From: Flavobacterium sp. 270
GTDB lineage: Bacteria; Bacteroidota; Bacteroidia; Flavobacteriales; Flavobacteriaceae
NCBI RefSeq assembly: GCF_004368785.1
Contig: NZ_SODM01000006.1
Location: 124,001 to 188,000, forward strand
Direction: 5' to 3'
Length of the DNA stretch: 64,000 nucleotides
This document shows, one piece after another, positions 1 to 64,000 of this stretch. The position numbers and the translations under genes were made by a program. The number at the start of each line of letters is the position of its first letter. Position 1 is the stretch's first letter. Below the pieces are notes generated by a model. It searched no databases. It saw only the letters and a list, made by a program, of their open reading frames with translations, and had not been told where the DNA came from.

Positions 1-1059
1 ATCAATTATTAATTGAATATTAGCGTAAGGGTCAGAAGTTTCTAAGTCTGAATTCAATCCAAACAATTCATTTTTGACTTTTACTAAACCAATTTCAAGT
101 AATTTTTTTGTATATAAAATTTCGACGGCACTTCGTTTAAACTGAATTATTTTAGGCTCATTGGCAATGCTGAAATCAACAAACGAATGCGTTTTTTTAG
201 TTTTACCGGCATCAAAGATATAACCGTTATAATCAAAATATAAATTGAGATAATAACAGTTTTTAAAGAAATCATAAACAGGCTGAATGGTGCAGGAAAT
301 GATTTGATCCCGCTGTTCCATTTCAAAACCCGTTGCTTCAATATCAATTTTCTTTGCTATTTCTGGAATAAAACTTTTGAAATAATTATCGACTAATTTT
401 GAAGGAATTTCAATTGATTTTTTCTTCAAAAATGGCGTCAGTTTTTTAGCATTGAGTTCTTTTAATTGTCCTAACTTTTTATCAATAATCAACCAGCCCG
501 GTTCATCCAAAAGAATTTCAACATTTCTATCCATTGGGAAGAAAGTGGTTTTGTTTTCTTTTAAAGAAAGGGTATAAGTAATGCCTTCGGAATGTTTCTC
601 AAATTGAATTTGAGGTTCAAAATCGCAAACTTCAATATTGACTCTGGATCGATAAAAATCCTTTTCAGGGCCGAGATTAATAGATAGTGGAAATTGCTCT
701 TTTACAATTAAATCGTAAAAAGAACTCAGGTTTATTTTTAAATGCTGGCGAATTGCAAATTCAATTTTAGAATCTTTTTGCAAATCAGCAATTGTTTTTG
801 CCGATTTGATTTTTGCGCTGAATTTCTTGAAAACAAACTCAGGTTTTAAAGATTCGCAGACCGTTAGTATTTTTTTTGAGTTTGAATCTAAATTTTCAAA
901 AACAATTCCAAAACTTTCAAGAATATCTCTTGTCGCTTTTTTGTTTAAGTATTTAATTTCTTCGGTTCCTTCAACTATATAAGCTGTTGGAAGACAAACA
1001 TTCAGATTTTTTTCAAAACTGATGTCAAAACAGAGCTGAAATGAATTTGTAGGTTCCAA
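1..1059 (-). CDS. Partial: N-terminal part of a large protein, probably a SNF2-family helicase
   Basis: The minus strand is open for 353 codons from a TTG at 1059 down to the window edge, with a stop codon two codons upstream of that TTG. The gene is therefore cut by the window and lacks its C-terminus. The residues are a mixed alpha/beta soluble sequence with no signal peptide or membrane segment. They include the patch DEPGWLIID near residue 188 and a beta-rich stretch (YYLNLYFDYNGYIFDAG) near residues 270-287. This resembles, from memory, the N-terminal region that precedes the motor domains in flavobacterial SNF2/DEAD-like helicases. The helicase motifs themselves would lie outside the window, so the name is an inference. 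The reading frame itself is certain. It lies downstream of the methyltransferase gene on the same strand but behind a hairpin terminator. Confidence 0.55.
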   Translation of the reverse strand, partial: MEPTNSFQLCFDISFEKNLNVCLPTAYIVEGTEEIKYLNKKATRDILESFGIVFENLDSNSKKILTVCESLKPEFVFKKFSAKIKSAKTIADLQKDSKIEFAIRQHLKINLSSFYDLIVKEQFPLSINLGPEKDFYRSRVNIEVCDFEPQIQFEKHSEGITYTLSLKENKTTFFPMDRNVEILLDEPGWLIIDKKLGQLKELNAKKLTPFLKKKSIEIPSKLVDNYFKSFIPEIAKKIDIEATGFEMEQRDQIISCTIQPVYDFFKNCYYLNLYFDYNGYIFDAGKTKKTHSFVDFSIANEPKIIQFKRSAVEILYTKKLLEIGLVKVKNELFGLNSDLETSDPYANIQLIID

Positions 1060-1098
1060 GGTTTAGGGATTTGGTTGGCTTGTAATTTGGGTAAAAAT

Positions 1099-1137
1099 GA
1101 AAGAGTTTTCAAATTTGGGCTATTTTGAAAACTCTTT
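1099..1137 (-). terminator. Intrinsic terminator after the methyltransferase gene
   Basis: On the minus strand, arms AAAGAGTTTTCAAA and TTTGAAAACTCTTT surround a short loop and are followed by a T-rich run (TTTCATTTTT). It lies downstream of the methyltransferase stop at 1172 and upstream of the helicase-like gene, so it should separate their transcripts. Confidence 0.6.
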
Positions 1138-1163
1138 AAATGAACTTATATCGCTTATATGGT
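1135..1163. repeat. Half-copy of the CTTATATCACTTATATGGTT intergenic repeat
   Basis: The plus strand reads TTTAAATGAACTTATATC followed by GCTTATATGGT. It matches the right arm of the palindromic elements at 4744-4949 and 12447-12529 with one or two changes, including the TTTAAATGAA lead-in. No matching left arm is found beside it, so it looks like a decayed or solo copy. Confidence 0.6.
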
Positions 1164-1171
1164 GAAAAAAA

Positions 1172-1942
1172 TTAACTGTTTTTAAAACAAAGCGGAATAA
1201 TTTCGCCTTTTGCCAAACAATATTTTTCTACCAATTCTGGTGTAATTTTATTGGTATAATCTTCTTCGATTACAATAAAACCAATGCTTCTTAATTTATC
1301 AAAATAATCTCGTCCGTAAACACGTACGTGATCGTATTGACCAAATATTTTAGCACGCTCTTTTTGGTCTGTAATAGAATCATCAGCAAAAGTGGTCTCT
1401 CTCGATAAATCCTGTGGAATCTGCAAAATTGCCATTCCACCAGGTTTTAAAACGCGATATAATTCCTGCATTGCTTTGGTATCGTCTGGAATATGTTCTA
1501 AAACGTGATTACATAAAATCACATCGTATTCGTTGTCTTTAAAAGGAAGATTACAAATGTCTGCTTTTACATCTGCCAATGGCGAAAGTAAATCGGTTGT
1601 AGTGTAATCAAGGTTTTTCTGCTTACGGAATCTTTTATAAAAAGCCTGCTCCGGAGCAAAATGCAATACTTTTTTTGGCGCTGTAAAAAAATCAGTCTGA
1701 TCGTTTAAATACAACCAAAGCAAACGATGTCTTTCTAAAGAAAGTGTACTTGGAGAAAGAACATTATTACGTTGTTTCCCGTACCCATAAGGCAAAAAAG
1801 ATCTGAAACTTCTCCCGTCAATCGGATCAGTATATTTATTTCCTTTTAATGAAAGAGCTAAAATTGGGCGCGCCACATAACTCAAACGAATTAATAATGG
1901 TCTTGGAATGGTATTTAAAACTAATTTGAAAAGTTTTTTCAC
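1172..1942 (-). CDS. Class I SAM-dependent methyltransferase (Methyltransf_11 type)
   Basis: The 256-residue protein has a methyltransferase core. A motif I-like segment (KVLHFAPEQAFYKRF) is followed by the acidic end of beta 2 (DYTTTDLLS), then DICNLPFKDNEYDVILCN and HVLEHIPDD, and LYRVLKPGGMAILQIP as the post-motif strand typical of Methyltransf_11. The N-terminus is basic and may associate with the membrane (about residues 10-32). The substrate cannot be read from the sequence; relatives act on small molecules, lipids or quinones. The start follows the GxxExxY cassette by 20 bases and the gene reads in the same direction as that cassette and map, so the three may form one transcript. A hairpin terminator follows the stop. 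Confidence 0.8.
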   Translation of the reverse strand: MKKLFKLVLNTIPRPLLIRLSYVARPILALSLKGNKYTDPIDGRSFRSFLPYGYGKQRNNVLSPSTLSLERHRLLWLYLNDQTDFFTAPKKVLHFAPEQAFYKRFRKQKNLDYTTTDLLSPLADVKADICNLPFKDNEYDVILCNHVLEHIPDDTKAMQELYRVLKPGGMAILQIPQDLSRETTFADDSITDQKERAKIFGQYDHVRVYGRDYFDKLRSIGFIVIEEDYTNKITPELVEKYCLAKGEIIPLCFKNS

Positions 1943-1962
1943 TGTTAAATTAAATAAATTTG

Positions 1963-2472
1963 AACACGAATTTCACGAATTGACACGGATTAACGTTGCG
2001 GTGAAATTTCACGAACCTTGATTTGGGTTAAAGTATTATTCTTTTATATTTCAGACTGTCTTCACCAAAATTAACTAACAAACCAAGTTTGTTTTTTGAT
2101 GCAGCTAAGTAATTTAATGTTTGTTTAATTTCACTTGTCGTGAGTGTTGCAATTGCTTTTAATTCTAAAATAATTTCGTCAAAAATAACAAAGTCTGCGA
2201 AATAATAACTTGGCAACACAATGTCTTTATAAGCTATATTGTATTTTAATTCTCGATTATAAGGAATTCCATTTCTTTGAAATTCATATTCCAGTGCATC
2301 TCCGTAAACTTTCTCACTATGTCCTTTACCTAAAATTTTATGGACTTCCATCCAAATTCCGATAACTTTGTAGGACTCTTCTCTTAAATGCAATTCACTC
2401 ATTATTTTTTATTTGGTTTTAGTGTAATTTTTATGACAACACTAATCCGTGATAATTCGTGAAATTAGTGTT
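1963..2472 (-). mobile_element. Single-gene cassette bounded by terminal inverted repeats (GxxExxY cassette)
   Basis: A 30-base sequence at 1963-1992 on the plus strand (starting AACACGAATTTCACGAATTG) recurs in inverted orientation at 2443-2472 (minus strand starting AACACTAATTTCACGAATTA). They match at 27 of 30 positions and both point inward. Between them lies only the GxxExxY gene at 2028-2402. The right arm overlaps two bases of the map stop codon (2471-2473), and the left arm ends 20 bases before the methyltransferase start. No transposase is present. A related sequence at 3351-3380 shows the arm belongs to a dispersed repeat family. I read this as a small cassette, or as a gene captured between two repeats; mobility is not demonstrated. 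Confidence 0.55.
2028..2402 (-). CDS. GxxExxY protein (PDDEXK_3 family)
   Basis: The 124-residue protein carries the family signature GHSEKVY at residues 27-33 (G, E30, Y33). It also has a nuclease-like pattern: D70 in YYFADFVIFD, then E80-L-K82 in IILELKAIATL, fitting the PD-(D/E)xK core of PF13366. The family is short, widely scattered in Bacteroidetes and of unknown function; the fold suggests nuclease ancestry and activity is not established. There is no signal peptide, so it should be cytoplasmic. It sits alone between inward-facing inverted repeats, between map and the methyltransferase gene and in their direction. That arrangement suggests a mobile or selfish gene rather than a partner of its neighbours. 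Confidence 0.85.
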   Translation of the reverse strand: MSELHLREESYKVIGIWMEVHKILGKGHSEKVYGDALEYEFQRNGIPYNRELKYNIAYKDIVLPSYYFADFVIFDEIILELKAIATLTTSEIKQTLNYLAASKNKLGLLVNFGEDSLKYKRIIL

Positions 2473-3289
2473 ATAAAATAAGTGGTATTTGTCTGAATTC
2501 GTCTTCTTCGTTACTTTCAATTCCTAACGCTTTGTAGATATATTGAAAAGTCGATAATAATTCAGGTTTACCATCAATTAAGGCAACGTCATGTTCGAAA
2601 TGCGCACTTGGTTTTCCGTCAGCCGTTAAGATTGTCCAGCCATCTTTTAACTGTTTGATGTTTCTTGTTCCCATGTTGATCATCGGCTCAATTGCTACAA
2701 CCATTCCTTCAACAAAAAGTTTTCCGCGACCGCGTTTTCCGTAGTTTGGCATTTCAGGTTCTTCGTGCATTTTTTGCCCAACACCGTGTCCAACCAATTC
2801 ACGAACAACTCCGTAACCGTGAGCTTCAGTATATTTCTGAATCGCATTTCCAACGTCTTCTACGCGATTTCCAGCTTTAAATTCTCTAATTCCTACGTAA
2901 AGAGATTCTTTAGTCACTTTCAAAAGTTTTTTTACTTCTGGTGCAACTTCTCCAATTTCAAAACTGTAGGCATGATCTCCATGATATCCGTTTTTAAAAG
3001 CACCGCAATCTACAGAAATAACATCACCACTTTTAAGAGGCGTGTTATTAGGAATTCCGTGTACAACCTGCGCATTCGGACTCATACAAAGTGAATTCGG
3101 GAAATCGTACAAACCTAAAAAACTAGGTGTTGCACCGTGATCACGAATAAATTCTTCGGCCAGTTTGTCAAGATATAATGTAGTGACTCCTTCTTTAATT
3201 TCAGAAGCAATCATTCCTAATGTTTTTGATACGATCAAAGCACTTTCGCGCATTAATTCGATTTCTTCCCTAGTTTTTTGGATAATCAT
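2471..3289 (-). CDS. map: Type I methionine aminopeptidase
   Basis: The enzyme removes the initiator methionine from new proteins. The 272-residue sequence has all five metal ligands of the pita-bread fold: D94 (SVDCGAF), D105 (HGDHAYSF), H168 (GHGVG), E201 (AIEPM) and E232 (HFEHDVAL). The conserved HGIPN substrate loop is at about 77-81. Length is near the usual 250-270 with a short C-terminal extension (IESNEEDEFRQIPLIL). The start MIIQKTREEIELMRESA is the usual one. A TACTTTTG -7 element lies about 20 bases upstream. The stop codon overlaps the right arm of the GxxExxY cassette by two bases, so the cassette edge falls exactly at the gene end. Confidence 0.95.
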   Translation of the reverse strand: MIIQKTREEIELMRESALIVSKTLGMIASEIKEGVTTLYLDKLAEEFIRDHGATPSFLGLYDFPNSLCMSPNAQVVHGIPNNTPLKSGDVISVDCGAFKNGYHGDHAYSFEIGEVAPEVKKLLKVTKESLYVGIREFKAGNRVEDVGNAIQKYTEAHGYGVVRELVGHGVGQKMHEEPEMPNYGKRGRGKLFVEGMVVAIEPMINMGTRNIKQLKDGWTILTADGKPSAHFEHDVALIDGKPELLSTFQYIYKALGIESNEEDEFRQIPLIL

Positions 3290-3309
3290 AATTTCGGATT
3301 TTCAGTTGG

Positions 3310-3317
3310 CAAAAGTA
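3310..3317 (-). promoter_or_regulatory. -7 element of a probable map promoter
   Basis: On the minus strand this reads TACTTTTG, which fits the Bacteroidetes -7 consensus TAnnTTTG, 20 bases upstream of the map start. I see no well-placed TTG -33 element. Confidence 0.4.
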
Positions 3318-3350
3318 CAATTTTTAATGATATTTTTTTGTGTTTTTTTT

Positions 3351-3380
3351 GCCACGAATTACACGAATTAACGCGAATGG
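3351..3380. repeat. Solo copy related to the GxxExxY-cassette arm
   Basis: The plus strand reads GCCACGAATTACACGAATTA followed by ACGCGAATGG. It matches roughly three quarters of the 30-base arm at 1963-1992. I see no convincing inverted partner downstream, so it looks like a solo intergenic repeat in the gap between map and the DUF445 gene. Confidence 0.5.
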
Positions 3381-3496
3381 TTTAATTTAAAATTTTAAAG
3401 CAAAAACAATTAGTGGAAATTATGAAAATCCAGACATACTTTTTCATCTCAATATTTCAGAAAAAAGCCATAAATTAGTAGTAAAAACGTATTGTC

Positions 3497-4753
3497 ATGG
3501 AAACTATTATAGATCAGGATATATCAAAAAGAAGAGCTTTACGCAAAATGAAGAGAAACGCTCTGGCGCTATTAGGTATTGCAGTGCTCTTGTTTATAAT
3601 TGCTATTTATTTTAAAATTCCGATGTTGCAGGCTTTTAGCGAAGCTGCAATGGTGGGTGGTATTGCCGATTGGTTTGCTGTAGTGGCGCTGTTTCGTCAT
3701 CCGTTGGGAATTCCGATTTGGCATACTGCAATTATTCCGACTAAGAAAAATGAAATTGGCGAAAATCTCGGGAATTTTGTTTCAGAAGAATTTCTGAATC
3801 GTGAAAAACTGGAAATAAAACTCGACGAATTTAATTTTGCCAGTAAAGCTTCAGATTGGCTGTCGCAGGAAGAAAATGCAAATAAAGTGGCAGATGTTGT
3901 TGCAATAAACATTATTCCCGGAATTTTAAAAGCAATAAAAGATGAAGATATCAAGAGATTTATTCAGGTTCAATTTAAAGAAAAACTAGAAGGAGTCAAT
4001 TTTGGTAATTGGGTTGCTGTTGCATTAGAGCCTTTGCAGAAGGGTGATTTAAAAAATCAGATGCTGACGAATCTTCTTGAAGTTATGAGTGGAGAACTGA
4101 CAAATAATAAAGATTTAATTAGACAAAAGGTAAAATCTTCAACTCCGTTTTTGAGTTTTGGATTGGCTGATAAAAGTATTACGGAAGGTGTTTTTAACGG
4201 TTTGCAGGATTTTTTAAATGAAGCCAAAAATCCAGAGAGTGCAGTACGTTTGAAAATCGATGAGTATATCTTTAATTTTTTAGAAAAAGTAAAAAACTCC
4301 GAAGAAATGAGAATTAAAATCAACGATATGATTTTAGGCTTTATCGGAAAAAAAGAAGTTCAGGATTACATCAATGGAATTTGGGATGAAATAAAATTGT
4401 CAATCACAAACGATTTAAATAAAGATGAAGAATCTTCGATCAGAAATAGTATTGCAGGATTGGTTCAGACTTTTGGAAACGGACTAAAAGAAGATCCAAT
4501 CATGTTTGAAAAAATCAACAGTTTTATTAAAAATGATTTGTTATCTGTACTCTTAAATAACAAAAAAGTAATTGGAGATTTGATTTCTTCAACTGTAAAA
4601 AGCTGGGACGGAAAAGAGGTGTCTGAAAAATTAGAATTAGAAATTGGTAAAGATCTTCAATATATAAGAATCAACGGAACTTTGGTCGGCGGTATTATTG
4701 GACTTATAATTTTTGGGGTTGAGCAATTGTATCATTTATTTCTAACCATATAA
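3497..4753 (+). CDS. DUF445 family membrane protein
   Basis: The 418-residue protein has one N-terminal transmembrane segment (about residues 21-42), then the DUF445 hallmark GGIADWFAVVALFRHP at about 54-69. A long charged, mostly helical region follows, with a second hydrophobic segment at the extreme C-terminus (GTLVGGIIGLIIFGV). This hairpin-like layout is usual for the family, whose function is unknown. It is divergent from map and convergent with gpmI. Its stop codon (4751-4753) lies inside the left arm of a palindromic intergenic repeat, so the last codons are shared with that repeat. Confidence 0.85.
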   Translation: METIIDQDISKRRALRKMKRNALALLGIAVLLFIIAIYFKIPMLQAFSEAAMVGGIADWFAVVALFRHPLGIPIWHTAIIPTKKNEIGENLGNFVSEEFLNREKLEIKLDEFNFASKASDWLSQEENANKVADVVAINIIPGILKAIKDEDIKRFIQVQFKEKLEGVNFGNWVAVALEPLQKGDLKNQMLTNLLEVMSGELTNNKDLIRQKVKSSTPFLSFGLADKSITEGVFNGLQDFLNEAKNPESAVRLKIDEYIFNFLEKVKNSEEMRIKINDMILGFIGKKEVQDYINGIWDEIKLSITNDLNKDEESSIRNSIAGLVQTFGNGLKEDPIMFEKINSFIKNDLLSVLLNNKKVIGDLISSTVKSWDGKEVSEKLELEIGKDLQYIRINGTLVGGIIGLIIFGVEQLYHLFLTI

Positions 4754-4949
4754 ATGATATAAGAAAATATAAAAGTATTGTCATAAAAATAAAAATCATG
4801 TAAGTAGCTCAAGTTTGTTTCAAATGAGCTTAGATCACTTATAAAAAAAAATCTCGCAAAGTCACAAAAACACCAAGTTAAAAATTCTTTGCGACTTCGC
4901 GTCTTTGCGAGATTTATGATTTAAATGAACTTATATCACTTATATGGTT
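4744..4949. repeat. Nested palindromic intergenic element (AACCATATAA family)
   Basis: The left arm at 4744-4763 (AACCATATAAATGATATAAG) and the right arm at 4930-4949 (CTTATATCACTTATATGGTT) are inverted copies with 19 of 20 matches. A degenerate third copy lies near 4821-4843. The same arms form the compact element at 12447-12529. Another inverted repeat (4849-4915) is nested inside. The element fills the whole gap between the convergent DUF445 and gpmI genes. Confidence 0.75.
4849..4915. terminator. Inverted repeat between convergent genes, possible bidirectional terminator
   Basis: The 13-base arms AAATCTCGCAAAG (4849-4861) and CTTTGCGAGATTT (4903-4915) are perfect complements around a 41-base loop that itself holds TTTGCGACTTCGCG. 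Runs of A precede the left arm, giving a T-run on the minus strand, so it may terminate gpmI transcripts. It also resembles the dispersed CGCAAAG-type repeats seen in flavobacterial genomes. Confidence 0.5.
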
Positions 4950-4955
4950 AAAAAA

Positions 4956-6473
4956 CTACAACAAAGAATGACAAGTCATTGCGTTTGGCTGTTGTACTCC
5001 CATTAATTCTAAAATAGTAGGAGCAATGTCGCCTAAAACACCATTTTGTATGTTTTTTAATTCTTTGTCAACCAAAATAATCGGCACTGGATTTGTTGTG
5101 TGTGCAGTATTTGGGCTTCCGTCAGGATTAATCATTGTTTCGCAGTTTCCGTGATCGGCAATTACAATTGTAGTATAATCGTTTGCAAGAGCAGCGTCGA
5201 TTACTTTTTTAGCGCAAGCATCAACAGCTTCACAAGCTTTAATTGCAGCTTCCATAATTCCGGTATGACCTACCATATCTCCGTTAGCAAAGTTTAAACA
5301 TACAAAGTCAACTTCACCTTTGTTCAATTCAGGAACAAGAGCATCTGCAAGTTCAAACGCGCTCATTTCTGGCTGTAGATCGTAAGTTGCTACTTTTGGA
5401 GAATTTCTTAAAATTCTTGATTCGCCTTCAAAAGGAGTTTCGCGTCCGCCAGAAAAGAAAAACGTAACGTGCGGATATTTTTCAGTCTCTGCAATACGTA
5501 TTTGTTTCTTTCCCGCTTTTTCTAAAACTTCACCCAGCGTTTCGGTAATATTATCTTTATTGTACACCACTTTTACATCATGATACGTTTCATCATAATT
5601 AGTCAGGGTTACATAATATAATTTTAGTTTGTGCATGTTTTGCTCGTGAAAATCCTGCTGAGAAAGCGCCTCAGTAAGTTCACGGCCACGGTCTGTTCTA
5701 AAGTTGAAGAAAATAACAACATCATCTTCTACAATAGTAGCCAATGCTTTTTGTTCTTCGTCTACCATAACAACAGGAGCAATAAACTCGTCAGTAACAT
5801 CGTGTGCGTAACTGTCAAGAACACTTGCAACGGCATTTGTAGAAGGAATTCCAGTTCCGTTTACTAATAAATCGTACGCCAGTTTTACACGTTCCCAACG
5901 TTTGTCGCGATCCATTGCATAGTAACGACCAACAATAGAAGCGATTTTTACAGGAGTATCTTTAATATAATCTTCAAGATCATGAATGTATTTTGCTCCA
6001 GATTTTGGATCAACATCACGGCCGTCTGTAAAAGCGTGAACAAATACATTTTGAAGGCCGTATTCTTGAGAAGCATCAATTAATCCACGTAAATGTGAAG
6101 TATGTGAGTGTACACCACCGTCGGAAACTAATCCTAAAAAGTGTACTTTTTTGTTGTTTTCTTTAGCGTAAGTAAAAGCATCAATAAGTACTTGTTCTTT
6201 GGCAAGCGTTTTATGTGCTACAGCAAGGTTTATTTTGGCTAAATCCTGGTATACAATTCTTCCGGCACCAAGATTCATGTGGCCAACTTCACTATTTCCC
6301 ATTTGTCCTTCTGGTAAACCAACATTTAATCCGTCGGTACGAAGCTGAGCGCTTGGGTAGTTTTTGTAAAGGCTATTTATAAAAGGAACATTTGCATTGT
6401 CTATTGCAGAAACTTTAGGGTCAGGAGATTTTCCCCAACCGTCTAAAATCATAAGGATAACTTTCTTGTTCAT
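4956..6473 (-). CDS. gpmI: 2,3-bisphosphoglycerate-independent phosphoglycerate mutase
   Basis: The enzyme interconverts 3- and 2-phosphoglycerate in glycolysis and gluconeogenesis. The 505-residue form starting MNKKVILMILDGWGKS has the metal-binding DGWG, the phosphoserine motif GQMGNSEVGHMNLGAGR, the HSHTSHL loop, FTDGRDVDP, GRYYAMDRDKRW and the C-terminal IADHGNCE metal ligands. This is a complete alkaline-phosphatase-superfamily mutase of normal length. The frame can be extended ten codons upstream to 6503, but that extension contains the -7 promoter element at 6490-6497. Translation must therefore begin at the ATG at 6473 or the adjacent one at 6476. It is convergent with the DUF445 gene. 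Confidence 0.95.
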   Translation of the reverse strand: MNKKVILMILDGWGKSPDPKVSAIDNANVPFINSLYKNYPSAQLRTDGLNVGLPEGQMGNSEVGHMNLGAGRIVYQDLAKINLAVAHKTLAKEQVLIDAFTYAKENNKKVHFLGLVSDGGVHSHTSHLRGLIDASQEYGLQNVFVHAFTDGRDVDPKSGAKYIHDLEDYIKDTPVKIASIVGRYYAMDRDKRWERVKLAYDLLVNGTGIPSTNAVASVLDSYAHDVTDEFIAPVVMVDEEQKALATIVEDDVVIFFNFRTDRGRELTEALSQQDFHEQNMHKLKLYYVTLTNYDETYHDVKVVYNKDNITETLGEVLEKAGKKQIRIAETEKYPHVTFFFSGGRETPFEGESRILRNSPKVATYDLQPEMSAFELADALVPELNKGEVDFVCLNFANGDMVGHTGIMEAAIKACEAVDACAKKVIDAALANDYTTIVIADHGNCETMINPDGSPNTAHTTNPVPIILVDKELKNIQNGVLGDIAPTILELMGVQQPNAMTCHSLL

Positions 6474-6489
6474 CATTTTTAGTTTTCTA

Positions 6490-6497
6490 CAAAGATA
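6490..6497 (-). promoter_or_regulatory. -7 element of the gpmI promoter; decides the gpmI start
   Basis: The minus strand reads TATCTTTG, a perfect TAnnTTTG, 16 bases upstream of the ATG at 6473. A clear -33 TTG at the right distance was not found. Because the element lies inside the longer possible reading frame, it argues for the shorter protein. Confidence 0.5.
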
Positions 6498-6613
6498 AGT
6501 CATTTCTAAAATGTGAAAGAAAGCATTGTTACAATTTATCGTTAATAAAAAGAAGCGTATTAAAAAATAATAATTTAGTTGAAGAACGCTTTATTTTTTA
6601 AAATTAATTCACG

Positions 6614-9043
6614 CTAGGCTCTGTTTCTAATCTTATTTTTGACAGCATTATAGTCAATAAAATATTTGACACTAACAGAAAAAACGTGTTTTAAGGCATC
6701 ATTTGTCAATAAAGCGGTAACATTATTTTTGAAATCCTTATCTATAATACGTTCAAAATTAGAAGCACTATTTCTATACAAAACAGAAAGCTGACTTCCG
6801 GGCGCAAACCACCAGGAATAAGATAAATCAGCATTCCAGGAATAAAAACTTGAGTTTTTGTTTTCTGTATATTCCGGATATGGTGTCAATGTACCATTAG
6901 ATTCCAGTTCCATTGCCTGCTTGTTTTCTGCATACGACCAATATTGGCGAACGGCCAGATTGAGTGTCATTGTACTATTTAAAGCATATTTTCCATTTAA
7001 AGTATTAGAATATGTAATTACATCGCGATTTGCAAAAACCACAACTTCGGGAGTACTTTCGTTATTGTCGTCGTCATAACCGTCTATGTAACCTTTGTTG
7101 TTATTTCTCTTTAAATAACTAAAAGTATAAGTCAGTAAAAGCTTGTCGCTAAAACGGTATCTCGGGCCAATATCAACCCCGTAAGCCATTCGTCCTGATT
7201 GATCTGCAATGGATATCGAAGGATTTAAATCTAAAGCAAATTTATGATTGTAATTGGTAGAAACAGTTGCCCAGAAATCTATTTTTTTCGGAATAATAAC
7301 ATATCTGTCAGCTGCTCGAGGTTCGTAATAATCATGCGATTCTAAAGGAAAGATATTAAATCCGGCACCATAATAATTGTTTTTTATAGTCGATAAATTT
7401 ACTTCTGCACTAATTCTGTTGTCTTGTACTTTTCCGGATTCTTTATTAAACTCAGAGTACATATTATAGTCAATTCTAAAACTATTAAAAAGCTTAGTAG
7501 GATTTAAAATTCGATAATTGGCATTGCCATAAAAATTATAATAATTGGTGTAGAAATTAATACCCAGATCATTTGGATCAAAATTTTTAGATACAAAATC
7601 AGTACCTACGCTGTAACGATAATTACCGCTCGTTTCGGCAAAACTTACGGTTGTAAAAATTCCTTTTTTGTCTTCAGTGTCATTAATTACGCTGTATTTT
7701 GCATTTCCAAATAAACTATACGTATTTGCTTTTGTGTTTAAATCCCAGGCGATGCCCGTAACATTTGCATCTCTAAAGTGAAAATTTCTCGTAACATTTG
7801 TATTGATAAAAGTAACCGAAGAATTTTTACGAAAACGCTGATCCAAAACCAAAACATTATAATTGGTCAAAGGTTCAACGATTGCTTGTCTTGTTTCGCC
7901 CGTAATCGTGTCTTTTATAGTTGCATACGTTTTTTCGGTAATTGCATTTAAAATTCCCACGCCCAGTCCGCCTTTGGTTCTTCCTGAAACTTTTAAAGCA
8001 TTAATAAGATTTACATTTTGAACATTTTCGATTATTTCTTCATTGTCATTCAATTCGGGATCAATAGACGGTTTTCCTCCAATTCTTCGGGAATAAAACA
8101 TATTTCCTTTGCTGAATAAATCGGTTCCTTCAGTAAAAAAAGCTCTGTTTTCGTTAAACTGCTGTTCAAACGGCCCCAGATTTAAAATCTGATCATCATA
8201 TTTTGTCTGCCCAAAATCCGGAACCAAAATCGCATCAAGTGTAAAAGCGTCGTTAATTCCGTATTTAATATCCATACCGCCTTTCATCGTGCCATACGTT
8301 TTTTGACCTTCTCCGGCATTGAGGTAATAAGAAGCGTAAGGCATCAAAAACAATCGGGTAGGAGGTTTTATATTTTCAATTCCTTCAAGAGCACCTGTCT
8401 GCTGTGTAAAAGTTCCGAGTTTTCTATCTACAAAATTCCAGGTATATTTATAGCGCTGTCTTTTTATTTCCCTAAAAAAGTTGATTCCCCAAGTTTGTTT
8501 ATTATCAGCAGAAAAACGCAAGGCAGAATATGGAATTTTCATTTCTACAATCCAGCCTTTATCAGTAATAGACGCTTTACTAATCCATACAGCATCCCAT
8601 GAATAATCTTCGCCATTAGCATCCGTTATAATACAATCGGCCTGAACATCAGATGCCGTAACGTAAAACATAAAGTCTTGCTGTCCGTCATTAAAGCCAT
8701 TTATAAAAGCGCCAAAAAGATCGGCAGTACCAAAGTTATCGCGCTGCGAAATTTCTTTTAGAATTTTATCCGGCTCATCATCGTACATCATTGCGCCAAT
8801 ATAAATCGCATCGTTATTGTATAAAACCTTAATCTCTGTTTTTTTAGTGTCAGGAATTGGTTTTCCGTTATCAGGATCAAGCATAACAAAATCTGTAGCA
8901 ATAGCCGCATTTTCCCATGCAGGTTCATCAAGCTTTCCATCTATAGAAATACTTTGAGAAGTGGATCGAGCCTGCAGTACTTTTTTCTGACTATAACACC
9001 ATATAGAAGAAAAAAGGAGACTATAAAGAGCAATTTTGTTCAT
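6614..9043 (-). CDS. DUF5916 outer-membrane protein with CBM9-like domain
   Basis: The 809-residue protein begins with a signal peptide (MNKIALYSLLFSSIWCYSQ, cleaved near 19). Next comes a carbohydrate-binding family 9-like beta sandwich at about 25-225, with SIDGKLDEPAWENA as its typical opening and WGINFFREIKRQRYKYTWNF at its end. The remainder to about 800 matches DUF5916, a long beta-rich region with alternating aromatic strands such as NFYTNYYNFYGNANYRI that suggests an outer-membrane barrel. Members are common in Bacteroidetes; the substrate is unknown and binding of sugar or heme is only assumed from the domain. It is monocistronic and divergent from the L,D-transpeptidase gene at 9338. 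Confidence 0.8.
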   Translation of the reverse strand: MNKIALYSLLFSSIWCYSQKKVLQARSTSQSISIDGKLDEPAWENAAIATDFVMLDPDNGKPIPDTKKTEIKVLYNNDAIYIGAMMYDDEPDKILKEISQRDNFGTADLFGAFINGFNDGQQDFMFYVTASDVQADCIITDANGEDYSWDAVWISKASITDKGWIVEMKIPYSALRFSADNKQTWGINFFREIKRQRYKYTWNFVDRKLGTFTQQTGALEGIENIKPPTRLFLMPYASYYLNAGEGQKTYGTMKGGMDIKYGINDAFTLDAILVPDFGQTKYDDQILNLGPFEQQFNENRAFFTEGTDLFSKGNMFYSRRIGGKPSIDPELNDNEEIIENVQNVNLINALKVSGRTKGGLGVGILNAITEKTYATIKDTITGETRQAIVEPLTNYNVLVLDQRFRKNSSVTFINTNVTRNFHFRDANVTGIAWDLNTKANTYSLFGNAKYSVINDTEDKKGIFTTVSFAETSGNYRYSVGTDFVSKNFDPNDLGINFYTNYYNFYGNANYRILNPTKLFNSFRIDYNMYSEFNKESGKVQDNRISAEVNLSTIKNNYYGAGFNIFPLESHDYYEPRAADRYVIIPKKIDFWATVSTNYNHKFALDLNPSISIADQSGRMAYGVDIGPRYRFSDKLLLTYTFSYLKRNNNKGYIDGYDDDNNESTPEVVVFANRDVITYSNTLNGKYALNSTMTLNLAVRQYWSYAENKQAMELESNGTLTPYPEYTENKNSSFYSWNADLSYSWWFAPGSQLSVLYRNSASNFERIIDKDFKNNVTALLTNDALKHVFSVSVKYFIDYNAVKNKIRNRA

Positions 9044-9271
9044 ACAATTTATGAGTAACGAAAGAATTTGTACATATAATAGACATTAAAAATGGCTATT
9101 TGTTACACTTTTTCCGTTTTGTTTTATAGAATTATAATTTTTTGCTCAAAAGTAGAAATTTTTTATAAGTAAATACGTTGTAAAAAGTGCTAATTTCTGA
9201 GAATATCCCAATTTTATGCCTATAACTTGTTAAATTTTAAACAAAAAGCGCCTCATTTACAGTGTTTTATT

Positions 9272-9300
9272 TTGTCGGTTGTATTTTTTGCCTACTTTTG
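9272..9300 (+). promoter_or_regulatory. Promoter of the YkuD_2 L,D-transpeptidase gene
   Basis: TTG at 9272-9274, an 18-base spacer and TACTTTTG at 9293-9300 fit the Bacteroidetes consensus (TTG, 17-23 bases, TAnnTTTG). The start codon follows 37 bases further on. Confidence 0.6.
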
Positions 9301-9337
9301 CCGAACCCAAATTTTATGTTTAACCTAAAGAAATTCA

Positions 9338-10063
9338 ATGATTTACAAAATTTATCCATTAATGGTGTTTTTCCTGTTGTCTTTTGGAAAAGATTCTCTA
9401 AACACCGCCGATCTTAAAAAAGTACCAACAGCGAAGGTTATTGCAAAAGTTGAAAACCTGACAGTGGATGCTAAAATTGAAACTATTTATAACGCTTTAA
9501 ACCCTAACAATTTTAAAATGCCGGAGCTAAGAACTTTTTCTGAAGCTTTAAAAGGTTTTTATTTATTGAAAGAAAGAGGAGTTATTCAAAAAGACATTTT
9601 AACCCTTGTTGATTTTAGTTTATCATCAAACACAAAACGTCTTTGGGTAATTGATCTTTCAACAAATACTATTTTATTTAATTCATTGGTTGCACACGGA
9701 AGAAATACAGGAGAAGAATTTGCTTCTACATTTTCTAACATTAATTCATCATTCAAAAGCAGTTTAGGATTTTATGCAACTGGCGAAATTTATCAAGGAA
9801 AACACGGCGCTTCTTTACGTTTAGACGGTTTAGAAAACGGTGTGAATGATAATGCCCGCGAAAGAGGAGTTGTAATGCATGGAGCTGATTATGTTTCTGA
9901 GTCTTTTATAAGAGATCATAAAAGATTAGGCAGAAGCCAAGGTTGTCCAGCACTTCCTGTAGAGTTGACAGATGAAATAATCGAAACAATAAAAGGAAAA
10001 TCGTGTTTATATATCTATCATCCATCTAGAACTTTTTCGATGGAAGAAAAACTAATCTCTTAG
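9338..10063 (+). CDS. Murein L,D-transpeptidase catalytic-domain protein (YkuD_2 family)
   Basis: The 241-residue protein has an N-terminal hydrophobic segment (about residues 4-16) likely to be a signal sequence, a helical linker, and a catalytic domain at about 80-235. The key residues are in GVVMHGADYVSESF (catalytic His) and GRSQGCPALP (Cys nucleophile with SxGCP). This matches the PF13645 family, related to L,D-transpeptidases that act on peptidoglycan stem peptides in the periplasm. It is convergent with a second, unrelated L,D-transpeptidase gene and the two coding regions overlap by 12 bases at their 3' ends. It has its own well-formed promoter. Confidence 0.85.
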   Translation: MIYKIYPLMVFFLLSFGKDSLNTADLKKVPTAKVIAKVENLTVDAKIETIYNALNPNNFKMPELRTFSEALKGFYLLKERGVIQKDILTLVDFSLSSNTKRLWVIDLSTNTILFNSLVAHGRNTGEEFASTFSNINSSFKSSLGFYATGEIYQGKHGASLRLDGLENGVNDNARERGVVMHGADYVSESFIRDHKRLGRSQGCPALPVELTDEIIETIKGKSCLYIYHPSRTFSMEEKLIS

Positions 10064-11638
10064 TTTAGCATATAAATCCAAATCTAAATTATAAATATCA
10101 GCTCTGAAAATGAGCTGATTTTTTTTGCTCCAAGCTGTCCAATACCATTGATACAAAGCATATTTCTTCGTGATTTTGGTGTAAGTTGTTTTTTTAGAAG
10201 CAATAATGGTATCAATTTTTACTCGTGAGTAATTAATAGAATCATCTAGAATATGCTGTGCCAGTTCCAAAGGATTCTCAATACGAACACATCCGGAACT
10301 TAAAGAGCGATTACTTCTCCCGAAATAATTACGATGATTGGTATCGTGCAAATAAACACTATGATGATTTGGGAATAAAATCTTCATTAAACCTAATGAA
10401 TTATTGTATCCCGGACTTTGTACATAACGGTAATTACCAGGTTTGTTTACGTTCCATGCCATAGGATCTACCACTTTTCCAGCAGTATCGTAAATGGTTA
10501 TGTTTTTCTTAGCCAGATAATTTCGATTGCGTTTCATTGCCGGAACAACATCTTCTTTTAAAATTGTAGGCGGAACAGTCCAGGTTGGATTAAAAACAAC
10601 CGATTTTAATACCGATGTAATAATAGGAGTTCTTCTTTTGCTTGTTCCTACCACAACATTTCGAACCAAAGTAGTATCTCTATTTTCTACAACATTTAAG
10701 CTATAGTCGGGAATATTAATGATAAAATAATTTTCTGCAAAATTGCTTGTAAACCATCTCCAACGCTCTAAGTTGACAATAATTTGCTGTTTTCTGCTTT
10801 CTTTAGAATAATTTAAAGCCTTAATTGTCCCTGCGCCGATAACGCCATCGGCAGCCAATCCGTGTCTTTCCTGAAATTTTTTAACCGCTTCAAATGTTTT
10901 TTCATCGTAAACTTTTGTCAGACTGTCGCTTTTTCCAGACATATCTTTCCAGAACAAAAGTCTTTTTTTTATGTTTATCAGAGCAGGATTTATGTCTTTT
11001 AAAACAATTTTATCGACAGATTTTATAGAGTCTACATTGTCTTCAGGAAACTCATTTATTAATTTAAGTGCGTTTAATAATTCTTTGTACGTTTCAGATT
11101 TTGGCTGTAGATTTTCTGCAATACTGTCCAGTTTATTTTTATTAAAAGCTTTTATCAATGTATCATTTATATCAAATGTTTTTTCTTCCAAATCCCAAGT
11201 CGAATATAATTTTTTGGGATCTAGTTTTCCTTTGTATAAATGAGTAAGATATAATTCGAAATTATAAGTGATTAATATATCATAAGTTGCAAGATCTTTA
11301 TCGCTTAAAGAACCAATTCTCTTTTCGAATTTTTCAAGATTGGCAGCTTTATAATCTTCAGGGTTTAAACCTAATTCGTCGGCTTTTTTTAATAAAGACA
11401 AAATGTAAGTTCTCTTTTTTAGGTTGCCCCAAACTGTTTTGTTTTCAGATGAATTGTAAAATTGTTTTAAGGTTTCACTTTTATAAGAACCAATTTGTGC
11501 CGTATCAATTTGAACTTTTCTTTCATCAGTTAATATGATTGCTGGTGCCGTTTTTTTGGCCACGGGAATAGCTTTAGGTTTGTCGTCCTTACAGCTGATA
11601 AAAATACATATTACTACTAAAAAGTAAAGTTTCTTCAT
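10052..11638 (-). CDS. L,D-transpeptidase lipoprotein (YcbB/LdtD-like)
   Basis: The 528-residue protein starts with a lipoprotein signal (lipobox FISC, C16). A scaffold-type helical region covers about 60-230. A peptidoglycan-binding domain follows at about 235-275 (FEAVKKFQERHGLAADGVIG), and then the YkuD catalytic domain at about 290-450. The catalytic His lies in SVYLHDTNHRNYFGRSNR and the Cys in SLSSGCVRIENPLELAQ. The family makes 3-3 cross-links between diaminopimelate residues, which fits the DAP-type murE found here. It is longer than simple ErfK proteins and matches the YcbB layout. A TATCTTTG at 11821-11828 could be its -7 element, which would leave a leader of about 180 bases. Confidence 0.88.
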   Translation of the reverse strand: MKKLYFLVVICIFISCKDDKPKAIPVAKKTAPAIILTDERKVQIDTAQIGSYKSETLKQFYNSSENKTVWGNLKKRTYILSLLKKADELGLNPEDYKAANLEKFEKRIGSLSDKDLATYDILITYNFELYLTHLYKGKLDPKKLYSTWDLEEKTFDINDTLIKAFNKNKLDSIAENLQPKSETYKELLNALKLINEFPEDNVDSIKSVDKIVLKDINPALINIKKRLLFWKDMSGKSDSLTKVYDEKTFEAVKKFQERHGLAADGVIGAGTIKALNYSKESRKQQIIVNLERWRWFTSNFAENYFIINIPDYSLNVVENRDTTLVRNVVVGTSKRRTPIITSVLKSVVFNPTWTVPPTILKEDVVPAMKRNRNYLAKKNITIYDTAGKVVDPMAWNVNKPGNYRYVQSPGYNNSLGLMKILFPNHHSVYLHDTNHRNYFGRSNRSLSSGCVRIENPLELAQHILDDSINYSRVKIDTIIASKKTTYTKITKKYALYQWYWTAWSKKNQLIFRADIYNLDLDLYAKLRD

Positions 11639-12103
11639 ATTACAATTTTTTAAACATCAAATAATGTTCTCCAATATCTTTGATCTCAAAAGGTGAGCCA
11701 AAAAAACTGATAATTCATTTTTTTATAAATTCCACACTAAACGATACAGCATTAAACCAAATCACATTCAAAAGGTTTATTTTTAAAAGACATACTACGA
11801 ATTAGCTTGGCTGTTTTCAACAAAGATAGTGTTGGATTTTTTAAATAATGAAATAATTCCTATTAATTTTTCATCATTAAATAAACCAAATCAATGTATT
11901 GTTTTAAATCATTCCTTTACAGAAGCAACTTTTTATAGATTTTTCTTTTCTAAAAACAGTTATATTCATGGTATACCTTTCTTTTGATGTTATTTCCTTT
12001 GTAATATTAATATTTAATGAAAAATAATTGACTGTATAACTTTTTAATTTTAAATAAGTTATAAAAAAATGTTGATTTTAATTGATTTTTTTTGAAAAAA
12101 AGC
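11639..12103. other. AT-rich gap without a recognisable gene
   Basis: About 465 bases lie between the L,D-transpeptidase gene and the tRNA promoter. I find no open frame with coding character, no tRNA-like fold and no strong hairpin. It holds a minus-strand TATCTTTG at 11821-11828 that may serve the transpeptidase gene, and an isolated plus-strand TATCTTTG at 11675-11682 with no gene behind it. Confidence 0.5.
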
Positions 12104-12135
12104 TTGTTTTGAACTTAACTTTCTTTTTATATTTG
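12104..12135 (+). promoter_or_regulatory. Promoter of the first tRNA-Gly
   Basis: TTG at 12104-12106, a 21-base spacer and TATATTTG at 12128-12135 fit the Bacteroidetes consensus. The tRNA begins 11 bases after the -7 element. Confidence 0.65.
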
Positions 12136-12145
12136 CACCACCAAT

Positions 12146-12218
<73 letters not shown>

Positions 12219-12220
12219 CT

Positions 12221-12254
12221 AAAAAAACCGAAATTTTATTGTTTCGGTTTTTTT
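12221..12254 (+). terminator. Terminator of the first tRNA-Gly
   Basis: The arms AAAAAACCGAAA and TTTCGGTTTTTTT enclose an eight-base loop and run straight into a T-tract immediately after the tRNA. Confidence 0.8.
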
Positions 12255-12278
12255 ATCAAAGTTAAATAATTATTGATT

Positions 12279-12312
12279 TTGTTTTTTTAAATGATTTAAT
12301 TGTTTATATTTG
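12279..12312 (+). promoter_or_regulatory. Promoter of the second tRNA-Gly
   Basis: TTG at 12279-12281, a 23-base spacer and TATATTTG at 12305-12312 fit the consensus. The tRNA begins 13 bases later. Confidence 0.6.
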
Positions 12313-12324
12313 CACCCTGTTAAT

Positions 12325-12397
<73 letters not shown>

Positions 12398-12401
12398 CTT
12401 C

Positions 12402-12433
12402 AAAAGCCTCAAACATTGTTTGAGGCTTTTTTG
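12402..12433 (+). terminator. Terminator of the second tRNA-Gly
   Basis: The arms AAAAGCCTCAAACA and TGTTTGAGGCTTTTTT form a strong stem with a tiny loop and a T-tract. Confidence 0.85.
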
Positions 12434-12446
12434 TTTTTATATCTTT

Positions 12447-12529
12447 TTTAAACCATATAAGTGATATAAGAAAATTTAAGTTGCTTGAATTAGACTTTAA
12501 ATGAACTTATATCACTTATATGGTTTAAA
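12447..12529. repeat. Compact palindromic intergenic element with perfect 24-base arms
   Basis: The left arm at 12447-12470 (TTTAAACCATATAAGTGATA plus TAAG) is the exact reverse complement of the right arm at 12506-12529, around a 35-base centre. This 83-base unit is the best-preserved member of the family also seen at 1135-1163 and 4744-4949. It lies between the tRNA pair and the 3' end of pepE and may also act as a terminator for pepE. Confidence 0.85.
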
Positions 12530-12536
12530 CAAAAAA

Positions 12537-13244
12537 TTAATTCAGATTGCTTAAGTCGGTTCCGGTTTCTAATTCTTCCGGACTTAGATTTTGTTTAAAG
12601 AGCCTTGCTTTTAAATCTCCTTTTAAGGTAACTTTATTTCCTTTTACTTCCAGCCAGCTGCCTTCTCTTAAACCCAAAACAGGAATTGCATTAAAAGCAT
12701 GAAATTCTTTAATTCTGGTTTCGCGCGTTTCGCCCATATGCAGTGACTGTGAATCTGGATCTAAATAATGCGGATTTAAATTGAATGAAATTAACCCTAA
12801 AGTCTGAAAACTTGGTGGATAAATAATAGGCATATCGTTTGTCGTCTGCATTGATAAACCGCAGATATTACTTCCGGCACTGGTTCCTAAGTAGGGAGTT
12901 CCATTTTTTACTGTTTCAGAAAGAAGCTGCATTACGTTGTTTTTGTACAATTGAGTAACGAGTAAAAAAGTATTACCGCCGCCTGTAAATATTCCTTCCG
13001 CATTTTTTATGGCATCTTGCGGGTTTTCAAATTCATGAATTCCTTTAACTTCAATATTTATAGCAGCAAAAGCCTGTGCTGCTTTTTTGGTATAGTCGTC
13101 ATGCGAAATTCCGCTTGGACGTGCATAAGGGATAAATAAAATGCTTTTACAATCTTTAAAATGCAGTTGTAAAGTCGGTAATAAATACTCTAAATAACTG
13201 CCTCCGTGCAGGGTAGAAGTGCTTGCGATAATGATACTTTTCAT
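12537..13244 (-). CDS. pepE: Dipeptidase E (alpha-aspartyl dipeptidase, peptidase S51)
   Basis: The enzyme hydrolyses dipeptides with N-terminal aspartate. The 235-residue protein starting MKSIIIASTSTLHGG has the nucleophile Ser122 in YLGTSAGSNICG, the GIFTGGGNTF turn, and NPHYLDPDS with the likely catalytic His159. The residues fit the Ser-His-Asp set of the S51 family, and the length agrees with PepE. A longer frame beginning at 13259 uses a TTG that is part of a TAATTTTG promoter element, so the ATG at 13244 is preferred. No signal peptide is seen, so it is cytoplasmic. Confidence 0.88.
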   Translation of the reverse strand: MKSIIIASTSTLHGGSYLEYLLPTLQLHFKDCKSILFIPYARPSGISHDDYTKKAAQAFAAINIEVKGIHEFENPQDAIKNAEGIFTGGGNTFLLVTQLYKNNVMQLLSETVKNGTPYLGTSAGSNICGLSMQTTNDMPIIYPPSFQTLGLISFNLNPHYLDPDSQSLHMGETRETRIKEFHAFNAIPVLGLREGSWLEVKGNKVTLKGDLKARLFKQNLSPEELETGTDLSNLN

Positions 13245-13256
13245 AAAAAATAAACT

Positions 13257-13264
13257 CAAAATTA
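13257..13264 (-). promoter_or_regulatory. -7 element of the pepE promoter
   Basis: The minus strand reads TAATTTTG (TAnnTTTG) 12 bases upstream of the ATG at 13244. Its final TTG would otherwise be taken as a start codon. Confidence 0.4.
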
Positions 13265-13346
13265 TTCCTGTTAAAGATATTAAAACTCCCTTTTTGCAAA
13301 TGGTTAAATGAGTTTAATTAACATATTTTTACCAAGTTCTTAATAC

Positions 13347-13354
13347 TAAATTTG
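13347..13354 (+). promoter_or_regulatory. Possible -7 element of the CarboxypepD_reg-like operon
   Basis: TAAATTTG fits TAnnTTTG and lies 53 bases before the TTG start at 13408. No clear -33 TTG is present. Confidence 0.35.
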
Positions 13355-13407
13355 CAAGACATTAAGATATTTTTACATTTTAAGAATAATGCTAACTTTT
13401 CATCATT

Positions 13408-14175
13408 TTGATCCATAAGATTTTAGTTTTTTTGTTTGTTGTTTTGGGTCAGGCCAGCTGGTCTCAAAGTCAGGATCGTTCTGTTATAAACGGAAGAGTG
13501 ACTTCAAGCGGTTCTGATTTTGAAGGTATTTATGTTATTAATGCACAAACAGAAACTATGGTTACGACCGATACTTCTGGAGCTTTCTCGATCATGGCAA
13601 AACCAGATGATACACTTGTTTTTTCATCTATAAGTTTTAAGGAGAAAAGAGTTTTATTAACCGCAGAAAATTTTTCAGATCTAAACTTTACCGTAAAATT
13701 AAATATGGTAATGCATCAGTTAGAGGAAGTAGTTGTAAAAAAATACAATAACATCAATGCTGTTAATTTAGGGATTATTCCGAGTGGACAAAAAACGTAT
13801 ACTGAAGCCGAAAGAAAACTGCATACTGCAACAGCGCTAAATGCAACAGCAAATGCAGGAACTATGGCGGGAGGTTCAATTTCGGCAGATCCATTGTTGA
13901 ATTTTTTCTCCGGACGAACTGCTATGTTGAAAAAAGAAGTAGCGGTAGAGAAAAAAGAAGCTTTTATGAAGCTTTTGGAACGTATGTTTAGTATAGATCA
14001 TTTTGTGGATCGATTAAAGATTCCGCTCGAATATGTAAAAGGATTTGAGTATTATGCGGTCGATAACGAGAAGTTTACCACAATTTTGAATTCTAAAAAT
14101 AAAACCTCTACAGAATTTTTACTCGGAGAATTAGCTGTAAAATACAAAGAAATAATCGCAATTGAAACCAAATAA
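13408..14175 (+). CDS. Secreted CarboxypepD_reg-like domain protein, paralogue 1
   Basis: The 255-residue protein has a signal peptide ending near SWSQSQ. A CarboxypepD_reg-like beta sandwich covers about 25-110 (VINGRVTSSGSDFEGIYVIN, DTLVFSSISFKEKRVLL, QLEEVVVKKY). This kind of domain usually precedes TonB-dependent receptors, but here it stands without a barrel. The C-terminal half is shared with the next gene (NLGIIPSGQKTYTEAERK, SGRTAMLKKEVAVEKKE). Translation appears to start at TTG, since no ATG is in frame. It opens a four-gene run with overlapping ends. The function is unknown; location is the periplasm or outer membrane. Confidence 0.75.
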   Translation: MIHKILVFLFVVLGQASWSQSQDRSVINGRVTSSGSDFEGIYVINAQTETMVTTDTSGAFSIMAKPDDTLVFSSISFKEKRVLLTAENFSDLNFTVKLNMVMHQLEEVVVKKYNNINAVNLGIIPSGQKTYTEAERKLHTATALNATANAGTMAGGSISADPLLNFFSGRTAMLKKEVAVEKKEAFMKLLERMFSIDHFVDRLKIPLEYVKGFEYYAVDNEKFTTILNSKNKTSTEFLLGELAVKYKEIIAIETK

Positions 14176-14890
14176 TACATTACAAATAATCCTCTTTTTC
14201 TTTTTTGTGCAAATTAGTTTTGCGCAAAAAACAGTTTCAAAAGAAATCTTCGGGCAAGTTTTAGAACATTCAACTCCAATTGAAGGCGTTAATATAATCA
14301 ACAACAATACTCAGGTCGCAACTGTTTCTGATGCAGATGGAAAATTTTCTATTGTAGCAAAAGAAGGTGATGTTCTGGTTCTTTCAGCCGTTAACTTAGA
14401 TCCTTTTAAACGTCGTATTACTGCCGAAGACTTAGAAAGTGTCTTACTTCAAATCAAAATGGCGGTTAAAGAAGTCGAATTAAAAGAAGTTGTCGTAAAT
14501 GAAAATGCCAATATTAATGCCGAAAATTTAGGAATTATTCCGTACGGACAAAAAAAATATACACCTGCAGAAAGAAAAGTTTATACGGCAACTTCTACTT
14601 CTGTAGATAAATTATTGAATTCGATCTCTGGACGTACTGCAATGCTGAAAAAAGAGGTAAATGTCGAAAAAAGAGAGATGCTTTTTAGAAAAATTGAGTA
14701 CCTTTTTGATGAAGATTATTATACTAGTCGATTAAAAATTCCTGTGGCTGATATCAAAGGATTTCAATTATATTGTGTGGATGATGCTGAATTTGCTGTA
14801 TCTTTGAATACAAAGAACAAAACAATGAGCATGTTTTTGATTACCGAACTAGCCAGAAAATACTTAATTATACTAGAAAATGAGAAATAA
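14162..14890 (+). CDS. Secreted CarboxypepD_reg-like domain protein, paralogue 2
   Basis: The 242-residue protein is a tandem paralogue of the preceding gene. It has a signal peptide (IILFFFFVQISFAQ), a regulatory-like beta sandwich (SKEIFGQVLEHSTPIEGVNI, VKEVELKEVVVNE) and a closely similar C-terminal half (NLGIIPYGQKKYTPAERKVY, SGRTAMLKKEVNVEKRE, FYC-type ending LYCVDD). It lacks the Ala-rich stretch found in paralogue 1 at about 148-165. The TTG start lies 14 bases inside the end of the preceding gene, which suggests translational coupling. No function is known. Confidence 0.75.
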   Translation: MKPNNTLQIILFFFFVQISFAQKTVSKEIFGQVLEHSTPIEGVNIINNNTQVATVSDADGKFSIVAKEGDVLVLSAVNLDPFKRRITAEDLESVLLQIKMAVKEVELKEVVVNENANINAENLGIIPYGQKKYTPAERKVYTATSTSVDKLLNSISGRTAMLKKEVNVEKREMLFRKIEYLFDEDYYTSRLKIPVADIKGFQLYCVDDAEFAVSLNTKNKTMSMFLITELARKYLIILENEK

Positions 14891-15635
14891 ATTAGGAATA
14901 CTTATTGCGTGCTTATTTTGCCAGCTTGTATTAGGACAAAACAATTCAAGAAAATCACTACACGGTCAGGTTATAAATGATTTTCTTACCATAGAAAGTG
15001 GTTATGTAATGAATGTCAATTCAAATGTTAGAACCTTTATCGGTGCCGGCGGTTTGTTTGATATTATGGCAAGACCAAAAGATACTTTGTTGTTTTCTGG
15101 TTTAGCATTTCAGTCCAGAAAAGTTGTTTTAACAGAGAAAGATTTAGCAGAAGTGCTTTTAAAAGTAAAATTAGATTTAGTAAACAATCAGCTGAAAGAA
15201 GTTGTAGTTCATAAAGAATTAAAAGTAAAAGCGCTTGACAAAGGTTCGCAGCGCTATGTTGATATGCAGTTTGAAGACGATAAATTATCAACGGCAAAAA
15301 ATAACGTAATGTATTCTGATCAAACCATAAAATACGGAACCGATTTTGTCCGCATTTTTAAGGATGTAAAAAAACTTCTTAGCAAAAAAGAAGATGTACA
15401 GGAAACGGTTATTTCGGATATAGCATTTGCAGAATATGCAAAAGATAATTTCTCTCCGGATTTTTACACCAAAACACTGGATTTGAAACCAGATGAGGTA
15501 GAATTGTTCTTAATGTACTGCTCTAATGATGCAGAATCTAAAAACTATTTAGGACCAGACAATAGATTTCAATTGATGGATTTTATGATCAATAAGAATA
15601 AAGAATTCAAAAAAGCAGAAGTGGTTAAAAAATGA
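14880..15635 (+). CDS. Secreted CarboxypepD_reg-like domain protein, diverged paralogue 3
   Basis: The 251-residue protein has a signal peptide (LGILIACLFCQLVLGQ) and the same N-terminal module (SRKSLHGQVINDFLTIESGY, DTLLFSGLAFQSRKVVL, NQLKEVVVHKE). The C-terminal half keeps only the general layout (FSPDFYTKTLDLKPDEVELF, FLMYCSNDAES) and has lost the GIIPxGQK and SGRTAMLKKE motifs of paralogues 1 and 2. The ATG overlaps the previous gene by 11 bases and the stop overlaps the next gene by 4 bases. It may have changed its role after duplication; no function can be assigned. Confidence 0.72.
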   Translation: MRNKLGILIACLFCQLVLGQNNSRKSLHGQVINDFLTIESGYVMNVNSNVRTFIGAGGLFDIMARPKDTLLFSGLAFQSRKVVLTEKDLAEVLLKVKLDLVNNQLKEVVVHKELKVKALDKGSQRYVDMQFEDDKLSTAKNNVMYSDQTIKYGTDFVRIFKDVKKLLSKKEDVQETVISDIAFAEYAKDNFSPDFYTKTLDLKPDEVELFLMYCSNDAESKNYLGPDNRFQLMDFMINKNKEFKKAEVVKK

Positions 15636-16138
15636 AAAATAAATTAGTGTATGGTCTGATCGGGATATTGTTTTTTTCTTTATCAGCGTTTACTTTTCAT
15701 AAGTTTTATATGGGCGTTTTTCAGGTAAATTATGCTGCCGAAAAAAAAATGCTCCAAATAACTTCCCGCATTTTTGTTGATGATCTAAACAATGCATTAG
15801 AAAAAAAATACCATAAAAAGACATTTATTGGTACAGAAAAAGAAACTCAGGAAGATATTGATTTATTAAAAAAATACCTTTCTGAGAACTTCACCATAAA
15901 AGTAAACGGACAATCTAAACCAATTGCTTTTTTGTCTAAAGAAGTAGAATCAAATGATGTTTTGGTCTGCTACTCCAGAATAAAAGATATTGAGAAATTT
16001 AAGACAATAGAAATTTCAAATTCTGTTCTTATAGATTGGAACTCAGAACAGCAAAACATTACACATATTACAGCATTTGGTACAAAAAAGAGTGTTCTCT
16101 TTACAGAATCTTCAAGGAAAGAAGTGTTAAAATATTAA
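15632..16138 (+). CDS. DUF6702 family protein
   Basis: The 168-residue protein starts in an ATGA overlap with the preceding stop codon. It has an N-terminal hydrophobic segment (about 5-24, a signal peptide or anchor) and then HKFYMGVFQVNYAAEKKMLQ and ITSRIFVDDLNNALEKKYHK, the DUF6702 pattern. The family occurs in Bacteroidetes, often just upstream of an M1 peptidase gene, as here (67 bases). The role is unknown; location is most likely the periplasm. Confidence 0.75.
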   Translation: MKNKLVYGLIGILFFSLSAFTFHKFYMGVFQVNYAAEKKMLQITSRIFVDDLNNALEKKYHKKTFIGTEKETQEDIDLLKKYLSENFTIKVNGQSKPIAFLSKEVESNDVLVCYSRIKDIEKFKTIEISNSVLIDWNSEQQNITHITAFGTKKSVLFTESSRKEVLKY

Positions 16139-16204
16139 TGAATTAGGATAATTGCTGTTTTAATTATTATTTTCACACCCAGAGAAAATTACCATTAGAT
16201 TTTT

Positions 16205-18448
16205 ATGAAAAAACTTTCATTATTATTACTTTTTCCTGCAATACTTGTTGCTCAGGAAAAAACAGTTACAACGCCGCAAAAACAGCAAGGTAAATACGAT
16301 ACCAACAAATTTAGTCAGATGTACGATTTGCTGGCAACCCCAAATATGTTTCGTACGGCATCCGGAGCTCCTGGACCGGCCTATTACCAACAGCAGGCAG
16401 ACTACAAAATTGATGTAGAGTTAGACGATAAAAATTCAAAATTAAGTGGTTTTGAAACTGTTACTTATTCTAATAATTCACCTGATAGTTTAGAATATCT
16501 ATGGGTACAATTAGATCAAAATCAGCAAAAAGCAAATACACAGACTTCTTTGGCAGAAAGCGAAAAAATCAGTCAGGTTTTGGCACTTGATGGTTTTTCG
16601 AGCAAATATCTGAAAAAGAATTTAGAACGTGGTTTTAATATTCAGGAGTTAAAAGATGCTAAAGGAAGTCCGATGTCTTATACCATCAATGAAACTATGA
16701 TGCGTATCAACCTGGCAACACCTTTAAAACCGGGAGAAAAAATTACTTTTTCTGTAAAATGGTGGTACAACATTAATAATTACAGAAAAGAAGGCGGACG
16801 TTCTGGTTATGAATTGTTCGAAAAAGACGGAAATAAATTATATGTAATAGCACAGTTTTATCCAAGAATGGCTGTTTACAATGATGTTGAAGGCTGGCAG
16901 AATATGCAGTTCTGGGGAAGCGGCGAATTTGCACTTCCTTTTGGAAATTTTGACGTAAATATTACAGTTCCTGCGGATCACGTTATTGATGCAACAGGAG
17001 AATTAATGAATAGAAGTGAAGTTTTTACTGCAGAACAGGTAAAACGTTACGAACAAGCTCAGAAATCTTTTGATAAACCAGTTGTGATTGTAACACAAGC
17101 TGAAGCTGAAGCAACTGAAAAAGGTTTTTCTGAAAAGAAAAAAACATGGAAATTCAGCGCTAAAAACGTGCGTGATTTCGGAATTGCTTCGTCAAGAAAA
17201 TTTATTTACGATGCAATGGCTGTAAAATTAGGAGGCAAAGTTGTAATGGCAGAATCAGTTTATCCTAAAGAAGCAAATCCGCTTTGGGGAGAAACGTCTA
17301 CAATTACAGTTGCTCACACATTAAAAAGTTATTCGTCTCATACTTTTGATTATCCTTATCCAAAAGCCGTTTCGGTTTCGGCAGAAGATCAGGGTATGGA
17401 ATATCCAATGATTTGCTGGAATTTTGGTCGTCCTGACGAAAATGGAGTAACTAGCAAAGAAGTTAAAAACGGAATGATTGGTGTTGTGATTCACGAAGTT
17501 GGGCACACTTTCTTTCCTATGATTGTAAATTCAGACGAACGTCAATGGACTTGGATGGATGAAGGTTTAAATTCATTTTTAGAATATTTGGCAGAACAAG
17601 AACTGGATTCTAAATTTCCATCAAGACGCGGACCTGCAAAAAATATTGTTCCGTACATGAGTGGAGATCAAAAAATGTTAGAGCCAATTATGTCTAATTC
17701 TGAAACGATTGCTCAATTTGGAAATAATGCTTACGCAAAACCAGCTACAGGTCTTAATATTTTGAGAGAAGTAGTAATGGGAAGAGAATTGTTTGATTAT
17801 GCTTTTAGAACATACGCAAACAGATGGAAATTTAAACACCCAACTCCAGAAGACTTCTTTAGAACTATGGAAGATGCTTCTGCTGTAGATTTAGACTGGT
17901 TTTGGAGAGGATGGTTTTATTCAACAGATTTTGTAGATATTGGAATTAAAGACGTAAAACAATATTATGTTTCAGATACTCCAACAGCAGATTTAAAAGA
18001 TGTAAAAGTGAAAAAAGGACGTTTCGGTTTTGAAAAAGGCCCATTTGTTTACCTAGTTTCTGGAGACAATGCTGAGGTAAATGCATCTAAGAAAAAAGCG
18101 TTGAATGTTGAAGATGTAAAACCTTTGGCAGATTATGTAGATCAAACTTTTACAGCCGAAGAAAAAGCGAGCTTAAAATCGCCGAAATATTTCTACGAAG
18201 TTGAGTTTAACAAGCCAGGCGGTATGATTATGCCGATTTTAGTTGAAATCACTTACGAAGACGGAACAAAAGATAATTACCAATATCCGGCACAAATCTG
18301 GAGAAAAAATAATGAGACAGCTAAGAAAGTTTATGCGACTTCTAAAGCAATAAAAAGTATTCAGATAGATCCAAAATTAATGACTGCTGATATTGATGTA
18401 ACCAACAACGCTTGGCCAAAAGTAGAAGAAAAGTCAAAATTTGACTAA
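16205..18448 (+). CDS. M1 family metallopeptidase
   Basis: The 747-residue protein has a signal peptide ending near ILVAQE. An N-terminal beta domain precedes the catalytic domain. The substrate-side motif is EDQGMEYPMICW (the GAMEN position). The zinc site is HEVGHTF with H430, H434 and E453 in WTWMDEGLNSFLEYLAEQE, a perfect HExxH-18-E spacing. The FYST-like part of the C-terminal region (FWRGWFYSTDFVDIGIKDVK) is also typical. The protein is exported and likely trims peptides in the periplasm or at the surface. It follows the DUF6702 gene by 67 bases and may be co-transcribed with it. A hairpin repeat follows. Confidence 0.9.
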   Translation: MKKLSLLLLFPAILVAQEKTVTTPQKQQGKYDTNKFSQMYDLLATPNMFRTASGAPGPAYYQQQADYKIDVELDDKNSKLSGFETVTYSNNSPDSLEYLWVQLDQNQQKANTQTSLAESEKISQVLALDGFSSKYLKKNLERGFNIQELKDAKGSPMSYTINETMMRINLATPLKPGEKITFSVKWWYNINNYRKEGGRSGYELFEKDGNKLYVIAQFYPRMAVYNDVEGWQNMQFWGSGEFALPFGNFDVNITVPADHVIDATGELMNRSEVFTAEQVKRYEQAQKSFDKPVVIVTQAEAEATEKGFSEKKKTWKFSAKNVRDFGIASSRKFIYDAMAVKLGGKVVMAESVYPKEANPLWGETSTITVAHTLKSYSSHTFDYPYPKAVSVSAEDQGMEYPMICWNFGRPDENGVTSKEVKNGMIGVVIHEVGHTFFPMIVNSDERQWTWMDEGLNSFLEYLAEQELDSKFPSRRGPAKNIVPYMSGDQKMLEPIMSNSETIAQFGNNAYAKPATGLNILREVVMGRELFDYAFRTYANRWKFKHPTPEDFFRTMEDASAVDLDWFWRGWFYSTDFVDIGIKDVKQYYVSDTPTADLKDVKVKKGRFGFEKGPFVYLVSGDNAEVNASKKKALNVEDVKPLADYVDQTFTAEEKASLKSPKYFYEVEFNKPGGMIMPILVEITYEDGTKDNYQYPAQIWRKNNETAKKVYATSKAIKSIQIDPKLMTADIDVTNNAWPKVEEKSKFD

Positions 18449-18465
18449 GAATAAAATTCAACTGT

Positions 18466-18535
18466 AAAGTTCACAAAGTTTAGTAAGTAGAAAAAGGAAA
18501 ATCCTTGGCAAGCTTGCAAAACCTTTGTGAACTTT
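18466..18535. repeat. Inverted repeat after the M1 peptidase gene
   Basis: The 13-base arms AAAGTTCACAAAG (18466-18478) and CTTTGTGAACTTT (18523-18535) are perfect complements around a 44-base centre that itself holds CTTGGCAAGCTTGC. It may terminate the upstream operon, though no long T-tract follows. The arm type (CTTTGTGAACTTTG) is reminiscent of dispersed flavobacterial repeats. Confidence 0.6.
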
Positions 18536-18601
18536 GTGGTTAAAATACACACCGTTACATTTTTTTAAGTAAATTTTAAAACTCTACGCTGCAAAAATTA
18601 A

Positions 18602-18609
18602 TATCTTTG
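18602..18609 (+). promoter_or_regulatory. -7 element of the tatA promoter
   Basis: TATCTTTG fits TAnnTTTG, 22 bases before the tatA start. The -33 position is T-rich but lacks a clear TTG. Confidence 0.4.
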
Positions 18610-18631
18610 TGGCACACAAAAATAAAAAGAT

Positions 18632-18979
18632 ATGTTTGGTATAGGAGGAGGAGAATTAGTTTTCATACTGTTTATAGTACTAATGCTTTTTGGTTCAGAC
18701 AAAGTGCCGGAAATTGCTCGTACAATGGGAAAAGCAATGGCGCAATTAAAGAATGCAACTAACGATATTAAAAGCGAAATTCATAAAGGGGCAGAAGCCA
18801 ATGGTTTTGATGCAAAATCCCTGACTGATATTACCGGAAATATCAATGCAGAAATTAATAATGCAAAAAACAATTTATTGGGTGATACGACTAATTTATT
18901 AGGCGATACAACCCATGAAATCGAAAAAGTAAAAGAAGACATCGATTCTATTTCTGGACCTGTAAAACGCCAAATGTAA
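18632..18979 (+). CDS. tatA: Sec-independent protein translocase TatA/TatB-type subunit
   Basis: The 115-residue protein has one N-terminal transmembrane helix (about residues 7-22), the hinge FGSDKVPEIARTMGKAM and an amphipathic helix, the standard TatA layout. The polar tail is somewhat long and contains a short direct repeat (LLGDTTNLLGDTTHE). TatA forms the pore-like assembly that moves folded twin-arginine proteins across the inner membrane with TatC; tatC is not in this window. The next gene starts two bases after the stop, so the pair is probably an operon. Confidence 0.88.
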   Translation: MFGIGGGELVFILFIVLMLFGSDKVPEIARTMGKAMAQLKNATNDIKSEIHKGAEANGFDAKSLTDITGNINAEINNAKNNLLGDTTNLLGDTTHEIEKVKEDIDSISGPVKRQM

Positions 18980-18980
18980 T

Positions 18981-19559
18981 ATGCTTGAAAAAATAAATGA
19001 ATTAGATATTCAGCTATTGGTGTATCTTAACGGTTTAGGTTCTGAAACATACGATAAATTTTGGCTGATTATTACCAGCCAATTAAATTGGACACCATTT
19101 TTTCTATTTCTTTTTTATCTTATTTATAAAAAAGTGGGAGGGAAACAAACCTTGTATATCCTTCTTTTTATTGCAATCTTACTTGCTTTTACAGATCAAA
19201 CCTGCAATTTATTTAAACATACTTTTGAGCGTCTGCGCCCTTGCAACAATCCAGATCTTAAATCAATTATTAGAATAGTTCAGGTAAGACAATCCTATAG
19301 TTTTTTCTCTGGTCACGCAGCCAATACAATGGCGGTAGCAACTTTCTTATTTATAATCTTAAAAAAGCATTTTAAATATTTAGGATTTCTGTTTTTATGG
19401 CCGTTAATCTTCGCATACAGCCGTATTTACTTAGGATTGCATTATCCGGGAGACATTCTTACAGGATATCTATTTGGAGCACTTTTTGGTTTTTTACTTT
19501 CATTAGTTTACAAAAAACTAAAGCCACAGTATTTTCCAGATACAATTAAGACAATTTAA
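18981..19559 (+). CDS. PAP2-family membrane phosphatase
   Basis: The 192-residue protein has five or six predicted membrane segments and all three PAP2 signature regions. These are KHTFERLRP (K-x6-RP), SFFSGHAANTMA (the SGH block) and SRIYLGLHYPGD (SR-x5-H-x3-D). The family removes phosphate from lipid phosphates such as phosphatidic acid or undecaprenyl pyrophosphate at the outer face of the inner membrane. A role in recycling undecaprenyl pyrophosphate is possible but cannot be told from this sequence. It directly follows tatA and is convergent with the O-methyltransferase gene across a large palindromic repeat. Confidence 0.85.
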   Translation: MLEKINELDIQLLVYLNGLGSETYDKFWLIITSQLNWTPFFLFLFYLIYKKVGGKQTLYILLFIAILLAFTDQTCNLFKHTFERLRPCNNPDLKSIIRIVQVRQSYSFFSGHAANTMAVATFLFIILKKHFKYLGFLFLWPLIFAYSRIYLGLHYPGDILTGYLFGALFGFLLSLVYKKLKPQYFPDTIKTI

Positions 19560-19565
19560 ATATTC

Positions 19566-19698
19566 AATTGCCTCCAGCTTTAGCTGGAGGTAAATAATAT
19601 ATTACATGAGTTGGCTTTAGCCAAATATGTGATATGTTTTGGCTAAAGCCCATTAACCTATCTTCAAAAAAAACCTCCAGCTAAAGCAGGAGGCAATT
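19566..19698. repeat. Nested palindromic repeat between convergent genes (REP-like)
   Basis: The outer arms at 19566-19590 and 19674-19698 match as inverted repeats at 24 of 25 positions. Each arm is itself palindromic (CCTCCAGCTTTAGCTGGAGG). A second inner pair (TTGGCTTTAGCCAAA and TTTTGGCTAAAGCCCA) lies between them. The 133-base unit would fold into a clover of hairpins and sits between two convergent genes, where it may stop transcription from both sides. Confidence 0.8.
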
Positions 19699-19781
19699 CA
19701 ATTTGACTATTTATTTTATAGAAACAGCTTTTCTAAGTAAAAACTTAGAACCTCAGCATCTCAATATCTTAGCAACTTAGA

Positions 19782-20423
19782 CTAAAGTACTCGGGAAACC
19801 GTCAATCCATCACGAATAGGAAGTAAAACCGTTTCCACTCTAGGATCATTTTTCAAAAGTAAATTATATTCTAAAAGCACTTTTGTACTAACATCATTTG
19901 GGTGAACAGGTTCGAGAATTTTTCCGCTCCATAAAACATTATCAGATAAAATAATACCACCTTTATTCATTTTCGGAACAATCATTTCCCAATAATTCAG
20001 GTAATTTTCTTTATCAGCATCAATAAAAACCAAATCAAATTTTACATCAAGATCCGGAATAATATTTACTGCTTCTCCTAAATGTTGAAAAATTTGATTT
20101 CCCCAAGGCGACATATCGAAATATTTTCTCTGAAAATCTACCAATTCTTCTTTAATATCAATAGTATGCAGTTGTCCGTTTTCCTGCATGCCTTCACACA
20201 AACACAAAGCGGCATAACCGGTATAAGTTCCGATTTCAAGAATATTTACCGGACGAATCAATTTAGACAACATACTCAAAACCCGACCTTGAAAATGCCC
20301 GCTAAGCATTCTTGGTAAAAGGATTTTTTGATAGGTTTCTTTATTGAGTTTAGCCAACAATTCTGGTTCTTTTTCAGAATGTTGTTCGATATAATCTTCT
20401 AATTCTTGTGAAATAAAATGCAT
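19782..20423 (-). CDS. Class I SAM-dependent O-methyltransferase
   Basis: The 213-residue protein starting MHFISQELEDYIEQHSEKEP matches the family 3 O-methyltransferases (CCoAOMT/COMT-like). It shows motif I VNILEIGTYTGYAALCL, the SAM-ribose acidic residue in LHTIDIKEE, and the metal-site and catalytic loop LVFIDADKENYLNYWEMIVP with GGIILSDNVLW. The natural acceptor is unknown. The frame can be extended to 20450, but that start is the TTG of a -7 promoter element, so the ATG at 20423 is preferred. It lies downstream of a terminator that follows the Ala/Lys-rich lipoprotein gene. Confidence 0.85.
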   Translation of the reverse strand: MHFISQELEDYIEQHSEKEPELLAKLNKETYQKILLPRMLSGHFQGRVLSMLSKLIRPVNILEIGTYTGYAALCLCEGMQENGQLHTIDIKEELVDFQRKYFDMSPWGNQIFQHLGEAVNIIPDLDVKFDLVFIDADKENYLNYWEMIVPKMNKGGIILSDNVLWSGKILEPVHPNDVSTKVLLEYNLLLKNDPRVETVLLPIRDGLTVSRVL

Positions 20424-20447
20424 TGTGTAGTGTTCTAATTTAAAAAG

Positions 20448-20463
20448 CAAAAATACAAAAATA
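20448..20463 (-). promoter_or_regulatory. Two adjacent -7 elements upstream of the O-methyltransferase gene
   Basis: The minus strand reads TATTTTTGTATTTTTG, two back-to-back TAnnTTTG elements, about 25 bases before the ATG at 20423. No clear -33 element is seen. Confidence 0.4.
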
Positions 20464-20481
20464 TCAGCTCGCTTTTCGGCA

Positions 20482-20514
20482 TAAAAAAAACCATTCGCGA
20501 TTACGAATGGTTTT
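20482..20514 (-). terminator. Terminator of the Ala/Lys-rich lipoprotein gene
   Basis: On the minus strand AAAACCATTCG and CGAATGGTTTT flank a short loop and are followed by a run of T. Confidence 0.75.
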
Positions 20515-20534
20515 AGTTTTTAGCTTTTAATTGA

Positions 20535-20933
20535 TTATTTTTTCAAAGCTTCATTTACTTCTTTTGCTGTTTTTACAGTTCCGTCTTTTGCTGCTTTTGC
20601 TGCATTTTCTACTTTCTCAGCTCCTTTTTTAGTCGCATCTTTTACATCAGTTGCTGTTTTCTTTGCAGCAGCTTCAACATCATTTGCCGTTTTTTTAGTA
20701 GCGTCTTTTACATCTTGTACAGCATTTTCAGAAGCTTCTTTAGCTTTTGCAGCAGCGTTTTGTGCTTTAACTACCGCGCTGTCTTTTACTTCTTCGATAT
20801 CAGTTGCCAAAGTATCTACTTTGTTGCCAATCGTTAATTCTTCATCTGCAGGTTTTGGTTCTTTTTTCTCGCATGATTGTACAGCGAACGCTAATAAAGC
20901 AATAACAGCTAAGCTTAAAATTTGTTTTTTCAT
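20535..20933 (-). CDS. Small lipoprotein with Ala/Lys-rich LEA-like helical repeats
   Basis: The 132-residue protein has a lipoprotein signal (lipobox VQSC, C21), then a short acidic linker, and from about residue 55 a series of near-repeats built on DATKKTANDVEAAAKKTA. The stretch is low in hydrophobics and rich in A, K, D and T with an 11-residue feel, as in LEA_4 or apolipoprotein-like amphipathic helices. It should be anchored in the outer membrane or the periplasmic face. No enzyme function is expected; a role in stress or envelope protection is a guess from composition. It has its own terminator. Confidence 0.7.
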   Translation of the reverse strand: MKKQILSLAVIALLAFAVQSCEKKEPKPADEELTIGNKVDTLATDIEEVKDSAVVKAQNAAAKAKEASENAVQDVKDATKKTANDVEAAAKKTATDVKDATKKGAEKVENAAKAAKDGTVKTAKEVNEALKK

Positions 20934-21112
20934 AATTACATTTTTTTTAGGTTGATAAATCTAAAGGTTATACGGCTGAAAAATAAAAATACAAATTTTA
21001 AAAATGATTGCGCGCTTTGTAAGATTATTTTTCTTTTGAGTACAAGACAATTCTTGTGCCAAATTTTAATTTTTTGAACATACAGCTTAATTTTTTTTAG
21101 AAAATATTTTTT

Positions 21113-21706
21113 CTATTTGATTACCAGAACATTTTCATTTTTAGTGTAATCATTTAAAACAATATTAAAGATCAATGTTAACTCTTTTCCGGCTTTTACG
21201 ACTCCCAAAGCTGCAGTTGGCGGAGACATTCCAAAGTCGGCAAAAGTGATCTGGTTAGAACCTTTCAAAATAAAAAATCCATTGTTAGCCGTTACATTTA
21301 TCTGAGTTCTAAAATCCTTACTGGTTCCGGCAATTGTGTATGTGCCTGTTAAGTTCCAAGTGGTTTCATTTACTTTGTTTACAGCCTTTAGAGCGTATTT
21401 AATATTTTTATACGTTTTGGTGTCTAAAGTTTCATAAGCAACATCGTCCATACTTGTTTTTGTGCTTTTTAAACTTTCTGCCGGCAGTGTTATATTTATA
21501 CTGTTTATTTCGATTATTTTAGAATCAATAACAGTTAAATTAACAACACCATTTCCTTCTGTAGACTTCATTGTCCAATCGTGTATGTTTGAAGTTCCTG
21601 CAACTTCAAAAGTTGATTTTGCTACAGTATAGTTTCTTTGTGCATTTGCCTGTATTGATAATGTTGTAAAAATCACTGTCAATAAAATTGATGTAGTTGT
21701 TTTCAT
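21113..21706 (-). CDS. YceI-family periplasmic protein
   Basis: The 197-residue protein has a signal peptide ending near SIQANAQ. The YceI lipocalin-like beta barrel follows, with YTVAKSTFEVAGTSNIHDWT at the start, SLKSTKTSMDDVAYETLDT in the middle and LTLIFNIVLNDY at the end. YceI proteins bind isoprenoid-like lipids in the periplasm; the polyprenyl synthase gene lies 2.4 kb away but no direct link is shown. A minus-strand TAAATTTG at 21770-21777 may be its -7 element. Confidence 0.85.
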   Translation of the reverse strand: MKTTTSILLTVIFTTLSIQANAQRNYTVAKSTFEVAGTSNIHDWTMKSTEGNGVVNLTVIDSKIIEINSINITLPAESLKSTKTSMDDVAYETLDTKTYKNIKYALKAVNKVNETTWNLTGTYTIAGTSKDFRTQINVTANNGFFILKGSNQITFADFGMSPPTAALGVVKAGKELTLIFNIVLNDYTKNENVLVIK

Positions 21707-21769
21707 TTTGTGGTATTTATTGGTTATTCATTAAATAAAGAATTAAAAACTTATCCTTATTTCTTGGAT

Positions 21770-21777
21770 CAAATTTA
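21770..21777 (-). promoter_or_regulatory. Possible -7 element of the yceI-like gene
   Basis: The minus strand reads TAAATTTG, 63 bases upstream of the start at 21706. No good -33 TTG is seen. Confidence 0.3.
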
Positions 21778-21902
21778 TTGCGAACACAGACGAAATAGAA
21801 TGATAAAAATCATTGTTGAAAATTTATTAAAGGATTATTCTGAGAGTATATTCTAAAAGAAATCCCTATAAGTACCCTGAAATTTTAAAGAAAAAAAATC
21901 AG

Positions 21903-21910
21903 TAACTTTG
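21903..21910 (+). promoter_or_regulatory. Possible -7 element of rlmN
   Basis: TAACTTTG fits TAnnTTTG and ends only four bases before the first ATG of rlmN. If used, transcription would begin at or next to the start codon. Confidence 0.35.
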
Positions 21911-21914
21911 CAGC

Positions 21915-22967
21915 ATGCAAATGGAGAAAAAAGACATACGAGCCTTATCAAAAGACCAGCTTCGAGATTTTTTTATAGAAAATGGAGACAAAGCCTTTCG
22001 TGGAAATCAGGTTTATGAATGGTTATGGAGCAAAGGCGCTCACAGTTTTGAGGACATGACCAATGTAGCAAAGCCTACAAGAGCCATGCTCGAAAACAAT
22101 TTTGTAATCAATCATATTAAGGTTGATACTATGCAGCGCAGCAATGACGGAACTGTAAAAAATGCGGTTAGACTTCACGATGGTTTAGTAGTAGAATCGG
22201 TTTTAATTCCTACCGAAACCAGAACAACAGCCTGCGTTTCGAGTCAGGTTGGATGCAGTTTAGACTGCAATTTCTGTGCAACAGCAAGATTAAAAAGAAT
22301 GCGAAATCTGGAACCGGGAGAAATCTACGATCAGGTTCTGGCAATAGATAAAGAAAGCCGTTTGTATTACAATCATCCGCTTTCGAATATTGTTTTTATG
22401 GGAATGGGAGAGCCTTTAATGAATTACAACAATGTCATTAAAGCGATCGATATGATTACTTCTCCAGAAGGTTTAGGAATGTCGCCAAAACGTATTATGG
22501 TTTCGACTTCTGGAATCCCGAAAATGATTAAAAAAATGGCCGATGATGATGTAAAATTCAAATTAGCCGTTTCGCTCCATTCTGCAATAGACGAAATTCG
22601 TGCGCGCATTATGCCTTTCAGCAAAAACTTTCCTTTAGCAGATTTACGAGAAGCTTTAGAATATTGGTACAGAAAAACCAAAAATAAAATCTCGTACGAA
22701 TATGTGGTTTGGAAAGGAATAAACGACGACAAAGCTTCGATTGATGCCTTAGTTAAGTTTTGTAAATATGTACCGTGTAAAGTCAATTTAATTGAATATA
22801 ATCCAATTGACGATGGTGAGTTTCAGCAAGCCTCTGAAGAATCTATTATGGCGTACATAAAAGCATTAGAAAATATTGGAGTAGTGGTAAAAGTACGCCG
22901 AAGCAGAGGAAAAGACATTGATGCTGCCTGCGGACAATTGGCGAATAAAGAAGCAGAAACGATATAA
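21915..22967 (+). CDS. rlmN: Dual-specificity 23S rRNA A2503 / tRNA A37 C2-methyltransferase
   Basis: This radical-SAM enzyme methylates carbon 2 of A2503 in 23S rRNA and A37 in some tRNAs. The 350-residue protein has the iron-sulfur cluster motif C114-x3-C118-x2-C121 (VGCSLDCNFCATA), the FMGMGEPLMNYNNV motif, the VSTSGIPKMI and AVSLHSAIDEIRARIMP segments, and the conserved C-terminal Cys in DAACGQL that carries the transient methyl group. Translation may begin at the second ATG (21921, MEKKDIRALS). The -7 element just before the start suggests a very short or absent leader. A strong terminator shared with the convergent lipoprotein gene follows. Confidence 0.95.
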   Translation: MQMEKKDIRALSKDQLRDFFIENGDKAFRGNQVYEWLWSKGAHSFEDMTNVAKPTRAMLENNFVINHIKVDTMQRSNDGTVKNAVRLHDGLVVESVLIPTETRTTACVSSQVGCSLDCNFCATARLKRMRNLEPGEIYDQVLAIDKESRLYYNHPLSNIVFMGMGEPLMNYNNVIKAIDMITSPEGLGMSPKRIMVSTSGIPKMIKKMADDDVKFKLAVSLHSAIDEIRARIMPFSKNFPLADLREALEYWYRKTKNKISYEYVVWKGINDDKASIDALVKFCKYVPCKVNLIEYNPIDDGEFQQASEESIMAYIKALENIGVVVKVRRSRGKDIDAACGQLANKEAETI

Positions 22968-23008
22968 TTATTTGCAAAGAAGGATAATTTATCAAATTAT
23001 AAAAAAAC

Positions 23009-23055
23009 AAAAAGCATTAAAGACAAGAATTGTACTTGTTTTTAATGCTTTTTTT
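23009..23055. terminator. Bidirectional terminator between rlmN and the lipoprotein gene
   Basis: The arms AAAAAGCATTAAA and TTTTTAATGCTTTTTTT, with an inner pair ACAAG/CTTGT, form a long hairpin with A-runs on one side and T-runs on the other. It should stop both convergent transcripts. Confidence 0.8.
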
Positions 23056-23070
23056 GGGCAAAAAGGATTC

Positions 23071-23931
23071 TTATTTTTTCAAATCTATTTCTGTCGTTAC
23101 ACCATCTTTTGTAACGTTGGCAAGTGTATCACAATCGCCATTACCAAAATCAATAACTGCAGAAGCGCCATTTTTAGTAATAGAAACAATTCCTTTTACA
23201 GCAAAAGATTTTTTGCAGGAAGCTTTAAATTCTAAAGGAGTTGTGATTTCGGCAGAGAAAGTATCCCCGTTAGGAAAAGTAGTAGTGCCGCTTCCAGTTA
23301 CTACAAAAACATTGTCTTCCCAATTAAACCAAGTGTCGTAACCCGCAGTCATTTCTTTTACCAAAGTTCCTTTTCTGTTATAAACACTTCCGTCTTCAAA
23401 AGTAACTTTCAAATCAATTGCTGCCGTAAAAACTGGATGTGCCGTGGCAAGTAAATCAGTTGATTTAACAGTTCTCACTATACTTTTACTTCCCTGAAGC
23501 ACTTTTCCATTGTGAGTGAATCCTTCAAATGTGTAACTAATTGTCTGAGTAGACGCAGTAAAATCATTAGAAAAAGAAAGTACCATTTTTCCTTTTACAG
23601 TATTTCCGTTGTCCAGAGTACAGCCTTCTGCACCAAAATCAACAGTTCTTGTCCAGGTGTTGTTTGTTAAAACAGTTGTGATAACGGCACAGCTTGGTAA
23701 AAAGTTTTTTATTGTTCCGTCAGGTTTTCGATTAATGTTTTGCTGTGCGTTAAATTGATCTTCAGCAATATTGGTTACATCATCTATAGATGCATCAATT
23801 TTAGAATTGGTGATAATTTCGTCATTTGAAATTGCTGCAGTAGTTCCGTCATTTTTATTTTCATCAGAATTACAACCAACGAAAAAGATCAATGCAATGC
23901 ATGTTACAATTAATAAAAATTTTGTTTTCAT
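23071..23931 (-). CDS. Lipoprotein of unknown function
   Basis: The 286-residue protein has a lipoprotein signal (lipobox FVGC, C20) followed by an acidic, Asn/Asp-rich linker. The rest is beta-rich and contains four Cys after the lipid anchor, in SCAVITT, EGCTLDNG, SCKKSFAV and GDCDTLAN. These may form two disulfides. Two repeats are hinted at: a WTRTVDFGAEGC stretch and a VIDFGNGDC stretch, each preceded by a Cys-x-n beta unit. I recognise no named family. It probably sits in the outer membrane facing the periplasm or the surface. It is convergent with rlmN. Confidence 0.6.
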   Translation of the reverse strand: MKTKFLLIVTCIALIFFVGCNSDENKNDGTTAAISNDEIITNSKIDASIDDVTNIAEDQFNAQQNINRKPDGTIKNFLPSCAVITTVLTNNTWTRTVDFGAEGCTLDNGNTVKGKMVLSFSNDFTASTQTISYTFEGFTHNGKVLQGSKSIVRTVKSTDLLATAHPVFTAAIDLKVTFEDGSVYNRKGTLVKEMTAGYDTWFNWEDNVFVVTGSGTTTFPNGDTFSAEITTPLEFKASCKKSFAVKGIVSITKNGASAVIDFGNGDCDTLANVTKDGVTTEIDLKK

Positions 23932-24077
23932 AATAAATAATTTTAAATTTTACTTTTTAATAAATGAATTTTAAATTAGATATTAGATTTGAGATGCTTT
24001 TGGTGTTTTTTGTAAATTAGTAGATAAAATATTGTTATACTAACCTTAAATACACAACGTTTTTTTATTTAAAATAG

Positions 24078-24085
24078 TATATTTG
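24078..24085 (+). promoter_or_regulatory. -7 element of the polyprenyl synthase gene
   Basis: TATATTTG fits TAnnTTTG, eight bases before the ATG at 24094. No -33 TTG is evident. Confidence 0.35.
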
Positions 24086-24093
24086 AAGACGAA

Positions 24094-25071
24094 ATGAATA
24101 TTACTTCCCAAATAAAACAGCCCATCTTTAATGAGATGGAACTTTTTGAAAAAAAGTTCCATGAATCGATGACCTCAAAGGTCGCATTGTTAAACCGTAT
24201 TACGTATTATATCGTAAACCGGAAAGGAAAACAAATGCGTCCGATGTTTGTTTTTTTAACGGCAAAAATGGTTTCTGGCGGTTTGGTAAACGAAAGAACG
24301 TATCGCGGTGCATCAGTAATTGAACTTATTCATACCGCAACTTTGGTACATGATGATGTGGTTGACGACAGTAACCGCCGACGCGGATTTTTCTCTATCA
24401 ATGCACTTTGGAAAAATAAAATTGCAGTTTTGGTTGGCGATTATTTACTTTCAAAAGGATTATTGCTTTCTATCGATAACGGCGATTTTGATTTACTTCG
24501 AATTATTTCTGTTGCTGTTCGCGAAATGAGCGAAGGAGAATTACTTCAGATAGAAAAAGCAAGAAGACTTGATATTACCGAAGACGTTTATTACGAAATC
24601 ATCAGAAAAAAAACCGCTACGCTTATTGCTGCTTGTTGTGCGCTTGGCGCGAAAGCCGTAATAGAAGACGATGTTCAGGTAGAACATATGCGCAAGTTTG
24701 GCGAATTGATCGGAATGGCATTCCAGATCAAAGATGATTTATTTGATTACAGCGAAGAAGCCATCGGAAAACCAACCGGAATTGATATTAAAGAGCAAAA
24801 AATGACTTTGCCTTTAATTCATGTTTTAAATACTTGTACACCACAAGAAAAAAAATGGCTGATCAATTCCATCAAAAACCATAACAAAGACAAGAAACGC
24901 GTAAAAGAAGTTATTGCTTTTGTAAAAGACAATAATGGTTTGACTTACGCCGAAAATAAAATGGTAGAATTCCAGCAGGAAGCACTTTCATTACTAGAGA
25001 ATTTCTCTAATTCTGAGTTTAAAGATGCCTTGATTTTGATGGTGAATTATGTTATTGAGAGGAAGAAATAG
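24094..25071 (+). CDS. Polyprenyl diphosphate synthase (trans-type)
   Basis: The 325-residue enzyme elongates prenyl diphosphates with IPP to a long chain, most likely the menaquinone side-chain precursor. It has the first aspartate-rich motif D87-D88-V-V-D91 (LVHDDVVDDSNRRRG), the GDYLLSKG segment, KTATLIAACC and the second motif FQIKDDLFDY (D215, D216, D219), followed by GKPTGIDIKEQKMTLPL. Length and motifs agree with octaprenyl/heptaprenyl synthases; product length cannot be told from sequence. It is monocistronic and ends three bases before the stop of the convergent gene. Confidence 0.9.
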   Translation: MNITSQIKQPIFNEMELFEKKFHESMTSKVALLNRITYYIVNRKGKQMRPMFVFLTAKMVSGGLVNERTYRGASVIELIHTATLVHDDVVDDSNRRRGFFSINALWKNKIAVLVGDYLLSKGLLLSIDNGDFDLLRIISVAVREMSEGELLQIEKARRLDITEDVYYEIIRKKTATLIAACCALGAKAVIEDDVQVEHMRKFGELIGMAFQIKDDLFDYSEEAIGKPTGIDIKEQKMTLPLIHVLNTCTPQEKKWLINSIKNHNKDKKRVKEVIAFVKDNNGLTYAENKMVEFQQEALSLLENFSNSEFKDALILMVNYVIERKK

Positions 25072-25074
25072 TTT

Positions 25075-25878
25075 TTAGAGTGAATCTACTATTAGGATAT
25101 TTGTGTTAATTTCTTCTATTTCCTTTTTCATTCTAATACAATTTTCGAGAAACCAGTCAGCGCAAAGAATAGTATGGTAATCAGGATTTTTAGAATTGTA
25201 ATTTTCTTCTAATTCTTCTTGCTCTTTTTCTTTTAAAAAATTTTGCTTTAACCAGTCAAATTCAGCCTCTATTCTTTGAAATAATAATTTATTTTCTTGA
25301 TTTAGATTTTCAACTTTGGATACTTCCTCGATCTCATCTTTAGAAAATATGTGTTTATATTCACTTTTATCTAAATCAGCTTCTAAAATCTTTTTCATTA
25401 AAAGAATCATGTAATTTAAAAAACATATGAAATCTTTAGTTTTTACATTTTTACCATTGTTCCTTTCATTTATTTGATCTACATCAAAATAATCAGTAAA
25501 ATTTCCATATTGAAACATGAAGCCATATGCGTTTCTGCCTTGTACTTCATAGAGTGATTCTATGCCATTGTTGATGTATAATTCGTTATTTACTTTCTCG
25601 TAACTTTCTCCTTGTTGATATCTTCTTTCGCAATAAATTTCGTCAAGCCAATAAGTTAACTCCCATAATTCATTTGGACGAATAGTATTAATGTTAGAGC
25701 TAACTTTTTGAATTACATCATTAAAAGTTACATCATAATCATCTCCAAATTCGGCTTTTCTTTCAGTAATAAAATCTTCAAAAGACTTTTTAAATTTAAT
25801 TTTGGAAAGTAAATCTAGAAGTAAATTGTTTTTTGCTTTTTCAGCATCCAATTTAAAAAACTCTGTTGTTCTTCCCAT
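25075..25878 (-). CDS. Protein of unknown function
   Basis: The 267-residue protein is acidic and soluble, mainly helical, with no signal peptide or membrane segment. Visible features are an aromatic-rich stretch (LWELTYWLDEIYCERRYQQG) near 90-110, GRNAYGFMFQYGNFTDYFDV near 133-152, and a Glu/Lys-rich helix with a coiled-coil look near 195-235. I do not recognise a family. It begins one base after the stop of the GNAT acetyltransferase gene and is probably co-transcribed with it from the promoter at 26437-26467. It lacks a visible terminator and nearly touches the convergent polyprenyl synthase gene. Confidence 0.55.
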   Translation of the reverse strand: MGRTTEFFKLDAEKAKNNLLLDLLSKIKFKKSFEDFITERKAEFGDDYDVTFNDVIQKVSSNINTIRPNELWELTYWLDEIYCERRYQQGESYEKVNNELYINNGIESLYEVQGRNAYGFMFQYGNFTDYFDVDQINERNNGKNVKTKDFICFLNYMILLMKKILEADLDKSEYKHIFSKDEIEEVSKVENLNQENKLLFQRIEAEFDWLKQNFLKEKEQEELEENYNSKNPDYHTILCADWFLENCIRMKKEIEEINTNILIVDSL

Positions 25879-25879
25879 T

Positions 25880-26404
25880 TTAATTCTTTAATTCTAACTT
25901 CATCATAATATCCGTTTGTTCATCATTTCCTAATCTAAAAATGTGTTTGTCAAACTCGACAAAACCATTTTTCTTGTAGAAACTAAGCGCTCTGAAATTT
26001 TCTTCCCAAACGCCTAACCAAACATAATCTACTTCTTTTTGTCTAGCAACTTGTATGGCTTTTTCGTAAAGTATTTGTCCTACTTTTTGTCCGTGATATT
26101 CTTTTGGAACATAAATTCGTTCAATTTCAAGTGCTTTGTTGTCTTTTAATTCTGTTTGCGATGTTCCAGAATTAAGTTTCAAATATCCGATTACAACATT
26201 GTCAAGAACGGCAAAATAAAATTCAGAATCTTGATTGTTAATTTCAGCGGTTAATTTCTCTGATGAAAAATTCTCGTCCAAATACTTCTGCATATCTTCT
26301 TCAGAATTGTGTACTGAAAAAGTTTCAGAAAAAGTCTGTCTGCCAATTTTCTGCAATTGATGAATATCGTTTAGTGTTACTTTTTGGATTTTGATATTTT
26401 CCAT
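25880..26404 (-). CDS. GNAT-family N-acetyltransferase
   Basis: The 174-residue protein starting MENIKIQKVTLND is a single GNAT domain. The acetyl-CoA loop lies in RIYVPKEYHGQKVGQILYEK, and the motif-B strand and helix in YVWLGVWEENFRALSFYKKN with GFVEFDKHIFRLG. It resembles the PaiA/SpeG-like branch; the acceptor is unknown. A longer frame to 26467 begins with a TTG that is the -33 element of a complete promoter, and a -7 element lies between the two starts, so the ATG at 26404 is the real one. Confidence 0.85.
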   Translation of the reverse strand: MENIKIQKVTLNDIHQLQKIGRQTFSETFSVHNSEEDMQKYLDENFSSEKLTAEINNQDSEFYFAVLDNVVIGYLKLNSGTSQTELKDNKALEIERIYVPKEYHGQKVGQILYEKAIQVARQKEVDYVWLGVWEENFRALSFYKKNGFVEFDKHIFRLGNDEQTDIMMKLELKN

Positions 26405-26436
26405 TTTTGAAGGTGTTTTTCTTTTTGAAGTTCTTT

Positions 26437-26467
26437 CAAAACTACCAAAATAATGCGCAGTCTGCAA
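26437..26467 (-). promoter_or_regulatory. Complete Bacteroidetes-type promoter of the GNAT operon
   Basis: On the minus strand TTG at 26467-26465, a 20-base spacer and TAGTTTTG at 26444-26437 match the consensus. The ATG at 26404 is 33 bases downstream. Both elements lie inside the longer possible reading frame and exclude it. Confidence 0.6.
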
Positions 26468-26555
26468 GTATAATAAAGGTTTGAGCAGTTTGTTTCTTGA
26501 TTTTTATTGAATAATCTGAAAGCGAAATAATTCTGATTACTAATATTTTTATTGT

Positions 26556-26563
26556 TAAATTTG
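26556..26563 (+). promoter_or_regulatory. Possible -7 element of the lemA-DUF2207 operon
   Basis: TAAATTTG fits TAnnTTTG, 22 bases before the lemA start. The -33 region lacks a well-spaced TTG. Confidence 0.35.
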
Positions 26564-26585
26564 AAATTCAATCTAATATTAAAAT

Positions 26586-27137
26586 ATGACAACTTTAATT
26601 ATACTATTTTCTTTTTTACTGATAATTATAATCTTCATTGTGCTTTACAACGGTTTTGTAGCAAAAAAAAACAGAGTCGACGAGGCTTTTAGCGGGATCG
26701 ATGTTATCTTAAAAAAACGATTTGATTTAATTCCAAATCTTGTAGAAATTGTAAAAGGATATATGAATCATGAAAATGCGACACTGAGCAATATTGTAAA
26801 TCTTCGTAATCAGGCTTTAAATAGTAATACAGCTGATGAAAAATTACAGCTGGACAAACAGCTTACTACCGCTGTAGGATCTGTTTTTGCTTTGGCAGAA
26901 AGTTATCCAGACCTAAAAGCAAATACCAATTTTCTAAGTCTGCAGTCAGATTTAAGTGAAGTTGAAACAGAAATAGAACGTTCAAAACGATATTATAACG
27001 GAACTGTAAGAGAGTATAATATTGCAATCGAATCTTTTCCCGGCAACTTGATTGCGGGTTTGTTTGGTTTTCCGAAGAAAAACTTCCTTGAATTAAAAGA
27101 AGAAGAACAAAGAGAAGCTCCTAAAGTTCAGTTTTAA
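26586..27137 (+). CDS. lemA: LemA family protein
   Basis: The 183-residue protein has an N-terminal transmembrane helix (about 4-24) followed by the LemA signature KKNRVDEAFSGIDVILKKRF and DLIPNLVEIVKGYMNHE. Helices follow with LAESYPDLKANTNFLSLQSD and ERSKRYYNGTVREYN. The three-helix extracytoplasmic domain is of unknown function. It is the first gene of a pair with the DUF2207 gene 11 bases downstream, an arrangement common in many bacteria. Confidence 0.9.
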   Translation: MTTLIILFSFLLIIIIFIVLYNGFVAKKNRVDEAFSGIDVILKKRFDLIPNLVEIVKGYMNHENATLSNIVNLRNQALNSNTADEKLQLDKQLTTAVGSVFALAESYPDLKANTNFLSLQSDLSEVETEIERSKRYYNGTVREYNIAIESFPGNLIAGLFGFPKKNFLELKEEEQREAPKVQF

Positions 27138-27148
27138 TTATTCGCCAT

Positions 27149-29059
27149 ATGTCTCTAAAAAATATATTTTTAGTATTATTTTCTGTTTTATTTTATCACG
27201 TACAAGCCCAGGAACGAGTTTTAAATTTTGATGTAAAAGTTCAAATTGAAAAATCAGGAACAATTCAGGTTATCGAGAATATTACGATAAAAGCTGAAGG
27301 AAACATCTTTAAACACGGTTTGCTGCGCACATATCCGCTTACTCGTAAAGACAAAGATGGAAACCAGATTGATGTAGAATATTTAATAAACTCCATCAAA
27401 AAAGACGGGCAGACAGAAAATTATTTTACCGAAAAAGATGGAAACGACTGGAAAGTTTATATTGGTGATAAAGATGTAGAATTAGAAAACGGAACTTATA
27501 AATATCAAATTATTTACAACGTTCCTTTTCAGATTGGTTATTTCGATTATTATGATGAACTGTATTGGAACGTAACTGGCAACGGCTGGGATTTCCCTAT
27601 TGATAAAGCAACTTGTCAATTTTTTCTTCCGGGAGATAATAAATTTGAAAATTTACATTGTTATACCGGATTAGCAGGAGATTCAAGTTCAAATTGTATT
27701 AGTTCTTTAAACGCTAATAAAACTATAGTTGCTTTTTCTGCAGTACATCTTGGCCCAAATGAAGGCTTAACAGTTGCAGCATCATTTGCAAAAGGAATTG
27801 TAGATCCGCCAACATTTGAGCAAAAATCAAGCTCATTTTATAAACAAATAAAAGTGCCTGTATGGTCTTCTGTTTTTTTAATTGCAATGTCGCTTTTTTT
27901 CTTTTTCAGCTGGAAAAAGCACGGAAAAGATCCGGTCAAAAAAACTATAATTCCAGAATTCCTGCCGCCTTTTAATTGGTCTCCTGCACTTGTAGGTTAT
28001 GTGTATTACAGAGAAATCAAGAAGAAAAACTACATGGCATCGCTTATAAACGCAGCAGTAAAAGGCGCGGTCAAAATTTCTTCGTCTGTAGAAAGCGGTA
28101 TATTTTTAAATAAGGATATATACGAAATAGAAGTTTTAAACAAAGATTTAACGGCTTTAACTACAGAAGAAGCTGCATTGCTGAATCCAATTTCGAAAAA
28201 AGTAAAAGTAAAAGTTGACAATTCAAACTATAAAATATTTGATAACGCTTATTCTAAATGGCATGATAATGTGACTAAGCAGATAAAATTAGAAGAATTC
28301 TATCAAAACAATACATCGAAAAAATGGATTGGTTTTGCCGTTTTATTAATTGCAGGTCTTTCGTTTGAGGTACTTTCTAATAACAGAGGTTACATCAATT
28401 ATACTTTTTATGCGGGATTGATTGCCGCAGTAACTGCATTAACATATTGGTTTACTCAAAGTGAAAAAAGTACTGGCTGGACAATCTTAAAAGGAATTTT
28501 AGCTTTCTTTATTTTTATACCGGCAACAGCAATATTTTTCATGACCTTTTTCTTTTTAAATACTACACAAATGATTGTAGTGGGTATTGGGGTTTTAATG
28601 TATATCTTTTATGTTCGCACTTTAGGTAAGTTTACAGAGAAAGGAGCAGATGCAGTTCAAAGATTAGAAGGATTCAAACTGTATCTTGAAACGGCAGAGA
28701 AAGACAGAATGAATATGCTTAATCCGCCGGAACTAACTCCCCAATTATTCGAACAATTATTTCCTTATGCAATAGCTTTAGGTGTAGAAATAGAATGGGG
28801 AAAACAATTTGAAGAAATTTTAGAACTTGCAAAATACAATCCTGAATGGTATCAGGGAGAAGATCAATTTTACAGACGTCCAGTATTGTTTGTTTCAGAT
28901 TTCGGAAGTTCTGTAAATGCAGCTGGTATAGACCCAAATCCTAAATCATCGAGTTCTTCTGGAGGAAGCAGTGGCAGCAGCGGAAGCTGGAGCAGCGGCA
29001 GTTCTGGAGGCGGAAGCTCCGGAGGCGGCCGAGGCGGCGGAGGCGGAGGCGGCTGGTAA
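27149..29059 (+). CDS. DUF2207 membrane protein with Gly/Ser-rich tail
   Basis: The 636-residue protein has a signal peptide ending near YHVQAQ. The DUF2207 beta domain covers about 25-225 (ITIKAEGNIFKHGLLRTYPL, ELYWNVTGNGWDFPIDKATC). A transmembrane segment lies near 234-252, a cytosolic winged-helix-like part near 285-395, and three further membrane segments near 390-485. The tail from about 600 is almost pure Ser and Gly and ends in a run of Gly with a final Trp. This tail is typical for the family; its role is unknown. It is expected to work with LemA in the same operon. An intrinsic terminator follows. Confidence 0.88.
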   Translation: MSLKNIFLVLFSVLFYHVQAQERVLNFDVKVQIEKSGTIQVIENITIKAEGNIFKHGLLRTYPLTRKDKDGNQIDVEYLINSIKKDGQTENYFTEKDGNDWKVYIGDKDVELENGTYKYQIIYNVPFQIGYFDYYDELYWNVTGNGWDFPIDKATCQFFLPGDNKFENLHCYTGLAGDSSSNCISSLNANKTIVAFSAVHLGPNEGLTVAASFAKGIVDPPTFEQKSSSFYKQIKVPVWSSVFLIAMSLFFFFSWKKHGKDPVKKTIIPEFLPPFNWSPALVGYVYYREIKKKNYMASLINAAVKGAVKISSSVESGIFLNKDIYEIEVLNKDLTALTTEEAALLNPISKKVKVKVDNSNYKIFDNAYSKWHDNVTKQIKLEEFYQNNTSKKWIGFAVLLIAGLSFEVLSNNRGYINYTFYAGLIAAVTALTYWFTQSEKSTGWTILKGILAFFIFIPATAIFFMTFFFLNTTQMIVVGIGVLMYIFYVRTLGKFTEKGADAVQRLEGFKLYLETAEKDRMNMLNPPELTPQLFEQLFPYAIALGVEIEWGKQFEEILELAKYNPEWYQGEDQFYRRPVLFVSDFGSSVNAAGIDPNPKSSSSSGGSSGSSGSWSSGSSGGGSSGGGRGGGGGGGW

Positions 29060-29083
29060 AATTTTTGAAAATATTTTTAAACT

Positions 29084-29122
29084 AAAAACCCTTGTTATAG
29101 CTTTATATAACAAGGGTTTTTC
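29084..29122 (+). terminator. Terminator of the lemA-DUF2207 operon
   Basis: AAAAACCCTTGTTATA and TATAACAAGGGTTTTT form a strong stem with a small loop and a T-rich tail. Confidence 0.85.
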
Positions 29123-29251
29123 TATTTTTAGAGTTTAGAAAAAAAAATATTTTGTATTTTTTTTGCACCCATGCAACCATTTCAAATCGACAATCGTCTA
29201 TGCTAATAGAAGTCTGTTTCTAAAACCAAAACCAAACCGAAAAGCTTATTA

Positions 29252-29812
29252 ATGAAAATTATTCAGTTACATCAAGAAGAAACCAAAATCATAAAGCTCG
29301 CTGCCGAAAACAATCGTCAGGCGCAGCAACAGATTTATAGTAAGTTTTCTTCAAAAATGCTGAGTGTTTGCCGTCAATATATAAAAGACATACAGTTGGC
29401 AGAAGATGTAATGATAACCGCTTTTATGAAAGTGTTTACCAATTTAAACAGATTTGAACACAAAGGAAGTTTTGAAGGCTGGATTCGCCGGATTATGGTA
29501 AACGAATGTATCTCGTATTTAAGAGTCCAGAAAAAAGTAAAATTTGCAGAAGACGAATTTTTTATTGAAGAAAGTTTTAATGCAACCGAAAGCCAGTTTA
29601 CAATAGAGCAGATTCAATATTTAATAGACGCTTTGCCCGACGGTTATAAAATGGTTTTCAATTTATATGCGATAGAAGGTTACAAACACAATGAAATTGC
29701 CAAGATGTTAGGAATAAATGAAGGAACATCAAAATCGCAGTTATCGCACGCTAGAAAAATGCTGCAAACACAAATTACTATTTTAAAAAAACAAGATAAT
29801 GGAACCGAATAA
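29252..29812 (+). CDS. ECF-type RNA polymerase sigma-70 factor
   Basis: The 186-residue protein has region 2 at about 22-85 (YSKFSSKMLSVCRQYIKDIQ, AEDVMITAFMKVFTNLNRFE, GSFEGWIRRIMVNECISYLR). Region 4 lies at about 125-175 (ALPDGYKMVFNLYAIEGYKH, NEIAKMLGINEGTSKSQLSH). There is no region 3, as in extracytoplasmic-function sigma factors. The stop overlaps the next gene by 14 bases, and that gene looks like a membrane anti-sigma candidate, so the pair is probably co-regulated. The target promoters are unknown. Confidence 0.9.
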   Translation: MKIIQLHQEETKIIKLAAENNRQAQQQIYSKFSSKMLSVCRQYIKDIQLAEDVMITAFMKVFTNLNRFEHKGSFEGWIRRIMVNECISYLRVQKKVKFAEDEFFIEESFNATESQFTIEQIQYLIDALPDGYKMVFNLYAIEGYKHNEIAKMLGINEGTSKSQLSHARKMLQTQITILKKQDNGTE

Positions 29813-30539
29813 TTTTGAAAAGGATTTCCGTGAAAAACTAAATCAACGTAAAATCGAACCAAGCGATAAAGCCTGGGACAGATTAGATGCGATGTTAAGT
29901 GTTGCCGAAGAAGAGAAGCATACAGTTGGAATCCGCTCCGTGCAGAAAAGGAAATGGCTTTATATCGCAGCAAGTATTGTTGGGTTTTTATTGGTTGGGA
30001 CTTTCTTTTTCAATCAAAAAGAAAAGGGCATAGAAATACCGAAGAACAAAGTTGTTTTTGAAGAAAAAAAAGAAGGAAATACTTTAGATAAGCCGGGAAC
30101 AATTAAAGAAGATATTGGAAATAGCCAAATTCAAAAAAAGATAATGAAGCCACTCTCTATTATTGAGGACAATAAAATTCAAAAAGAACAATCAAAACAG
30201 CTTGAAAATAAAGAAGAAAAGACTTCAATCATTAATAATCCAAAAGAAGAGAATGCAGTCGTTGTTAATACTGAGAAGAAGGACCAGCCAACTGCTAGAA
30301 ATAAATATATTTCGGCAGAAGAACTATTAGCCGAAGTCAGTAATACCAAATTTGAAACAAAAGCGACAGTAGAAACAATTGCAAAACAGAGAAAAGCTGT
30401 TTCTGTAAATCCAGACGATTTGTTATTAAATGCTGAGACAGAATTAAATCAATCTTTTAGAGAATCTGCATTGGATAAGTTTAACAAAAATTTTAAAGCT
30501 GTAAAAACCGCCGTAGTAAATAGAAATTACAAAGAATAA
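29799..30539 (+). CDS. Single-pass membrane protein, candidate anti-sigma factor
   Basis: The 246-residue protein has an N-terminal cytosolic part of about 49 residues (FEKDFREKLNQRKIEPSDKA, WDRLDAMLSV), one transmembrane helix at about 51-68, and a long charged, low-complexity periplasmic part rich in K, E and N. The overlap with the ECF sigma gene and the orientation fit a membrane anti-sigma factor, but no zinc-finger motif of the classical kind is visible. The N-terminal WDRLD pattern is common in flavobacterial proteins that follow sigma genes. The role is inferred from position. Confidence 0.6.
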   Translation: MEPNNFEKDFREKLNQRKIEPSDKAWDRLDAMLSVAEEEKHTVGIRSVQKRKWLYIAASIVGFLLVGTFFFNQKEKGIEIPKNKVVFEEKKEGNTLDKPGTIKEDIGNSQIQKKIMKPLSIIEDNKIQKEQSKQLENKEEKTSIINNPKEENAVVVNTEKKDQPTARNKYISAEELLAEVSNTKFETKATVETIAKQRKAVSVNPDDLLLNAETELNQSFRESALDKFNKNFKAVKTAVVNRNYKE

Positions 30540-30583
30540 ATAAAAATCATCAATAATCAATCATCAATCAAAAAACGAAAATC

Positions 30584-32179
30584 ATGCAAAAAATTATATT
30601 GTTTATAACAATTATGATAGTTGCTCTTGTGACTAAATTAAACGCTCAACAATTAGATTCGATAAAAAACGAATCAGAATGGTACAATGCAGGTTCTATG
30701 CCTTCCAGTTATGAAATGGGACCTGATAAAAGTCCCGAATTCAGTAATCAAAATGTATGGAAAATGAGATCTGTTAAAAGTGAAATCAGCGGTTTTGGAA
30801 CTCTCATGCAAACCATTAAATCTGATTTGTATAAAGGAAAAACAGTAAAGATGTCTGGCTATGTAAAAGCTGAAAATGTGAAATCCTGGGCAGGATTGTG
30901 GATGCGGGTTGACTATTATAATGCAGATATACTTGCTTTTGATAACATGCAAAGAAGAGCCATAAAAGGAACAAAAGAATGGCAAAAGTATGAAGTTGTT
31001 TTGTTTGTTCCTGCAGAAGCAACATCTATTTCTTATGGCGTTTTATTGGCTGGAACTGGCCAAATTTGGTTTAAAGATGTACAATTTGAAGTAGTTGGAG
31101 ATACAGTTCCGGAAACAGGTTCAACTAAAGGAAGAGAACACAAAGAAATTTCATTTGAAAGAAGAGCAAAAGCGATTGCGGATCAAATTAAAAGAATAAC
31201 AGATCAAGAGAAAAAAGTTTTAAAAACCGAAGTAGATTCATTGGATAATCAAGTTGCAAAGGGGATAATTTCTAAAGAAAAAGGAGAAGAACTTAAATTA
31301 AAGAAAGCAAAAGTTCACGCAGCAAATATTGATACAAATGCAGCTATTGAAGAAGGAAAATTGAGTCAATTGGTTCAGGATAAAGTTGATGGAAAATTTA
31401 AAGATCAAGTAACCTTTAGAGATAGAACTAAGGTAGTTTTTGGAATTAATACTGATTCTATTGGCGAAAACAGTAGAGAATTTAATATTACTGGATTGAA
31501 ATTTTATAATGGCCAAAAAGATAAAGAATACCGCCAATCTAAACGCACCACAAGCCAGATTGTTTTTGCTGCAGGATTTAATAATCTCGTAACCAATAAA
31601 CAGGCAGCAAACTCGGATTTTGAATATTTAGATTCTCATTTTTATGAATGGGGACTAACCTATAATACCAGAATTTTGAAAGACGATAATTTATTGCATT
31701 TTAAGTATGGAATGTCTTTGATGTACAATAATATTAGAGCTACAGATAATCGTTACTTTGTTAAGAATGGTGAACAAACTGATTTGGTAACAAGTCCGGT
31801 ACATTTAGAAGAATCCAGACTTAGAAATGTATACATAATGGTGCCTCTGCATTTAGAGTTTGATTTTACAAAGAAAGAAATTCGTGACGGCGTTAGTTAT
31901 TTTAGAACTCAGAAAAGTATGCGAGTTGGTTTAGGTGGTTATGCCGGGTTTAGAGTAAAATCAAAACAGATTCTTGGTTTTGAAGATATTAACGGGAATG
32001 ATGTAAAACAAAAAACAAAAGGAAATTATAATGTAAATGATTTTAATTATGGGCTAAGTACTTATGTAGGTTACAAAGGAACAAGTTTATATTTAAAATA
32101 TGATTTACAGCCTTTATTCGAGAATAATACTGTTGATCAAAATAATATTTCATTAGGACTTCGTTTCGATTTTAATTAA
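30584..32179 (+). CDS. Secreted CBM-like and beta-barrel protein of unknown function
   Basis: The 531-residue protein has a signal peptide ending near KLNAQQ. A beta-sandwich resembling carbohydrate-binding modules covers about 30-170 (KGKTVKMSGYVKAENVKSWA, GLWMRVDYYNADI, QIWFKDVQFEVVGD). A charged helical region follows at about 185-270, and then a beta-rich C-terminus with alternating aromatic strands (YLDSHFYEWGLTYNTRI, GLSTYVGYKGTSLYLKYDLQ, ISLGLRFDFN) like an outer-membrane barrel. It is third in the ECF sigma gene group (44 bases after the anti-sigma candidate) and may be a target or partner of that system. No family name is assigned. Confidence 0.6.
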   Translation: MQKIILFITIMIVALVTKLNAQQLDSIKNESEWYNAGSMPSSYEMGPDKSPEFSNQNVWKMRSVKSEISGFGTLMQTIKSDLYKGKTVKMSGYVKAENVKSWAGLWMRVDYYNADILAFDNMQRRAIKGTKEWQKYEVVLFVPAEATSISYGVLLAGTGQIWFKDVQFEVVGDTVPETGSTKGREHKEISFERRAKAIADQIKRITDQEKKVLKTEVDSLDNQVAKGIISKEKGEELKLKKAKVHAANIDTNAAIEEGKLSQLVQDKVDGKFKDQVTFRDRTKVVFGINTDSIGENSREFNITGLKFYNGQKDKEYRQSKRTTSQIVFAAGFNNLVTNKQAANSDFEYLDSHFYEWGLTYNTRILKDDNLLHFKYGMSLMYNNIRATDNRYFVKNGEQTDLVTSPVHLEESRLRNVYIMVPLHLEFDFTKKEIRDGVSYFRTQKSMRVGLGGYAGFRVKSKQILGFEDINGNDVKQKTKGNYNVNDFNYGLSTYVGYKGTSLYLKYDLQPLFENNTVDQNNISLGLRFDFN

Positions 32180-32202
32180 ATATACAGTGGAGTTAATTAG
32201 TA

Positions 32203-32232
32203 GAAAAAGCGCTTTAAAAAGGCGCTTTTTTT
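32203..32232 (+). terminator. Terminator of the ECF sigma operon
   Basis: AAAAAGCGC and GCGCTTTTTTT surround a short loop and end in a T-tract. Confidence 0.8.
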
Positions 32233-32305
32233 ATGGGAAATCGTAAAATTTCAAGATTGATTTGTGTACTTTTACAGACTTCAAATTTTTAAAATATTTT
32301 GCGTT

Positions 32306-34372
32306 TTGATTTCACAAAGTACAATTGATTCTGTTTTTGAATCTGCTCGTGTTGAGGAGGTTATTGGTGATTTTGTTAATTTAAAGCGTGCCGGAAGTAA
32401 CTTTAAAGGATTAAGTCCGTTCTCAGACGAGCGCTCGCCGTCGTTTATGGTTTCGCCCGCAAAAGGAATCTGGAAAGATTTTAGTACAGGAAAAGGCGGA
32501 AACTCAGTAAAGTTTCTGATGGAACATTCGCAGTTTACTTATCCGGAAGCTATTCGTTATCTGGCCAAGAAATACAACATTGAAATCGAGGAAACCGAAC
32601 AGTCAGATGCAGAAAAAGCCATGACAGATGTTCGCGAAAGTATGTATCTGGTTTCAGAATTTGCAAAAGACTATTTTCATAAAACCCTTTTAAATTCAGA
32701 AGAAGGAAAAGCAATCGGACTTTCTTATTTTAAAGAAAGAGGTTTTACAAACGAAACCATCAAAAAATTTAGTTTAGGATATTCGCCAGAAACCTGGGAT
32801 GCACTTACAAAAGAAGCTTTAGGGAAAGGCTACAAACTCGAATTTCTAGAAAGCACCGGTTTAACAATTCCTAGAGAAGACCGACCTTTTGATCGTTTTA
32901 AAGGTCGTGTAATGTTTCCTATAGAAAGTATGTCGGGACGAGTTTTAGGATTCGGGGGACGTATTTTGACCAATGATAAAAAAGCAGCAAAATATTTAAA
33001 CTCGCCAGAAAGTGATATTTACCATAAAAGTAAAGTACTTTACGGAATTTATCAGGCCAAACAATCTATTGCCAAATTAAATAATTGTTATTTGGTAGAA
33101 GGATATACAGACGTAATTCAGTTTAACCAAGCCGGAATCGAAAATGTTGTGGCTTCATCTGGAACTGCATTAACACCAGATCAAATTCGGTTGGTCAATC
33201 GTTTAACGAGAAATATCACGGTTCTTTTTGATGGAGATGCTGCGGGATTGCGCGCATCTATCCGCGGAATCGATTTGATTTTGGAAGAAGGTATGAATGT
33301 AAGAGTTTGTGGTTTTCCTGACGGAGAAGATCCAGATAGTTTTGCCAGAAAGAACTCGTACGAAGATTTAGTAGCTTATTTAGAAGAAAATAGTAAAGAT
33401 TTTATACAGTTCAAAGCTTCAATCCTGATGAATGAAGCTAAAAACGACCCTATAAAAAAAGCCGATTTGATTCGGGATATGGTATTAAGTATTTCAAAAA
33501 TTCCAGATCGTATTCAACGTGAAGTGTATATACAGGAATGCGCCCGAATAATGGATATTTCAGAGCAGGTATTGGTAAGTACACTCGCACAGTTAATTCA
33601 AAAAGATCTTGCCGAAGCCAATAAAAAACAAAAGCAAGAACAAAAGCCTTTTGAAGTTGTTAGAAATCAAACGCCAAAAAACGCTGGGTTTTCTGGAGGA
33701 GATCCGGAAGATCCGAGAACCGGACCGCCAGACGATTATCCAGGATACACGGGATATCCAGAAGAACAGGTAGAAAAAGTAGATATTTTATATGGCTTTG
33801 AAAGGAAAATTATCGAAATCTTACTGCTATACGGAAGTGTAGAAGAAGATTTTGAAGACGTATTCCTAAGAGCCGATGAAGAAGGAAATGTAAAAGAAAT
33901 TTCTGAAAAAAGAAAATATAAAGTCTTTGAGAAAGTGTATCTAAGTCTTCAGGAAGATGAGGTAGAACTTTCAAACCAATTGTTTCAGAATATTTTCAGT
34001 AATATAATGGATTTCTACAATCAAAACGAAACCTTTAGTTTAGATAAATATTTAATGCATTTACAACCTGAATTTGCACAGGAAGTAACCAATATTTTAA
34101 TGGAAGACGAAAAAGTAACCATTCATAATTGGGAAGGACAGAATATTTTTCCGAAGCATAAAAATGAAACAATCGAGCAAAATGTATCGGATACTATTTT
34201 TTCTATGCGTTGGTTCTTGGTTTCAAAATTAATCTCAGATTTAAAAAATTCACTGCTTACAGATCCGCAGGAAGACAATTCTGAACTTTTATCTATGGTA
34301 ATAGATTATTCAAAATTATTAAATAACTTTTCTAGAAAACTAGGAAGAGTAGTAGTTCCTTACCACTCATAA
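32306..34372 (+). CDS. dnaG: DNA primase with a zinc-binding domain that has lost its ligands
   Basis: The enzyme makes RNA primers at the replication fork. Starting at TTG (32306, MISQSTIDSVFESARVEEVI) it is 688 residues; a longer frame from a GTG at 32264 adds 14 unlikely residues. The N-terminal domain aligns with CHC2 zinc fingers, but each ligand is changed: S37 and S40 (GLSPFSDERSPSF) and D58 and T61 (IWKDFSTGKGGN). The catalytic core follows, with the TOPRIM glutamate in NNCYLVEGYTDVIQF and DxD in VLFDGDAAG. The C-terminal part from about 430 is the helicase-binding region, including an acidic Pro-rich linker. The rest is normal for a functional primase. Confidence 0.93.
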   Translation: MISQSTIDSVFESARVEEVIGDFVNLKRAGSNFKGLSPFSDERSPSFMVSPAKGIWKDFSTGKGGNSVKFLMEHSQFTYPEAIRYLAKKYNIEIEETEQSDAEKAMTDVRESMYLVSEFAKDYFHKTLLNSEEGKAIGLSYFKERGFTNETIKKFSLGYSPETWDALTKEALGKGYKLEFLESTGLTIPREDRPFDRFKGRVMFPIESMSGRVLGFGGRILTNDKKAAKYLNSPESDIYHKSKVLYGIYQAKQSIAKLNNCYLVEGYTDVIQFNQAGIENVVASSGTALTPDQIRLVNRLTRNITVLFDGDAAGLRASIRGIDLILEEGMNVRVCGFPDGEDPDSFARKNSYEDLVAYLEENSKDFIQFKASILMNEAKNDPIKKADLIRDMVLSISKIPDRIQREVYIQECARIMDISEQVLVSTLAQLIQKDLAEANKKQKQEQKPFEVVRNQTPKNAGFSGGDPEDPRTGPPDDYPGYTGYPEEQVEKVDILYGFERKIIEILLLYGSVEEDFEDVFLRADEEGNVKEISEKRKYKVFEKVYLSLQEDEVELSNQLFQNIFSNIMDFYNQNETFSLDKYLMHLQPEFAQEVTNILMEDEKVTIHNWEGQNIFPKHKNETIEQNVSDTIFSMRWFLVSKLISDLKNSLLTDPQEDNSELLSMVIDYSKLLNNFSRKLGRVVVPYHS

Positions 34373-34374
34373 AC

Positions 34375-34421
34375 AAAAAAACTCTATAAATCTGGTGGAA
34401 ACAGATTTTATAGAGTTTTTA
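34375..34421 (+). terminator. Terminator of dnaG
   Basis: AAAAACTCTATAAATCTG and CAGATTTTATAGAGTTTTT form a long stem ending in T residues. Confidence 0.8.
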
Positions 34422-34472
34422 GTTAATAGATTTTCGAATTCCTTAAATTCTTTTAAGATAAACGATTGTGGC

Positions 34473-35102
34473 TTAGATAATTTCTAAAGTCTTTGCTTTG
34501 TTTACTAAGTCAACTAAATTAGTAACATTCAATTTAGTCAATAATCTTAGTTTGTAAGTACTGATCGTTTTTTCGTTCAGATTTAAGATTTTAGAGATTT
34601 CATTATTCTTTTTACCATCACTTAAGTAACGTAAAACCTCAATTTCACGATTCGAAAGTTTTCTGTATAAACGTTCGCTTTTGCTTTGTTTAGCAATAAG
34701 AGCCATGTTTTTACGTACAGTTTCGTTGATAATAATTTTACCTTCGTGTACTTTAATGATAGAAAGACCTAATGTTTCAAGCTTTTCTGTTTTGTGTACA
34801 TACCCAGAAACTCCAGCTTTGATTGCGTTTGGTGCATACATTTGCTCAGCTAGATCACTGAAAATAACAATTTTGGTTTTAGGGAAGTTTTTCAAGATCG
34901 ACTTCACTTCAAAGATGCTTGAAAGACCTTCTAACTCTAGATCTAGAATTAGGATGTCGATCTCCTTCGTTTGAAGAATGTCTCTTACCATTGAAAAATT
35001 GCCCACGTTGGCTACAATTGAAATTTGATCGTGGTCTTTGAAATACGACTTAACGCCAAAGTGCGTAACAGGATGATTGTCTGCTAGACATACTTTAATC
35101 AT
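34473..35102 (-). CDS. NarL/LuxR-family response regulator
   Basis: The 209-residue protein has a receiver domain (about 1-120) with the phosphoacceptor D54 in LILDLELEGL and the conserved Lys in SGYVHKTEKL. A LuxR-type helix-turn-helix follows at about 145-205 (LSNREIEVLRYLSDGKKNNE, ISKILNLNEKTISTYKLRLL). No histidine kinase gene is adjacent, so it is an orphan regulator here and its signal and targets are unknown. It lies between dnaG (convergent) and nadE (same direction, 90 bases upstream). Confidence 0.88.
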   Translation of the reverse strand: MIKVCLADNHPVTHFGVKSYFKDHDQISIVANVGNFSMVRDILQTKEIDILILDLELEGLSSIFEVKSILKNFPKTKIVIFSDLAEQMYAPNAIKAGVSGYVHKTEKLETLGLSIIKVHEGKIIINETVRKNMALIAKQSKSERLYRKLSNREIEVLRYLSDGKKNNEISKILNLNEKTISTYKLRLLTKLNVTNLVDLVNKAKTLEII

Positions 35103-35192
35103 AATTTTACCTTTTTAGAATTGTTCATGTTTTTGGAGTTGTAAAATTAATAAATAAATTCTGTAATTAATTGCAGAGAATGTTAAAAAGTT

Positions 35193-35999
35193 TTATTTTA
35201 ACAATTTTGGTATTAAACAGACCGGAATTGGATCCATTTTATGCTTGTTGCTGGTGTTTAAACGTTTATAAATTTCAAAGACAGATTTTTCTCTCCCACT
35301 AAAGTCAGCTACCGTATTTCCTGACTCCGCGGCCAACATAGCCCATTCCAATTCGTCATAACTTGCTCCCAATTGGTCTTCATCGGTACGATTATCTCCA
35401 AATAATCCATCTGTAGGTGCAGCAGTCAAAATTGACTCCGGAATTGTTAAAAATTCGCCTAAAGCATACACATCTGATTTCATTAAGTCTGCAATCGGAC
35501 TTAAATCTACGCCGCCATCGCCGTATTTGGTATAAAATCCTACACCAAAATCTTCAACTTTGTTTCCAGTTCCGGCAACTAATAAACCATGAATTCCTGC
35601 TAAATAATATAAAGAAGTCATTCTAATACGTGCACGGGTATTTGCTAATGATAAACTTACCTTTGCATCGTCGTCTGTTTTAGGCACAGCGCTTTTAAAA
35701 GCCTCAAAAGTAGCAGTCAAATCAGTCTCTACGCTAGAAACATTTGGGAAACGTTTTTTTAATTGCTCAATATGTTCTCTTCCTCTTGAAACCTGATTTG
35801 GAGCCTGATGTATTGGCATTTCTACGCATAAAACTTTTAAGCCGGTTTGTGCGCATAATGTAGAAGTAACAGCAGAATCAACTCCGCCCGAAATTCCAAT
35901 AACAAAACCGTTTACTTTTGCGCTGTCAGCATAATTTTTTAACCACTCTACAATGTGGGTATTTACTTTTTCTGTCTGAATAGTACTTTTTTTAGCCAT
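35193..35999 (-). CDS. nadE: NAD+ synthase, ammonia-dependent
   Basis: The enzyme amidates deamido-NAD+ in the last step of NAD synthesis. The 268-residue protein has the PP-loop GFVIGISGGVDSAVTSTLCA and the substrate-binding stretches ARIRMTSLYYLAG, GTGNKVEDFGVGFYTKYGD and DLSPIADLMKSDVYALG. The glutaminase domain of the long form is absent, so it should use free ammonia. It is divergent from gldB across about 100 bases. Confidence 0.93.
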   Translation of the reverse strand: MAKKSTIQTEKVNTHIVEWLKNYADSAKVNGFVIGISGGVDSAVTSTLCAQTGLKVLCVEMPIHQAPNQVSRGREHIEQLKKRFPNVSSVETDLTATFEAFKSAVPKTDDDAKVSLSLANTRARIRMTSLYYLAGIHGLLVAGTGNKVEDFGVGFYTKYGDGGVDLSPIADLMKSDVYALGEFLTIPESILTAAPTDGLFGDNRTDEDQLGASYDELEWAMLAAESGNTVADFSGREKSVFEIYKRLNTSNKHKMDPIPVCLIPKLLK

Positions 36000-36028
36000 A
36001 ATAATTCAAGATTTAAGATACAGGGGTG

Positions 36029-36036
36029 TATATTTG
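36029..36036 (+). promoter_or_regulatory. -7 element of the gldB-gldC promoter
   Basis: TATATTTG fits TAnnTTTG, 62 bases upstream of gldB. No properly spaced TTG is visible. Confidence 0.35.
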
Positions 36037-36098
36037 CAGAATTATTTTAAGTATCTGTTTACTTTCAATTCTTGCAACACAAATCTAATTAAAATAAA

Positions 36099-37055
36099 AT
36101 GAAAATATATCGCTTTGCAGTGGTTCTATCCCTGTTTTTTTTGTCTTGTGATCAAAAATCTAAAGTCGAAAAAGCAGTAGAAGAAATTCCTGTTGATATC
36201 AAAGTAGAACGTTTTGATAAAGTATTTTTTGAAACCAAACCAGAAGATCTTGCCAAAGTAAAAAGACAATATCCTTTCTTCTTTCCCGCGGGAAATGATG
36301 ATAGCGTCTGGTTAGAAAAAATGCAGAATCCTATCTGGAAAGAAGTTTATACTGAAGTACAGAAAAAGTACAGCAATTTTGAGCCTGTTCGTGAGCAGTT
36401 TAATGCCCTTTTTCAGCACGTTAAATATTATTTCCCAAAAACAAAAATTCCAAAAGTAATTACCGTAATCGGAGAAATGGATTATACGGCAAAAGCAATT
36501 TATGCAGACAGTCTGGTTATTGTTTCTTTAGAACTGTATTTAGGAAAAGGACATAAATTTTATGAGTTCCCAAATTACCTAAAACAGAATTTTGAAGAAA
36601 ATCAGATTATGCCAGACGTCGTTTCTAGCTTTGCTTACAGAAACATTCCTGCTTCTCCGGATAAAAGTTTAGTTGCTCAAATGGTTTTTGAAGGAAAACA
36701 ATTGTACGCAAAAGATTTGCTGTTACCAGAATACACAGATGCAGACAAAATAGGCTATACGCCAGAACAGATAAAATGGTGCGAAGAAAATGAAAATTAC
36801 ATTTGGCGCAATTTTATCGAAAACGAAATGCTTTATAGTGAAGATCCAAAACTAACGACGCGATTTATTGCGCCAGCTCCTTTTTCTAAATTTTACTTAG
36901 AAATAGATAACGATTCTCCAGGAAGAATTGGTGCCTGGATTGGCTGGCAAATGGTGCGTTCTTATATGAAAAACAACAATGTTACTTTGCCGGAATTATT
37001 AAAAACCGATGCAAAAGAAATTTTCGAAAAATCAAAATATAAACCTAAGAAATAA
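36099..37055 (+). CDS. gldB: Gliding motility lipoprotein GldB
   Basis: The 318-residue lipoprotein (lipobox FFLSC, C17) matches GldB: DIKVERFDKVFFETKPEDLA near the start, KRQYPFFFPAGNDDSVWL, and FNALFQHVKYYFPKTKIPKV in the middle. The middle region also has VSLELYLGKGHKFYEFPNYL, and the end has GRIGAWIGWQMVRSYMKNN. GldB is required for gliding over surfaces in F. johnsoniae and is needed for stable cell-surface machinery; its biochemical role is unresolved. It is immediately followed by gldC with a one-base overlap, the same order as in F. johnsoniae. Confidence 0.92.
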   Translation: MKIYRFAVVLSLFFLSCDQKSKVEKAVEEIPVDIKVERFDKVFFETKPEDLAKVKRQYPFFFPAGNDDSVWLEKMQNPIWKEVYTEVQKKYSNFEPVREQFNALFQHVKYYFPKTKIPKVITVIGEMDYTAKAIYADSLVIVSLELYLGKGHKFYEFPNYLKQNFEENQIMPDVVSSFAYRNIPASPDKSLVAQMVFEGKQLYAKDLLLPEYTDADKIGYTPEQIKWCEENENYIWRNFIENEMLYSEDPKLTTRFIAPAPFSKFYLEIDNDSPGRIGAWIGWQMVRSYMKNNNVTLPELLKTDAKEIFEKSKYKPKK

Positions 37056-37390
37056 TGGCAGATACAATAAATTCAGAAATTAAATTCAATATAGAATTAG
37101 ACGAAAACCGTGTTCCGGAAAAACTAACATGGAGCGCTCAGGACGGAGGTGTGCAGGCAGAAGAAGCAAAAGCAATTATGTTGTCTATTTGGGACAGTAA
37201 AGCTAAAGAAACAATGCGTATTGATTTATGGACAAAAGATATGCCGGTTGATGAAATGAAGATTTTCTTTCACCAAACATTAGTAGCAATGTCAGATACC
37301 TTTAAACGTGCAACAGACGACGAAAAAATGTCAGATACAATGAAAGACTTCTGCGATTATTTTGCTGAAAAATTGGAGCTAACAAAATAA
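37055..37390 (+). CDS. gldC: Gliding motility protein GldC
   Basis: The 111-residue cytoplasmic protein matches GldC: SEIKFNIELDENRVPEKLTW, SAQDGGVQAEEAKAIMLSIW and LWTKDMPVDEMKIFFHQTLV. There is no signal peptide. In F. johnsoniae gldC improves gliding but is not essential and acts with gldB. The start codon overlaps the last base of the gldB stop codon (TAATG). A long inverted repeat follows the gene. Confidence 0.92.
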   Translation: MADTINSEIKFNIELDENRVPEKLTWSAQDGGVQAEEAKAIMLSIWDSKAKETMRIDLWTKDMPVDEMKIFFHQTLVAMSDTFKRATDDEKMSDTMKDFCDYFAEKLELTK

Positions 37391-37403
37391 AATTCAAACT
37401 TCA

Positions 37404-37515
37404 AAATTCCAATAAAAAAATCCCAAATTCCAATTTTACGGTTGGAATTTGGGATTTTTTATATTTTAAATTCAAGTTCCTAAGTTTGGAATTTGGATTT
37501 TTTTTATTGGAATTT
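37404..37515. repeat. Nested inverted repeat of the AAATTCCAA family, bidirectional terminator
   Basis: The outer arms at 37404-37433 and 37486-37515 are near-perfect reverse complements (one single-base shift). The inner stem of 18 base pairs at 37416-37433 and 37442-37459 (AAATTCCAA with TTGGAATTT) ends in T-runs. It lies between convergent gldC and engB and can stop both. Related copies are at 44541-44584 and 56484-56536. Confidence 0.8.
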
Positions 37516-37540
37516 AAATCTTCAGTTTTGGAATTTTATC

Positions 37541-38161
37541 CTAAAATTGAGAATTATTCTTAAACACTTCCTGATTTACTTCATCGATATAAGATAAAAG
37601 TTCGTCTTTTCCGGTGCCTTCTGTAGATGAGGTTACAAAATATTGAGGCATTTCTGCCCAGTTATTGGCAAACATTTGTTTTTTGTACGCTGCAATATGC
37701 GAATCAACTTTTACTTTACTGATTTTATCAGCTTTGGTAAAAATGATACAAAACGGAATTTCGCTTTCGCCCATATAGGACATAAATTCTATGTCGATAT
37801 TTTGAGCTTCATGGCGAATATCAATCAAAACAAAAGCACAAACCAATTGTTCTCTCGTTTCAAAATAATCTGTGATGAATTGCTGGAAAACAGATTTTGT
37901 TTTCTTAGAAACTTTCGCATAACCATAACCTGGTAAATCGACCAAAAACCAATTATTATTAATCTTAAAGTGATTAATTAATTGTGTTTTTCCGGGTCTT
38001 CCAGAAGTTTTAGCTAAGTTTTTATGGTTGGTAATCATGTTTATTAAAGATGATTTACCAACGTTTGATCTTCCGATAAATGCGTATTCTGGCAAAATCT
38101 CCAACGGACATTTTGTGACATCAGAATTACTGACGATAAATTCGGCGGTATTAATTTTCAT
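37541..38161 (-). CDS. engB: Ribosome-biogenesis GTP-binding protein EngB (YihA/YsxC)
   Basis: The 206-residue GTPase has G1 FIGRSNVGKSSLI, G2 within GKTQLINHF, G3 LVDLPGYGYAKV, G4 IFTKADKI and G5 TSSTEGTGKDELL. It assists assembly of the 50S subunit. Length and motifs are standard. It follows the hydrolase gene by 42 bases in the same direction and may share its promoter. Confidence 0.95.
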   Translation of the reverse strand: MKINTAEFIVSNSDVTKCPLEILPEYAFIGRSNVGKSSLINMITNHKNLAKTSGRPGKTQLINHFKINNNWFLVDLPGYGYAKVSKKTKSVFQQFITDYFETREQLVCAFVLIDIRHEAQNIDIEFMSYMGESEIPFCIIFTKADKISKVKVDSHIAAYKKQMFANNWAEMPQYFVTSSTEGTGKDELLSYIDEVNQEVFKNNSQF

Positions 38162-38203
38162 TGTTTTTAGGTTTAAAACCTCCTTAAAGTCGAAAGTTAG
38201 ATG

Positions 38204-38968
38204 CTAGAAATTCTTTTTTACAAGCCATTCTTCAAGAATTTCATTAAATTCCTGAGGATGTTCCATCATAGCAGCGTGTCCACATTTGTCAATCCAATAC
38301 AAAGTTGAATTAGGCAATAATTTGTCAAATTCTTCTGCAACATTTGGTGGTGTTACAGAGTCATTTTTACCCCAGATGATACAGGTTTCAACTGTCATTT
38401 TTGGTAAATCTTTTGCCATATTATGACGAATGGCACTCTTTGCGATAGTAAGCGTTTTGATTAATTTGATGCGGTCGTTGGCAGTTGCGTACACTTCATC
38501 AATAAGTTCAGGAGTAGCAATTTTTGGATCATAAAATACATCTTCAGCTTTCTTTTTAATGTATTCATAATCGCCTCTTCTTGGGTAACTGTCTCCCATT
38601 GCGCTTTCGTAAAGACCAGAACTTCCGGTAATTACAAGTCCTGCAACTTTTTCAGGATATAGTTTTGTATGGTAAAGTGCTATATGTCCTCCTAAAGAAT
38701 TTCCCAACAAAATAACTTTGTCAAAACCTTTAAAAGTTATAAAATCTTTTACGTATTTGGCAAAACTTTTTACGTTTGTTTTTAAAATGCTCTGCGTGTA
38801 GATTGGCAAATCCGGGATAACAACTTTGTATCCTTTTGTGGGGAAATATTGCGCCACACCATCAAAGTTACTAAGGCCTCCCATTAATCCATGTAAAATA
38901 ACAATAGGAGTACCTTCTCCAGCTTCAAAATAGCTGTATTTGCCTTCTTTTTTGTAGTGTTTGTCCAT
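38204..38968 (-). CDS. Alpha/beta-fold hydrolase
   Basis: The 254-residue protein has the oxyanion region VILHGLMGGLSNFDG, the nucleophile elbow LLGNSLGGHIALY (Ser), a catalytic Asp in CIIWGKNDSVTPPNVAEEFD and a His in DKCGHAAMMEHPQEFNEILE. The start MDKHYKKEGKYSYFEAGEG is usual. The substrate is unknown. A minus-strand TATATTTG at 38996-39003 may be its -7 element. It stands divergently from mraZ, upstream of engB. Confidence 0.82.
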   Translation of the reverse strand: MDKHYKKEGKYSYFEAGEGTPIVILHGLMGGLSNFDGVAQYFPTKGYKVVIPDLPIYTQSILKTNVKSFAKYVKDFITFKGFDKVILLGNSLGGHIALYHTKLYPEKVAGLVITGSSGLYESAMGDSYPRRGDYEYIKKKAEDVFYDPKIATPELIDEVYATANDRIKLIKTLTIAKSAIRHNMAKDLPKMTVETCIIWGKNDSVTPPNVAEEFDKLLPNSTLYWIDKCGHAAMMEHPQEFNEILEEWLVKKNF

Positions 38969-39244
38969 CTAATGTAATGCCAATTTCAATTTGGACAAAT
39001 ATAGGGTTTAATAAACAAAAATGGTTTTTTGCTGCTGTTTTTTAACTACATAATTTCCATTTATTGGCTAAGTGATTAAAAATCAGGTTTTATAGCTGTT
39101 TTAGCGCATTTATTCAAATGTTAAGAAATCTGCATTATAACCATTTTTTTAAGAAAAACTACTCAATATTTTTTTGATTGATCAACGTATTTATAAATAA
39201 GCTAATTAATAGCTAACATATTGATTACTTATAAATTAAGTAAA

Positions 39245-39301
39245 GTGGTAGAGAAGTGGTTAAACTTATTAACAAAGTGGTATTTTGTGGTAAAATGTGG
39301 T
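39245..39301 (+). promoter_or_regulatory. Five phased GTGGT boxes: probable MraZ operator upstream of the dcw cluster
   Basis: GTGGT occurs at 39245, 39256, 39277, 39287 and 39297. The steps are 11, 21, 10 and 10 bases, so all five lie on one face of the helix with one missing box. MraZ is known to bind short GTG-rich repeats at 10-base spacing before its own gene. The last two boxes lie just upstream of a TATTTTTG -7 element at 39313-39320, so bound MraZ would cover the promoter and repress it. Confidence 0.75.
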
Positions 39302-39312
39302 AAAATTTTTTA

Positions 39313-39320
39313 TATTTTTG
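39313..39320 (+). promoter_or_regulatory. -7 element of the dcw cluster promoter
   Basis: TATTTTTG fits TAnnTTTG and lies 26 bases before the mraZ start. A TTG at 39285-39287 is 25 bases upstream, slightly outside the usual spacing, and touches the fourth GTGGT box. Confidence 0.45.
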
Positions 39321-39345
39321 CTGTATAACATCTTAAGACGTTTTT

Positions 39346-39819
39346 TTGAACACAATTGTAGGAACATATGAGTGTAAAGTTGATGCTAAAGGGAGGCTGA
39401 TGATGCCTGCGCCTTTGAAAAAGCAATTGGCTTCTTCTCTTCAGGACGGATTTGTTTTGAAGCGCTCTGTTTTTCAGCCGTGTTTAGAATTGTATCCAAT
39501 GGATGAATGGAACTTGATGATGCAGAAAATCAACAAGCTTAATCGTTTTGTAAAAAAGAACAATGATTTTATCCGAAGATTTACTGCCGGCGTAAAAATG
39601 GTAGAAATTGATGCATTAGGAAGGTTATTGGTTCCAAAGGATTTGGTAGCGTTTTCAAGTATTTCAAAAGATGTTGTATTCTCATCTGCGGTTAATATTG
39701 TGGAGATTTGGGATAAAGATTTATACGAAAAATCAATAAGCGGCGAAGATATGGATTTTGCAGATCTGGCCGAGGAAGTAATGGGAAATATTAATGACGA
39801 CGACAATGGAATATCATAA
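39346..39819 (+). CDS. mraZ: Transcriptional regulator MraZ
   Basis: The 157-residue protein starts at TTG (MNTIVGTYECKVDAKGRLMM), the conserved N-terminus. It has two AbrB/MraZ-like domains: residues about 4-60 (DAKGRLMMPAPLKKQLA) and about 80-130 (VKMVEIDALGRLLVPKDLVA). MraZ forms a ring and represses its own promoter through repeated GTG-rich boxes, seen here at 39245-39301. The acidic C-terminal tail is a little longer than usual. It overlaps rsmH by 26 bases. Confidence 0.93.
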   Translation: MNTIVGTYECKVDAKGRLMMPAPLKKQLASSLQDGFVLKRSVFQPCLELYPMDEWNLMMQKINKLNRFVKKNNDFIRRFTAGVKMVEIDALGRLLVPKDLVAFSSISKDVVFSSAVNIVEIWDKDLYEKSISGEDMDFADLAEEVMGNINDDDNGIS

Positions 39820-40702
39820 TCCGGTTTTGCTTCATCCTACAGTTGATGGTTTAGATATTAAACCAGACGGAGTATATGTAGATGTTACGTTTGGCGGTGG
39901 CGGGCATTCAAAAGAAATTTTGAGAAGATTAGGGCCAAACGGAAAATTATTTGCTTTTGATCAAGACGAAGATGCGCTTGCAAATGCACTGCCTGATGAA
40001 AGGTTTACCTTAATTAATGAGAACTTTAGATTTATAAAAAGATTTTTACGTTTTCACGGAGTAAAATCAGTCGATGGAATTTTAGCAGATTTAGGCGTTT
40101 CATCACATCAGTTTGATGTTCCTGAAAGAGGTTTCTCGACCAGATTTGATGCTGATCTGGACATGCGGATGAGTCAGAAAAATGATTTAAATGCTTACCG
40201 AGTGGTTAACGAATATGAAGAACAGGATTTACGTCGTGTTTTTTTTGATTATGGTGAGTTGAAGAATGCGCCGGTTTTGGCCAGAACAATTGTTGAAGCC
40301 AGAAAAGATTATCCAATCAAAACAACAGACGAGTTAAAAGATGTTTTGAAGAAGTTTTTGCCAGAGAAAGTTAAAAATAAGATTCTCGCTCAGATTTATC
40401 AAGCCATTAGAATTGAGGTAAATCAGGAAATGGATGTTTTAAAAGAATTTATAGAGCAGTCTTTAGAAATTTTAAAACCAGGCGGCAGATTTTCGGTAAT
40501 CTCTTATCACTCTTTAGAAGACAGACTGGTAAAAAGATTTATCAAAAACGGAATGTTTGAAGGAGAACCAGAAAGAGATTTTTACGGAAACTTTTCAGTT
40601 CCGTTTAAAACCATCGGAAAATTGATTGTTCCGGATGATGCAGAAATTAAGATTAACAACAGAGCCAGAAGTGCCAAATTGAGAATCGCTGAAAAGGTAT
40701 AA
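39794..40702 (+). CDS. rsmH: 16S rRNA (cytosine(1402)-N(4))-methyltransferase
   Basis: The 302-residue enzyme methylates C1402 of 16S rRNA. Motifs are HNPVLLHPTVDGL, the SAM-binding VDVTFGGGGHSKEILRRLG, ILADLGVSSHQFDVPERGFS, FDADLDMRMSQ and the conserved end GGRFSVISYHSLEDRLVKRF with NNRARSAKLRIAE. The start overlaps mraZ by 26 bases; the second ATG at 39806 (MEYHNPVLL) is also possible. This is its usual place in the dcw cluster. Confidence 0.95.
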   Translation: MTTTMEYHNPVLLHPTVDGLDIKPDGVYVDVTFGGGGHSKEILRRLGPNGKLFAFDQDEDALANALPDERFTLINENFRFIKRFLRFHGVKSVDGILADLGVSSHQFDVPERGFSTRFDADLDMRMSQKNDLNAYRVVNEYEEQDLRRVFFDYGELKNAPVLARTIVEARKDYPIKTTDELKDVLKKFLPEKVKNKILAQIYQAIRIEVNQEMDVLKEFIEQSLEILKPGGRFSVISYHSLEDRLVKRFIKNGMFEGEPERDFYGNFSVPFKTIGKLIVPDDAEIKINNRARSAKLRIAEKV

Positions 40703-40720
40703 TATATATTAAGGTATAAA

Positions 40721-41071
40721 ATGAAAACTGGAGGAGTATTTGGAATATTAAAAGCAAGGTTTCTGATTAATGACGATGCAGTCAAAAATTGGCGATTCAT
40801 AGTTTTTATCATTCTGCTGGCAATTCTGATGATTGCAAACACACAGCGATACGAACAAAAGGTTTTTGAAATTGCAAAACTAAACAATGAAGTAAAAGAA
40901 CTGAGATCAGAATTTGTGGATCGACGTTCCGAACTAATGAAATTAAAAATGGAGTCAACAATCTCGGATAAAATGCTTGAAAAACAGATTTATCCGTCAA
41001 CAGTTCCTCCAGTAAAAATAGAAGTAAAAAAAGAAGAAGAAAAAAGTTTCTTTAAAAGAATATGGCAGTAG
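40721..41071 (+). CDS. ftsL: FtsL-like cell division protein
   Basis: The 116-residue protein has a cytosolic N-terminus of about 22 residues, one transmembrane helix (about 24-43, WRFIVFIILLAILMIAN), a coiled-coil at about 48-80 (EIAKLNNEVKELRSEFVDRR) and a basic tail. The topology, size and place between rsmH and the penicillin-binding protein identify FtsL, although the sequence is poorly conserved. FtsL scaffolds the divisome with FtsQ and FtsB. The stop overlaps the next gene by 10 bases. Confidence 0.85.
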   Translation: MKTGGVFGILKARFLINDDAVKNWRFIVFIILLAILMIANTQRYEQKVFEIAKLNNEVKELRSEFVDRRSELMKLKMESTISDKMLEKQIYPSTVPPVKIEVKKEEEKSFFKRIWQ

Positions 41072-43071
41072 AAGATAAACATATATCCTACAGAATTTAC
41101 CTCGTAGCAGTTTTCATCTTTGTGATGGCAATTGCTATTGTTGTTAAATTAACTAATATTCAATGGGTTCAGGGAGATTATTACAGAAAGCTGGCAAAAC
41201 AGCGTACTGTGAGAAACTTTGTTATCCCGGCGAATAAAGGAAATATCTATTCTGCAGACGGAAGTTTACTGGCAACCTCAATTCCTAATTATGAAATTAG
41301 ATTTGATGCAAAAGCGCCAAAACAAGAAACTTTTGAAAAACATGTAAAAGCATTATCAGATTCGTTGGCGACTGTTTTAGACAGACCTGCGGGGTATTAC
41401 GAACAGGAATTAAGAAAAGCAAGAGCAAATAAAAACCGTTATTACTTAATTGCCCGCAAATTAAGTTATACCGAATATGTAAAAATAAAAGGATTTCCAT
41501 TATTCAATTTAGGTGCTTTCAAAGGCGGGATTATAATTGAACAAGAAACCGTTAGAAAACATCCGATAGGTAAAATTGCAGAAAGAACTATTGGTTATGA
41601 TAAAATTGATCCTGCAACCGGAGTAGAAGTAGGGAAAGGAATTGAATGGTCTTTTAAAACCTATCTAAACGGGAAAGACGGTAAAATTTTAAAACAAAAA
41701 ATAGCCAAAGGACAATGGAAACCTATTCGTGATATAAACGAAGTAGATCCAATTGATGGTTACGATGTAATTTCAACCATTGATGTTTTTATTCAGGATA
41801 TTGCGCACCACGCATTGTTGAAACAATTGGAAGATTATGAAGCAGATCACGGTTGTGTAGTAGTAATGGAAACAGAAACAGGTCACGTAAAAGCAATTTC
41901 AAATTTAGGAAGAGCAGAAGACGGATCGTATTATGAAACGACAAATTACGCCATTGCAGAATCTCACGAGCCAGGTTCAACTTTTAAATTAGTTGATTTA
42001 ATGGCGATTTTAGAAGATAAAGTAGCCGATACAAGTACTGTTTATGATAGTCATGGAGGATTGGTAAAGTATTACGGACGCAGTGTTCGTGATTCGCACA
42101 ATGGGGGCTACGGAAAAGTGTCTTTAGCACGCGGATTCGAACTTTCTTCAAATACAGTTATGGTTCAGGCGGTTTATGATAATTACAAAAGCAATCCGTC
42201 AAAATTTGTGAATCATATCAGAAATTGGGGATTGGATAAAACTTTAGGCTTGCACTTTAAAGGAGAAGGAAGACCAATTATTCCGCATCCGGGAGATAAA
42301 AACTGGTCTGGAGTTTCACTTCCGTGGATGGCTTTTGGTTACGGAGTTTCGGTAACGCCAATGCAGACGTTAACGTTTTACAATTCAGTTGCCAATAATG
42401 GTGTAATGGTAAAACCACAGTTTGTTTCAGAAATAAAAGAATGGAATAAAACCATTAAAAAGTTTGATGTAGAAGTTCTAAACCCAAAAGTTTGTTCAGA
42501 AGGAACTATCAAAAAATTAAAAGCAGTAATGCTTAATGTGGTAAAAAAAGGAACAGGTTCTAAGTTATACTCCAAAGATTTTTCGATGGCAGGAAAAACC
42601 GGAACAGCTCAGATGAATTATGGAGGAAAAGAAGGGAAATCTGCTTTGTATTATGCTTCTTCTTTTGTTGGGTATTTTCCGGCCGATCATCCAAAATATT
42701 CTTGTATTGTAGTAGTTCATAAACCCAATACATCAAAAAATAATTATTACGGAGCCGATGTTGCAGGGCCGGTTTTTAAAAGAATTGCCCAAAAAATATT
42801 TACAGATGCGCCTTCAACAAATAAAATAAAACAACTGGATTCTAAAATAGCCAAACAAGAAGAAAGTTATGACAGATACGATGCGCAGGCCAACAAAAAA
42901 TTTAAACAAGTTCCGGATTTAAAAGGAATGCCGGGAATGGATGCAATTGCTTTACTAGAAAATTTAGGTTTAAAAGTAAAAGTAAATGGAGTAGGAAAAG
43001 TAAAAAAACAGTCTTTGCAGGCTGGACAAAATATCACTAGAAACACAACAATAGTATTAGAATTATCGTGA
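41062..43071 (+). CDS. ftsI: Division-specific penicillin-binding transpeptidase with PASTA domain
   Basis: The 669-residue protein has one membrane anchor (about 9-30), a dimerisation domain (about 55-215) and a transpeptidase domain (about 235-570). The active-site Ser306 is in HEPGSTFKLVDL, the second motif is FELSSNTVMVQAVY (SSN) and the third is MAGKTGTAQMN (KTG). A single PASTA domain at about 612-669 follows (FKQVPDLKGMPGMDAIALLE). It cross-links septal peptidoglycan with FtsW. The PASTA tail is the usual form in Bacteroidetes. The stop and the next start overlap by four bases. Confidence 0.93.
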   Translation: MAVEDKHISYRIYLVAVFIFVMAIAIVVKLTNIQWVQGDYYRKLAKQRTVRNFVIPANKGNIYSADGSLLATSIPNYEIRFDAKAPKQETFEKHVKALSDSLATVLDRPAGYYEQELRKARANKNRYYLIARKLSYTEYVKIKGFPLFNLGAFKGGIIIEQETVRKHPIGKIAERTIGYDKIDPATGVEVGKGIEWSFKTYLNGKDGKILKQKIAKGQWKPIRDINEVDPIDGYDVISTIDVFIQDIAHHALLKQLEDYEADHGCVVVMETETGHVKAISNLGRAEDGSYYETTNYAIAESHEPGSTFKLVDLMAILEDKVADTSTVYDSHGGLVKYYGRSVRDSHNGGYGKVSLARGFELSSNTVMVQAVYDNYKSNPSKFVNHIRNWGLDKTLGLHFKGEGRPIIPHPGDKNWSGVSLPWMAFGYGVSVTPMQTLTFYNSVANNGVMVKPQFVSEIKEWNKTIKKFDVEVLNPKVCSEGTIKKLKAVMLNVVKKGTGSKLYSKDFSMAGKTGTAQMNYGGKEGKSALYYASSFVGYFPADHPKYSCIVVVHKPNTSKNNYYGADVAGPVFKRIAQKIFTDAPSTNKIKQLDSKIAKQEESYDRYDAQANKKFKQVPDLKGMPGMDAIALLENLGLKVKVNGVGKVKKQSLQAGQNITRNTTIVLELS

Positions 43072-44531
43072 AAATACTTAAAGACATATTATACAAAGTA
43101 GCAATAGAATCTGTAGCAGGTTCTACAGATATTGCAGTACATAAAATTGAGTTTGATTCAAGAAAAATTGAAGAAAATGATGTTTTTGTGGCTATTCGCG
43201 GTTCACTTTCAAACGGTCATGACTTTATCGAAAAAGCGATTCAGTTAGGAGCAACTGCTGTTATTTGTGATACTTTACCAGAAAATGTTCAAAAAGGAAT
43301 TACTTACATAAGAGTAAACGATACCAATACAGCGCTAGCTTTTATGGCCGCTAATTATTTCGGAAATCCTTCTGAAAAATTAAAATTAGTAGGCGTAACA
43401 GGAACAAACGGAAAAACAACAATCGCTTCGTTATTGTTTCAATTGTTTGAAAAAGCAGGTTTTAAAGTAGGTTTATTATCAACCGTAAAAATCATGGTTG
43501 ATCAAACAGAATACAATGCAACGCACACAACTCCAGATTCTATAACCATCAATCATTATTTAAATGAAATGATCGAAGCTGGCGTAACGCATTGTTTTAT
43601 GGAAGTGAGTTCACACGGAATTCACCAGAAACGTACAGAAGCCTTGCATTTTGTTGGAGGAATTTTTACCAATCTTTCTCACGACCATTTAGATTATCAT
43701 CCAACTTTTGCAGAATACAGAGATGTAAAAAAATCATTCTTTGATTCGTTGCCAAAAACAGCTTTTGCATTATCAAATATTGATGATAAAAACGGAACTG
43801 TAATGTTGCAAAATACGGTTGCCAGAAAATTTACATACGCCTTAAAATCGTATGCAGATTTTAAAGCACAGATTTTAGAAAGCCAATTGTCTGGATTATT
43901 ATTAAAGGTAAACGACAATGAAGTTTGGGTAAAACTAATCGGAACTTTTAATGCCTACAATGTTTTAGCAATTTACGGAACTGCAGTAGAATTAGGAATG
44001 GATAGTTTGGAAGCATTACGTGTGTTGTCTGATTTAGAAAGTGTTTCAGGACGTTTTCAATATATTGTTTCAGAAGGAAATATCACGGCAATTGTAGATT
44101 ATGCACACACGCCGGATGCTTTAGATAATGTTTTAAAAACGATTAATGACATCCGTACAAAAAACGAACAATTGATTACAGTTGTGGGTTGTGGTGGAAA
44201 CAGAGATAAAACTAAAAGACCAATTATGGCTAAAATCGCAACAGATCTTAGTGATAAAGCCATCTTAACATCGGATAATCCAAGAAATGAAGATCCGGAA
44301 GTGATCTTAGACGAAATGGAAAAAGGTGTTGAAGCACATAATTATAAAAAAATATTAAGGATTACCGATAGAAAGCAGGCTATTAAAACCGCTTGCCAAT
44401 TGGCCCAGCCAAATGATATTATTCTAATTGCAGGAAAAGGACACGAAACGTATCAGGAAATAAATGGTGTTCGCCATCATTTTGATGATATGGAAACTGT
44501 AAAAGAAATCTTAGATCAACTGAACAAATAA
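43068..44531 (+). CDS. murE: UDP-MurNAc-tripeptide synthetase
   Basis: The 487-residue Mur ligase adds the third amino acid to UDP-MurNAc-L-Ala-D-Glu. It has GVTGTNGKTTIASLLFQLF, THTTPDSI, MEVSSHGIHQKRTEALHF and DYAHTPDALDNVLKTIND. The motif SDNPRNEDPE carries DNPR, which marks meso-diaminopimelate specificity rather than lysine, in line with the L,D-transpeptidases nearby. Translation starts with GTG in a four-base GTGA overlap with the transpeptidase gene. No murF follows; the gap of 77 bases to mraY holds an inverted repeat. Confidence 0.95.
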   Translation: MKILKDILYKVAIESVAGSTDIAVHKIEFDSRKIEENDVFVAIRGSLSNGHDFIEKAIQLGATAVICDTLPENVQKGITYIRVNDTNTALAFMAANYFGNPSEKLKLVGVTGTNGKTTIASLLFQLFEKAGFKVGLLSTVKIMVDQTEYNATHTTPDSITINHYLNEMIEAGVTHCFMEVSSHGIHQKRTEALHFVGGIFTNLSHDHLDYHPTFAEYRDVKKSFFDSLPKTAFALSNIDDKNGTVMLQNTVARKFTYALKSYADFKAQILESQLSGLLLKVNDNEVWVKLIGTFNAYNVLAIYGTAVELGMDSLEALRVLSDLESVSGRFQYIVSEGNITAIVDYAHTPDALDNVLKTINDIRTKNEQLITVVGCGGNRDKTKRPIMAKIATDLSDKAILTSDNPRNEDPEVILDEMEKGVEAHNYKKILRITDRKQAIKTACQLAQPNDIILIAGKGHETYQEINGVRHHFDDMETVKEILDQLNK

Positions 44532-44540
44532 TAATCAATT

Positions 44541-44584
44541 TTCAAATATCAAATTCCATATATATTGGGATTTGGAATTTTAAA
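44541..44584. repeat. Copy of the AAATTCCAA inverted repeat between murE and mraY
   Basis: AAATTCC at 44551 pairs with GGAATTT at 44574, inside TTGGGATTTGGAATTTT followed by AAAAATT. The same block follows the arm at 56521. This is a short, decayed form of the element at 37404-37515, inside the dcw transcript. Confidence 0.55.
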
Positions 44585-44608
44585 AATTAGAAATTTAAAA
44601 TAAAAAAT

Positions 44609-45841
44609 ATGCTGTACTATTTATTTGAATATTTAAACAAAACATTACACCTACCGGGAACTGGTGTATTTCAGTACATCACTTTTAGATCGGCAATGGC
44701 ATTTATGCTTTCGCTTCTTTTGTCAACAATTTACGGAAAAAGGATTATTAACTTTTTGCGCAGACAACAAGTAGGAGAAACCGTTCGTGAGTTAGGTTTG
44801 GCAGGACAAAATGAAAAAGCAGGAACACCAACAATGGGAGGACTGATTATCATTTTTGCAACGCTTTTGCCTGTTTTGTTATTTGCTCGTCTGCATAATA
44901 TTTACATCGTATTGCTCATTGTTACTACACTTTGGATGGGAACAATTGGTTTTATAGACGATTATATTAAAATATTCAAAAAAGACAAACAAGGGCTTAA
45001 AGGAATTTTTAAAGTTATAGGTCAGGTTGGTTTAGGAATTATAGTAGGAACCGTTCTTTATTTTAATCCGGCAGTAACCGTTAGAACCGATACAGGAAGA
45101 ACTGACTTGTACAAATCTGGAGTTAATACAACTGTTGTTTTACCAGTTCCGGTAGAAGAAAAATCAACAGCAACAACAATCCCTTTCATTAAAAATAATG
45201 AATTTGATTATGCGGAGATTTTAGCCTGGACAGGAGACGGATACGAAAAATGGGCATGGTTAGTTTTTATCCCCGTTGTAATTTTTATCATTACAGCAGT
45301 TTCTAACGGAGCAAATCTAACAGACGGAATCGACGGACTCGCCGCGGGAACATCGGCAATTTCAGTCCTCGCGCTCGGGATATTTACATTCCTTTCGGGT
45401 AATATTGTTTTTTCTAATTATCTGAATATTATGTATATCCCCAATTCGGGAGAAATGACCGTCTTTATATCCGCTTTTGTGGGTGCGCTGATTGGGTTTC
45501 TTTGGTACAATTCCTTTCCCGCATCTGTTTTTATGGGAGACACAGGAAGTTTGACAATTGGAGGAATTATAGCAGTTCTGGCAATTGCCGTTCGTAAAGA
45601 AATATTGATCGTTTTATTCTGCGGTATTTTCCTTGCCGAAAGTGCATCAGTAGTATTACAAGTGTTTTATTTTAAATATACAAAGAAACGTTTTGGAGAA
45701 GGACGAAGAATTTTCCTGATGGCGCCATTACATCATCATTATCAGAAAAAGGGATATCATGAAAGTAAAATCGTAACCCGATTCTGGATTGTAGCGATCA
45801 TGTTAGCCATATTATCAATCGTTACTTTAAAACTAAGATAG
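44609..45841 (+). CDS. mraY: Phospho-MurNAc-pentapeptide transferase
   Basis: The enzyme transfers phospho-MurNAc-pentapeptide to undecaprenyl phosphate to give lipid I. The 410-residue polytopic protein has the conserved [38 protein letters not shown] (DDYIK), [38 protein letters not shown] and [19 protein letters not shown]. It is about 50 residues longer than the E. coli enzyme because of an insert at about 155-208 ([37 protein letters not shown]) in a periplasmic loop. Its stop abuts the murD start. Confidence 0.95.
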
Positions 45842-47173
45842 ATGAGACTGGTAGTTTTAGGAGGAGGAGAAAGTGGTGTTGGTACAGCTATTCTCGGAAA
45901 GAAACAAGGGTATGATGTTTTTGTTTCGGATTTTGGAAAGATCAAAGAAAGTTATAAAGAAGTTCTTATCATTAATAAAATTGCCTGGGAAGAAGAACAG
46001 CACACAGAAGAACTGATTTTGAATGCCGATGTGGTGATGAAAAGTCCGGGAATTCCAGAGAAATCTCCCATAGTAAAAAAGCTGGTTGCAGCAGGAGTTA
46101 AAGTGATTTCTGAAATTGAATTTGCTAAACCTTTTACTGAAGCATTAACCATCGGAATTACCGGAAGTAACGGTAAAACGACTACAACAATGCTTACGTA
46201 CCATCTGCTAAAATCTGCAGGTTTGAATGTTGGTTTGGGAGGAAACATCGGAAAAAGTTTTGCCTGGCAGGTTGCAGAAAATAAGTTTGATGCCTACGTT
46301 CTGGAATTAAGTAGTTTTCAGCTCGACGGAATTATAGAGTACAGGCCGGATATTGCGATAATTACCAATATTAGTCCAGATCATTTAGATCGATACGAAT
46401 ATAAATATCAAAATTATATCAATTCGAAGTTTCGAATAACAATGAACCAGACTGAAAATGATTATCTGATTTACGATGCAGATGATGAAGCAAGTACAGA
46501 ATGGTTAAAGAACAATACAACAAAAGCAAAATTAATTCCTTTTTCATTATCGAAAAGTTTTGACGAAGGAGCTTCTATAAATAACAACAAAATGGAAATA
46601 AAGATCAACCAAGAAGAGTTTACAATGGAGACACAACACATTGCGTTAGAAGGAAAACATAACATGAAGAACGCAATGGCAGCAAGCTCTGTAGCGAAGT
46701 TGATGCAAATAAGAAATGCAACAATCCGCGAAAGTTTATCTAATTTTCAAGGTGTTGAACACCGTTTAGAAAAAGTATTAAAAATACAAAACGTACAATA
46801 CATCAACGATTCTAAAGCAACAAACGTAAACGCTACTTTCTTTGCTTTAGACAGCATGAATGTGCCAACAGTTTGGATTGTTGGAGGTGTTGATAAAGGA
46901 AATGATTATAACGAATTAATGTCATTGGTTCGTGAAAAAGTAAAAGCCATTATTTGTCTTGGAGTTGACAACAGAAAAATAATTGACGCTTTCGGAAACG
47001 TAGTAGATATTATGGTTGAAGTAAATAACATGAACGACGCTGTAAAAACAGCTCAAAAATTAACAGAAAAAGGTGATGCTGTTTTATTATCTCCAGCCTG
47101 CGCAAGTTTCGATTTATTCGAAAATTACGAAGACAGAGGGAAACAATTTAAACAAGCAGTACATAATTTATAA
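45842..47173 (+). CDS. murD: UDP-MurNAc-L-alanine:D-glutamate ligase
   Basis: The 443-residue ligase adds D-glutamate to UDP-MurNAc-L-Ala. Motifs are LVVLGGGESGVGTAILGKKQ, VMKSPGIPEKSPIV, GITGSNGKTTTTMLTYHLLK, NISPDHLDRYEYKYQNYINS, QGVEHRLEKVLKIQNVQYIN with DSKATNVNA, and the end LLSPACASFDLFENYEDRGK. Length is normal. The stop codon TAA at 47171-47173 shares its last base with the left arm of the four-helix-bundle cassette. Confidence 0.95.
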   Translation: MRLVVLGGGESGVGTAILGKKQGYDVFVSDFGKIKESYKEVLIINKIAWEEEQHTEELILNADVVMKSPGIPEKSPIVKKLVAAGVKVISEIEFAKPFTEALTIGITGSNGKTTTTMLTYHLLKSAGLNVGLGGNIGKSFAWQVAENKFDAYVLELSSFQLDGIIEYRPDIAIITNISPDHLDRYEYKYQNYINSKFRITMNQTENDYLIYDADDEASTEWLKNNTTKAKLIPFSLSKSFDEGASINNNKMEIKINQEEFTMETQHIALEGKHNMKNAMAASSVAKLMQIRNATIRESLSNFQGVEHRLEKVLKIQNVQYINDSKATNVNATFFALDSMNVPTVWIVGGVDKGNDYNELMSLVREKVKAIICLGVDNRKIIDAFGNVVDIMVEVNNMNDAVKTAQKLTEKGDAVLLSPACASFDLFENYEDRGKQFKQAVHNL

Positions 47174-47664
47174 TTTTAGATTTCAGAGTTTAGATTTTAG
47201 ATTTTTTCTAGACTTTGAGTTTAATTATTTTTTAAAGTTCTTTTTGAATGATGACGGAGGAGATGAAGTTGAGAACAAAGAAGTTCTCATTGATGGTTAT
47301 AGATTTGGCTGAAAAACTGCCAAATTTAAGTGCTTGTAGAGTAATTGCGAATCAGATTATTAGAAGTGGGACATCTGTTGGGGCAAATTATCGAGCAGTT
47401 TGCAGAGCTAGAAGTGATAAAGAATTTATTTCGAAAATGAATATAGTTTTAGAAGAGTCTGATGAAACTTTATTTTGGATAGAAATTATAATAGAAAAAA
47501 ACTGGATCGAAAGACCAATATTAGAAATAATCTGGAAAGAAGCAAATGAGCTAACAGCCATTTTTGTAAGCAGTTTAAAAACAGTAAACAAAAGAATTAA
47601 TAATTAAAAAATCAAAACCGAAAGTTTTAAAACAATCTAAAATCTAAAATCAGAAATCTAAAAT
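47173..47664 (+). mobile_element. Single-gene cassette bounded by terminal inverted repeats (four-helix-bundle cassette) inside the dcw operon
   Basis: A 34-base sequence at 47173-47206 (starting ATTTTAGATTTCAGAGTTTA) recurs as an inverted copy at 47631-47664 (minus strand starting ATTTTAGATTTCTGATTTTA), with 31 of 34 matches, both pointing inward. Weaker similarity continues inward for perhaps 30 bases. The left arm begins in the murD stop codon and the right arm ends one base before the ftsW ATG at 47665, so the 492-base unit fills the whole space between two essential genes. Its only gene runs in the operon direction. No transposase is seen. In the dcw mRNA the arms can pair and loop out the inner gene. 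Confidence 0.65.
47248..47607 (+). CDS. Four-helix-bundle protein (S23/IVP family)
   Basis: The 119-residue protein matches the four-helix-bundle family first known from intervening sequences of 23S rRNA genes: KFSLMVIDLAEKLPN, the hallmark ANQIIRSGTSVGANYRAVCR, ARSDKEFISKMNIVLEESDE and TLFWIEIIIEKNWI. The protein is small, soluble and forms pentameric rings in solved relatives; the function of stand-alone copies is unknown. Here it interrupts the dcw cluster between murD and ftsW within inverted repeats, which is not a usual place. The start may be either of two ATG codons at 47248 or 47251, or the ATG at 47263 (MKLRTKKFSL). Confidence 0.88.
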   Translation: MMTEEMKLRTKKFSLMVIDLAEKLPNLSACRVIANQIIRSGTSVGANYRAVCRARSDKEFISKMNIVLEESDETLFWIEIIIEKNWIERPILEIIWKEANELTAIFVSSLKTVNKRINN

Positions 47665-48978
47665 ATGAAGGAACTAGTAAACAAATTAAAAGGAGATAGA
47701 GTAATATGGTCATTCGTGGCTTTATTAGCGCTGTTTTCGTTTATGCCTGTTTTTAGTGCGAGTAGTAACTTGGCATATATAGGCCACGGAACCGGAAACA
47801 CTTTGGGTTATTTGGTAAAACATTTGGCGCATATCTGTATTGGTTTTTTGATCATATATTGGGTTCACAGAGTTCCGTATCATTATTTTAGAGCAATATC
47901 AAAAGTTGCACTGCCAATTGTATGGCTTTTATTGGCATACACGCTTCTAAAAGGAACCGTAATTGCAGGAGCGAATGCAAGTCGTTGGATTCAGGTTCCG
48001 TTTATCGGAATCACGTTTCAAACTTCCACTCTGGCTTCTATTGTACTGTTTATTTATGTAGCGCGTTATTTATCCAAAACAAAAGAAGAAAACGAACCGT
48101 TTCAAACGTCATTAATACAACTTTGGATTCCCGTTTTTATAACATTGGCAATGATATTACCAGCCAACTTTTCGACCACCGCGTTGATTTTTTCAATGGT
48201 AATCATGCTGACATTTATCGGGAAATATCCAATAAAATATATTGCTTTTATCATTGGTTCAGGAGTTGCCATGTTACTGTTTTTCTTATTAGTAGCAAAA
48301 GCATTTCCCGATTCAAGATTTTTCAGCAGGGTAAGAACGTGGGAAAGTCGTATCGAAAACTTTACCACAGACAAACCAGACGAAGATGATTATCAGATTG
48401 AAAAAGCAAAAATTGCCATAGCATCGGGACAATTTGGAGGTCTGGGGCCAGGGAAAAGTGTTCAGAAGAACTTTTTACCGCAGTCATCATCCGATTTTAT
48501 TTACGCTATTATCGTAGAAGAATATGGTTTAGTTGGAGGAGTTTCTATAGTGATTTTGTATTTATTGCTTTTATTTCGATTTGTAATTGCTTCACACAAA
48601 GCCAATACATTATTTGGAAAATTAGTTGTCGTCGGGCTCGGTTTTCCGATGATATTTCAAGCCATGATTAATATGGCCGTAGCAGTAGAATTAATGCCGG
48701 TAACAGGGCAGACATTACCGCTGATAAGTTCGGGAGGTAGTTCGATCTGGATGACTTGTTTTTCTCTTGGAATCATTATTAGTGTAACCAAAAAAGAAGA
48801 AGAAATCGCCGAAGAACAAGAAGAAAAAGAAAAACGAAAAGAAGCACTTCAGCGATTAATCGATAAAGAATTAGACGAAGAAAATTTAGTTCCGAATGAT
48901 ATTGCATATCAAGAAGAAGAAATGTATTCGATACAAGATAATTCCAGAAATCCGATGAATGCAGTTTTAAACAAATAG
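47665..48978 (+). CDS. ftsW: Septal peptidoglycan polymerase FtsW
   Basis: The 437-residue SEDS-family protein polymerises lipid II at the septum together with the division transpeptidase. It has about ten membrane helices, TVIAGANASRWIQVPFIGITFQ in the conserved extracellular region (GANASRW), a long loop with FPDSRFFSRVRTWESRIENF, and VAVELMPVTGQTLPLISSGG with SIW near the end. A charged tail of about 60 residues follows. The start codon comes one base after the right arm of the four-helix-bundle cassette, so the region normally used for ribosome binding is made of repeat sequence. Confidence 0.93.
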   Translation: MKELVNKLKGDRVIWSFVALLALFSFMPVFSASSNLAYIGHGTGNTLGYLVKHLAHICIGFLIIYWVHRVPYHYFRAISKVALPIVWLLLAYTLLKGTVIAGANASRWIQVPFIGITFQTSTLASIVLFIYVARYLSKTKEENEPFQTSLIQLWIPVFITLAMILPANFSTTALIFSMVIMLTFIGKYPIKYIAFIIGSGVAMLLFFLLVAKAFPDSRFFSRVRTWESRIENFTTDKPDEDDYQIEKAKIAIASGQFGGLGPGKSVQKNFLPQSSSDFIYAIIVEEYGLVGGVSIVILYLLLLFRFVIASHKANTLFGKLVVVGLGFPMIFQAMINMAVAVELMPVTGQTLPLISSGGSSIWMTCFSLGIIISVTKKEEEIAEEQEEKEKRKEALQRLIDKELDEENLVPNDIAYQEEEMYSIQDNSRNPMNAVLNK

Positions 48979-49021
48979 AATTAAAAAATAGTTTTTAAAA
49001 AACGTTGAGATTTTTTTAAAT

Positions 49022-50107
49022 ATGACAAAGCATAAATTCATACTAAGCGGCGGAGGAACAGGAGGACATATTTATCCTGCAATTGCGATTGCAAATGAGT
49101 TAAAGTCACAGTTTCCAGATGCAGAATTTCTTTTTGTAGGCGCCAAAGATAAAATGGAAATGCAAAAAGTGCCTCAGGCGGGTTATGAAATAAAAGGACT
49201 GTGGATTGCAGGTTTACAAAGAAAATTGACTTTACAAAATATGATGTTTCCTCTAAAACTAGCAACCAGTTTGCTAGAATCAAGAAGAATCATCAAACAG
49301 TTTAAACCCAATGTAGTAATTGGTACGGGAGGTTTTGCAAGCGGACCTTTATTGCAAGCAGCAGGTTCTGCAGGTATACCAACAGTGGTGCAGGAACAGA
49401 ATTCTTTTCCGGGCATTACAAATAAATTGTTGAGTAAAAAAGCAAACACGATTTGTGTAGCCTATGAAAATTTAGAGCGCTTTTTTCCAAAAGAAAAAAT
49501 TGTTTTAACGGGAAATCCGGTTCGTCAGGATTTAATAGACATAGACAGCAAAAGAGAAGAAGCCATCAAGTTTTATGGTTTAGATCCAAATAAAAAAACA
49601 TTATTGGTTTTAGGCGGCAGTTTAGGAGCCAGAAGAATCAATCAGTTAATAGAAAAAGAATTGCATAATTTCTTAGCACAGGATGTTCAAATAATCTGGC
49701 AATGCGGAAAATTATATTTTGAAGATTATAAAAAACACAATCAGCTTAATGTAAAAGTGATTGATTTTATTGAAAGAATGGATTTTGTGTACTCGGCTGC
49801 CGATGTAATTATTTCAAGAGCAGGAGCATCATCAGTTTCAGAACTATGCATTGTTGGAAAACCGGTAATTTTTATACCATCGCCTAACGTTGCAGAAGAT
49901 CATCAGACAAAAAACGCACAAGCAATTGTAAATGCAAAAGGCGCTATTTTATTGAAAGAATCTGAGTTAGATACGCAATTTAGCATTGTTTTTGAAGCCT
50001 TATTAAAAGACGAAGGAAAACAAAAACAACTGAGCGAAACAATAAAAAAACTAGCAATGCCAGATGCAACAAAAGACATTGTTAAAGAAATTATAAAGTT
50101 GTTATAA
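49022..50107 (+). CDS. murG: UDP-GlcNAc:lipid I GlcNAc transferase
   Basis: The 361-residue GT28 enzyme converts lipid I to lipid II on the inner face of the membrane. It shows [72 protein letters not shown], and [20 protein letters not shown] with [16 protein letters not shown]. Motifs and length are standard. It is 43 bases after ftsW. A gap of 156 bases without clear signals separates it from murC. Confidence 0.95.
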
Positions 50108-50263
50108 TGTAATTTTTAAAGAAAATTATACAACATCATTAGAAAAGGAGAGTGCTATTTTAGGCATTTTTGATTGTAAAACAAGAAAAAAATATAAAAG
50201 CTTAACAGTTAGATTCTTATTAAATATAAAAAGAAGATTTAGCTTTTAAAAAGATAGATTAAG

Positions 50264-51613
50264 ATGAATTTAAATCAAATACAGAACGTTTATTTTATTG
50301 GTATTGGAGGCATCGGAATGAGTGCACTGGCCCGTTATTTCAAATATATTGGGAAACAGGTTTCAGGCTACGATAAAACGCCATCAATGCTGACAAGTGA
50401 ACTAATCGAAAGCGGTATTGATATTCATTTTGAAGACAATATAAATTTAATTCCAACCGATTATTTTGTAGAAAACACATTAGTGATTTTTACTCCTGCT
50501 GTTCCAAAAACGCATTCAGAGTGGAATTATTTTGTTGAAAGACATTACGAAGTTAAAAAACGTGCCGAAGTTTTAGGGATCATCACCAAAGATACATTTT
50601 GTTTTGCCGTTGCCGGAACGCACGGAAAAACGACAACATCTAGTATTCTTGGACATATTTTATACCAAAGCGGTGCAGATGTTACAGCTTTTATTGGAGG
50701 AATTGTAGAGAATTACAATTCAAATTTAATCGGAAGTGGCAAAACCGTAACTGTTGTGGAAGCAGACGAATTTGACAGATCATTTTTGCATTTACATCCC
50801 AATATTGCCTGTGTAACTTCTATGGATGCGGATCACTTGGATATTTACGGAACAAGCGATGCAATCGAAGAATCGTTTAGAGAATTTGCAAATAAAGTTG
50901 AAGATAAAAACAATCTCTTTATAACCAAAGAATTACCAATTGAAGGTGTTCAATGTGCTATAAATGAAGATGCTGTATATAAGGCGTTTAATGTTAGGAT
51001 AGAAGACGGAAGTTATGTTTTTGATGTACAGACGCCATCAGAAATTATAAAAGATCTTCATTTTGGACTGCCTGGAAAACACAATTTAATGAATGGATTA
51101 ATGGCTATTGCGATGGCAAAAACGTACGGCACCCCGACCGATTCTATTGCAAAAGCCATTGCTTCATTCAACGGGATCAGAAGACGTTTTTCGTATCAGA
51201 TTAAGAGCGAAAATTTAGTTTATATTGATGATTATGCGCATCATCCAACAGAAATTAATGCTGTACATCAAGCTGTTAGAGAATTGTATCCGGGACGTAA
51301 AGTTTTAGCTGTTTTTCAGCCGCATTTGTTTAGCAGAACAAAAGATTTTGTTGATGGATTTGCTGCAAGTTTATCGCAGTTTGACGAAGTATTTTTGATG
51401 GATATTTACCCGGCCAGAGAACTTCCTATGGAAGGAGTTACCTCAGAATGGCTGTTAGGTAAAATGACAAATTCAAATAAAAAAATTGTTGCAAAAAATG
51501 ATTTATTGGGGCTGATAAAAGCCAGTGATGCACCAATAATTGTAACAATAGGAGCTGGTGATATTGGAGAGATGGTTCCGTCAATCAAAAAGATATTAAA
51601 TGAAAATATTTAA
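50264..51613 (+). CDS. murC: UDP-MurNAc:L-alanine ligase
   Basis: The 449-residue ligase attaches L-alanine to UDP-MurNAc, the first step of stem peptide assembly. Motifs are YFIGIGGIGMSALARYFKY, AVAGTHGKTTTSSILGHILY, VEADEFDRSFLHLHPNIACV with MDADHLDIYG, YIDDYAHHPTEINAVHQAVR and VFQPHLFSRTKDF. The end overlaps ftsQ by 14 bases. Confidence 0.95.
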   Translation: MNLNQIQNVYFIGIGGIGMSALARYFKYIGKQVSGYDKTPSMLTSELIESGIDIHFEDNINLIPTDYFVENTLVIFTPAVPKTHSEWNYFVERHYEVKKRAEVLGIITKDTFCFAVAGTHGKTTTSSILGHILYQSGADVTAFIGGIVENYNSNLIGSGKTVTVVEADEFDRSFLHLHPNIACVTSMDADHLDIYGTSDAIEESFREFANKVEDKNNLFITKELPIEGVQCAINEDAVYKAFNVRIEDGSYVFDVQTPSEIIKDLHFGLPGKHNLMNGLMAIAMAKTYGTPTDSIAKAIASFNGIRRRFSYQIKSENLVYIDDYAHHPTEINAVHQAVRELYPGRKVLAVFQPHLFSRTKDFVDGFAASLSQFDEVFLMDIYPARELPMEGVTSEWLLGKMTNSNKKIVAKNDLLGLIKASDAPIIVTIGAGDIGEMVPSIKKILNENI

Positions 51614-52322
51614 CTGGACAAATGTAAGATTACTACTCATTTTTGGGCTTGTACTTTTCTTATATTCATTTTCGCAGCATCGAAATGGAGATAGAAAACT
51701 GAAGAAATCTGTAGTTGTTTTTGTAGGAGAAAATACGCTTTTTGTAAAGCCAGAAACGGTTAATAAATTGTTGATAGAAAATAAAAATAACGCTTCCAGT
51801 ATTAGAAAAGATGAAGTAGATTTGAATAAGATAGAAAAAACCCTAGATACACAGGCGATGATCGAAAAGTCAGACGTTTTTGTAAGTATCGACGGAGTTC
51901 TAAAAGCAGTAGTAAAACAGAAGACACCAATAGCGCGAGTTTATGATGGTGCTTCTTCGTTTTATATTGACTACGAGGGAAATAAAATGCCTTTATCAGA
52001 CAATTACACTGCGCGAGTTCCTCTTGTTTCGGGGGCAATTAATGAAAAAAATAACGAAGATTTAGCAGCTCTATTTCGCACAATTTACGACGATGCGTTT
52101 TTGAAAAAAAACATCATTGCAATACAAATTATGCCTAATGGCAGCTTAAAATTGTTTAATAGAAATTATAATTACTTCATCGATTTTGGCAGAACGATGA
52201 ATGTTGATAAGAAATTTAGAAACTATAAAGCCTTTTTTCAAAAAGCAGTTTTAGATAGTTCGTTATACAAATACAGCAAGATTGACCTTAGGTTTACGGA
52301 ACAAGTAGTTTGCACTAAATAA
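51600..52322 (+). CDS. ftsQ: Cell division protein FtsQ
   Basis: The 240-residue protein has a short cytosolic start, one transmembrane helix (about 9-25) and a periplasmic part. The POTRA-like region covers about 35-110 (ENTLFVKPETVNKLLIENKN, IEKTLDTQAMIEKSDVFVSI), followed by the beta domain (KQKTPIARVYDGASSFYIDY). The sequence is diverged from proteobacterial FtsQ, but topology and position between murC and ftsA identify it. It recruits FtsL and FtsB to the divisome. It overlaps murC by 14 bases and lies six bases before ftsA. Confidence 0.9.
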   Translation: MKIFNWTNVRLLLIFGLVLFLYSFSQHRNGDRKLKKSVVVFVGENTLFVKPETVNKLLIENKNNASSIRKDEVDLNKIEKTLDTQAMIEKSDVFVSIDGVLKAVVKQKTPIARVYDGASSFYIDYEGNKMPLSDNYTARVPLVSGAINEKNNEDLAALFRTIYDDAFLKKNIIAIQIMPNGSLKLFNRNYNYFIDFGRTMNVDKKFRNYKAFFQKAVLDSSLYKYSKIDLRFTEQVVCTK

Positions 52323-52328
52323 TAGAAA

Positions 52329-53750
52329 ATGGAAAAAGATAACATTGCAGTAGGTCTAGATATTGGAACAACCAAAATAGTTGCCATGATAGGCAAGAAA
52401 AATGAATATGGTAAGTTAGAAATCTTGGGTATTGGTAAATCCAAAAGTTTGGGTGTTGCCAGAGGTGTTGTAAATAATATTACGCAGACAATTCAATCGA
52501 TTCAGCAAGCGATCCTTGAAGCAGAAAACAATTCAGGTTACAAAATAAAAGATGTTGTTGTGGGTATTGCCGGACAACACATCAGAAGTATACAGCATAC
52601 AGATTACATCAGCAGAAGTAATCCAGAAGAAGTAATTGGCGAAAATGATATTCAGTTGTTAATTGACCAAGTTAATAAACTTGCTATGTTACCAGGAGAA
52701 GAAATCATTCACGTTTTGCCGCAAGAATTTAAAATCGACGGACAATCTGAAATAAAAGAACCAATCGGAATGTACGGCGGAAGATTAGAATCTAGTTTTC
52801 ACGTAGTAGTCGGGCAGGCGTCTTCAATCAGAAACGTTGGAAGATGTATTCAGAGTTCAGGAATAGAATTATCCGGATTAACATTAGAACCATTGGCTTC
52901 GGCAGATGCAGTTTTAAGTCAGGAAGAAAAAGAAGCTGGTGTAGCGCTTATCGATATTGGTGGTGGTACAACAGATTTAGCGATTTTTAAAGACGGTATC
53001 ATTCGTCATACAGCAGTAATTCCGTTTGGAGGAAATGTGATTACAGATGATATCAAAGAAGGTTGTTCGATTATCGAAAAACAAGCTGAACTTTTAAAAG
53101 TAAAATTCGGATCGGCATGGCCGGGAGAAAATAAAGACAACGAAATTGTTTCTATTCCGGGATTAAGAGGAAGAGAGCCAAAAGAAATTTCGCTTAAAAA
53201 CTTATCTAAAATCATCCACGCACGTGTAGTGGAAATTGTAGAACAGGTTTTTGCAGAGATTAAAGCTTACGGACACGAAGATCCTCGTAAAAAATTAATT
53301 GCAGGAATTGTTTTAACAGGTGGAGGCGCACAGCTCAAACACATTAAACAATTAGTAGAATACATTACCGGAATGGATACCAGAATTGGATACCCAAATG
53401 AGCATTTAGCTGGAAATTCCAGCGAAGAAATCTCAAGTCCGCTATTTGCAACTGCAGTTGGTTTAGTAATGAACAGTATCGAAAATAGTACGCAAAGTGC
53501 TGTGAGAATGGAACTTGTAAATGAACAGCCAAGAGTTGTTTATAAAAATGTACCAAATCCTGTACAACAGCGATACGAAGTAGAAGAAAACTACGTTGAC
53601 AAAGTAGAAACATTCGAAGAAGAGCCAAGAGAAGTTAGAAATAACAAGGCTTCTGCAACGAAAGACGAATCTACAGAAACAAAAATAAGAAGATCATTTT
53701 TTGATCGCTACGTTGATAAAATCAAAGAATTTTTAGACAACGCAGAATAA
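52329..53750 (+). CDS. ftsA: Cell division protein FtsA
   Basis: The 473-residue actin-like protein tethers FtsZ to the membrane. It has the phosphate 1 motif AVGLDIGTTKIVAMIGKK, the 1C domain with VVVGIAGQHIRSIQHTDYIS, phosphate 2 ALIDIGGGTTDLAIFKDG and the adenosine motif GIVLTGGGAQLKHIKQLVE. After about residue 385 a linker leads to a basic amphipathic C-terminal helix (IRRSFFDRYVDKIKEFLDNA) that should bind the membrane. The protein is slightly longer than E. coli FtsA because of the linker. Confidence 0.95.
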   Translation: MEKDNIAVGLDIGTTKIVAMIGKKNEYGKLEILGIGKSKSLGVARGVVNNITQTIQSIQQAILEAENNSGYKIKDVVVGIAGQHIRSIQHTDYISRSNPEEVIGENDIQLLIDQVNKLAMLPGEEIIHVLPQEFKIDGQSEIKEPIGMYGGRLESSFHVVVGQASSIRNVGRCIQSSGIELSGLTLEPLASADAVLSQEEKEAGVALIDIGGGTTDLAIFKDGIIRHTAVIPFGGNVITDDIKEGCSIIEKQAELLKVKFGSAWPGENKDNEIVSIPGLRGREPKEISLKNLSKIIHARVVEIVEQVFAEIKAYGHEDPRKKLIAGIVLTGGGAQLKHIKQLVEYITGMDTRIGYPNEHLAGNSSEEISSPLFATAVGLVMNSIENSTQSAVRMELVNEQPRVVYKNVPNPVQQRYEVEENYVDKVETFEEEPREVRNNKASATKDESTETKIRRSFFDRYVDKIKEFLDNAE

Positions 53751-53834
53751 TAATAAGAATAAGAAGAGGATTACTTTTTGCCCCAAGTCAAGAAGTAAAA
53801 AATGTACTAAATAAGAATTGTAAAAACCAAAAAG

Positions 53835-55829
53835 ATGATGAGCAACTCAGAATTTGGAAGTATTTCATTTGATTTACCAAAAAACCAATCAAATGTAATC
53901 AAAGTAATAGGTGTAGGTGGAGGAGGTAGTAATGCTATCAACCATATGTTTAAGCAAGGTATTAAAGGCGTTGATTTTATCGTTTGTAATACCGATTCTC
54001 AAGCATTGCAAAATAGTTCGGTTCCTAATAAAATTCAGTTAGGAATGAATCTTACAGAAGGTCTGGGAGCAGGAGCAAATCCTGACGTAGGGCAGCAATC
54101 TGCTATTGAGAGTATTGCCGATATCGAAAAAATGTTAGACCGTGGTACCAAAATGGTATTTATTACCGCTGGTATGGGTGGTGGTACAGGTACAGGAGCA
54201 GCTCCGGTAATCGCACAATTAGCAAAAGAAAGAGAAATATTAACCGTTGGTATCGTGACAATTCCGTTTCAGTTTGAAGGGAAAGTACGTCAGGAGCAAG
54301 CACTTTTAGGAATCGAAAAACTACGCAAGCAAGTCGATTCGTTAATTGTAATCAACAATAATAAATTAAGAGAAGTATACGGAAATCTTGGTTTTAAAGC
54401 CGGATTCTCTAAAGCGGATGAAGTTTTAGCAACAGCCTCTAGAGGTATTGCTGAAGTTATTACGCACCACTATACTCAAAATATCGATTTACGTGACGCA
54501 AAAACTGTTCTAGCAAACAGCGGAACTGCGATCATGGGATCTTCTGTTGCTTCGGGTGAAAACAGAGCAAAAGATGCAATCGTTACTGCATTGGATTCTC
54601 CGTTGTTAAACGACAACAAAATTACAGGAGCCAAAAACGTATTGTTGCTTATCGTTTCTGGATCAAACGAAATTACATTGGATGAAATCGGAGAAATCAA
54701 CGATCACATTCAGGCAGAAGCTGGTTACAATGCCAATATTATCATGGGAGTTGGTGAAGACGAAACTCTTGGTGAAGCTATTGCTGTAACTATTATTGCA
54801 ACAGGTTTTGATGTAGAACAACAAAACGAAATTGTAAATACTGAGCCTAAAAAAATCATTCATACATTAGAAGACGAGCAGAGAAGTGTTCATAATTTAA
54901 CAAACAGATCGCTTACTTCTTTTGATTTAAATGCTGAAACTCCGATTGCAAAAACAGAAGAAAAGATTGTTTTTGATTTAATGGAAGATACGGTTGCTCC
55001 CGTAGTTCCTACGCCAGTTGCGCCTGTTACACCAGTTGCAGTTGCACCGGCAATCAACCAGGAAGAATTGGTAGTAATGTCAGAATTCATCAAAAATCTT
55101 GATGTAACTTTTGAAATCGTTTCGCCAATAACAGATATTGATTTTACTATTTCTGCTCCAGAAACACAACGTTTTGAAGAAACAAGACAAGTGCAGCAAA
55201 GAGTTTTTGAAAAAGAGGAACAAACGACTTTTTCATTCGATTTGCCATTATTCAGAGCAGAACCAGAAGTAAAAAGAGAGCCAGTTGTAGAACAGGAAAA
55301 TAAAATTTTATTCGAATTAACGAATGAAACCCGTAATATCAAAGTAAATGATCCGGTACAATTTGTTCCGGTAACAGAGCTTTCTGATAACGGAATCATC
55401 AAATATTCGTTAGAAGAATACATGGAAGTTGAAAATGATTTAATTTCATCTAAACCTGTAGAAAAACCTGTTGTAGAAACAATTCCAGAAGAATTAAACA
55501 TCACGCTGAAACCAAGAGTTGATTTTGCTCAGGAAGCTTCATTTACAACGACAGACGCCGTTTCTCCATTAGAATTAACAATCGAAGAAACATTACGTCT
55601 AAGAGCAGAAGAAAGAAGAAAAAAATTAAAGGAATTTAATTATAAATTCCATAACAATGTTTCTAGAATAGACGAGCTTGAAAAAGAGCCAGCATACAAA
55701 AGATTAGGTATCGATTTATCAAATACACAGTCTAATGTTACTAATTCTAGAATCTCTGTGGGTACCGATAGTAATAATGATTTACAATTACGTTCAAATA
55801 ATTCATTTTTGCACGACAACGTAGATTAA
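53835..55829 (+). CDS. ftsZ: Cell division protein FtsZ with long C-terminal linker
   Basis: The 664-residue tubulin homologue forms the Z-ring. The GTPase domain (about 18-330) has IKVIGVGGGGSNAINHMFKQ, the tubulin signature AGMGGGTGTGAAPVIAQLAK and the synergy loop NSGTAIMGSSVASGENRAKD. The linker from about 335 to 650 is far longer than the usual 50-100 residues. It is acidic, rich in Val, Pro and Thr (PVVPTPVAPVTPVAVAPA) and holds a Lys/Arg/Glu-rich helix near 595-620 (ETLRLRAEERRKKLKEFNYK). The end NNSFLHDNVD may serve as the conserved terminal peptide that binds FtsA. Long linkers are common in Bacteroidetes. A terminator follows, closing the dcw cluster. Confidence 0.95.
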   Translation: MMSNSEFGSISFDLPKNQSNVIKVIGVGGGGSNAINHMFKQGIKGVDFIVCNTDSQALQNSSVPNKIQLGMNLTEGLGAGANPDVGQQSAIESIADIEKMLDRGTKMVFITAGMGGGTGTGAAPVIAQLAKEREILTVGIVTIPFQFEGKVRQEQALLGIEKLRKQVDSLIVINNNKLREVYGNLGFKAGFSKADEVLATASRGIAEVITHHYTQNIDLRDAKTVLANSGTAIMGSSVASGENRAKDAIVTALDSPLLNDNKITGAKNVLLLIVSGSNEITLDEIGEINDHIQAEAGYNANIIMGVGEDETLGEAIAVTIIATGFDVEQQNEIVNTEPKKIIHTLEDEQRSVHNLTNRSLTSFDLNAETPIAKTEEKIVFDLMEDTVAPVVPTPVAPVTPVAVAPAINQEELVVMSEFIKNLDVTFEIVSPITDIDFTISAPETQRFEETRQVQQRVFEKEEQTTFSFDLPLFRAEPEVKREPVVEQENKILFELTNETRNIKVNDPVQFVPVTELSDNGIIKYSLEEYMEVENDLISSKPVEKPVVETIPEELNITLKPRVDFAQEASFTTTDAVSPLELTIEETLRLRAEERRKKLKEFNYKFHNNVSRIDELEKEPAYKRLGIDLSNTQSNVTNSRISVGTDSNNDLQLRSNNSFLHDNVD

Positions 55830-55852
55830 TTTTTCTTACATCATAATTAAGG

Positions 55853-55890
55853 TAACCCGAAAATTGGATTTAATTTTCGGGTTATTTTTT
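55853..55890 (+). terminator. Terminator of the dcw cluster after ftsZ
   Basis: TAACCCGAAAATT and AATTTTCGGGTTA form a perfect 13-base-pair stem with a six-base loop, followed by a T-tract. Confidence 0.85.
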
Positions 55891-55950
55891 TTATCTTCGC
55901 ACAGAATTTAGAAATTTGACTTCCTTAATAGGTATTTAAAGTGAATCTTA

Positions 55951-55975
55951 TTGTCAGTTCGAGCGAAGTCGAGAA
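55951..55975. repeat. Solo copy of the TTGTCATTTCGAGCGAAGTC repeat
   Basis: The sequence starting TTGTCAGTTCGAGCGAAGTC and ending GAGAA matches the left arm of the element at 63338-63450 with one change. No inverted partner is found nearby, so it is a solo copy upstream of yqeY. Confidence 0.6.
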
Positions 55976-56032
55976 CAATTCAAATAATAATATCAATATA
56001 TAAGCACCTGCTTATTCAAATAAAAAGCTAAA

Positions 56033-56482
56033 ATGAGTTTATCAACATTAATCATGGATGAAATTAAAACAGCCATGAGAGCCAAAGATACAGTAGCATT
56101 AGAAGCATTAAGAGCCATTAAATCTGAAATGTTATTAGCAGCAACTGCATCAGGATCTAAAGAAGAATTAACAGAAGACGATGAAGTTAAATTACTTCAG
56201 AAATTAGTAAAAACACGTAAAGAAAGCGCAAGAATCTTTACAGAACAAAATCGTCCAGACCTTGCAGAACCAGAATTGGCGCAAGTAGCTGTAATCGAGA
56301 AGTTTTTACCGGCACAATTAAGCGAAGAAGAAGTAGAAGCTGTAATTGCAAAAATTATTGCAGATACAGGAGCTTCTGGAATTGCATCTATGGGAAAAGT
56401 TATGGGATTAGCTTCTGCACAATTAGGCGGAACTGCTGAAGGAAAAACGATTTCTACAATTGTAAAAAAATTATTGTCTTAA
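56033..56482 (+). CDS. GatB/YqeY domain protein
   Basis: The 149-residue protein matches the YqeY family: MDEIKTAMRAKDTVALEALR, AIKSEMLLAATASG, DEVKLLQKLVKTRKESARIF, FLPAQLSEEEVEAVIAKIIA and the end MGLASAQLGGTAEGKTISTI. The family resembles the tail domain of the GatB subunit of tRNA amidotransferase and may bind tRNA, but its role as a separate protein is not settled. It precedes tRNA-Arg(TCG) by 77 bases with a repeat between them, so a shared transcript is possible. Confidence 0.88.
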   Translation: MSLSTLIMDEIKTAMRAKDTVALEALRAIKSEMLLAATASGSKEELTEDDEVKLLQKLVKTRKESARIFTEQNRPDLAEPELAQVAVIEKFLPAQLSEEEVEAVIAKIIADTGASGIASMGKVMGLASAQLGGTAEGKTISTIVKKLLS

Positions 56483-56483
56483 G

Positions 56484-56536
56484 AAATTCCAATAAAAAAT
56501 TCCAAATTCCAAGCTTTAAATTGGAATTTGGATTTT
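56484..56536. repeat. Copy of the AAATTCCAA inverted repeat after yqeY
   Basis: AAATTCCAATAAAAAATTCC and AAATTCCAAGC on the left pair with TTGGAATTTGG on the right at 56521. It is a shortened form of the element at 37404-37515 lacking the outer right arm. It may act as terminator for yqeY or as a processing site before the tRNA. Confidence 0.65.
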
Positions 56537-56559
56537 AAAAATTGAATATTAATATTTTT

Positions 56560-56633
56560 GACCTCGTAGTTCAACTGGATAGAATATCAGATTTCGGCTC
56601 TGAGGGTTGGGGGTTCGAACCCCTCCGGGGTCA
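56560..56633 (+). tRNA. tRNA-Arg (anticodon TCG)
   Basis: The 74 bases fold as a cloverleaf. The acceptor stem pairs GACCTCG with CGGGGTC (one T-G pair). The D-arm starts TAGTTCAACTGGATAGAA. The anticodon arm is TCAGA-TTTCGGC-TCTGA with anticodon TCG. The T-arm is GGGGGTTCGAACCCCTC. The discriminator base is A and CCA is not encoded. A promoter-like TATTTTTG overlaps the first base and is too close to be its own promoter. Confidence 0.92.
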
Positions 56634-56644
56634 CTATAAAATTT

Positions 56645-56679
56645 AAAAAGCCTGAGAATTTATATTCTCAGGCTTTTTT
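56645..56679 (+). terminator. Terminator of tRNA-Arg
   Basis: AAAAAGCCTGAGAAT and ATTCTCAGGCTTTTTT form a strong stem with a four-base loop and T-tract, 11 bases after the tRNA. The rest of the gap to 56951 is AT-rich and shows nothing else. Confidence 0.85.
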
Positions 56680-56951
56680 ATGGCATGTAAAAATCTTTTT
56701 ACATTTTTAATTTCAGCAAAAATCAATATTTGTGTGAGATTAAGGTTAGAAATCAGTGAGAAAGTATCATTTTAGAATAATGATTTCAAAGAAAATCTAA
56801 AACTTTTTTGGTTATTAAATTAATTCTGAATATTTATTTTAGAAGATTTTGATTGTTAATTTTTTATGTTATTTTTGGTATAAATAGCCAAACTAGTTTC
56901 GGAAAAAGAATACTTTTTAACATTCAAAACAAATCTGCCACACCCTGAAAA

Positions 56952-59117
56952 ATGAAAATACCACTATTAATTTTTAGTCTTTTTTGTACTATTAGCAATG
57001 CACAAAATTTTAATCCAAAAATTTTAAATCTAACTGAAATTCCTGCAGATAAAGATTTTTCTTTTTTAAAAGAAGAATTAAATGGAGTACAAGTAGTGAT
57101 GCTTGGCGAAAAAACACATTTTGATGGAAATGTTTTCGAGATGAAAACCAAGATTATTGAGTATCTACACAAAGAACTTGGATATAATACGATTGCATTT
57201 GAATCGGGAGTTTATGATGTTTGGAAAGCTCAAAATGAAATAAACAAAGGAGTCGATGTTCAATTGGCTTTAAAAAATTCCTTATTTCCTATTTGGATAA
57301 AAACGAATGAGTTTCAGAGTTTTGTTCAATTATATAATACAAATAAATCAAATCTAAAACTCTTTGGGTTTGACAATCAAATTACAGGAAAATACGGAGA
57401 CGAAAACCTGTTTATTGACCTGTTTGAATATTGTAATAAGAATCAATTAGAATTAAAACTCGACCGAGGAGATTTAGAATTGTTAATTGAATCGATCAAT
57501 TATTCTAATGTTTTTGATGAAAATGACATAAGTTATAGTCAATACAAAATTTCGTTTGAAAAATTACTAAAGGATATTCAAAAAAAGCCAAATACAGAAG
57601 AAAGTTTTTACTGGGCTCAAATTTTAAAAAGTTTGCTGTCATTGGGCGAAAAATATCATGATAAAAAGGCTCGTATTGAAAGTCCATTTAATACAACTTC
57701 AAGTGACAATAGTAGAGACAAACAAATGGCAGATAACCTTTTGGAGTATATTAAAAAGCATCCAAATGAAAAAATAATATGTTGGGGAGCAAATCAGCAT
57801 TTTGCGAATGATATGTCTTCTATTACGACTCCAGTTCTTAAAGATTTTGTTCCTATGGGATCGTATATTAAAAAAGCGCTAAAAGAAAAGGTTTATAGTT
57901 TAGCGGCGGTAACTGCAGCAGATTCGATTTTCTTGGGAGGAGAATGGAATAAAACAGTAATTGACCCAAAATCTTTTGAGTTTTATCTGAAAAGTAAAGG
58001 TAAGCCTTATATGTTCATTTCTTCAAAACAGGAAGAAATGCAAAAATCACAATTGAATAGGCTCTTTAGTCCTGAGGTTTTTGTTGAAGCAAAATTAAAT
58101 TCAATTCATGATGGTTATTTTTATTTTAACAAAGTTACTCCATCTACCATAATTCCAACTGATGAAAATGAATTGAAAACCAGAAACGACAGTTTCTTAA
58201 GCAACAATAATATAGCCATTGTAGATAATCAAAATAAAATCAGTAATAAGGCTATTGTCCTTGATCAGATTATAGTGCATAATAAAAAATATCCATATAC
58301 GATTGTAAAAAAGGCAATTGAACAAATAACAAAAAATTATCCGTCTAAAGATTTTAATTCACAATTAACTTCAAATATTGATGTCAAGGTTGAGGATACA
58401 ACGATGCTAAATTTTGATTTTGTAGCAAAACAATACCAGTATGGTTACCATAAAGAAAATAGAAGTTACACGCAAATTGAAGAAATTAGATGGAATGTAA
58501 AAAACGGTTACGCACCAAAAAGTTTACGTACCGATTTTTTTTACATTTATGGTGGTAATCCAATATCTTATGGCAGGTATTTAGATGGAAAAAAGTTTAA
58601 AAAATTTGTTTTTAAGGAAGATGACGAAATAATGTATAATAACAAAGAAGTCTATGTAATTAATTTTTCTACACTTCGTGACCAATACAGCTATACACAT
58701 AGAAGTTTTTTGTGTGATTTTTCGGGAACTTTGTATATAAATAAAGATGATTATGCTATTGTGAAAGTAATTGAAAAGTGGGACATTAAACAGTATAACG
58801 ATAGTGAAGATAAAAGAATGGAGCTTTTAGGCTGGCCAGAAAAATACATTTTAAAAGAATCTAAAATTGAAATCAAAGAGACCGATTTTAAAAAAATAGA
58901 TGATTTTTATTATATAAGTCAAGTTAAAAATGAGAATCACGGAAACATTGTAGATAAGAACAATCGTAATCATCCTTTTCAGATTATTGTGAATTCATTC
59001 TGGAATAATTTTATTATCACTCAGCCTGAGGTGTTTACCTATAAGCAGGAGAAAACTCTTTTAGAAAAAGTAGAATACAACAAAATATTTTGGGATAATT
59101 ATAAAGCTTTTAAGTGA
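56952..59117 (+). CDS. Secreted erythromycin-esterase-like protein fused to a CarboxypepD_reg-associated domain
   Basis: The 721-residue protein has a signal peptide ending near TISNAQ. Residues about 40-345 resemble the erythromycin esterase fold: VVMLGEKTHFDGNVFEMKTK (GExxH with E53 and H56), TIAFESGVYDVW (E84), and NEKIICWGANQHFANDMSS with MGSYIKKALKEKVYSLAAVT near 265-305. These give the acidic and His positions expected of the active site. The second half (about 420-721) has the pattern IVLDQIIVHNKKYPYTIVKK and AIEQITKNYPSKDF, followed by a beta-rich region, as seen after CarboxypepD_reg-like modules in Bacteroidetes envelope proteins. Neither substrate nor role in drug resistance is shown; the protein is exported, unlike Ere enzymes. 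Confidence 0.65.
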   Translation: MKIPLLIFSLFCTISNAQNFNPKILNLTEIPADKDFSFLKEELNGVQVVMLGEKTHFDGNVFEMKTKIIEYLHKELGYNTIAFESGVYDVWKAQNEINKGVDVQLALKNSLFPIWIKTNEFQSFVQLYNTNKSNLKLFGFDNQITGKYGDENLFIDLFEYCNKNQLELKLDRGDLELLIESINYSNVFDENDISYSQYKISFEKLLKDIQKKPNTEESFYWAQILKSLLSLGEKYHDKKARIESPFNTTSSDNSRDKQMADNLLEYIKKHPNEKIICWGANQHFANDMSSITTPVLKDFVPMGSYIKKALKEKVYSLAAVTAADSIFLGGEWNKTVIDPKSFEFYLKSKGKPYMFISSKQEEMQKSQLNRLFSPEVFVEAKLNSIHDGYFYFNKVTPSTIIPTDENELKTRNDSFLSNNNIAIVDNQNKISNKAIVLDQIIVHNKKYPYTIVKKAIEQITKNYPSKDFNSQLTSNIDVKVEDTTMLNFDFVAKQYQYGYHKENRSYTQIEEIRWNVKNGYAPKSLRTDFFYIYGGNPISYGRYLDGKKFKKFVFKEDDEIMYNNKEVYVINFSTLRDQYSYTHRSFLCDFSGTLYINKDDYAIVKVIEKWDIKQYNDSEDKRMELLGWPEKYILKESKIEIKETDFKKIDDFYYISQVKNENHGNIVDKNNRNHPFQIIVNSFWNNFIITQPEVFTYKQEKTLLEKVEYNKIFWDNYKAFK

Positions 59118-59545
59118 TTATTTTAATAAATATTATTTGAGTAAATCTGTTTTTCTTCAAAAATTAAAAATACTTCTTCTAGGATTTCATTATTCTAAAT
59201 ACTTCCTGACTCATAATGAAATGTACCTCTAAAGAGAAAGAAAGGATGACCTATAAAGAAAAAACACCTGCAAATCTATTGCAGGTGTCTAATTAATATT
59301 TTGTCTGATAAAATCTGTGCCGATTATATAAACGAATTATTAGTGTTAATTCGTAAAATCCAAGATAAAAAAAACACTCAAAAATAAATAACAATACATT
59401 GTATTACAATTACTTAATATTAAAACAAAAATAAATTTAGTATATTTAACAAGTTGAATGTTGAGTTTTTCAATATTCTGCAAATTTCCCCATAATTTAA
59501 AACTGTTTTGCAATCTTAAAAAGCCTAATCTTTAAATTATATTGT
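59118..59545. other. Intergenic region with an orphan hairpin; no recognised gene
   Basis: About 430 AT-rich bases. The only clear structure is the hairpin at 59260-59289. A partial palindromic stretch (AACGAATTATTAGTGTTAATTC) near 59330-59352 recalls the CACGAATT repeats. No open frame with coding character is visible. Confidence 0.5.
59260..59289 (-). terminator. Orphan intrinsic terminator on the minus strand
   Basis: ACACCTGCAA and TTGCAGGTGT pair perfectly around a five-base loop. The run of T that makes a terminator follows only on the minus strand, yet no minus-strand gene lies upstream within 1.2 kb. A minus-strand TATTTTTG at 59426-59433 with TTG 16 bases further up could start a transcript of about 160 bases ending here. 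Confidence 0.45.
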
Positions 59546-60385
59546 ATGAAAAAAATCTATGAAACCAAAACGAGTTTCGCCGATTTAGGAGATAGAAAAA
59601 TCGCATATCGCTCTTACGGCAAAGGCACCCCCATAATTTTTGTAAATCGTTTTAGAGGAACTCTCGATACCTGGGATCCCTTATTTATAAAACACATGAG
59701 CAAAAGATTTAATGTCATCACCTTTGATTACACCGGAGTTGGCTATTCTACAGGAAAAATGCTGCCCGAAATCGTACTTGTTGCCCAAGATATAAAAGAC
59801 CTTGCAGATGCTTTAAAATTAGATACCATTATAGTTTTGGGCTGGTCGTATGGCGGATTAGTTGCAGAAGCAGCAACCTTATTGTATCCAAATTTAATAA
59901 CACATTCTATACTAGTAGGAACAAATCCTCCCGGTCAAAACGAAATTCCATTAGAGCAGGTTTTCCTAGATTCGGCATTAAAACCGATAAATGATTTTGA
60001 TGATGAAATTATCCTATTCTTCGAACCAAAATCAGCTTTTAGCCGTGCAGCTGCAAAAGCTTCACACGATAGAATTCATAAACAAATTGATGTTTCTAAA
60101 ATACCATCAACAATGGAAGCTTTTCAAATTTATTTTGATGGAGGAGCAGGCTTTAGAGAAGACATATTAAATTTTAGGGAACAGCTCAAAAAAACAAAAA
60201 CACCAATCTTAATTATCTGTGGAGATCATGACGTTAGTTTTGCAGTAGAAAATTGGTATGCCATTTTCAATCAAATGACAAACGCACAAATAATTGTATA
60301 CAGCGGTACAGGACACGGACCACAACATCAATATCCAGAATTAACAGCAAAATCTATTATTAGTTTTGTAAAACACATACACTAG
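59546..60385 (+). CDS. Alpha/beta-fold hydrolase
   Basis: The 279-residue protein has a typical hydrolase core: GTPIIFVNRFRGTLDTWDP near the oxyanion site, FDYTGVGYSTGKML, the nucleophile elbow VLGWSYGGLVAEAA (Ser), an acid in LIICGDHDVSFAVENWYAIF and His in YSGTGHGPQHQYPELTA. There is no signal peptide. It resembles esterase or haloperoxidase-like hydrolases; the substrate is unknown. It is monocistronic with its own terminator. Confidence 0.85.
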   Translation: MKKIYETKTSFADLGDRKIAYRSYGKGTPIIFVNRFRGTLDTWDPLFIKHMSKRFNVITFDYTGVGYSTGKMLPEIVLVAQDIKDLADALKLDTIIVLGWSYGGLVAEAATLLYPNLITHSILVGTNPPGQNEIPLEQVFLDSALKPINDFDDEIILFFEPKSAFSRAAAKASHDRIHKQIDVSKIPSTMEAFQIYFDGGAGFREDILNFREQLKKTKTPILIICGDHDVSFAVENWYAIFNQMTNAQIIVYSGTGHGPQHQYPELTAKSIISFVKHIH

Positions 60386-60405
60386 ATTTAAAAACTTTTA
60401 AATAT

Positions 60406-60450
60406 AAAAAACAAGCCCAATCTCTATTGCAGAAATTGGGCTTGTTTTTT
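60406..60450. terminator. Bidirectional terminator between the hydrolase and DUF962 genes
   Basis: AAAAACAAGCCCAAT and ATTGGGCTTGTTTTTT form a strong stem with A-runs on one side and T-runs on the other, between convergent genes. Confidence 0.8.
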
Positions 60451-60508
60451 ATTCTTCAAAATAGAATCTCATTTGAGGTATAAGTGGTTATGTTGCAATC
60501 CAAAAAAC

Positions 60509-60973
60509 TTACTTTCTGGAAAACAAATTTTCTACAACCCAAGCAGGGCCAATCATTAAAAACTGAAGATCTTTTAAGAAAGAAGGTTTTTTACCTTCAA
60601 TATTATGTCCGTAAAATTGCCCGATCCAGGCGACAACAAAAACACCAATAGAAAACATCCACAAAGGTACAAATTGACCGATATAATAATTAACAATCAA
60701 GCAAAGCGCAGAAAAAATAGCAATTTTAATCGCCATTGCAATTGATAATCTAATGTAGAAAATGAGCACAAAAAGTAAAACAACAACCGCCCAGTTTTCT
60801 ATAATCGGCGCATTTAGTTGCAGCGTACTGGCGATTAAACCACTCGGAATACTCATTAATAAACCCACTATAGAAAAGTAAATAGCCGGCACACAAACAT
60901 AATGTATGGCCTTGTTTTTTGGGTTCTGATGACTTACAGCATATTCTTCAAACCATTGTTCTAGTGTTCTCAT
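60509..60973 (-). CDS. DUF962 (Mpo1-like) membrane protein
   Basis: The 154-residue protein has four predicted membrane segments and the family start LEQWFEEYAVSHQNPKNKAI followed by HYVCVPAIYFS, with conserved His residues. GQFYGHNIEGKKPSFLKDLQ in the second half is also typical. Yeast Mpo1, from the same family, is an iron-dependent dioxygenase that shortens 2-hydroxy fatty acids; whether the bacterial protein does the same is unknown. It is located in the inner membrane. Confidence 0.82.
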   Translation of the reverse strand: MRTLEQWFEEYAVSHQNPKNKAIHYVCVPAIYFSIVGLLMSIPSGLIASTLQLNAPIIENWAVVVLLFVLIFYIRLSIAMAIKIAIFSALCLIVNYYIGQFVPLWMFSIGVFVVAWIGQFYGHNIEGKKPSFLKDLQFLMIGPAWVVENLFSRK

Positions 60974-61114
60974 TTTATTAAATTTAGGTATGTAAATCTA
61001 ATAAAATTTCCTTTTGGTTTGTTAATACCGTAATTAATATGAGTGTTTTTTGTTGAATTTTTATATAAAAGTCAATTGCAATTCGAATAATATAATCGGT
61101 TTAGAAGTTTAATA

Positions 61115-62365
61115 TTAAAACCCTTCTACAGTTTTTTTATTATAATCAAAAACATTATCCCATAATTCGTCAATAGTAACAAGCGCTTTTTCTAAGCCTA
61201 TCACTTCCCATTTTCCGTTTGTTTCTATTCCTAAACCAATCTTTTCCAGTTTTGATAAAGCATCTTTTACATCAAAATCTAAATCTGTATTTAGTTTAGT
61301 AGAAAACCAGGATTCAATTTGTGTGTCAAGTTCTTCGGCAGTTAAAGGATTTGGACTTCTTTCTAAAAAAGCATACGCCAGAATGGTTTCCTTAAGTACT
61401 TCTTCTTCTGAAGAATTTAAAAGCGAATAAAACGCACCACTATTGTTTCCGAGATTCTTAAAATAAAGACTGTCAGAAAGCATTTTGCCGTATTTTATTT
61501 TCTTATTTACAAAGTTGTTGTACTGACGAAACAAGTACAAACACAAAATTCCCAAAGCAATTAAACCCTGATTTAGCGAAGCTTTACTGTTTAATAAATC
61601 TATAGCTTCGCCCGATTGATAGGCGGCATACATACCAATTAAAGCCGGAATTACTGTAGTACTCAACAACGAAATTCCACCGCCGATTCCCGGAACCCAA
61701 AAGAATAGTTTATCTCGGGTTGACATTCTCGGAATCGCGTTTGGAAATATTGTTTCGAGATCGTTTTTAGGAACACGTTTAAAGATTTTTAAACCAATAG
61801 AACCCGGATCAATTGGCATTTTACCCAATTTGACTTTATTTTCCTTTAGATAATCCGCCTCATTATAATTTAGGTAAATCATCACGCGTTCGTAATATTC
61901 TACCTCAATTTCTTTCGTCCAGAAAATATTTTTTTTAACCTTTTCTTTTGCCTTATGCTGTCCGCGAACATACAATTCGTAATCCTTAAAAGCATTAAAA
62001 TCAATAGAAAGATTTAAGCCAATTAAATCCGATTCTTTAAAAGCTTTGTCCAAAGTTTCCTTTTCGATACGCGTATAATTGCCATGCGCCAAAACAGTAA
62101 GAAGCGTTTCCTTAAAAATCGAAAAATCACTTTTACCAACAAAACTTTGTCGTTCTTTCAGACTTAAATCAGGATCGAATAAAGCGTAGTTTTGTTTTAG
62201 GTTTCGGTTGAGATTAAAAGCCTCATAATGATAATAATGTTCAACAATATCAAACAGTTTTTTAAAATCATTCACCTTTTTTTCGGTAGGAGCAAAAGTA
62301 GCGATCTGCTGTTCGAGTAAGAATTCCTTATTAAAAGGAATATAATGTTCTCGTTTTGTATTCAT
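61115..62365 (-). CDS. DUF3754 (TMEM143-like) membrane protein
   Basis: The 416-residue protein starting MNTKREHYIPFNKEFLLEQQ matches the DUF3754 family. A soluble N-terminal region (KLFDIVEHYYHYEAFNLNRN, YERVMIYLNYNEADYL, GLKIFKRVPKNDLETIFPNA) is followed by two membrane segments near 235-262 and 275-293 and a helical C-terminal region. The function is unknown. A longer frame from 62395 is less likely, since a TACCTTTG -7 element at 62409-62416 lies only about 14 bases before that ATG, while 62365 leaves a normal leader. Confidence 0.78.
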   Translation of the reverse strand: MNTKREHYIPFNKEFLLEQQIATFAPTEKKVNDFKKLFDIVEHYYHYEAFNLNRNLKQNYALFDPDLSLKERQSFVGKSDFSIFKETLLTVLAHGNYTRIEKETLDKAFKESDLIGLNLSIDFNAFKDYELYVRGQHKAKEKVKKNIFWTKEIEVEYYERVMIYLNYNEADYLKENKVKLGKMPIDPGSIGLKIFKRVPKNDLETIFPNAIPRMSTRDKLFFWVPGIGGGISLLSTTVIPALIGMYAAYQSGEAIDLLNSKASLNQGLIALGILCLYLFRQYNNFVNKKIKYGKMLSDSLYFKNLGNNSGAFYSLLNSSEEEVLKETILAYAFLERSPNPLTAEELDTQIESWFSTKLNTDLDFDVKDALSKLEKIGLGIETNGKWEVIGLEKALVTIDELWDNVFDYNKKTVEGF

Positions 62366-62408
62366 TTTTGTGGCATTTATTTTTTTTAGGCACATAAGTG
62401 CTAAGGCT

Positions 62409-62416
62409 CAAAGGTA
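62409..62416 (-). promoter_or_regulatory. Possible -7 element of the DUF3754 gene
   Basis: The minus strand reads TACCTTTG (TAnnTTTG), 43 bases upstream of the preferred start. The nearest upstream TTG is 27 bases away, beyond the usual spacing. Confidence 0.35.
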
Positions 62417-62518
62417 CAAAGTGTTTCTTGTAATTCTTAAACGCAAAAATACCACTCCAAATTTGATTTTTGAGTGGTATTTATATTAAAGTTTGGTTAT
62501 AGTTTTTAGCAGTAAACC

Positions 62519-63175
62519 TTATAAGCTCTTCGTAATCGGTTCGTTATTAATAATTCTAAAACGTCCTGGGTATTTACCCCAAATGTTCTTTTTATTACCG
62601 TAATAATCCATGTATTCTTCGCAAACAAAAACCGCATGTGCAGTAGACCACGCTACAACCCCGCAAAATTCACTTCCAGACAATCGCTTTAGAGTTTGAA
62701 TTTGTTTGTCTTTTTCGAAACCTAAATATTTATAAATTGTAGGTGTATATACTTCGCCGTCTTCTAAATCTTCCAAAGCTCTGTCGAAAGTAGACTCTCT
62801 GTCGATAATTTGCTTGTATTTTGCCATCACAGCATACGTCAGTACCGCATAATCTGTAATTTGTTTGCTGTCTTCATTATCTTTAATAAATACAAAACCA
62901 GCCGAAAATCTGGCTTTATTTAATTCCTCATTTTTAAGATTAAAAGAAGCATTATTTTTTAATGTTATTTTATATAAACTATCGTTTATTTTTTCGGTAA
63001 TAAAAAGATTATCCAATCCAAAAATGTTCAGCGAAGCCTTAATAAATGCAATCGACGAACAATTGGTACGCTCTCCTTGTTTAAAACTTTCAAATATTTT
63101 ATCAGAACTCAATTGTGCATACGAAGTTGAACCAACAAACATTAAAAATAAAAATGTTGAAGTAAAAGATCTCAT
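62519..63175 (-). CDS. Secreted protein with a possible papain-like catalytic pair
   Basis: The 218-residue protein has a signal peptide ending near TSYAQ (about residue 20). The mature part contains GERTNCSSIAFIKASLN with C39 at the start of a helix, and VVAWSTAHAVFVCEEYMDYY with H180 on a strand, followed by Asp190 and Asn197. This order (Cys, then His, then an acid or amide) is that of papain-like proteases. A general middle region of about 60-160 shows no other signature. I do not recognise a family, so protease activity is a hypothesis. A TAGCTTTG at 63223-63230 may be its -7 element. Confidence 0.6.
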   Translation of the reverse strand: MRSFTSTFLFLMFVGSTSYAQLSSDKIFESFKQGERTNCSSIAFIKASLNIFGLDNLFITEKINDSLYKITLKNNASFNLKNEELNKARFSAGFVFIKDNEDSKQITDYAVLTYAVMAKYKQIIDRESTFDRALEDLEDGEVYTPTIYKYLGFEKDKQIQTLKRLSGSEFCGVVAWSTAHAVFVCEEYMDYYGNKKNIWGKYPGRFRIINNEPITKSL

Positions 63176-63337
63176 TGTTTTTAAATTTTATTATTCTTTC
63201 CCGATTGATTTTGGGAATTTTACAAAGCTAAAAAAATCAACGAATAGTTGGCGTTTTTACTTCTTAAGTTTTAAGAAAAACTTCAATTAAAATGTAATTC
63301 TTTTTAGAAATAGTTACAATTAAATATTACATCTAAT

Positions 63338-63450
63338 TTGTCATTTCGAGCGAAGTCGAGAAACCGCGCCAGAAGCTCACACAAAGCTTGCAGAATAAAA
63401 ATACTATTTATCGACTCCGCTCAGTTTTTCGTCTCCGCTCTAAATGACAA
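63338..63450. repeat. Inverted repeat with TTGTCATTT arms
   Basis: The left arm at 63338-63364 (TTGTCATTTCGAGCGAAGTC and GAGAAAC) and the right arm at 63424-63450 (minus strand TTGTCATTTAGAGCGGAGAC and GAAAAAC) match at 22 of 27 positions. The right half also has the inner pair CGACTCCGCTC. It is a dispersed repeat type of Bacteroidetes genomes; a solo copy is at 55951. The rest of the gap from 63176 to 63604 shows only a -7-like element. Confidence 0.7.
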
Positions 63451-63604
63451 GATGTTGTAAAAATATTGAGCTTATAAACATGGAGATTAAACAAACTCCA
63501 AACATAAAATTTACAAAATATCTTACAACTTATATTCGTAAATTTGAGTAGAACTTCAAAAAGAACTTCATTTAAAACTGAAAAACAAAATTTCATTTTA
63601 AGCT

Positions 63605-64000
63605 ATGGAAAATACAAACACCTCAACACTTCAAAATTTCTTTAGAATACTATTGGGATTATTTATGATAACCGCCGCTCTGGGACATTTTACTTTTCAG
63701 AGACAAGATTTTCAGGCGCAGGTTCCTAATTGGGTTCCTTTAGACAAAGATTTGGTTGTAATACTTTCTGGAATTGTAGAAATTATTTTAGGCTTAGTGC
63801 TTATATTCTTAACCCAATACAAAGTAAAAATCGGAATTGGACTTGCTATATTTTACGTTTTGGTTTTTCCGGGTAATATTGCACAATACGTAAACGGAAC
63901 TTCTGCTTTGGGACTTGACACAGACGAATCGCGTTTAATTCGATTGTTTTTTCAGCCTGTTTTAATTTTTTGGGCATTGTGGTCAACGGGCGCGCTTGCT
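63605..64000 (+). CDS. Partial: DoxX-like membrane protein
   Basis: The frame opens with ATG at 63605 and stays open for 132 codons to the window edge, so the C-terminus is missing. The sequence has four predicted membrane segments (FFRILLGLFMITAALGHF near the start, DLVVILSGIVEIILGLVLIF, IGIGLAIFYVLVFPGNIAQY and LIRLFFQPVLIFWALW) and the DoxX-like pattern with VPNWVPLDKDLVVILSGIVE. DoxX-family proteins are small membrane proteins of mixed or unknown function, some linked to redox processes. The start was taken from the first ATG after an in-frame stop. Confidence 0.75.
   Translation, partial: MENTNTSTLQNFFRILLGLFMITAALGHFTFQRQDFQAQVPNWVPLDKDLVVILSGIVEIILGLVLIFLTQYKVKIGIGLAIFYVLVFPGNIAQYVNGTSALGLDTDESRLIRLFFQPVLIFWALWSTGALA

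Follow-up and report, generated by a model that had tools for sequence, protein, structure and literature searches.

The unit between murD and ftsW

The window, a 64,000-nt stretch of the Flavobacterium sp. 270 genome, includes, on either side of the unit described here, large open reading frames that look like dcw genes by their order and length. The whole of the joint between murD (45842-47173) and ftsW was found to be occupied by a 492-bp unit with inverted arms (47173-47664, forward strand). It begins at the final base of the murD stop codon (TAA) and abuts the ftsW ATG (47665), as set out in a preliminary description of this DNA, and the resulting gap of 491 bp compares with 20–164 bp in 51 compared clusters that do not carry the unit. 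The left arm (47173-47206) is made up of tandem 7-nt units (TTTTAGA, TTTCAGA and GTTTAGA) and the right arm (47631-47664) of 7-nt units of the AATCTAA type, giving an arm period of 7 nt. Counted by eye, 31 of 34 positions of the left arm agree with the reverse complement of the right arm, the same figure as reported before, and a repeat finder prolonged the match in weaker form to 59 nt at 80% (47173-47231 and 47606-47664). The preliminary description had overlooked both the 7-nt build of the arms and the dispersal of the TTTTAGA-type unit in the genome.

Between the arms, an open reading frame on the forward strand (47248-47607) encodes a 119-aa protein, which had been named a four-helix-bundle (FHB) protein of the S23/IVP type. 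This assignment was upheld by matches to TIGR02436 "four helix bundle protein" (79.9 bits, cut-off 24) and PF05635 23S_rRNA_IVP (50.8 bits, cut-off 33.8) and by resemblance to PDB 2rld (E 9e-19). NCBIfam gave one further match, to a hypothetical-protein model and below its cut-off, and Pfam gave PF05635 alone. The AlphaFold2 model displays four helices (pLDDT 95.6) arranged as in 2rld and 2gsc, which were the best and next Foldseek matches. Avd (4dwl) was also matched and, among the matches listed, comparisons with Avd had TMq 0.68–0.76, probability 0.97–1.00, E 0.18–0.8 and identity 12–14%. Two further open reading frames of 67 and 79 aa overlap the FHB frame or its left side. The FHB frame is the only one in the cassette that matches a profile; no transposase was found there, and neither Pfam nor NCBIfam profiles disclosed a Y1 (HUH) transposase in the FHB gene.

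An 18-mer of the arms, searched with up to 3 mismatches, had 11 matches in the window, the two arms accounting for 6, where 0.94 would be expected, and the RNA fold predicted for the unit, in which the arms form the closing stem, has a z value of -5.68. This excess and this fold, together with the framing of related genes described below, place the inverted-arm FHB unit of the murD-ftsW joint above chance, and its presence is confirmed.

The window holds a second type of cassette at 1963-2472, in which inverted periodic arms of 36 nt enclose a PD-(D/E)XK (PDDEXK_3) open reading frame on the reverse strand (2031-2402).

Periodic arms around FHB genes

Family matches to FHB were obtained in 146 of 150 genomes sampled from the genus and in 223 of 296 sampled from the phylum. 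Most FHB genes examined within the genus lie between inverted periodic arms, and FHB genes framed in this manner occur in other phyla too. In the loci fetched from the genus, arms scoring at least 14, a threshold chosen once the distribution had been seen, frame 73 of 95 FHB genes as against 48 of 2,024 control genes, many of the compared FHB genes being orthologues, so that p-values overstate independence. The same threshold was reached by 5 of 373 size-matched controls and by 262 of 2,000 mismatched pairs of upstream and downstream FHB flanks. After single-linkage grouping of the proteins, the median score was at least 14 in 19 of 26 groups at 70% identity and in 8 of 9 groups at 60%.

The 60 FHB-centred loci were hand-picked, chiefly from better assemblies. 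Among named loci elsewhere, about half of them from Flavobacterium, arms were present in 35 of 42, and a further set gave 9 of 17, 4 of which were already counted among the 42. Plasmid loci (16 of 25 matching records taken, and 1 of 2 phage records) had arms in 13 of 15 cases, the period always being 7 or 14. Framing by heptads is seen for FHB genes of other phyla and for those on various plasmids, including cyanobacterial ones, where the arrays are AATCCCC/AATCGTA, AATTCGT and GAAGTCG. Arms are not universal, being present in 15 of the 36 best-scoring loci from the genus and phylum genome surveys.

FHB genes lie in varied surroundings, among them dcw, cas and restriction genes. Neighbours on both sides are co-directional for 58 of 63 FHB genes, compared with 90 of 164 size-matched controls, and in 16 of 19 groups once the genes are grouped at 70% identity. 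The present unit sits in a clean joint of an operon, as the preliminary description had claimed.

In 122 cases the arm period was 7 or 14 in 91, 8 in 27 and 9 in 4, the corresponding numbers for shuffled sequence being 29, 6 and 4. Strong inverted repeats enclosing an FHB gene had period 7 or 8 in every case (54/54), short hairpins in 37 of 96. Unit length (7, 8 or 9 nt) is tied to the clade of the FHB protein: it changes 6 times on the FHB protein tree, where the minimum for shuffled labels is 24, and nearest-neighbour proteins agree in unit length in 4 of 6 cases at 40–60% identity, in 24 of 24 at 60–80% and in all 74 above. Both this tree and the host tree were built with FastTree, and open reading frames were called by a simple longest-frame rule.

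Copies of the arm unit are scattered through the genome, with 60 exact 17-mer matches and 346 with at most 2 mismatches, and no FHB frame was found in the 3-kb surroundings of 13 array sites. The unit hence recurs without the gene, an outcome that the preliminary description had set against its own proposal, yet the converse association, of FHB genes with arms, is strong. TTTTAGA arrays were more numerous in genomes with the murD-ftsW cassette than in those lacking it (medians 76.5 and 27, 8 and 19 genomes, p 0.011), but array number as a specific match to the cassette was set aside, the genomes being related and species without the cassette reaching 159. Compensatory evolution of the two arms in orthologous cassettes was rejected, since pairing of own arms equalled pairing across species (26.2 vs 25.9 and 26.0 vs 25.9).

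Occupancy of two dcw joints

The murD-ftsW cassette is present in 10 of 61 compared dcw clusters and absent from 51, which bears out the earlier view of the unit as an insertion. The dcw sample comprised 60 loci out of 148 genomes with an ftsW match, the best-scoring first and then 20 hand-picked, some of them chosen since an FHB match was near, so that the occupancy fractions are no population estimates; left out were G146 with two others, G043 and G111 to G061, at the low end of the list. At the joint of mraY and murD, empty in the present genome (0 bp, 45841/45842), five relatives carry a second FHB lineage in a different cassette with AATTAAA heptad arms. Unoccupied, this joint spans -1 to 6 bp, apart from a single genome with 81; one locus, L152, breaks off before mraY and was counted as unoccupied. 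No target duplication was visible at either joint when empty and occupied sites were compared by inspection. At murD-ftsW the gene-less allele often consists of a short hairpin of heptads whose sequence differs from that of the cassette arms, and a change at this joint is then a swap of alleles.

Occupancy of both joints is as scattered across the host tree as shuffled labels. At murD-ftsW, where 10 tips are occupied, it changes 9 times (minimum 8 and mean 9.44 for shuffled labels); at mraY-murD, with 5 occupied tips, it changes 5 times (minimum 4 and mean 4.89). Intact copies are under purifying selection, with dN/dS of about 0.11 among intact FHB orthologues, and broken copies occur at the same sites (2 of 10 at murD-ftsW and 1 of 5 at mraY-murD).

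In the sister pair G006/G062 one genome has both cassettes and the other has neither, and cassette presence co-varies with flank tracts of 9–64 bp while the peptides remain unchanged. The 3' end of murD has 11 mismatches within its final 64 bp and then none until 979 bp, and the start of ftsW 5 in the first 27 bp and then none until 216. The mraY 3' end has 3 in the last 9 bp and then none until 445, and the murD start 5 in the first 18 bp and then none until 84. The mismatch clusters accordingly reach 9–64 bp from the joints, with clean stretches of 65–914 bp beyond, and all four end peptides are identical despite these differences. The two genomes also differ farther out, in ftsW from 216 bp (43 mismatches in 1.3 kb) and in mraY from 445 bp; in another close pair, G047/G039, the pattern is less clear. 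No sampled genome matches as donor of the flank tracts, the closest giving 4/65.

Cassette and host-gene identities have the same mean (87.5 and 87.5; Spearman 0.66, 28 pairs), and this equal divergence suggests long residence at the site; it also fits a single old insertion followed by many losses. FHB pairs with at least 80% protein identity have both flanks in common in 355 of 362 cases, and no movement of the cassette was observed. Given the shared flanks and the equal divergence, it is not a fast-jumping transposon. The earlier term "selfish cassette" is largely, though not wholly, borne out: the cassette is optional and behaves as an element that comes and goes, but its arm unit is also a dispersed repeat, relocation is rare and the cassette diverges as fast as the genes beside it. 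Contrary to the suggestion that the joint of essential genes serves as a target, such a joint is probably a spot where insertion is tolerated rather than one that is recognised.

Related systems and interpretation

Intervening sequences (IVS) of 23S rRNA genes with an S23p frame are described in Coxiella and Leptospira, with 428–444 nt and a 28-bp stem; they have a patchy distribution and a decaying frame, and a mobile origin is among the hypotheses given for them (PMC4990558). The present cassette shares with them the PF05635 family, one open reading frame, a similar size (492 bp), terminal inverted repeats that close an RNA stem in the predicted fold (34-nt arms here), patchy occurrence and decaying copies of the gene. 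It differs in lying between protein genes and not within rRNA, and in having arms of tandem 7-nt units, a periodicity read on the cassette side alone. Assignment as an IVS within rRNA was rejected, as the site is the murD-ftsW joint and Rfam at gathering scores gave three tRNAs only in the window.

RAYT/REP and REPIN systems are alike in that a single gene is flanked by a short repeat in inverted copies, and this repeat is also dispersed without the gene in intergenic DNA. RAYT proteins are thought to help REP sequences persist or spread. Unlike RAYT, which is a Y1 HUH transposase, FHB has to our knowledge no catalytic activity, and we know of no REPs that are arrays of 7-nt tandem units.

Cyanobacterial STRRs are heptamer repeats too. 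Others are GGGAATC in Xanthomonas and GGGGA(C/T)T in Nostoc, with 70 inverted pairs in Xcc, 75 in Xac and few in Nostoc (PMC4692102), and TAACTGA in Beggiatoaceae (PMC4679880). As far as the accessible parts of these two papers go, the repeats resemble the present arms in their 7-nt tandem units, mostly intergenic location and, in Xanthomonas, inverted pairs; no gene family is named there, whereas the present heptads go with FHB genes. The same fold, at 12–14% identity, is that of Avd in diversity-generating retroelements (PDB 4dwl, 8ub*), and PF05635 is said in PMC10053308 to resemble Avd. A link between FHB genes and heptads was not found in print in the open-access literature searched, most subscription journals lying outside it.

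On balance, we hold it somewhat probable that the unit is a mobile cassette, resembling 23S rRNA IVS and RAYT/REP, that is exchanged by short-tract allelic replacement. It would belong to a broad class of single-gene cassettes in which inverted arrays of a short tandem unit stand on either side of an S23/IVP-type FHB gene. The unit usually has 7 nt, in some protein clades 8 or 9, and the cassettes lie in joints of co-directional genes without breaking them. Gain and loss would proceed by allelic replacement carrying short donor flanks, either as co-conversion of a homing-like kind or in short tracts of recombination. The protein, with the fold of pentameric S23 and of Avd, may bind its own arms as DNA or as an RNA stem, and by analogy with RAYT such binding would help the cassette to persist or spread. 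The arm repeats scattered elsewhere and the short hairpins of heptads may be gene-less derivatives, and RNase III might cleave the long stem in mRNA, as it does in 23S rRNA IVS.

The equal and correlated divergence of cassette and host, the purifying selection, the rarity of relocation, the gene-less heptad hairpins at the same joint and the dispersal of the unit would also suit an ordinary vertically inherited gene, with one ancestral entry, many losses and generic intergenic hairpins around it. We regard this as unlikely in view of the random-like scatter of occupancy, the scarless unoccupied mraY-murD joint (-1 to 3 bp, 36 of 40 loci), the two independent FHB lineages within one operon and the flank tracts of G006/G062; generic hairpins, moreover, leave unexplained the clade-linked unit length and the same design in other phyla. 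A host RNA-binding FHB that recognises heptad stems in its own and other mRNAs and tunes their processing or translation, its gene lying inside its own site, appears a shade less plausible still. Although the strong closing stem, the position between co-directional genes, the match of protein clade and unit length and a fold related to Avd, solved within a reverse-transcriptase ribonucleoprotein according to PDB entry titles, agree with such a role, it sits poorly with presence or absence among close relatives in an essential operon, with the broken copies and with contexts as varied as dcw, cas and restriction genes. Least credible, and quite improbable, is a classical non-autonomous transposon, in which a transposase encoded elsewhere would act on the arms as its ends and the FHB gene would be cargo: inverted ends, dispersed related repeats and presence/absence alleles are what it would produce, but the end sequence, and even the unit length, shifts with the clade of the cargo protein, and the gene-less murD-ftsW alleles are hairpins of other units without the ends of the cassette. 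The form with target duplication was rejected, none being visible at the two joints.

These observations show an essential cell-wall operon invaded at more than one joint. A wider generalisation is put forward tentatively, as a possibility somewhat short of even: inverted arrays of 7, 8 and 9 nt may be the signature of pan-bacterial single-gene mobile cassettes, in which a protein of the Avd/S23 fold reads the unit and its clade sets the length. Intergenic heptamers, namely cyanobacterial STRRs, Flavobacterium heptads and perhaps those of Xanthomonas, would then be arms and gene-less remains, the 23S rRNA IVS would be a branch settled in rRNA, and PD-(D/E)XK and RAYT genes would share the architecture. 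A very widespread family of unknown function gains a context and is linked to hitherto unexplained short tandem repeats, the cassettes may explain the origin of some bacterial heptamer repeats, and each protein clade would predict the length and sequence of the unit that its protein should bind.

The cassette at the joints of the dcw cluster

Direct reading of positions 46800-48000 of the window confirmed the original observation of a 492 bp unit (47173-47664) in which inverted arms frame the gene of an S23/IVP-type four-helix-bundle (FHB) protein between murD and ftsW. As claimed in the preliminary description, the left (47173-47206) and right (47631-47664) arms match at 31 of 34 positions, the former starting in the final base of the murD stop codon and the latter ending before the ftsW ATG; a repeat finder gave arms of 59 nt matching at 80%. 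The ORF inside (47248-47607) matched the TIGR02436 and PF05635 profiles, and in the predicted RNA fold of the unit (-114 kcal/mol, z -5.68) the arms close the structure.

The gene had been regarded as an insertion, and the joints of relatives agreed with this. Among 61 dcw clusters, namely 60 fetched from the genus and that of the window, the FHB gene was present between murD and ftsW in 10, with a gap of 450-497 bp, and absent in 51, with a gap of 20-164 bp. Many of these empty joints were short hairpins of another heptad, or tandem 7-nt unit (TTTCAAG/TTTCAGG, others). The mraY-murD joint, for which one contig stops short of mraY, held an FHB gene of another lineage, framed by AATTAAA heptads, in five clusters (L093, L095, L108, L113 and L137), and when unoccupied measured -1 to 6 bp, with a single exception of 81 bp. 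Both joints were occupied in two genomes, G120 and G006, and broken FHB copies accounted for 2 of 10 at murD-ftsW and 1 of 5 at mraY-murD.

On a host tree built from five proteins, murD-ftsW occupancy took 9 changes for 10 occupied tips (minimum 8, mean 9.44 in 100 label shuffles) and mraY-murD occupancy 5 changes for 5 occupied tips (minimum 4, mean 4.89). The closest pair was G006, with both cassettes, and G062, with neither, and its mismatches cluster directly beside the joints. At murD-ftsW, the murD side had 11 mismatches in 64 bp, the next being at 979 bp, and ftsW had 5 in 27 bp, the next at 216, beyond which divergence resumes (43 in 1.3 kb). At mraY-murD, mraY had 3 in 9 bp, the next at 445 (11 in 1.3 kb), and murD had 5 in 18 bp with singles at 84, 156 and 354. 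All four end peptides at the joints were identical. This pile-up of mismatches, together with the identical end peptides, is read as allele replacement, in which the joint alleles would have been replaced together with short donor flanks; gain and loss both fit. In a second close pair (G047/G039) the pattern was less clear.

Mean identity was 87.5% for both cassette and host (Spearman 0.66, 28 pairs), and both flanks were common to 355 of 362 FHB pairs of at least 80% identity, which in each case counts against fast movement; at 60-70% identity, neither flank was common in 567 of 618 pairs. Of the selfish cassette initially proposed, an optional cassette framed by inverted repeats at gene joints was upheld, but a fast-moving or target-specific transposon was not.

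Inverted arms around FHB and other small genes

With arms called at a local alignment score of at least 14 between the inverted flanks of a gene, they were found in the fetched genus loci at 73 of 95 FHB genes (a set including many orthologues) versus 48 of 2,024 other ORFs and 5 of 373 size-similar controls. Mismatched pairs, upstream of one FHB gene and downstream of another, reached this score in 262 of 2,000 cases, and on grouping the FHB genes at 70% identity the median score was at least 14 in 19 of 26 groups. Arms at FHB genes are the rule, not an accident. Among 171 distinct FHB genes, 122 had arms, with a best period of 7 in 64, 14 in 27, 8 in 27 and 9 in 4, compared with 11, 18, 6 and 4, respectively, for shuffled arms. 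In 121 loci (2.4 Mb), the period was 7 or 8 in all 54 strong inverted repeats enclosing an FHB gene and in 37 of 96 short hairpins. Co-directional neighbours occurred on both sides of 58 of 63 FHB genes (16 of 19 groups) versus 90 of 164 size-matched ORFs.

The same scan disclosed seven long-spacer (>250 nt) inverted repeats lacking an FHB gene. Small ORFs of a single type lie within four of them, all three profiled being PF13366 PDDEXK_3; one repeat (L201, 3359-4048) encloses a Y1_Tnp ORF, which we take to be RAYT-like, and the remaining two contain no noteworthy small gene. Arms were present at 4 of the 5 PDDEXK_3-type ORFs found in the loci, and this suggests that the arm-framed architecture is wider than FHB. 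Arms of an 8-nt unit (ACACATAGAAACATAG) frame such ORFs at L161 6550-7101, L182 6487-7092 and L190 12840-13450. The window also holds a cassette of this second type (1963-2472), in which 36-nt inverted periodic arms enclose a single PDDEXK_3 (PD-(D/E)XK) ORF on the minus strand (2031-2402).

TIGR02436 was detected in 146 of 150 genus genomes (six matches in that of the window), 223 of 296 genomes drawn from the phylum, 72 of 369 from the class of a Thiotrichaceae genome and 87 of 148 from the phylum of a Desulfobulbaceae genome. Arms occurred in 15 of the 36 best-scoring loci from the genus and phylum searches, and in 35 of 42 named loci, roughly half of them Flavobacterium (48 loci gave 45 ORFs, 3 being too close to an edge). 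Four further genomes gave 9 of 17, of which 4 were copies already counted, leaving 5 of 13 new. In other phyla, heptads lie directly 5' of the next start codon in Desulfobulbaceae (L284, AATTGAT) and Chlorobiaceae (L269, AGTTGAT), as does TTAATGG at a Thiotrichaceae locus (L265). On plasmids, arms were found in 13 of 15 FHB loci, all with period 7 or 14. Not included in this count are L301, where the copy is broken, and L305, from a phage contig, both with arm score 8.0. The units were AATTCGT in Dolichospermum and one Nostoc, AATTCGC and GAAGTCG in other Nostoc, AATCCCC/AATCGTA in Planktothrix, CCAGTGA in Euhalothece and GTGATTA in Bernardetia; Treponema was also among the plasmid loci with arms. 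FHB contexts include hsdS/hsdR, drmD/MmeI, cas2/cas1 and csx2/cas1, and arms were below threshold at the csx2/cas1 locus and at L303 (cas2/cas1). In L303 and L329, both cyanobacterial plasmids, the FHB gene lies between cas2 and cas1 on the opposite strand.

Repeat unit and protein clade

The strongest result, and the one that lends itself best to testing, is that repeat-unit length is linked to protein clade. On the FHB protein tree, unit length changed 6 times versus at least 24 (mean 28.7) in 100 shuffles, and nearest neighbours agreed in 4 of 6 cases at 40-60% identity, 24 of 24 at 60-80% and 74 of 74 above. Unit sequences vary by lineage (TTTTAGA, AATTAAA, AATTGTG, AATTAGAT, GATTTTT, GTACGAA, others).

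The unit of the window cassette is dispersed in its own genome (60 exact 17-mer matches). An FHB ORF was present in the 3-kb surroundings of 0 of 13 such sites examined. Uninterrupted tandem arrays of over ten units of this heptad occur at G000:C1:102822-102915, likewise with no FHB ORF within its 3-kb surroundings, and at G000:C3:300807-300900 (G000 being the genome of the window). Within the window, a hairpin of AAATTCC heptads lies at 37404-37515, and the same heptad frames an FHB gene at G000:C2:411645 (L003). Related hairpins with AACCATATAAGTGATATAAG arms, at 12436-12540 and 4739-4954, look like a dispersed hairpin family, the latter enclosing a further hairpin of CTCGCAAAG type; at 19562-19702, a CCTCCAGCTTTAGCTGGAGG inverted repeat surrounds a second hairpin of GGCTTTAGCC type.

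Known systems and the FHB protein

The cassette shares protein family, similar size and inverted ends with the intervening sequences of 23S rRNA, but lacks the location in an rRNA gene that defines them. It is also comparable to RAYT/REP systems, a comparison supported by the arm-framed PDDEXK_3 and Y1_Tnp genes, although its gene is not a transposase. By analogy, it appears to work like both. Published heptamer repeats are described, in the parts of the reports consulted, without an associated gene family (PMC4692102, PMC4679880), and a literature search, with most subscription journals outside its reach, found no paper tying heptads to FHB genes.

The AlphaFold2 model of the FHB protein (mean pLDDT 95.6) has four helices, and Foldseek placed 2rld first and 2gsc second, both of the S23 family; Avd of diversity-generating retroelements (4dwl, 8ub*) was also listed (TMq 0.68-0.76, E-values 0.18-0.8). 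Xanthomonas S23p is described as a homopentamer (PMC4990558). For intact FHB copies (8 at murD-ftsW and 4 at mraY-murD), median dN/dS was about 0.11 at both joints, that of murD being 0.035. The FHB protein is thus under selection, whether to the benefit of the host or of the cassette.
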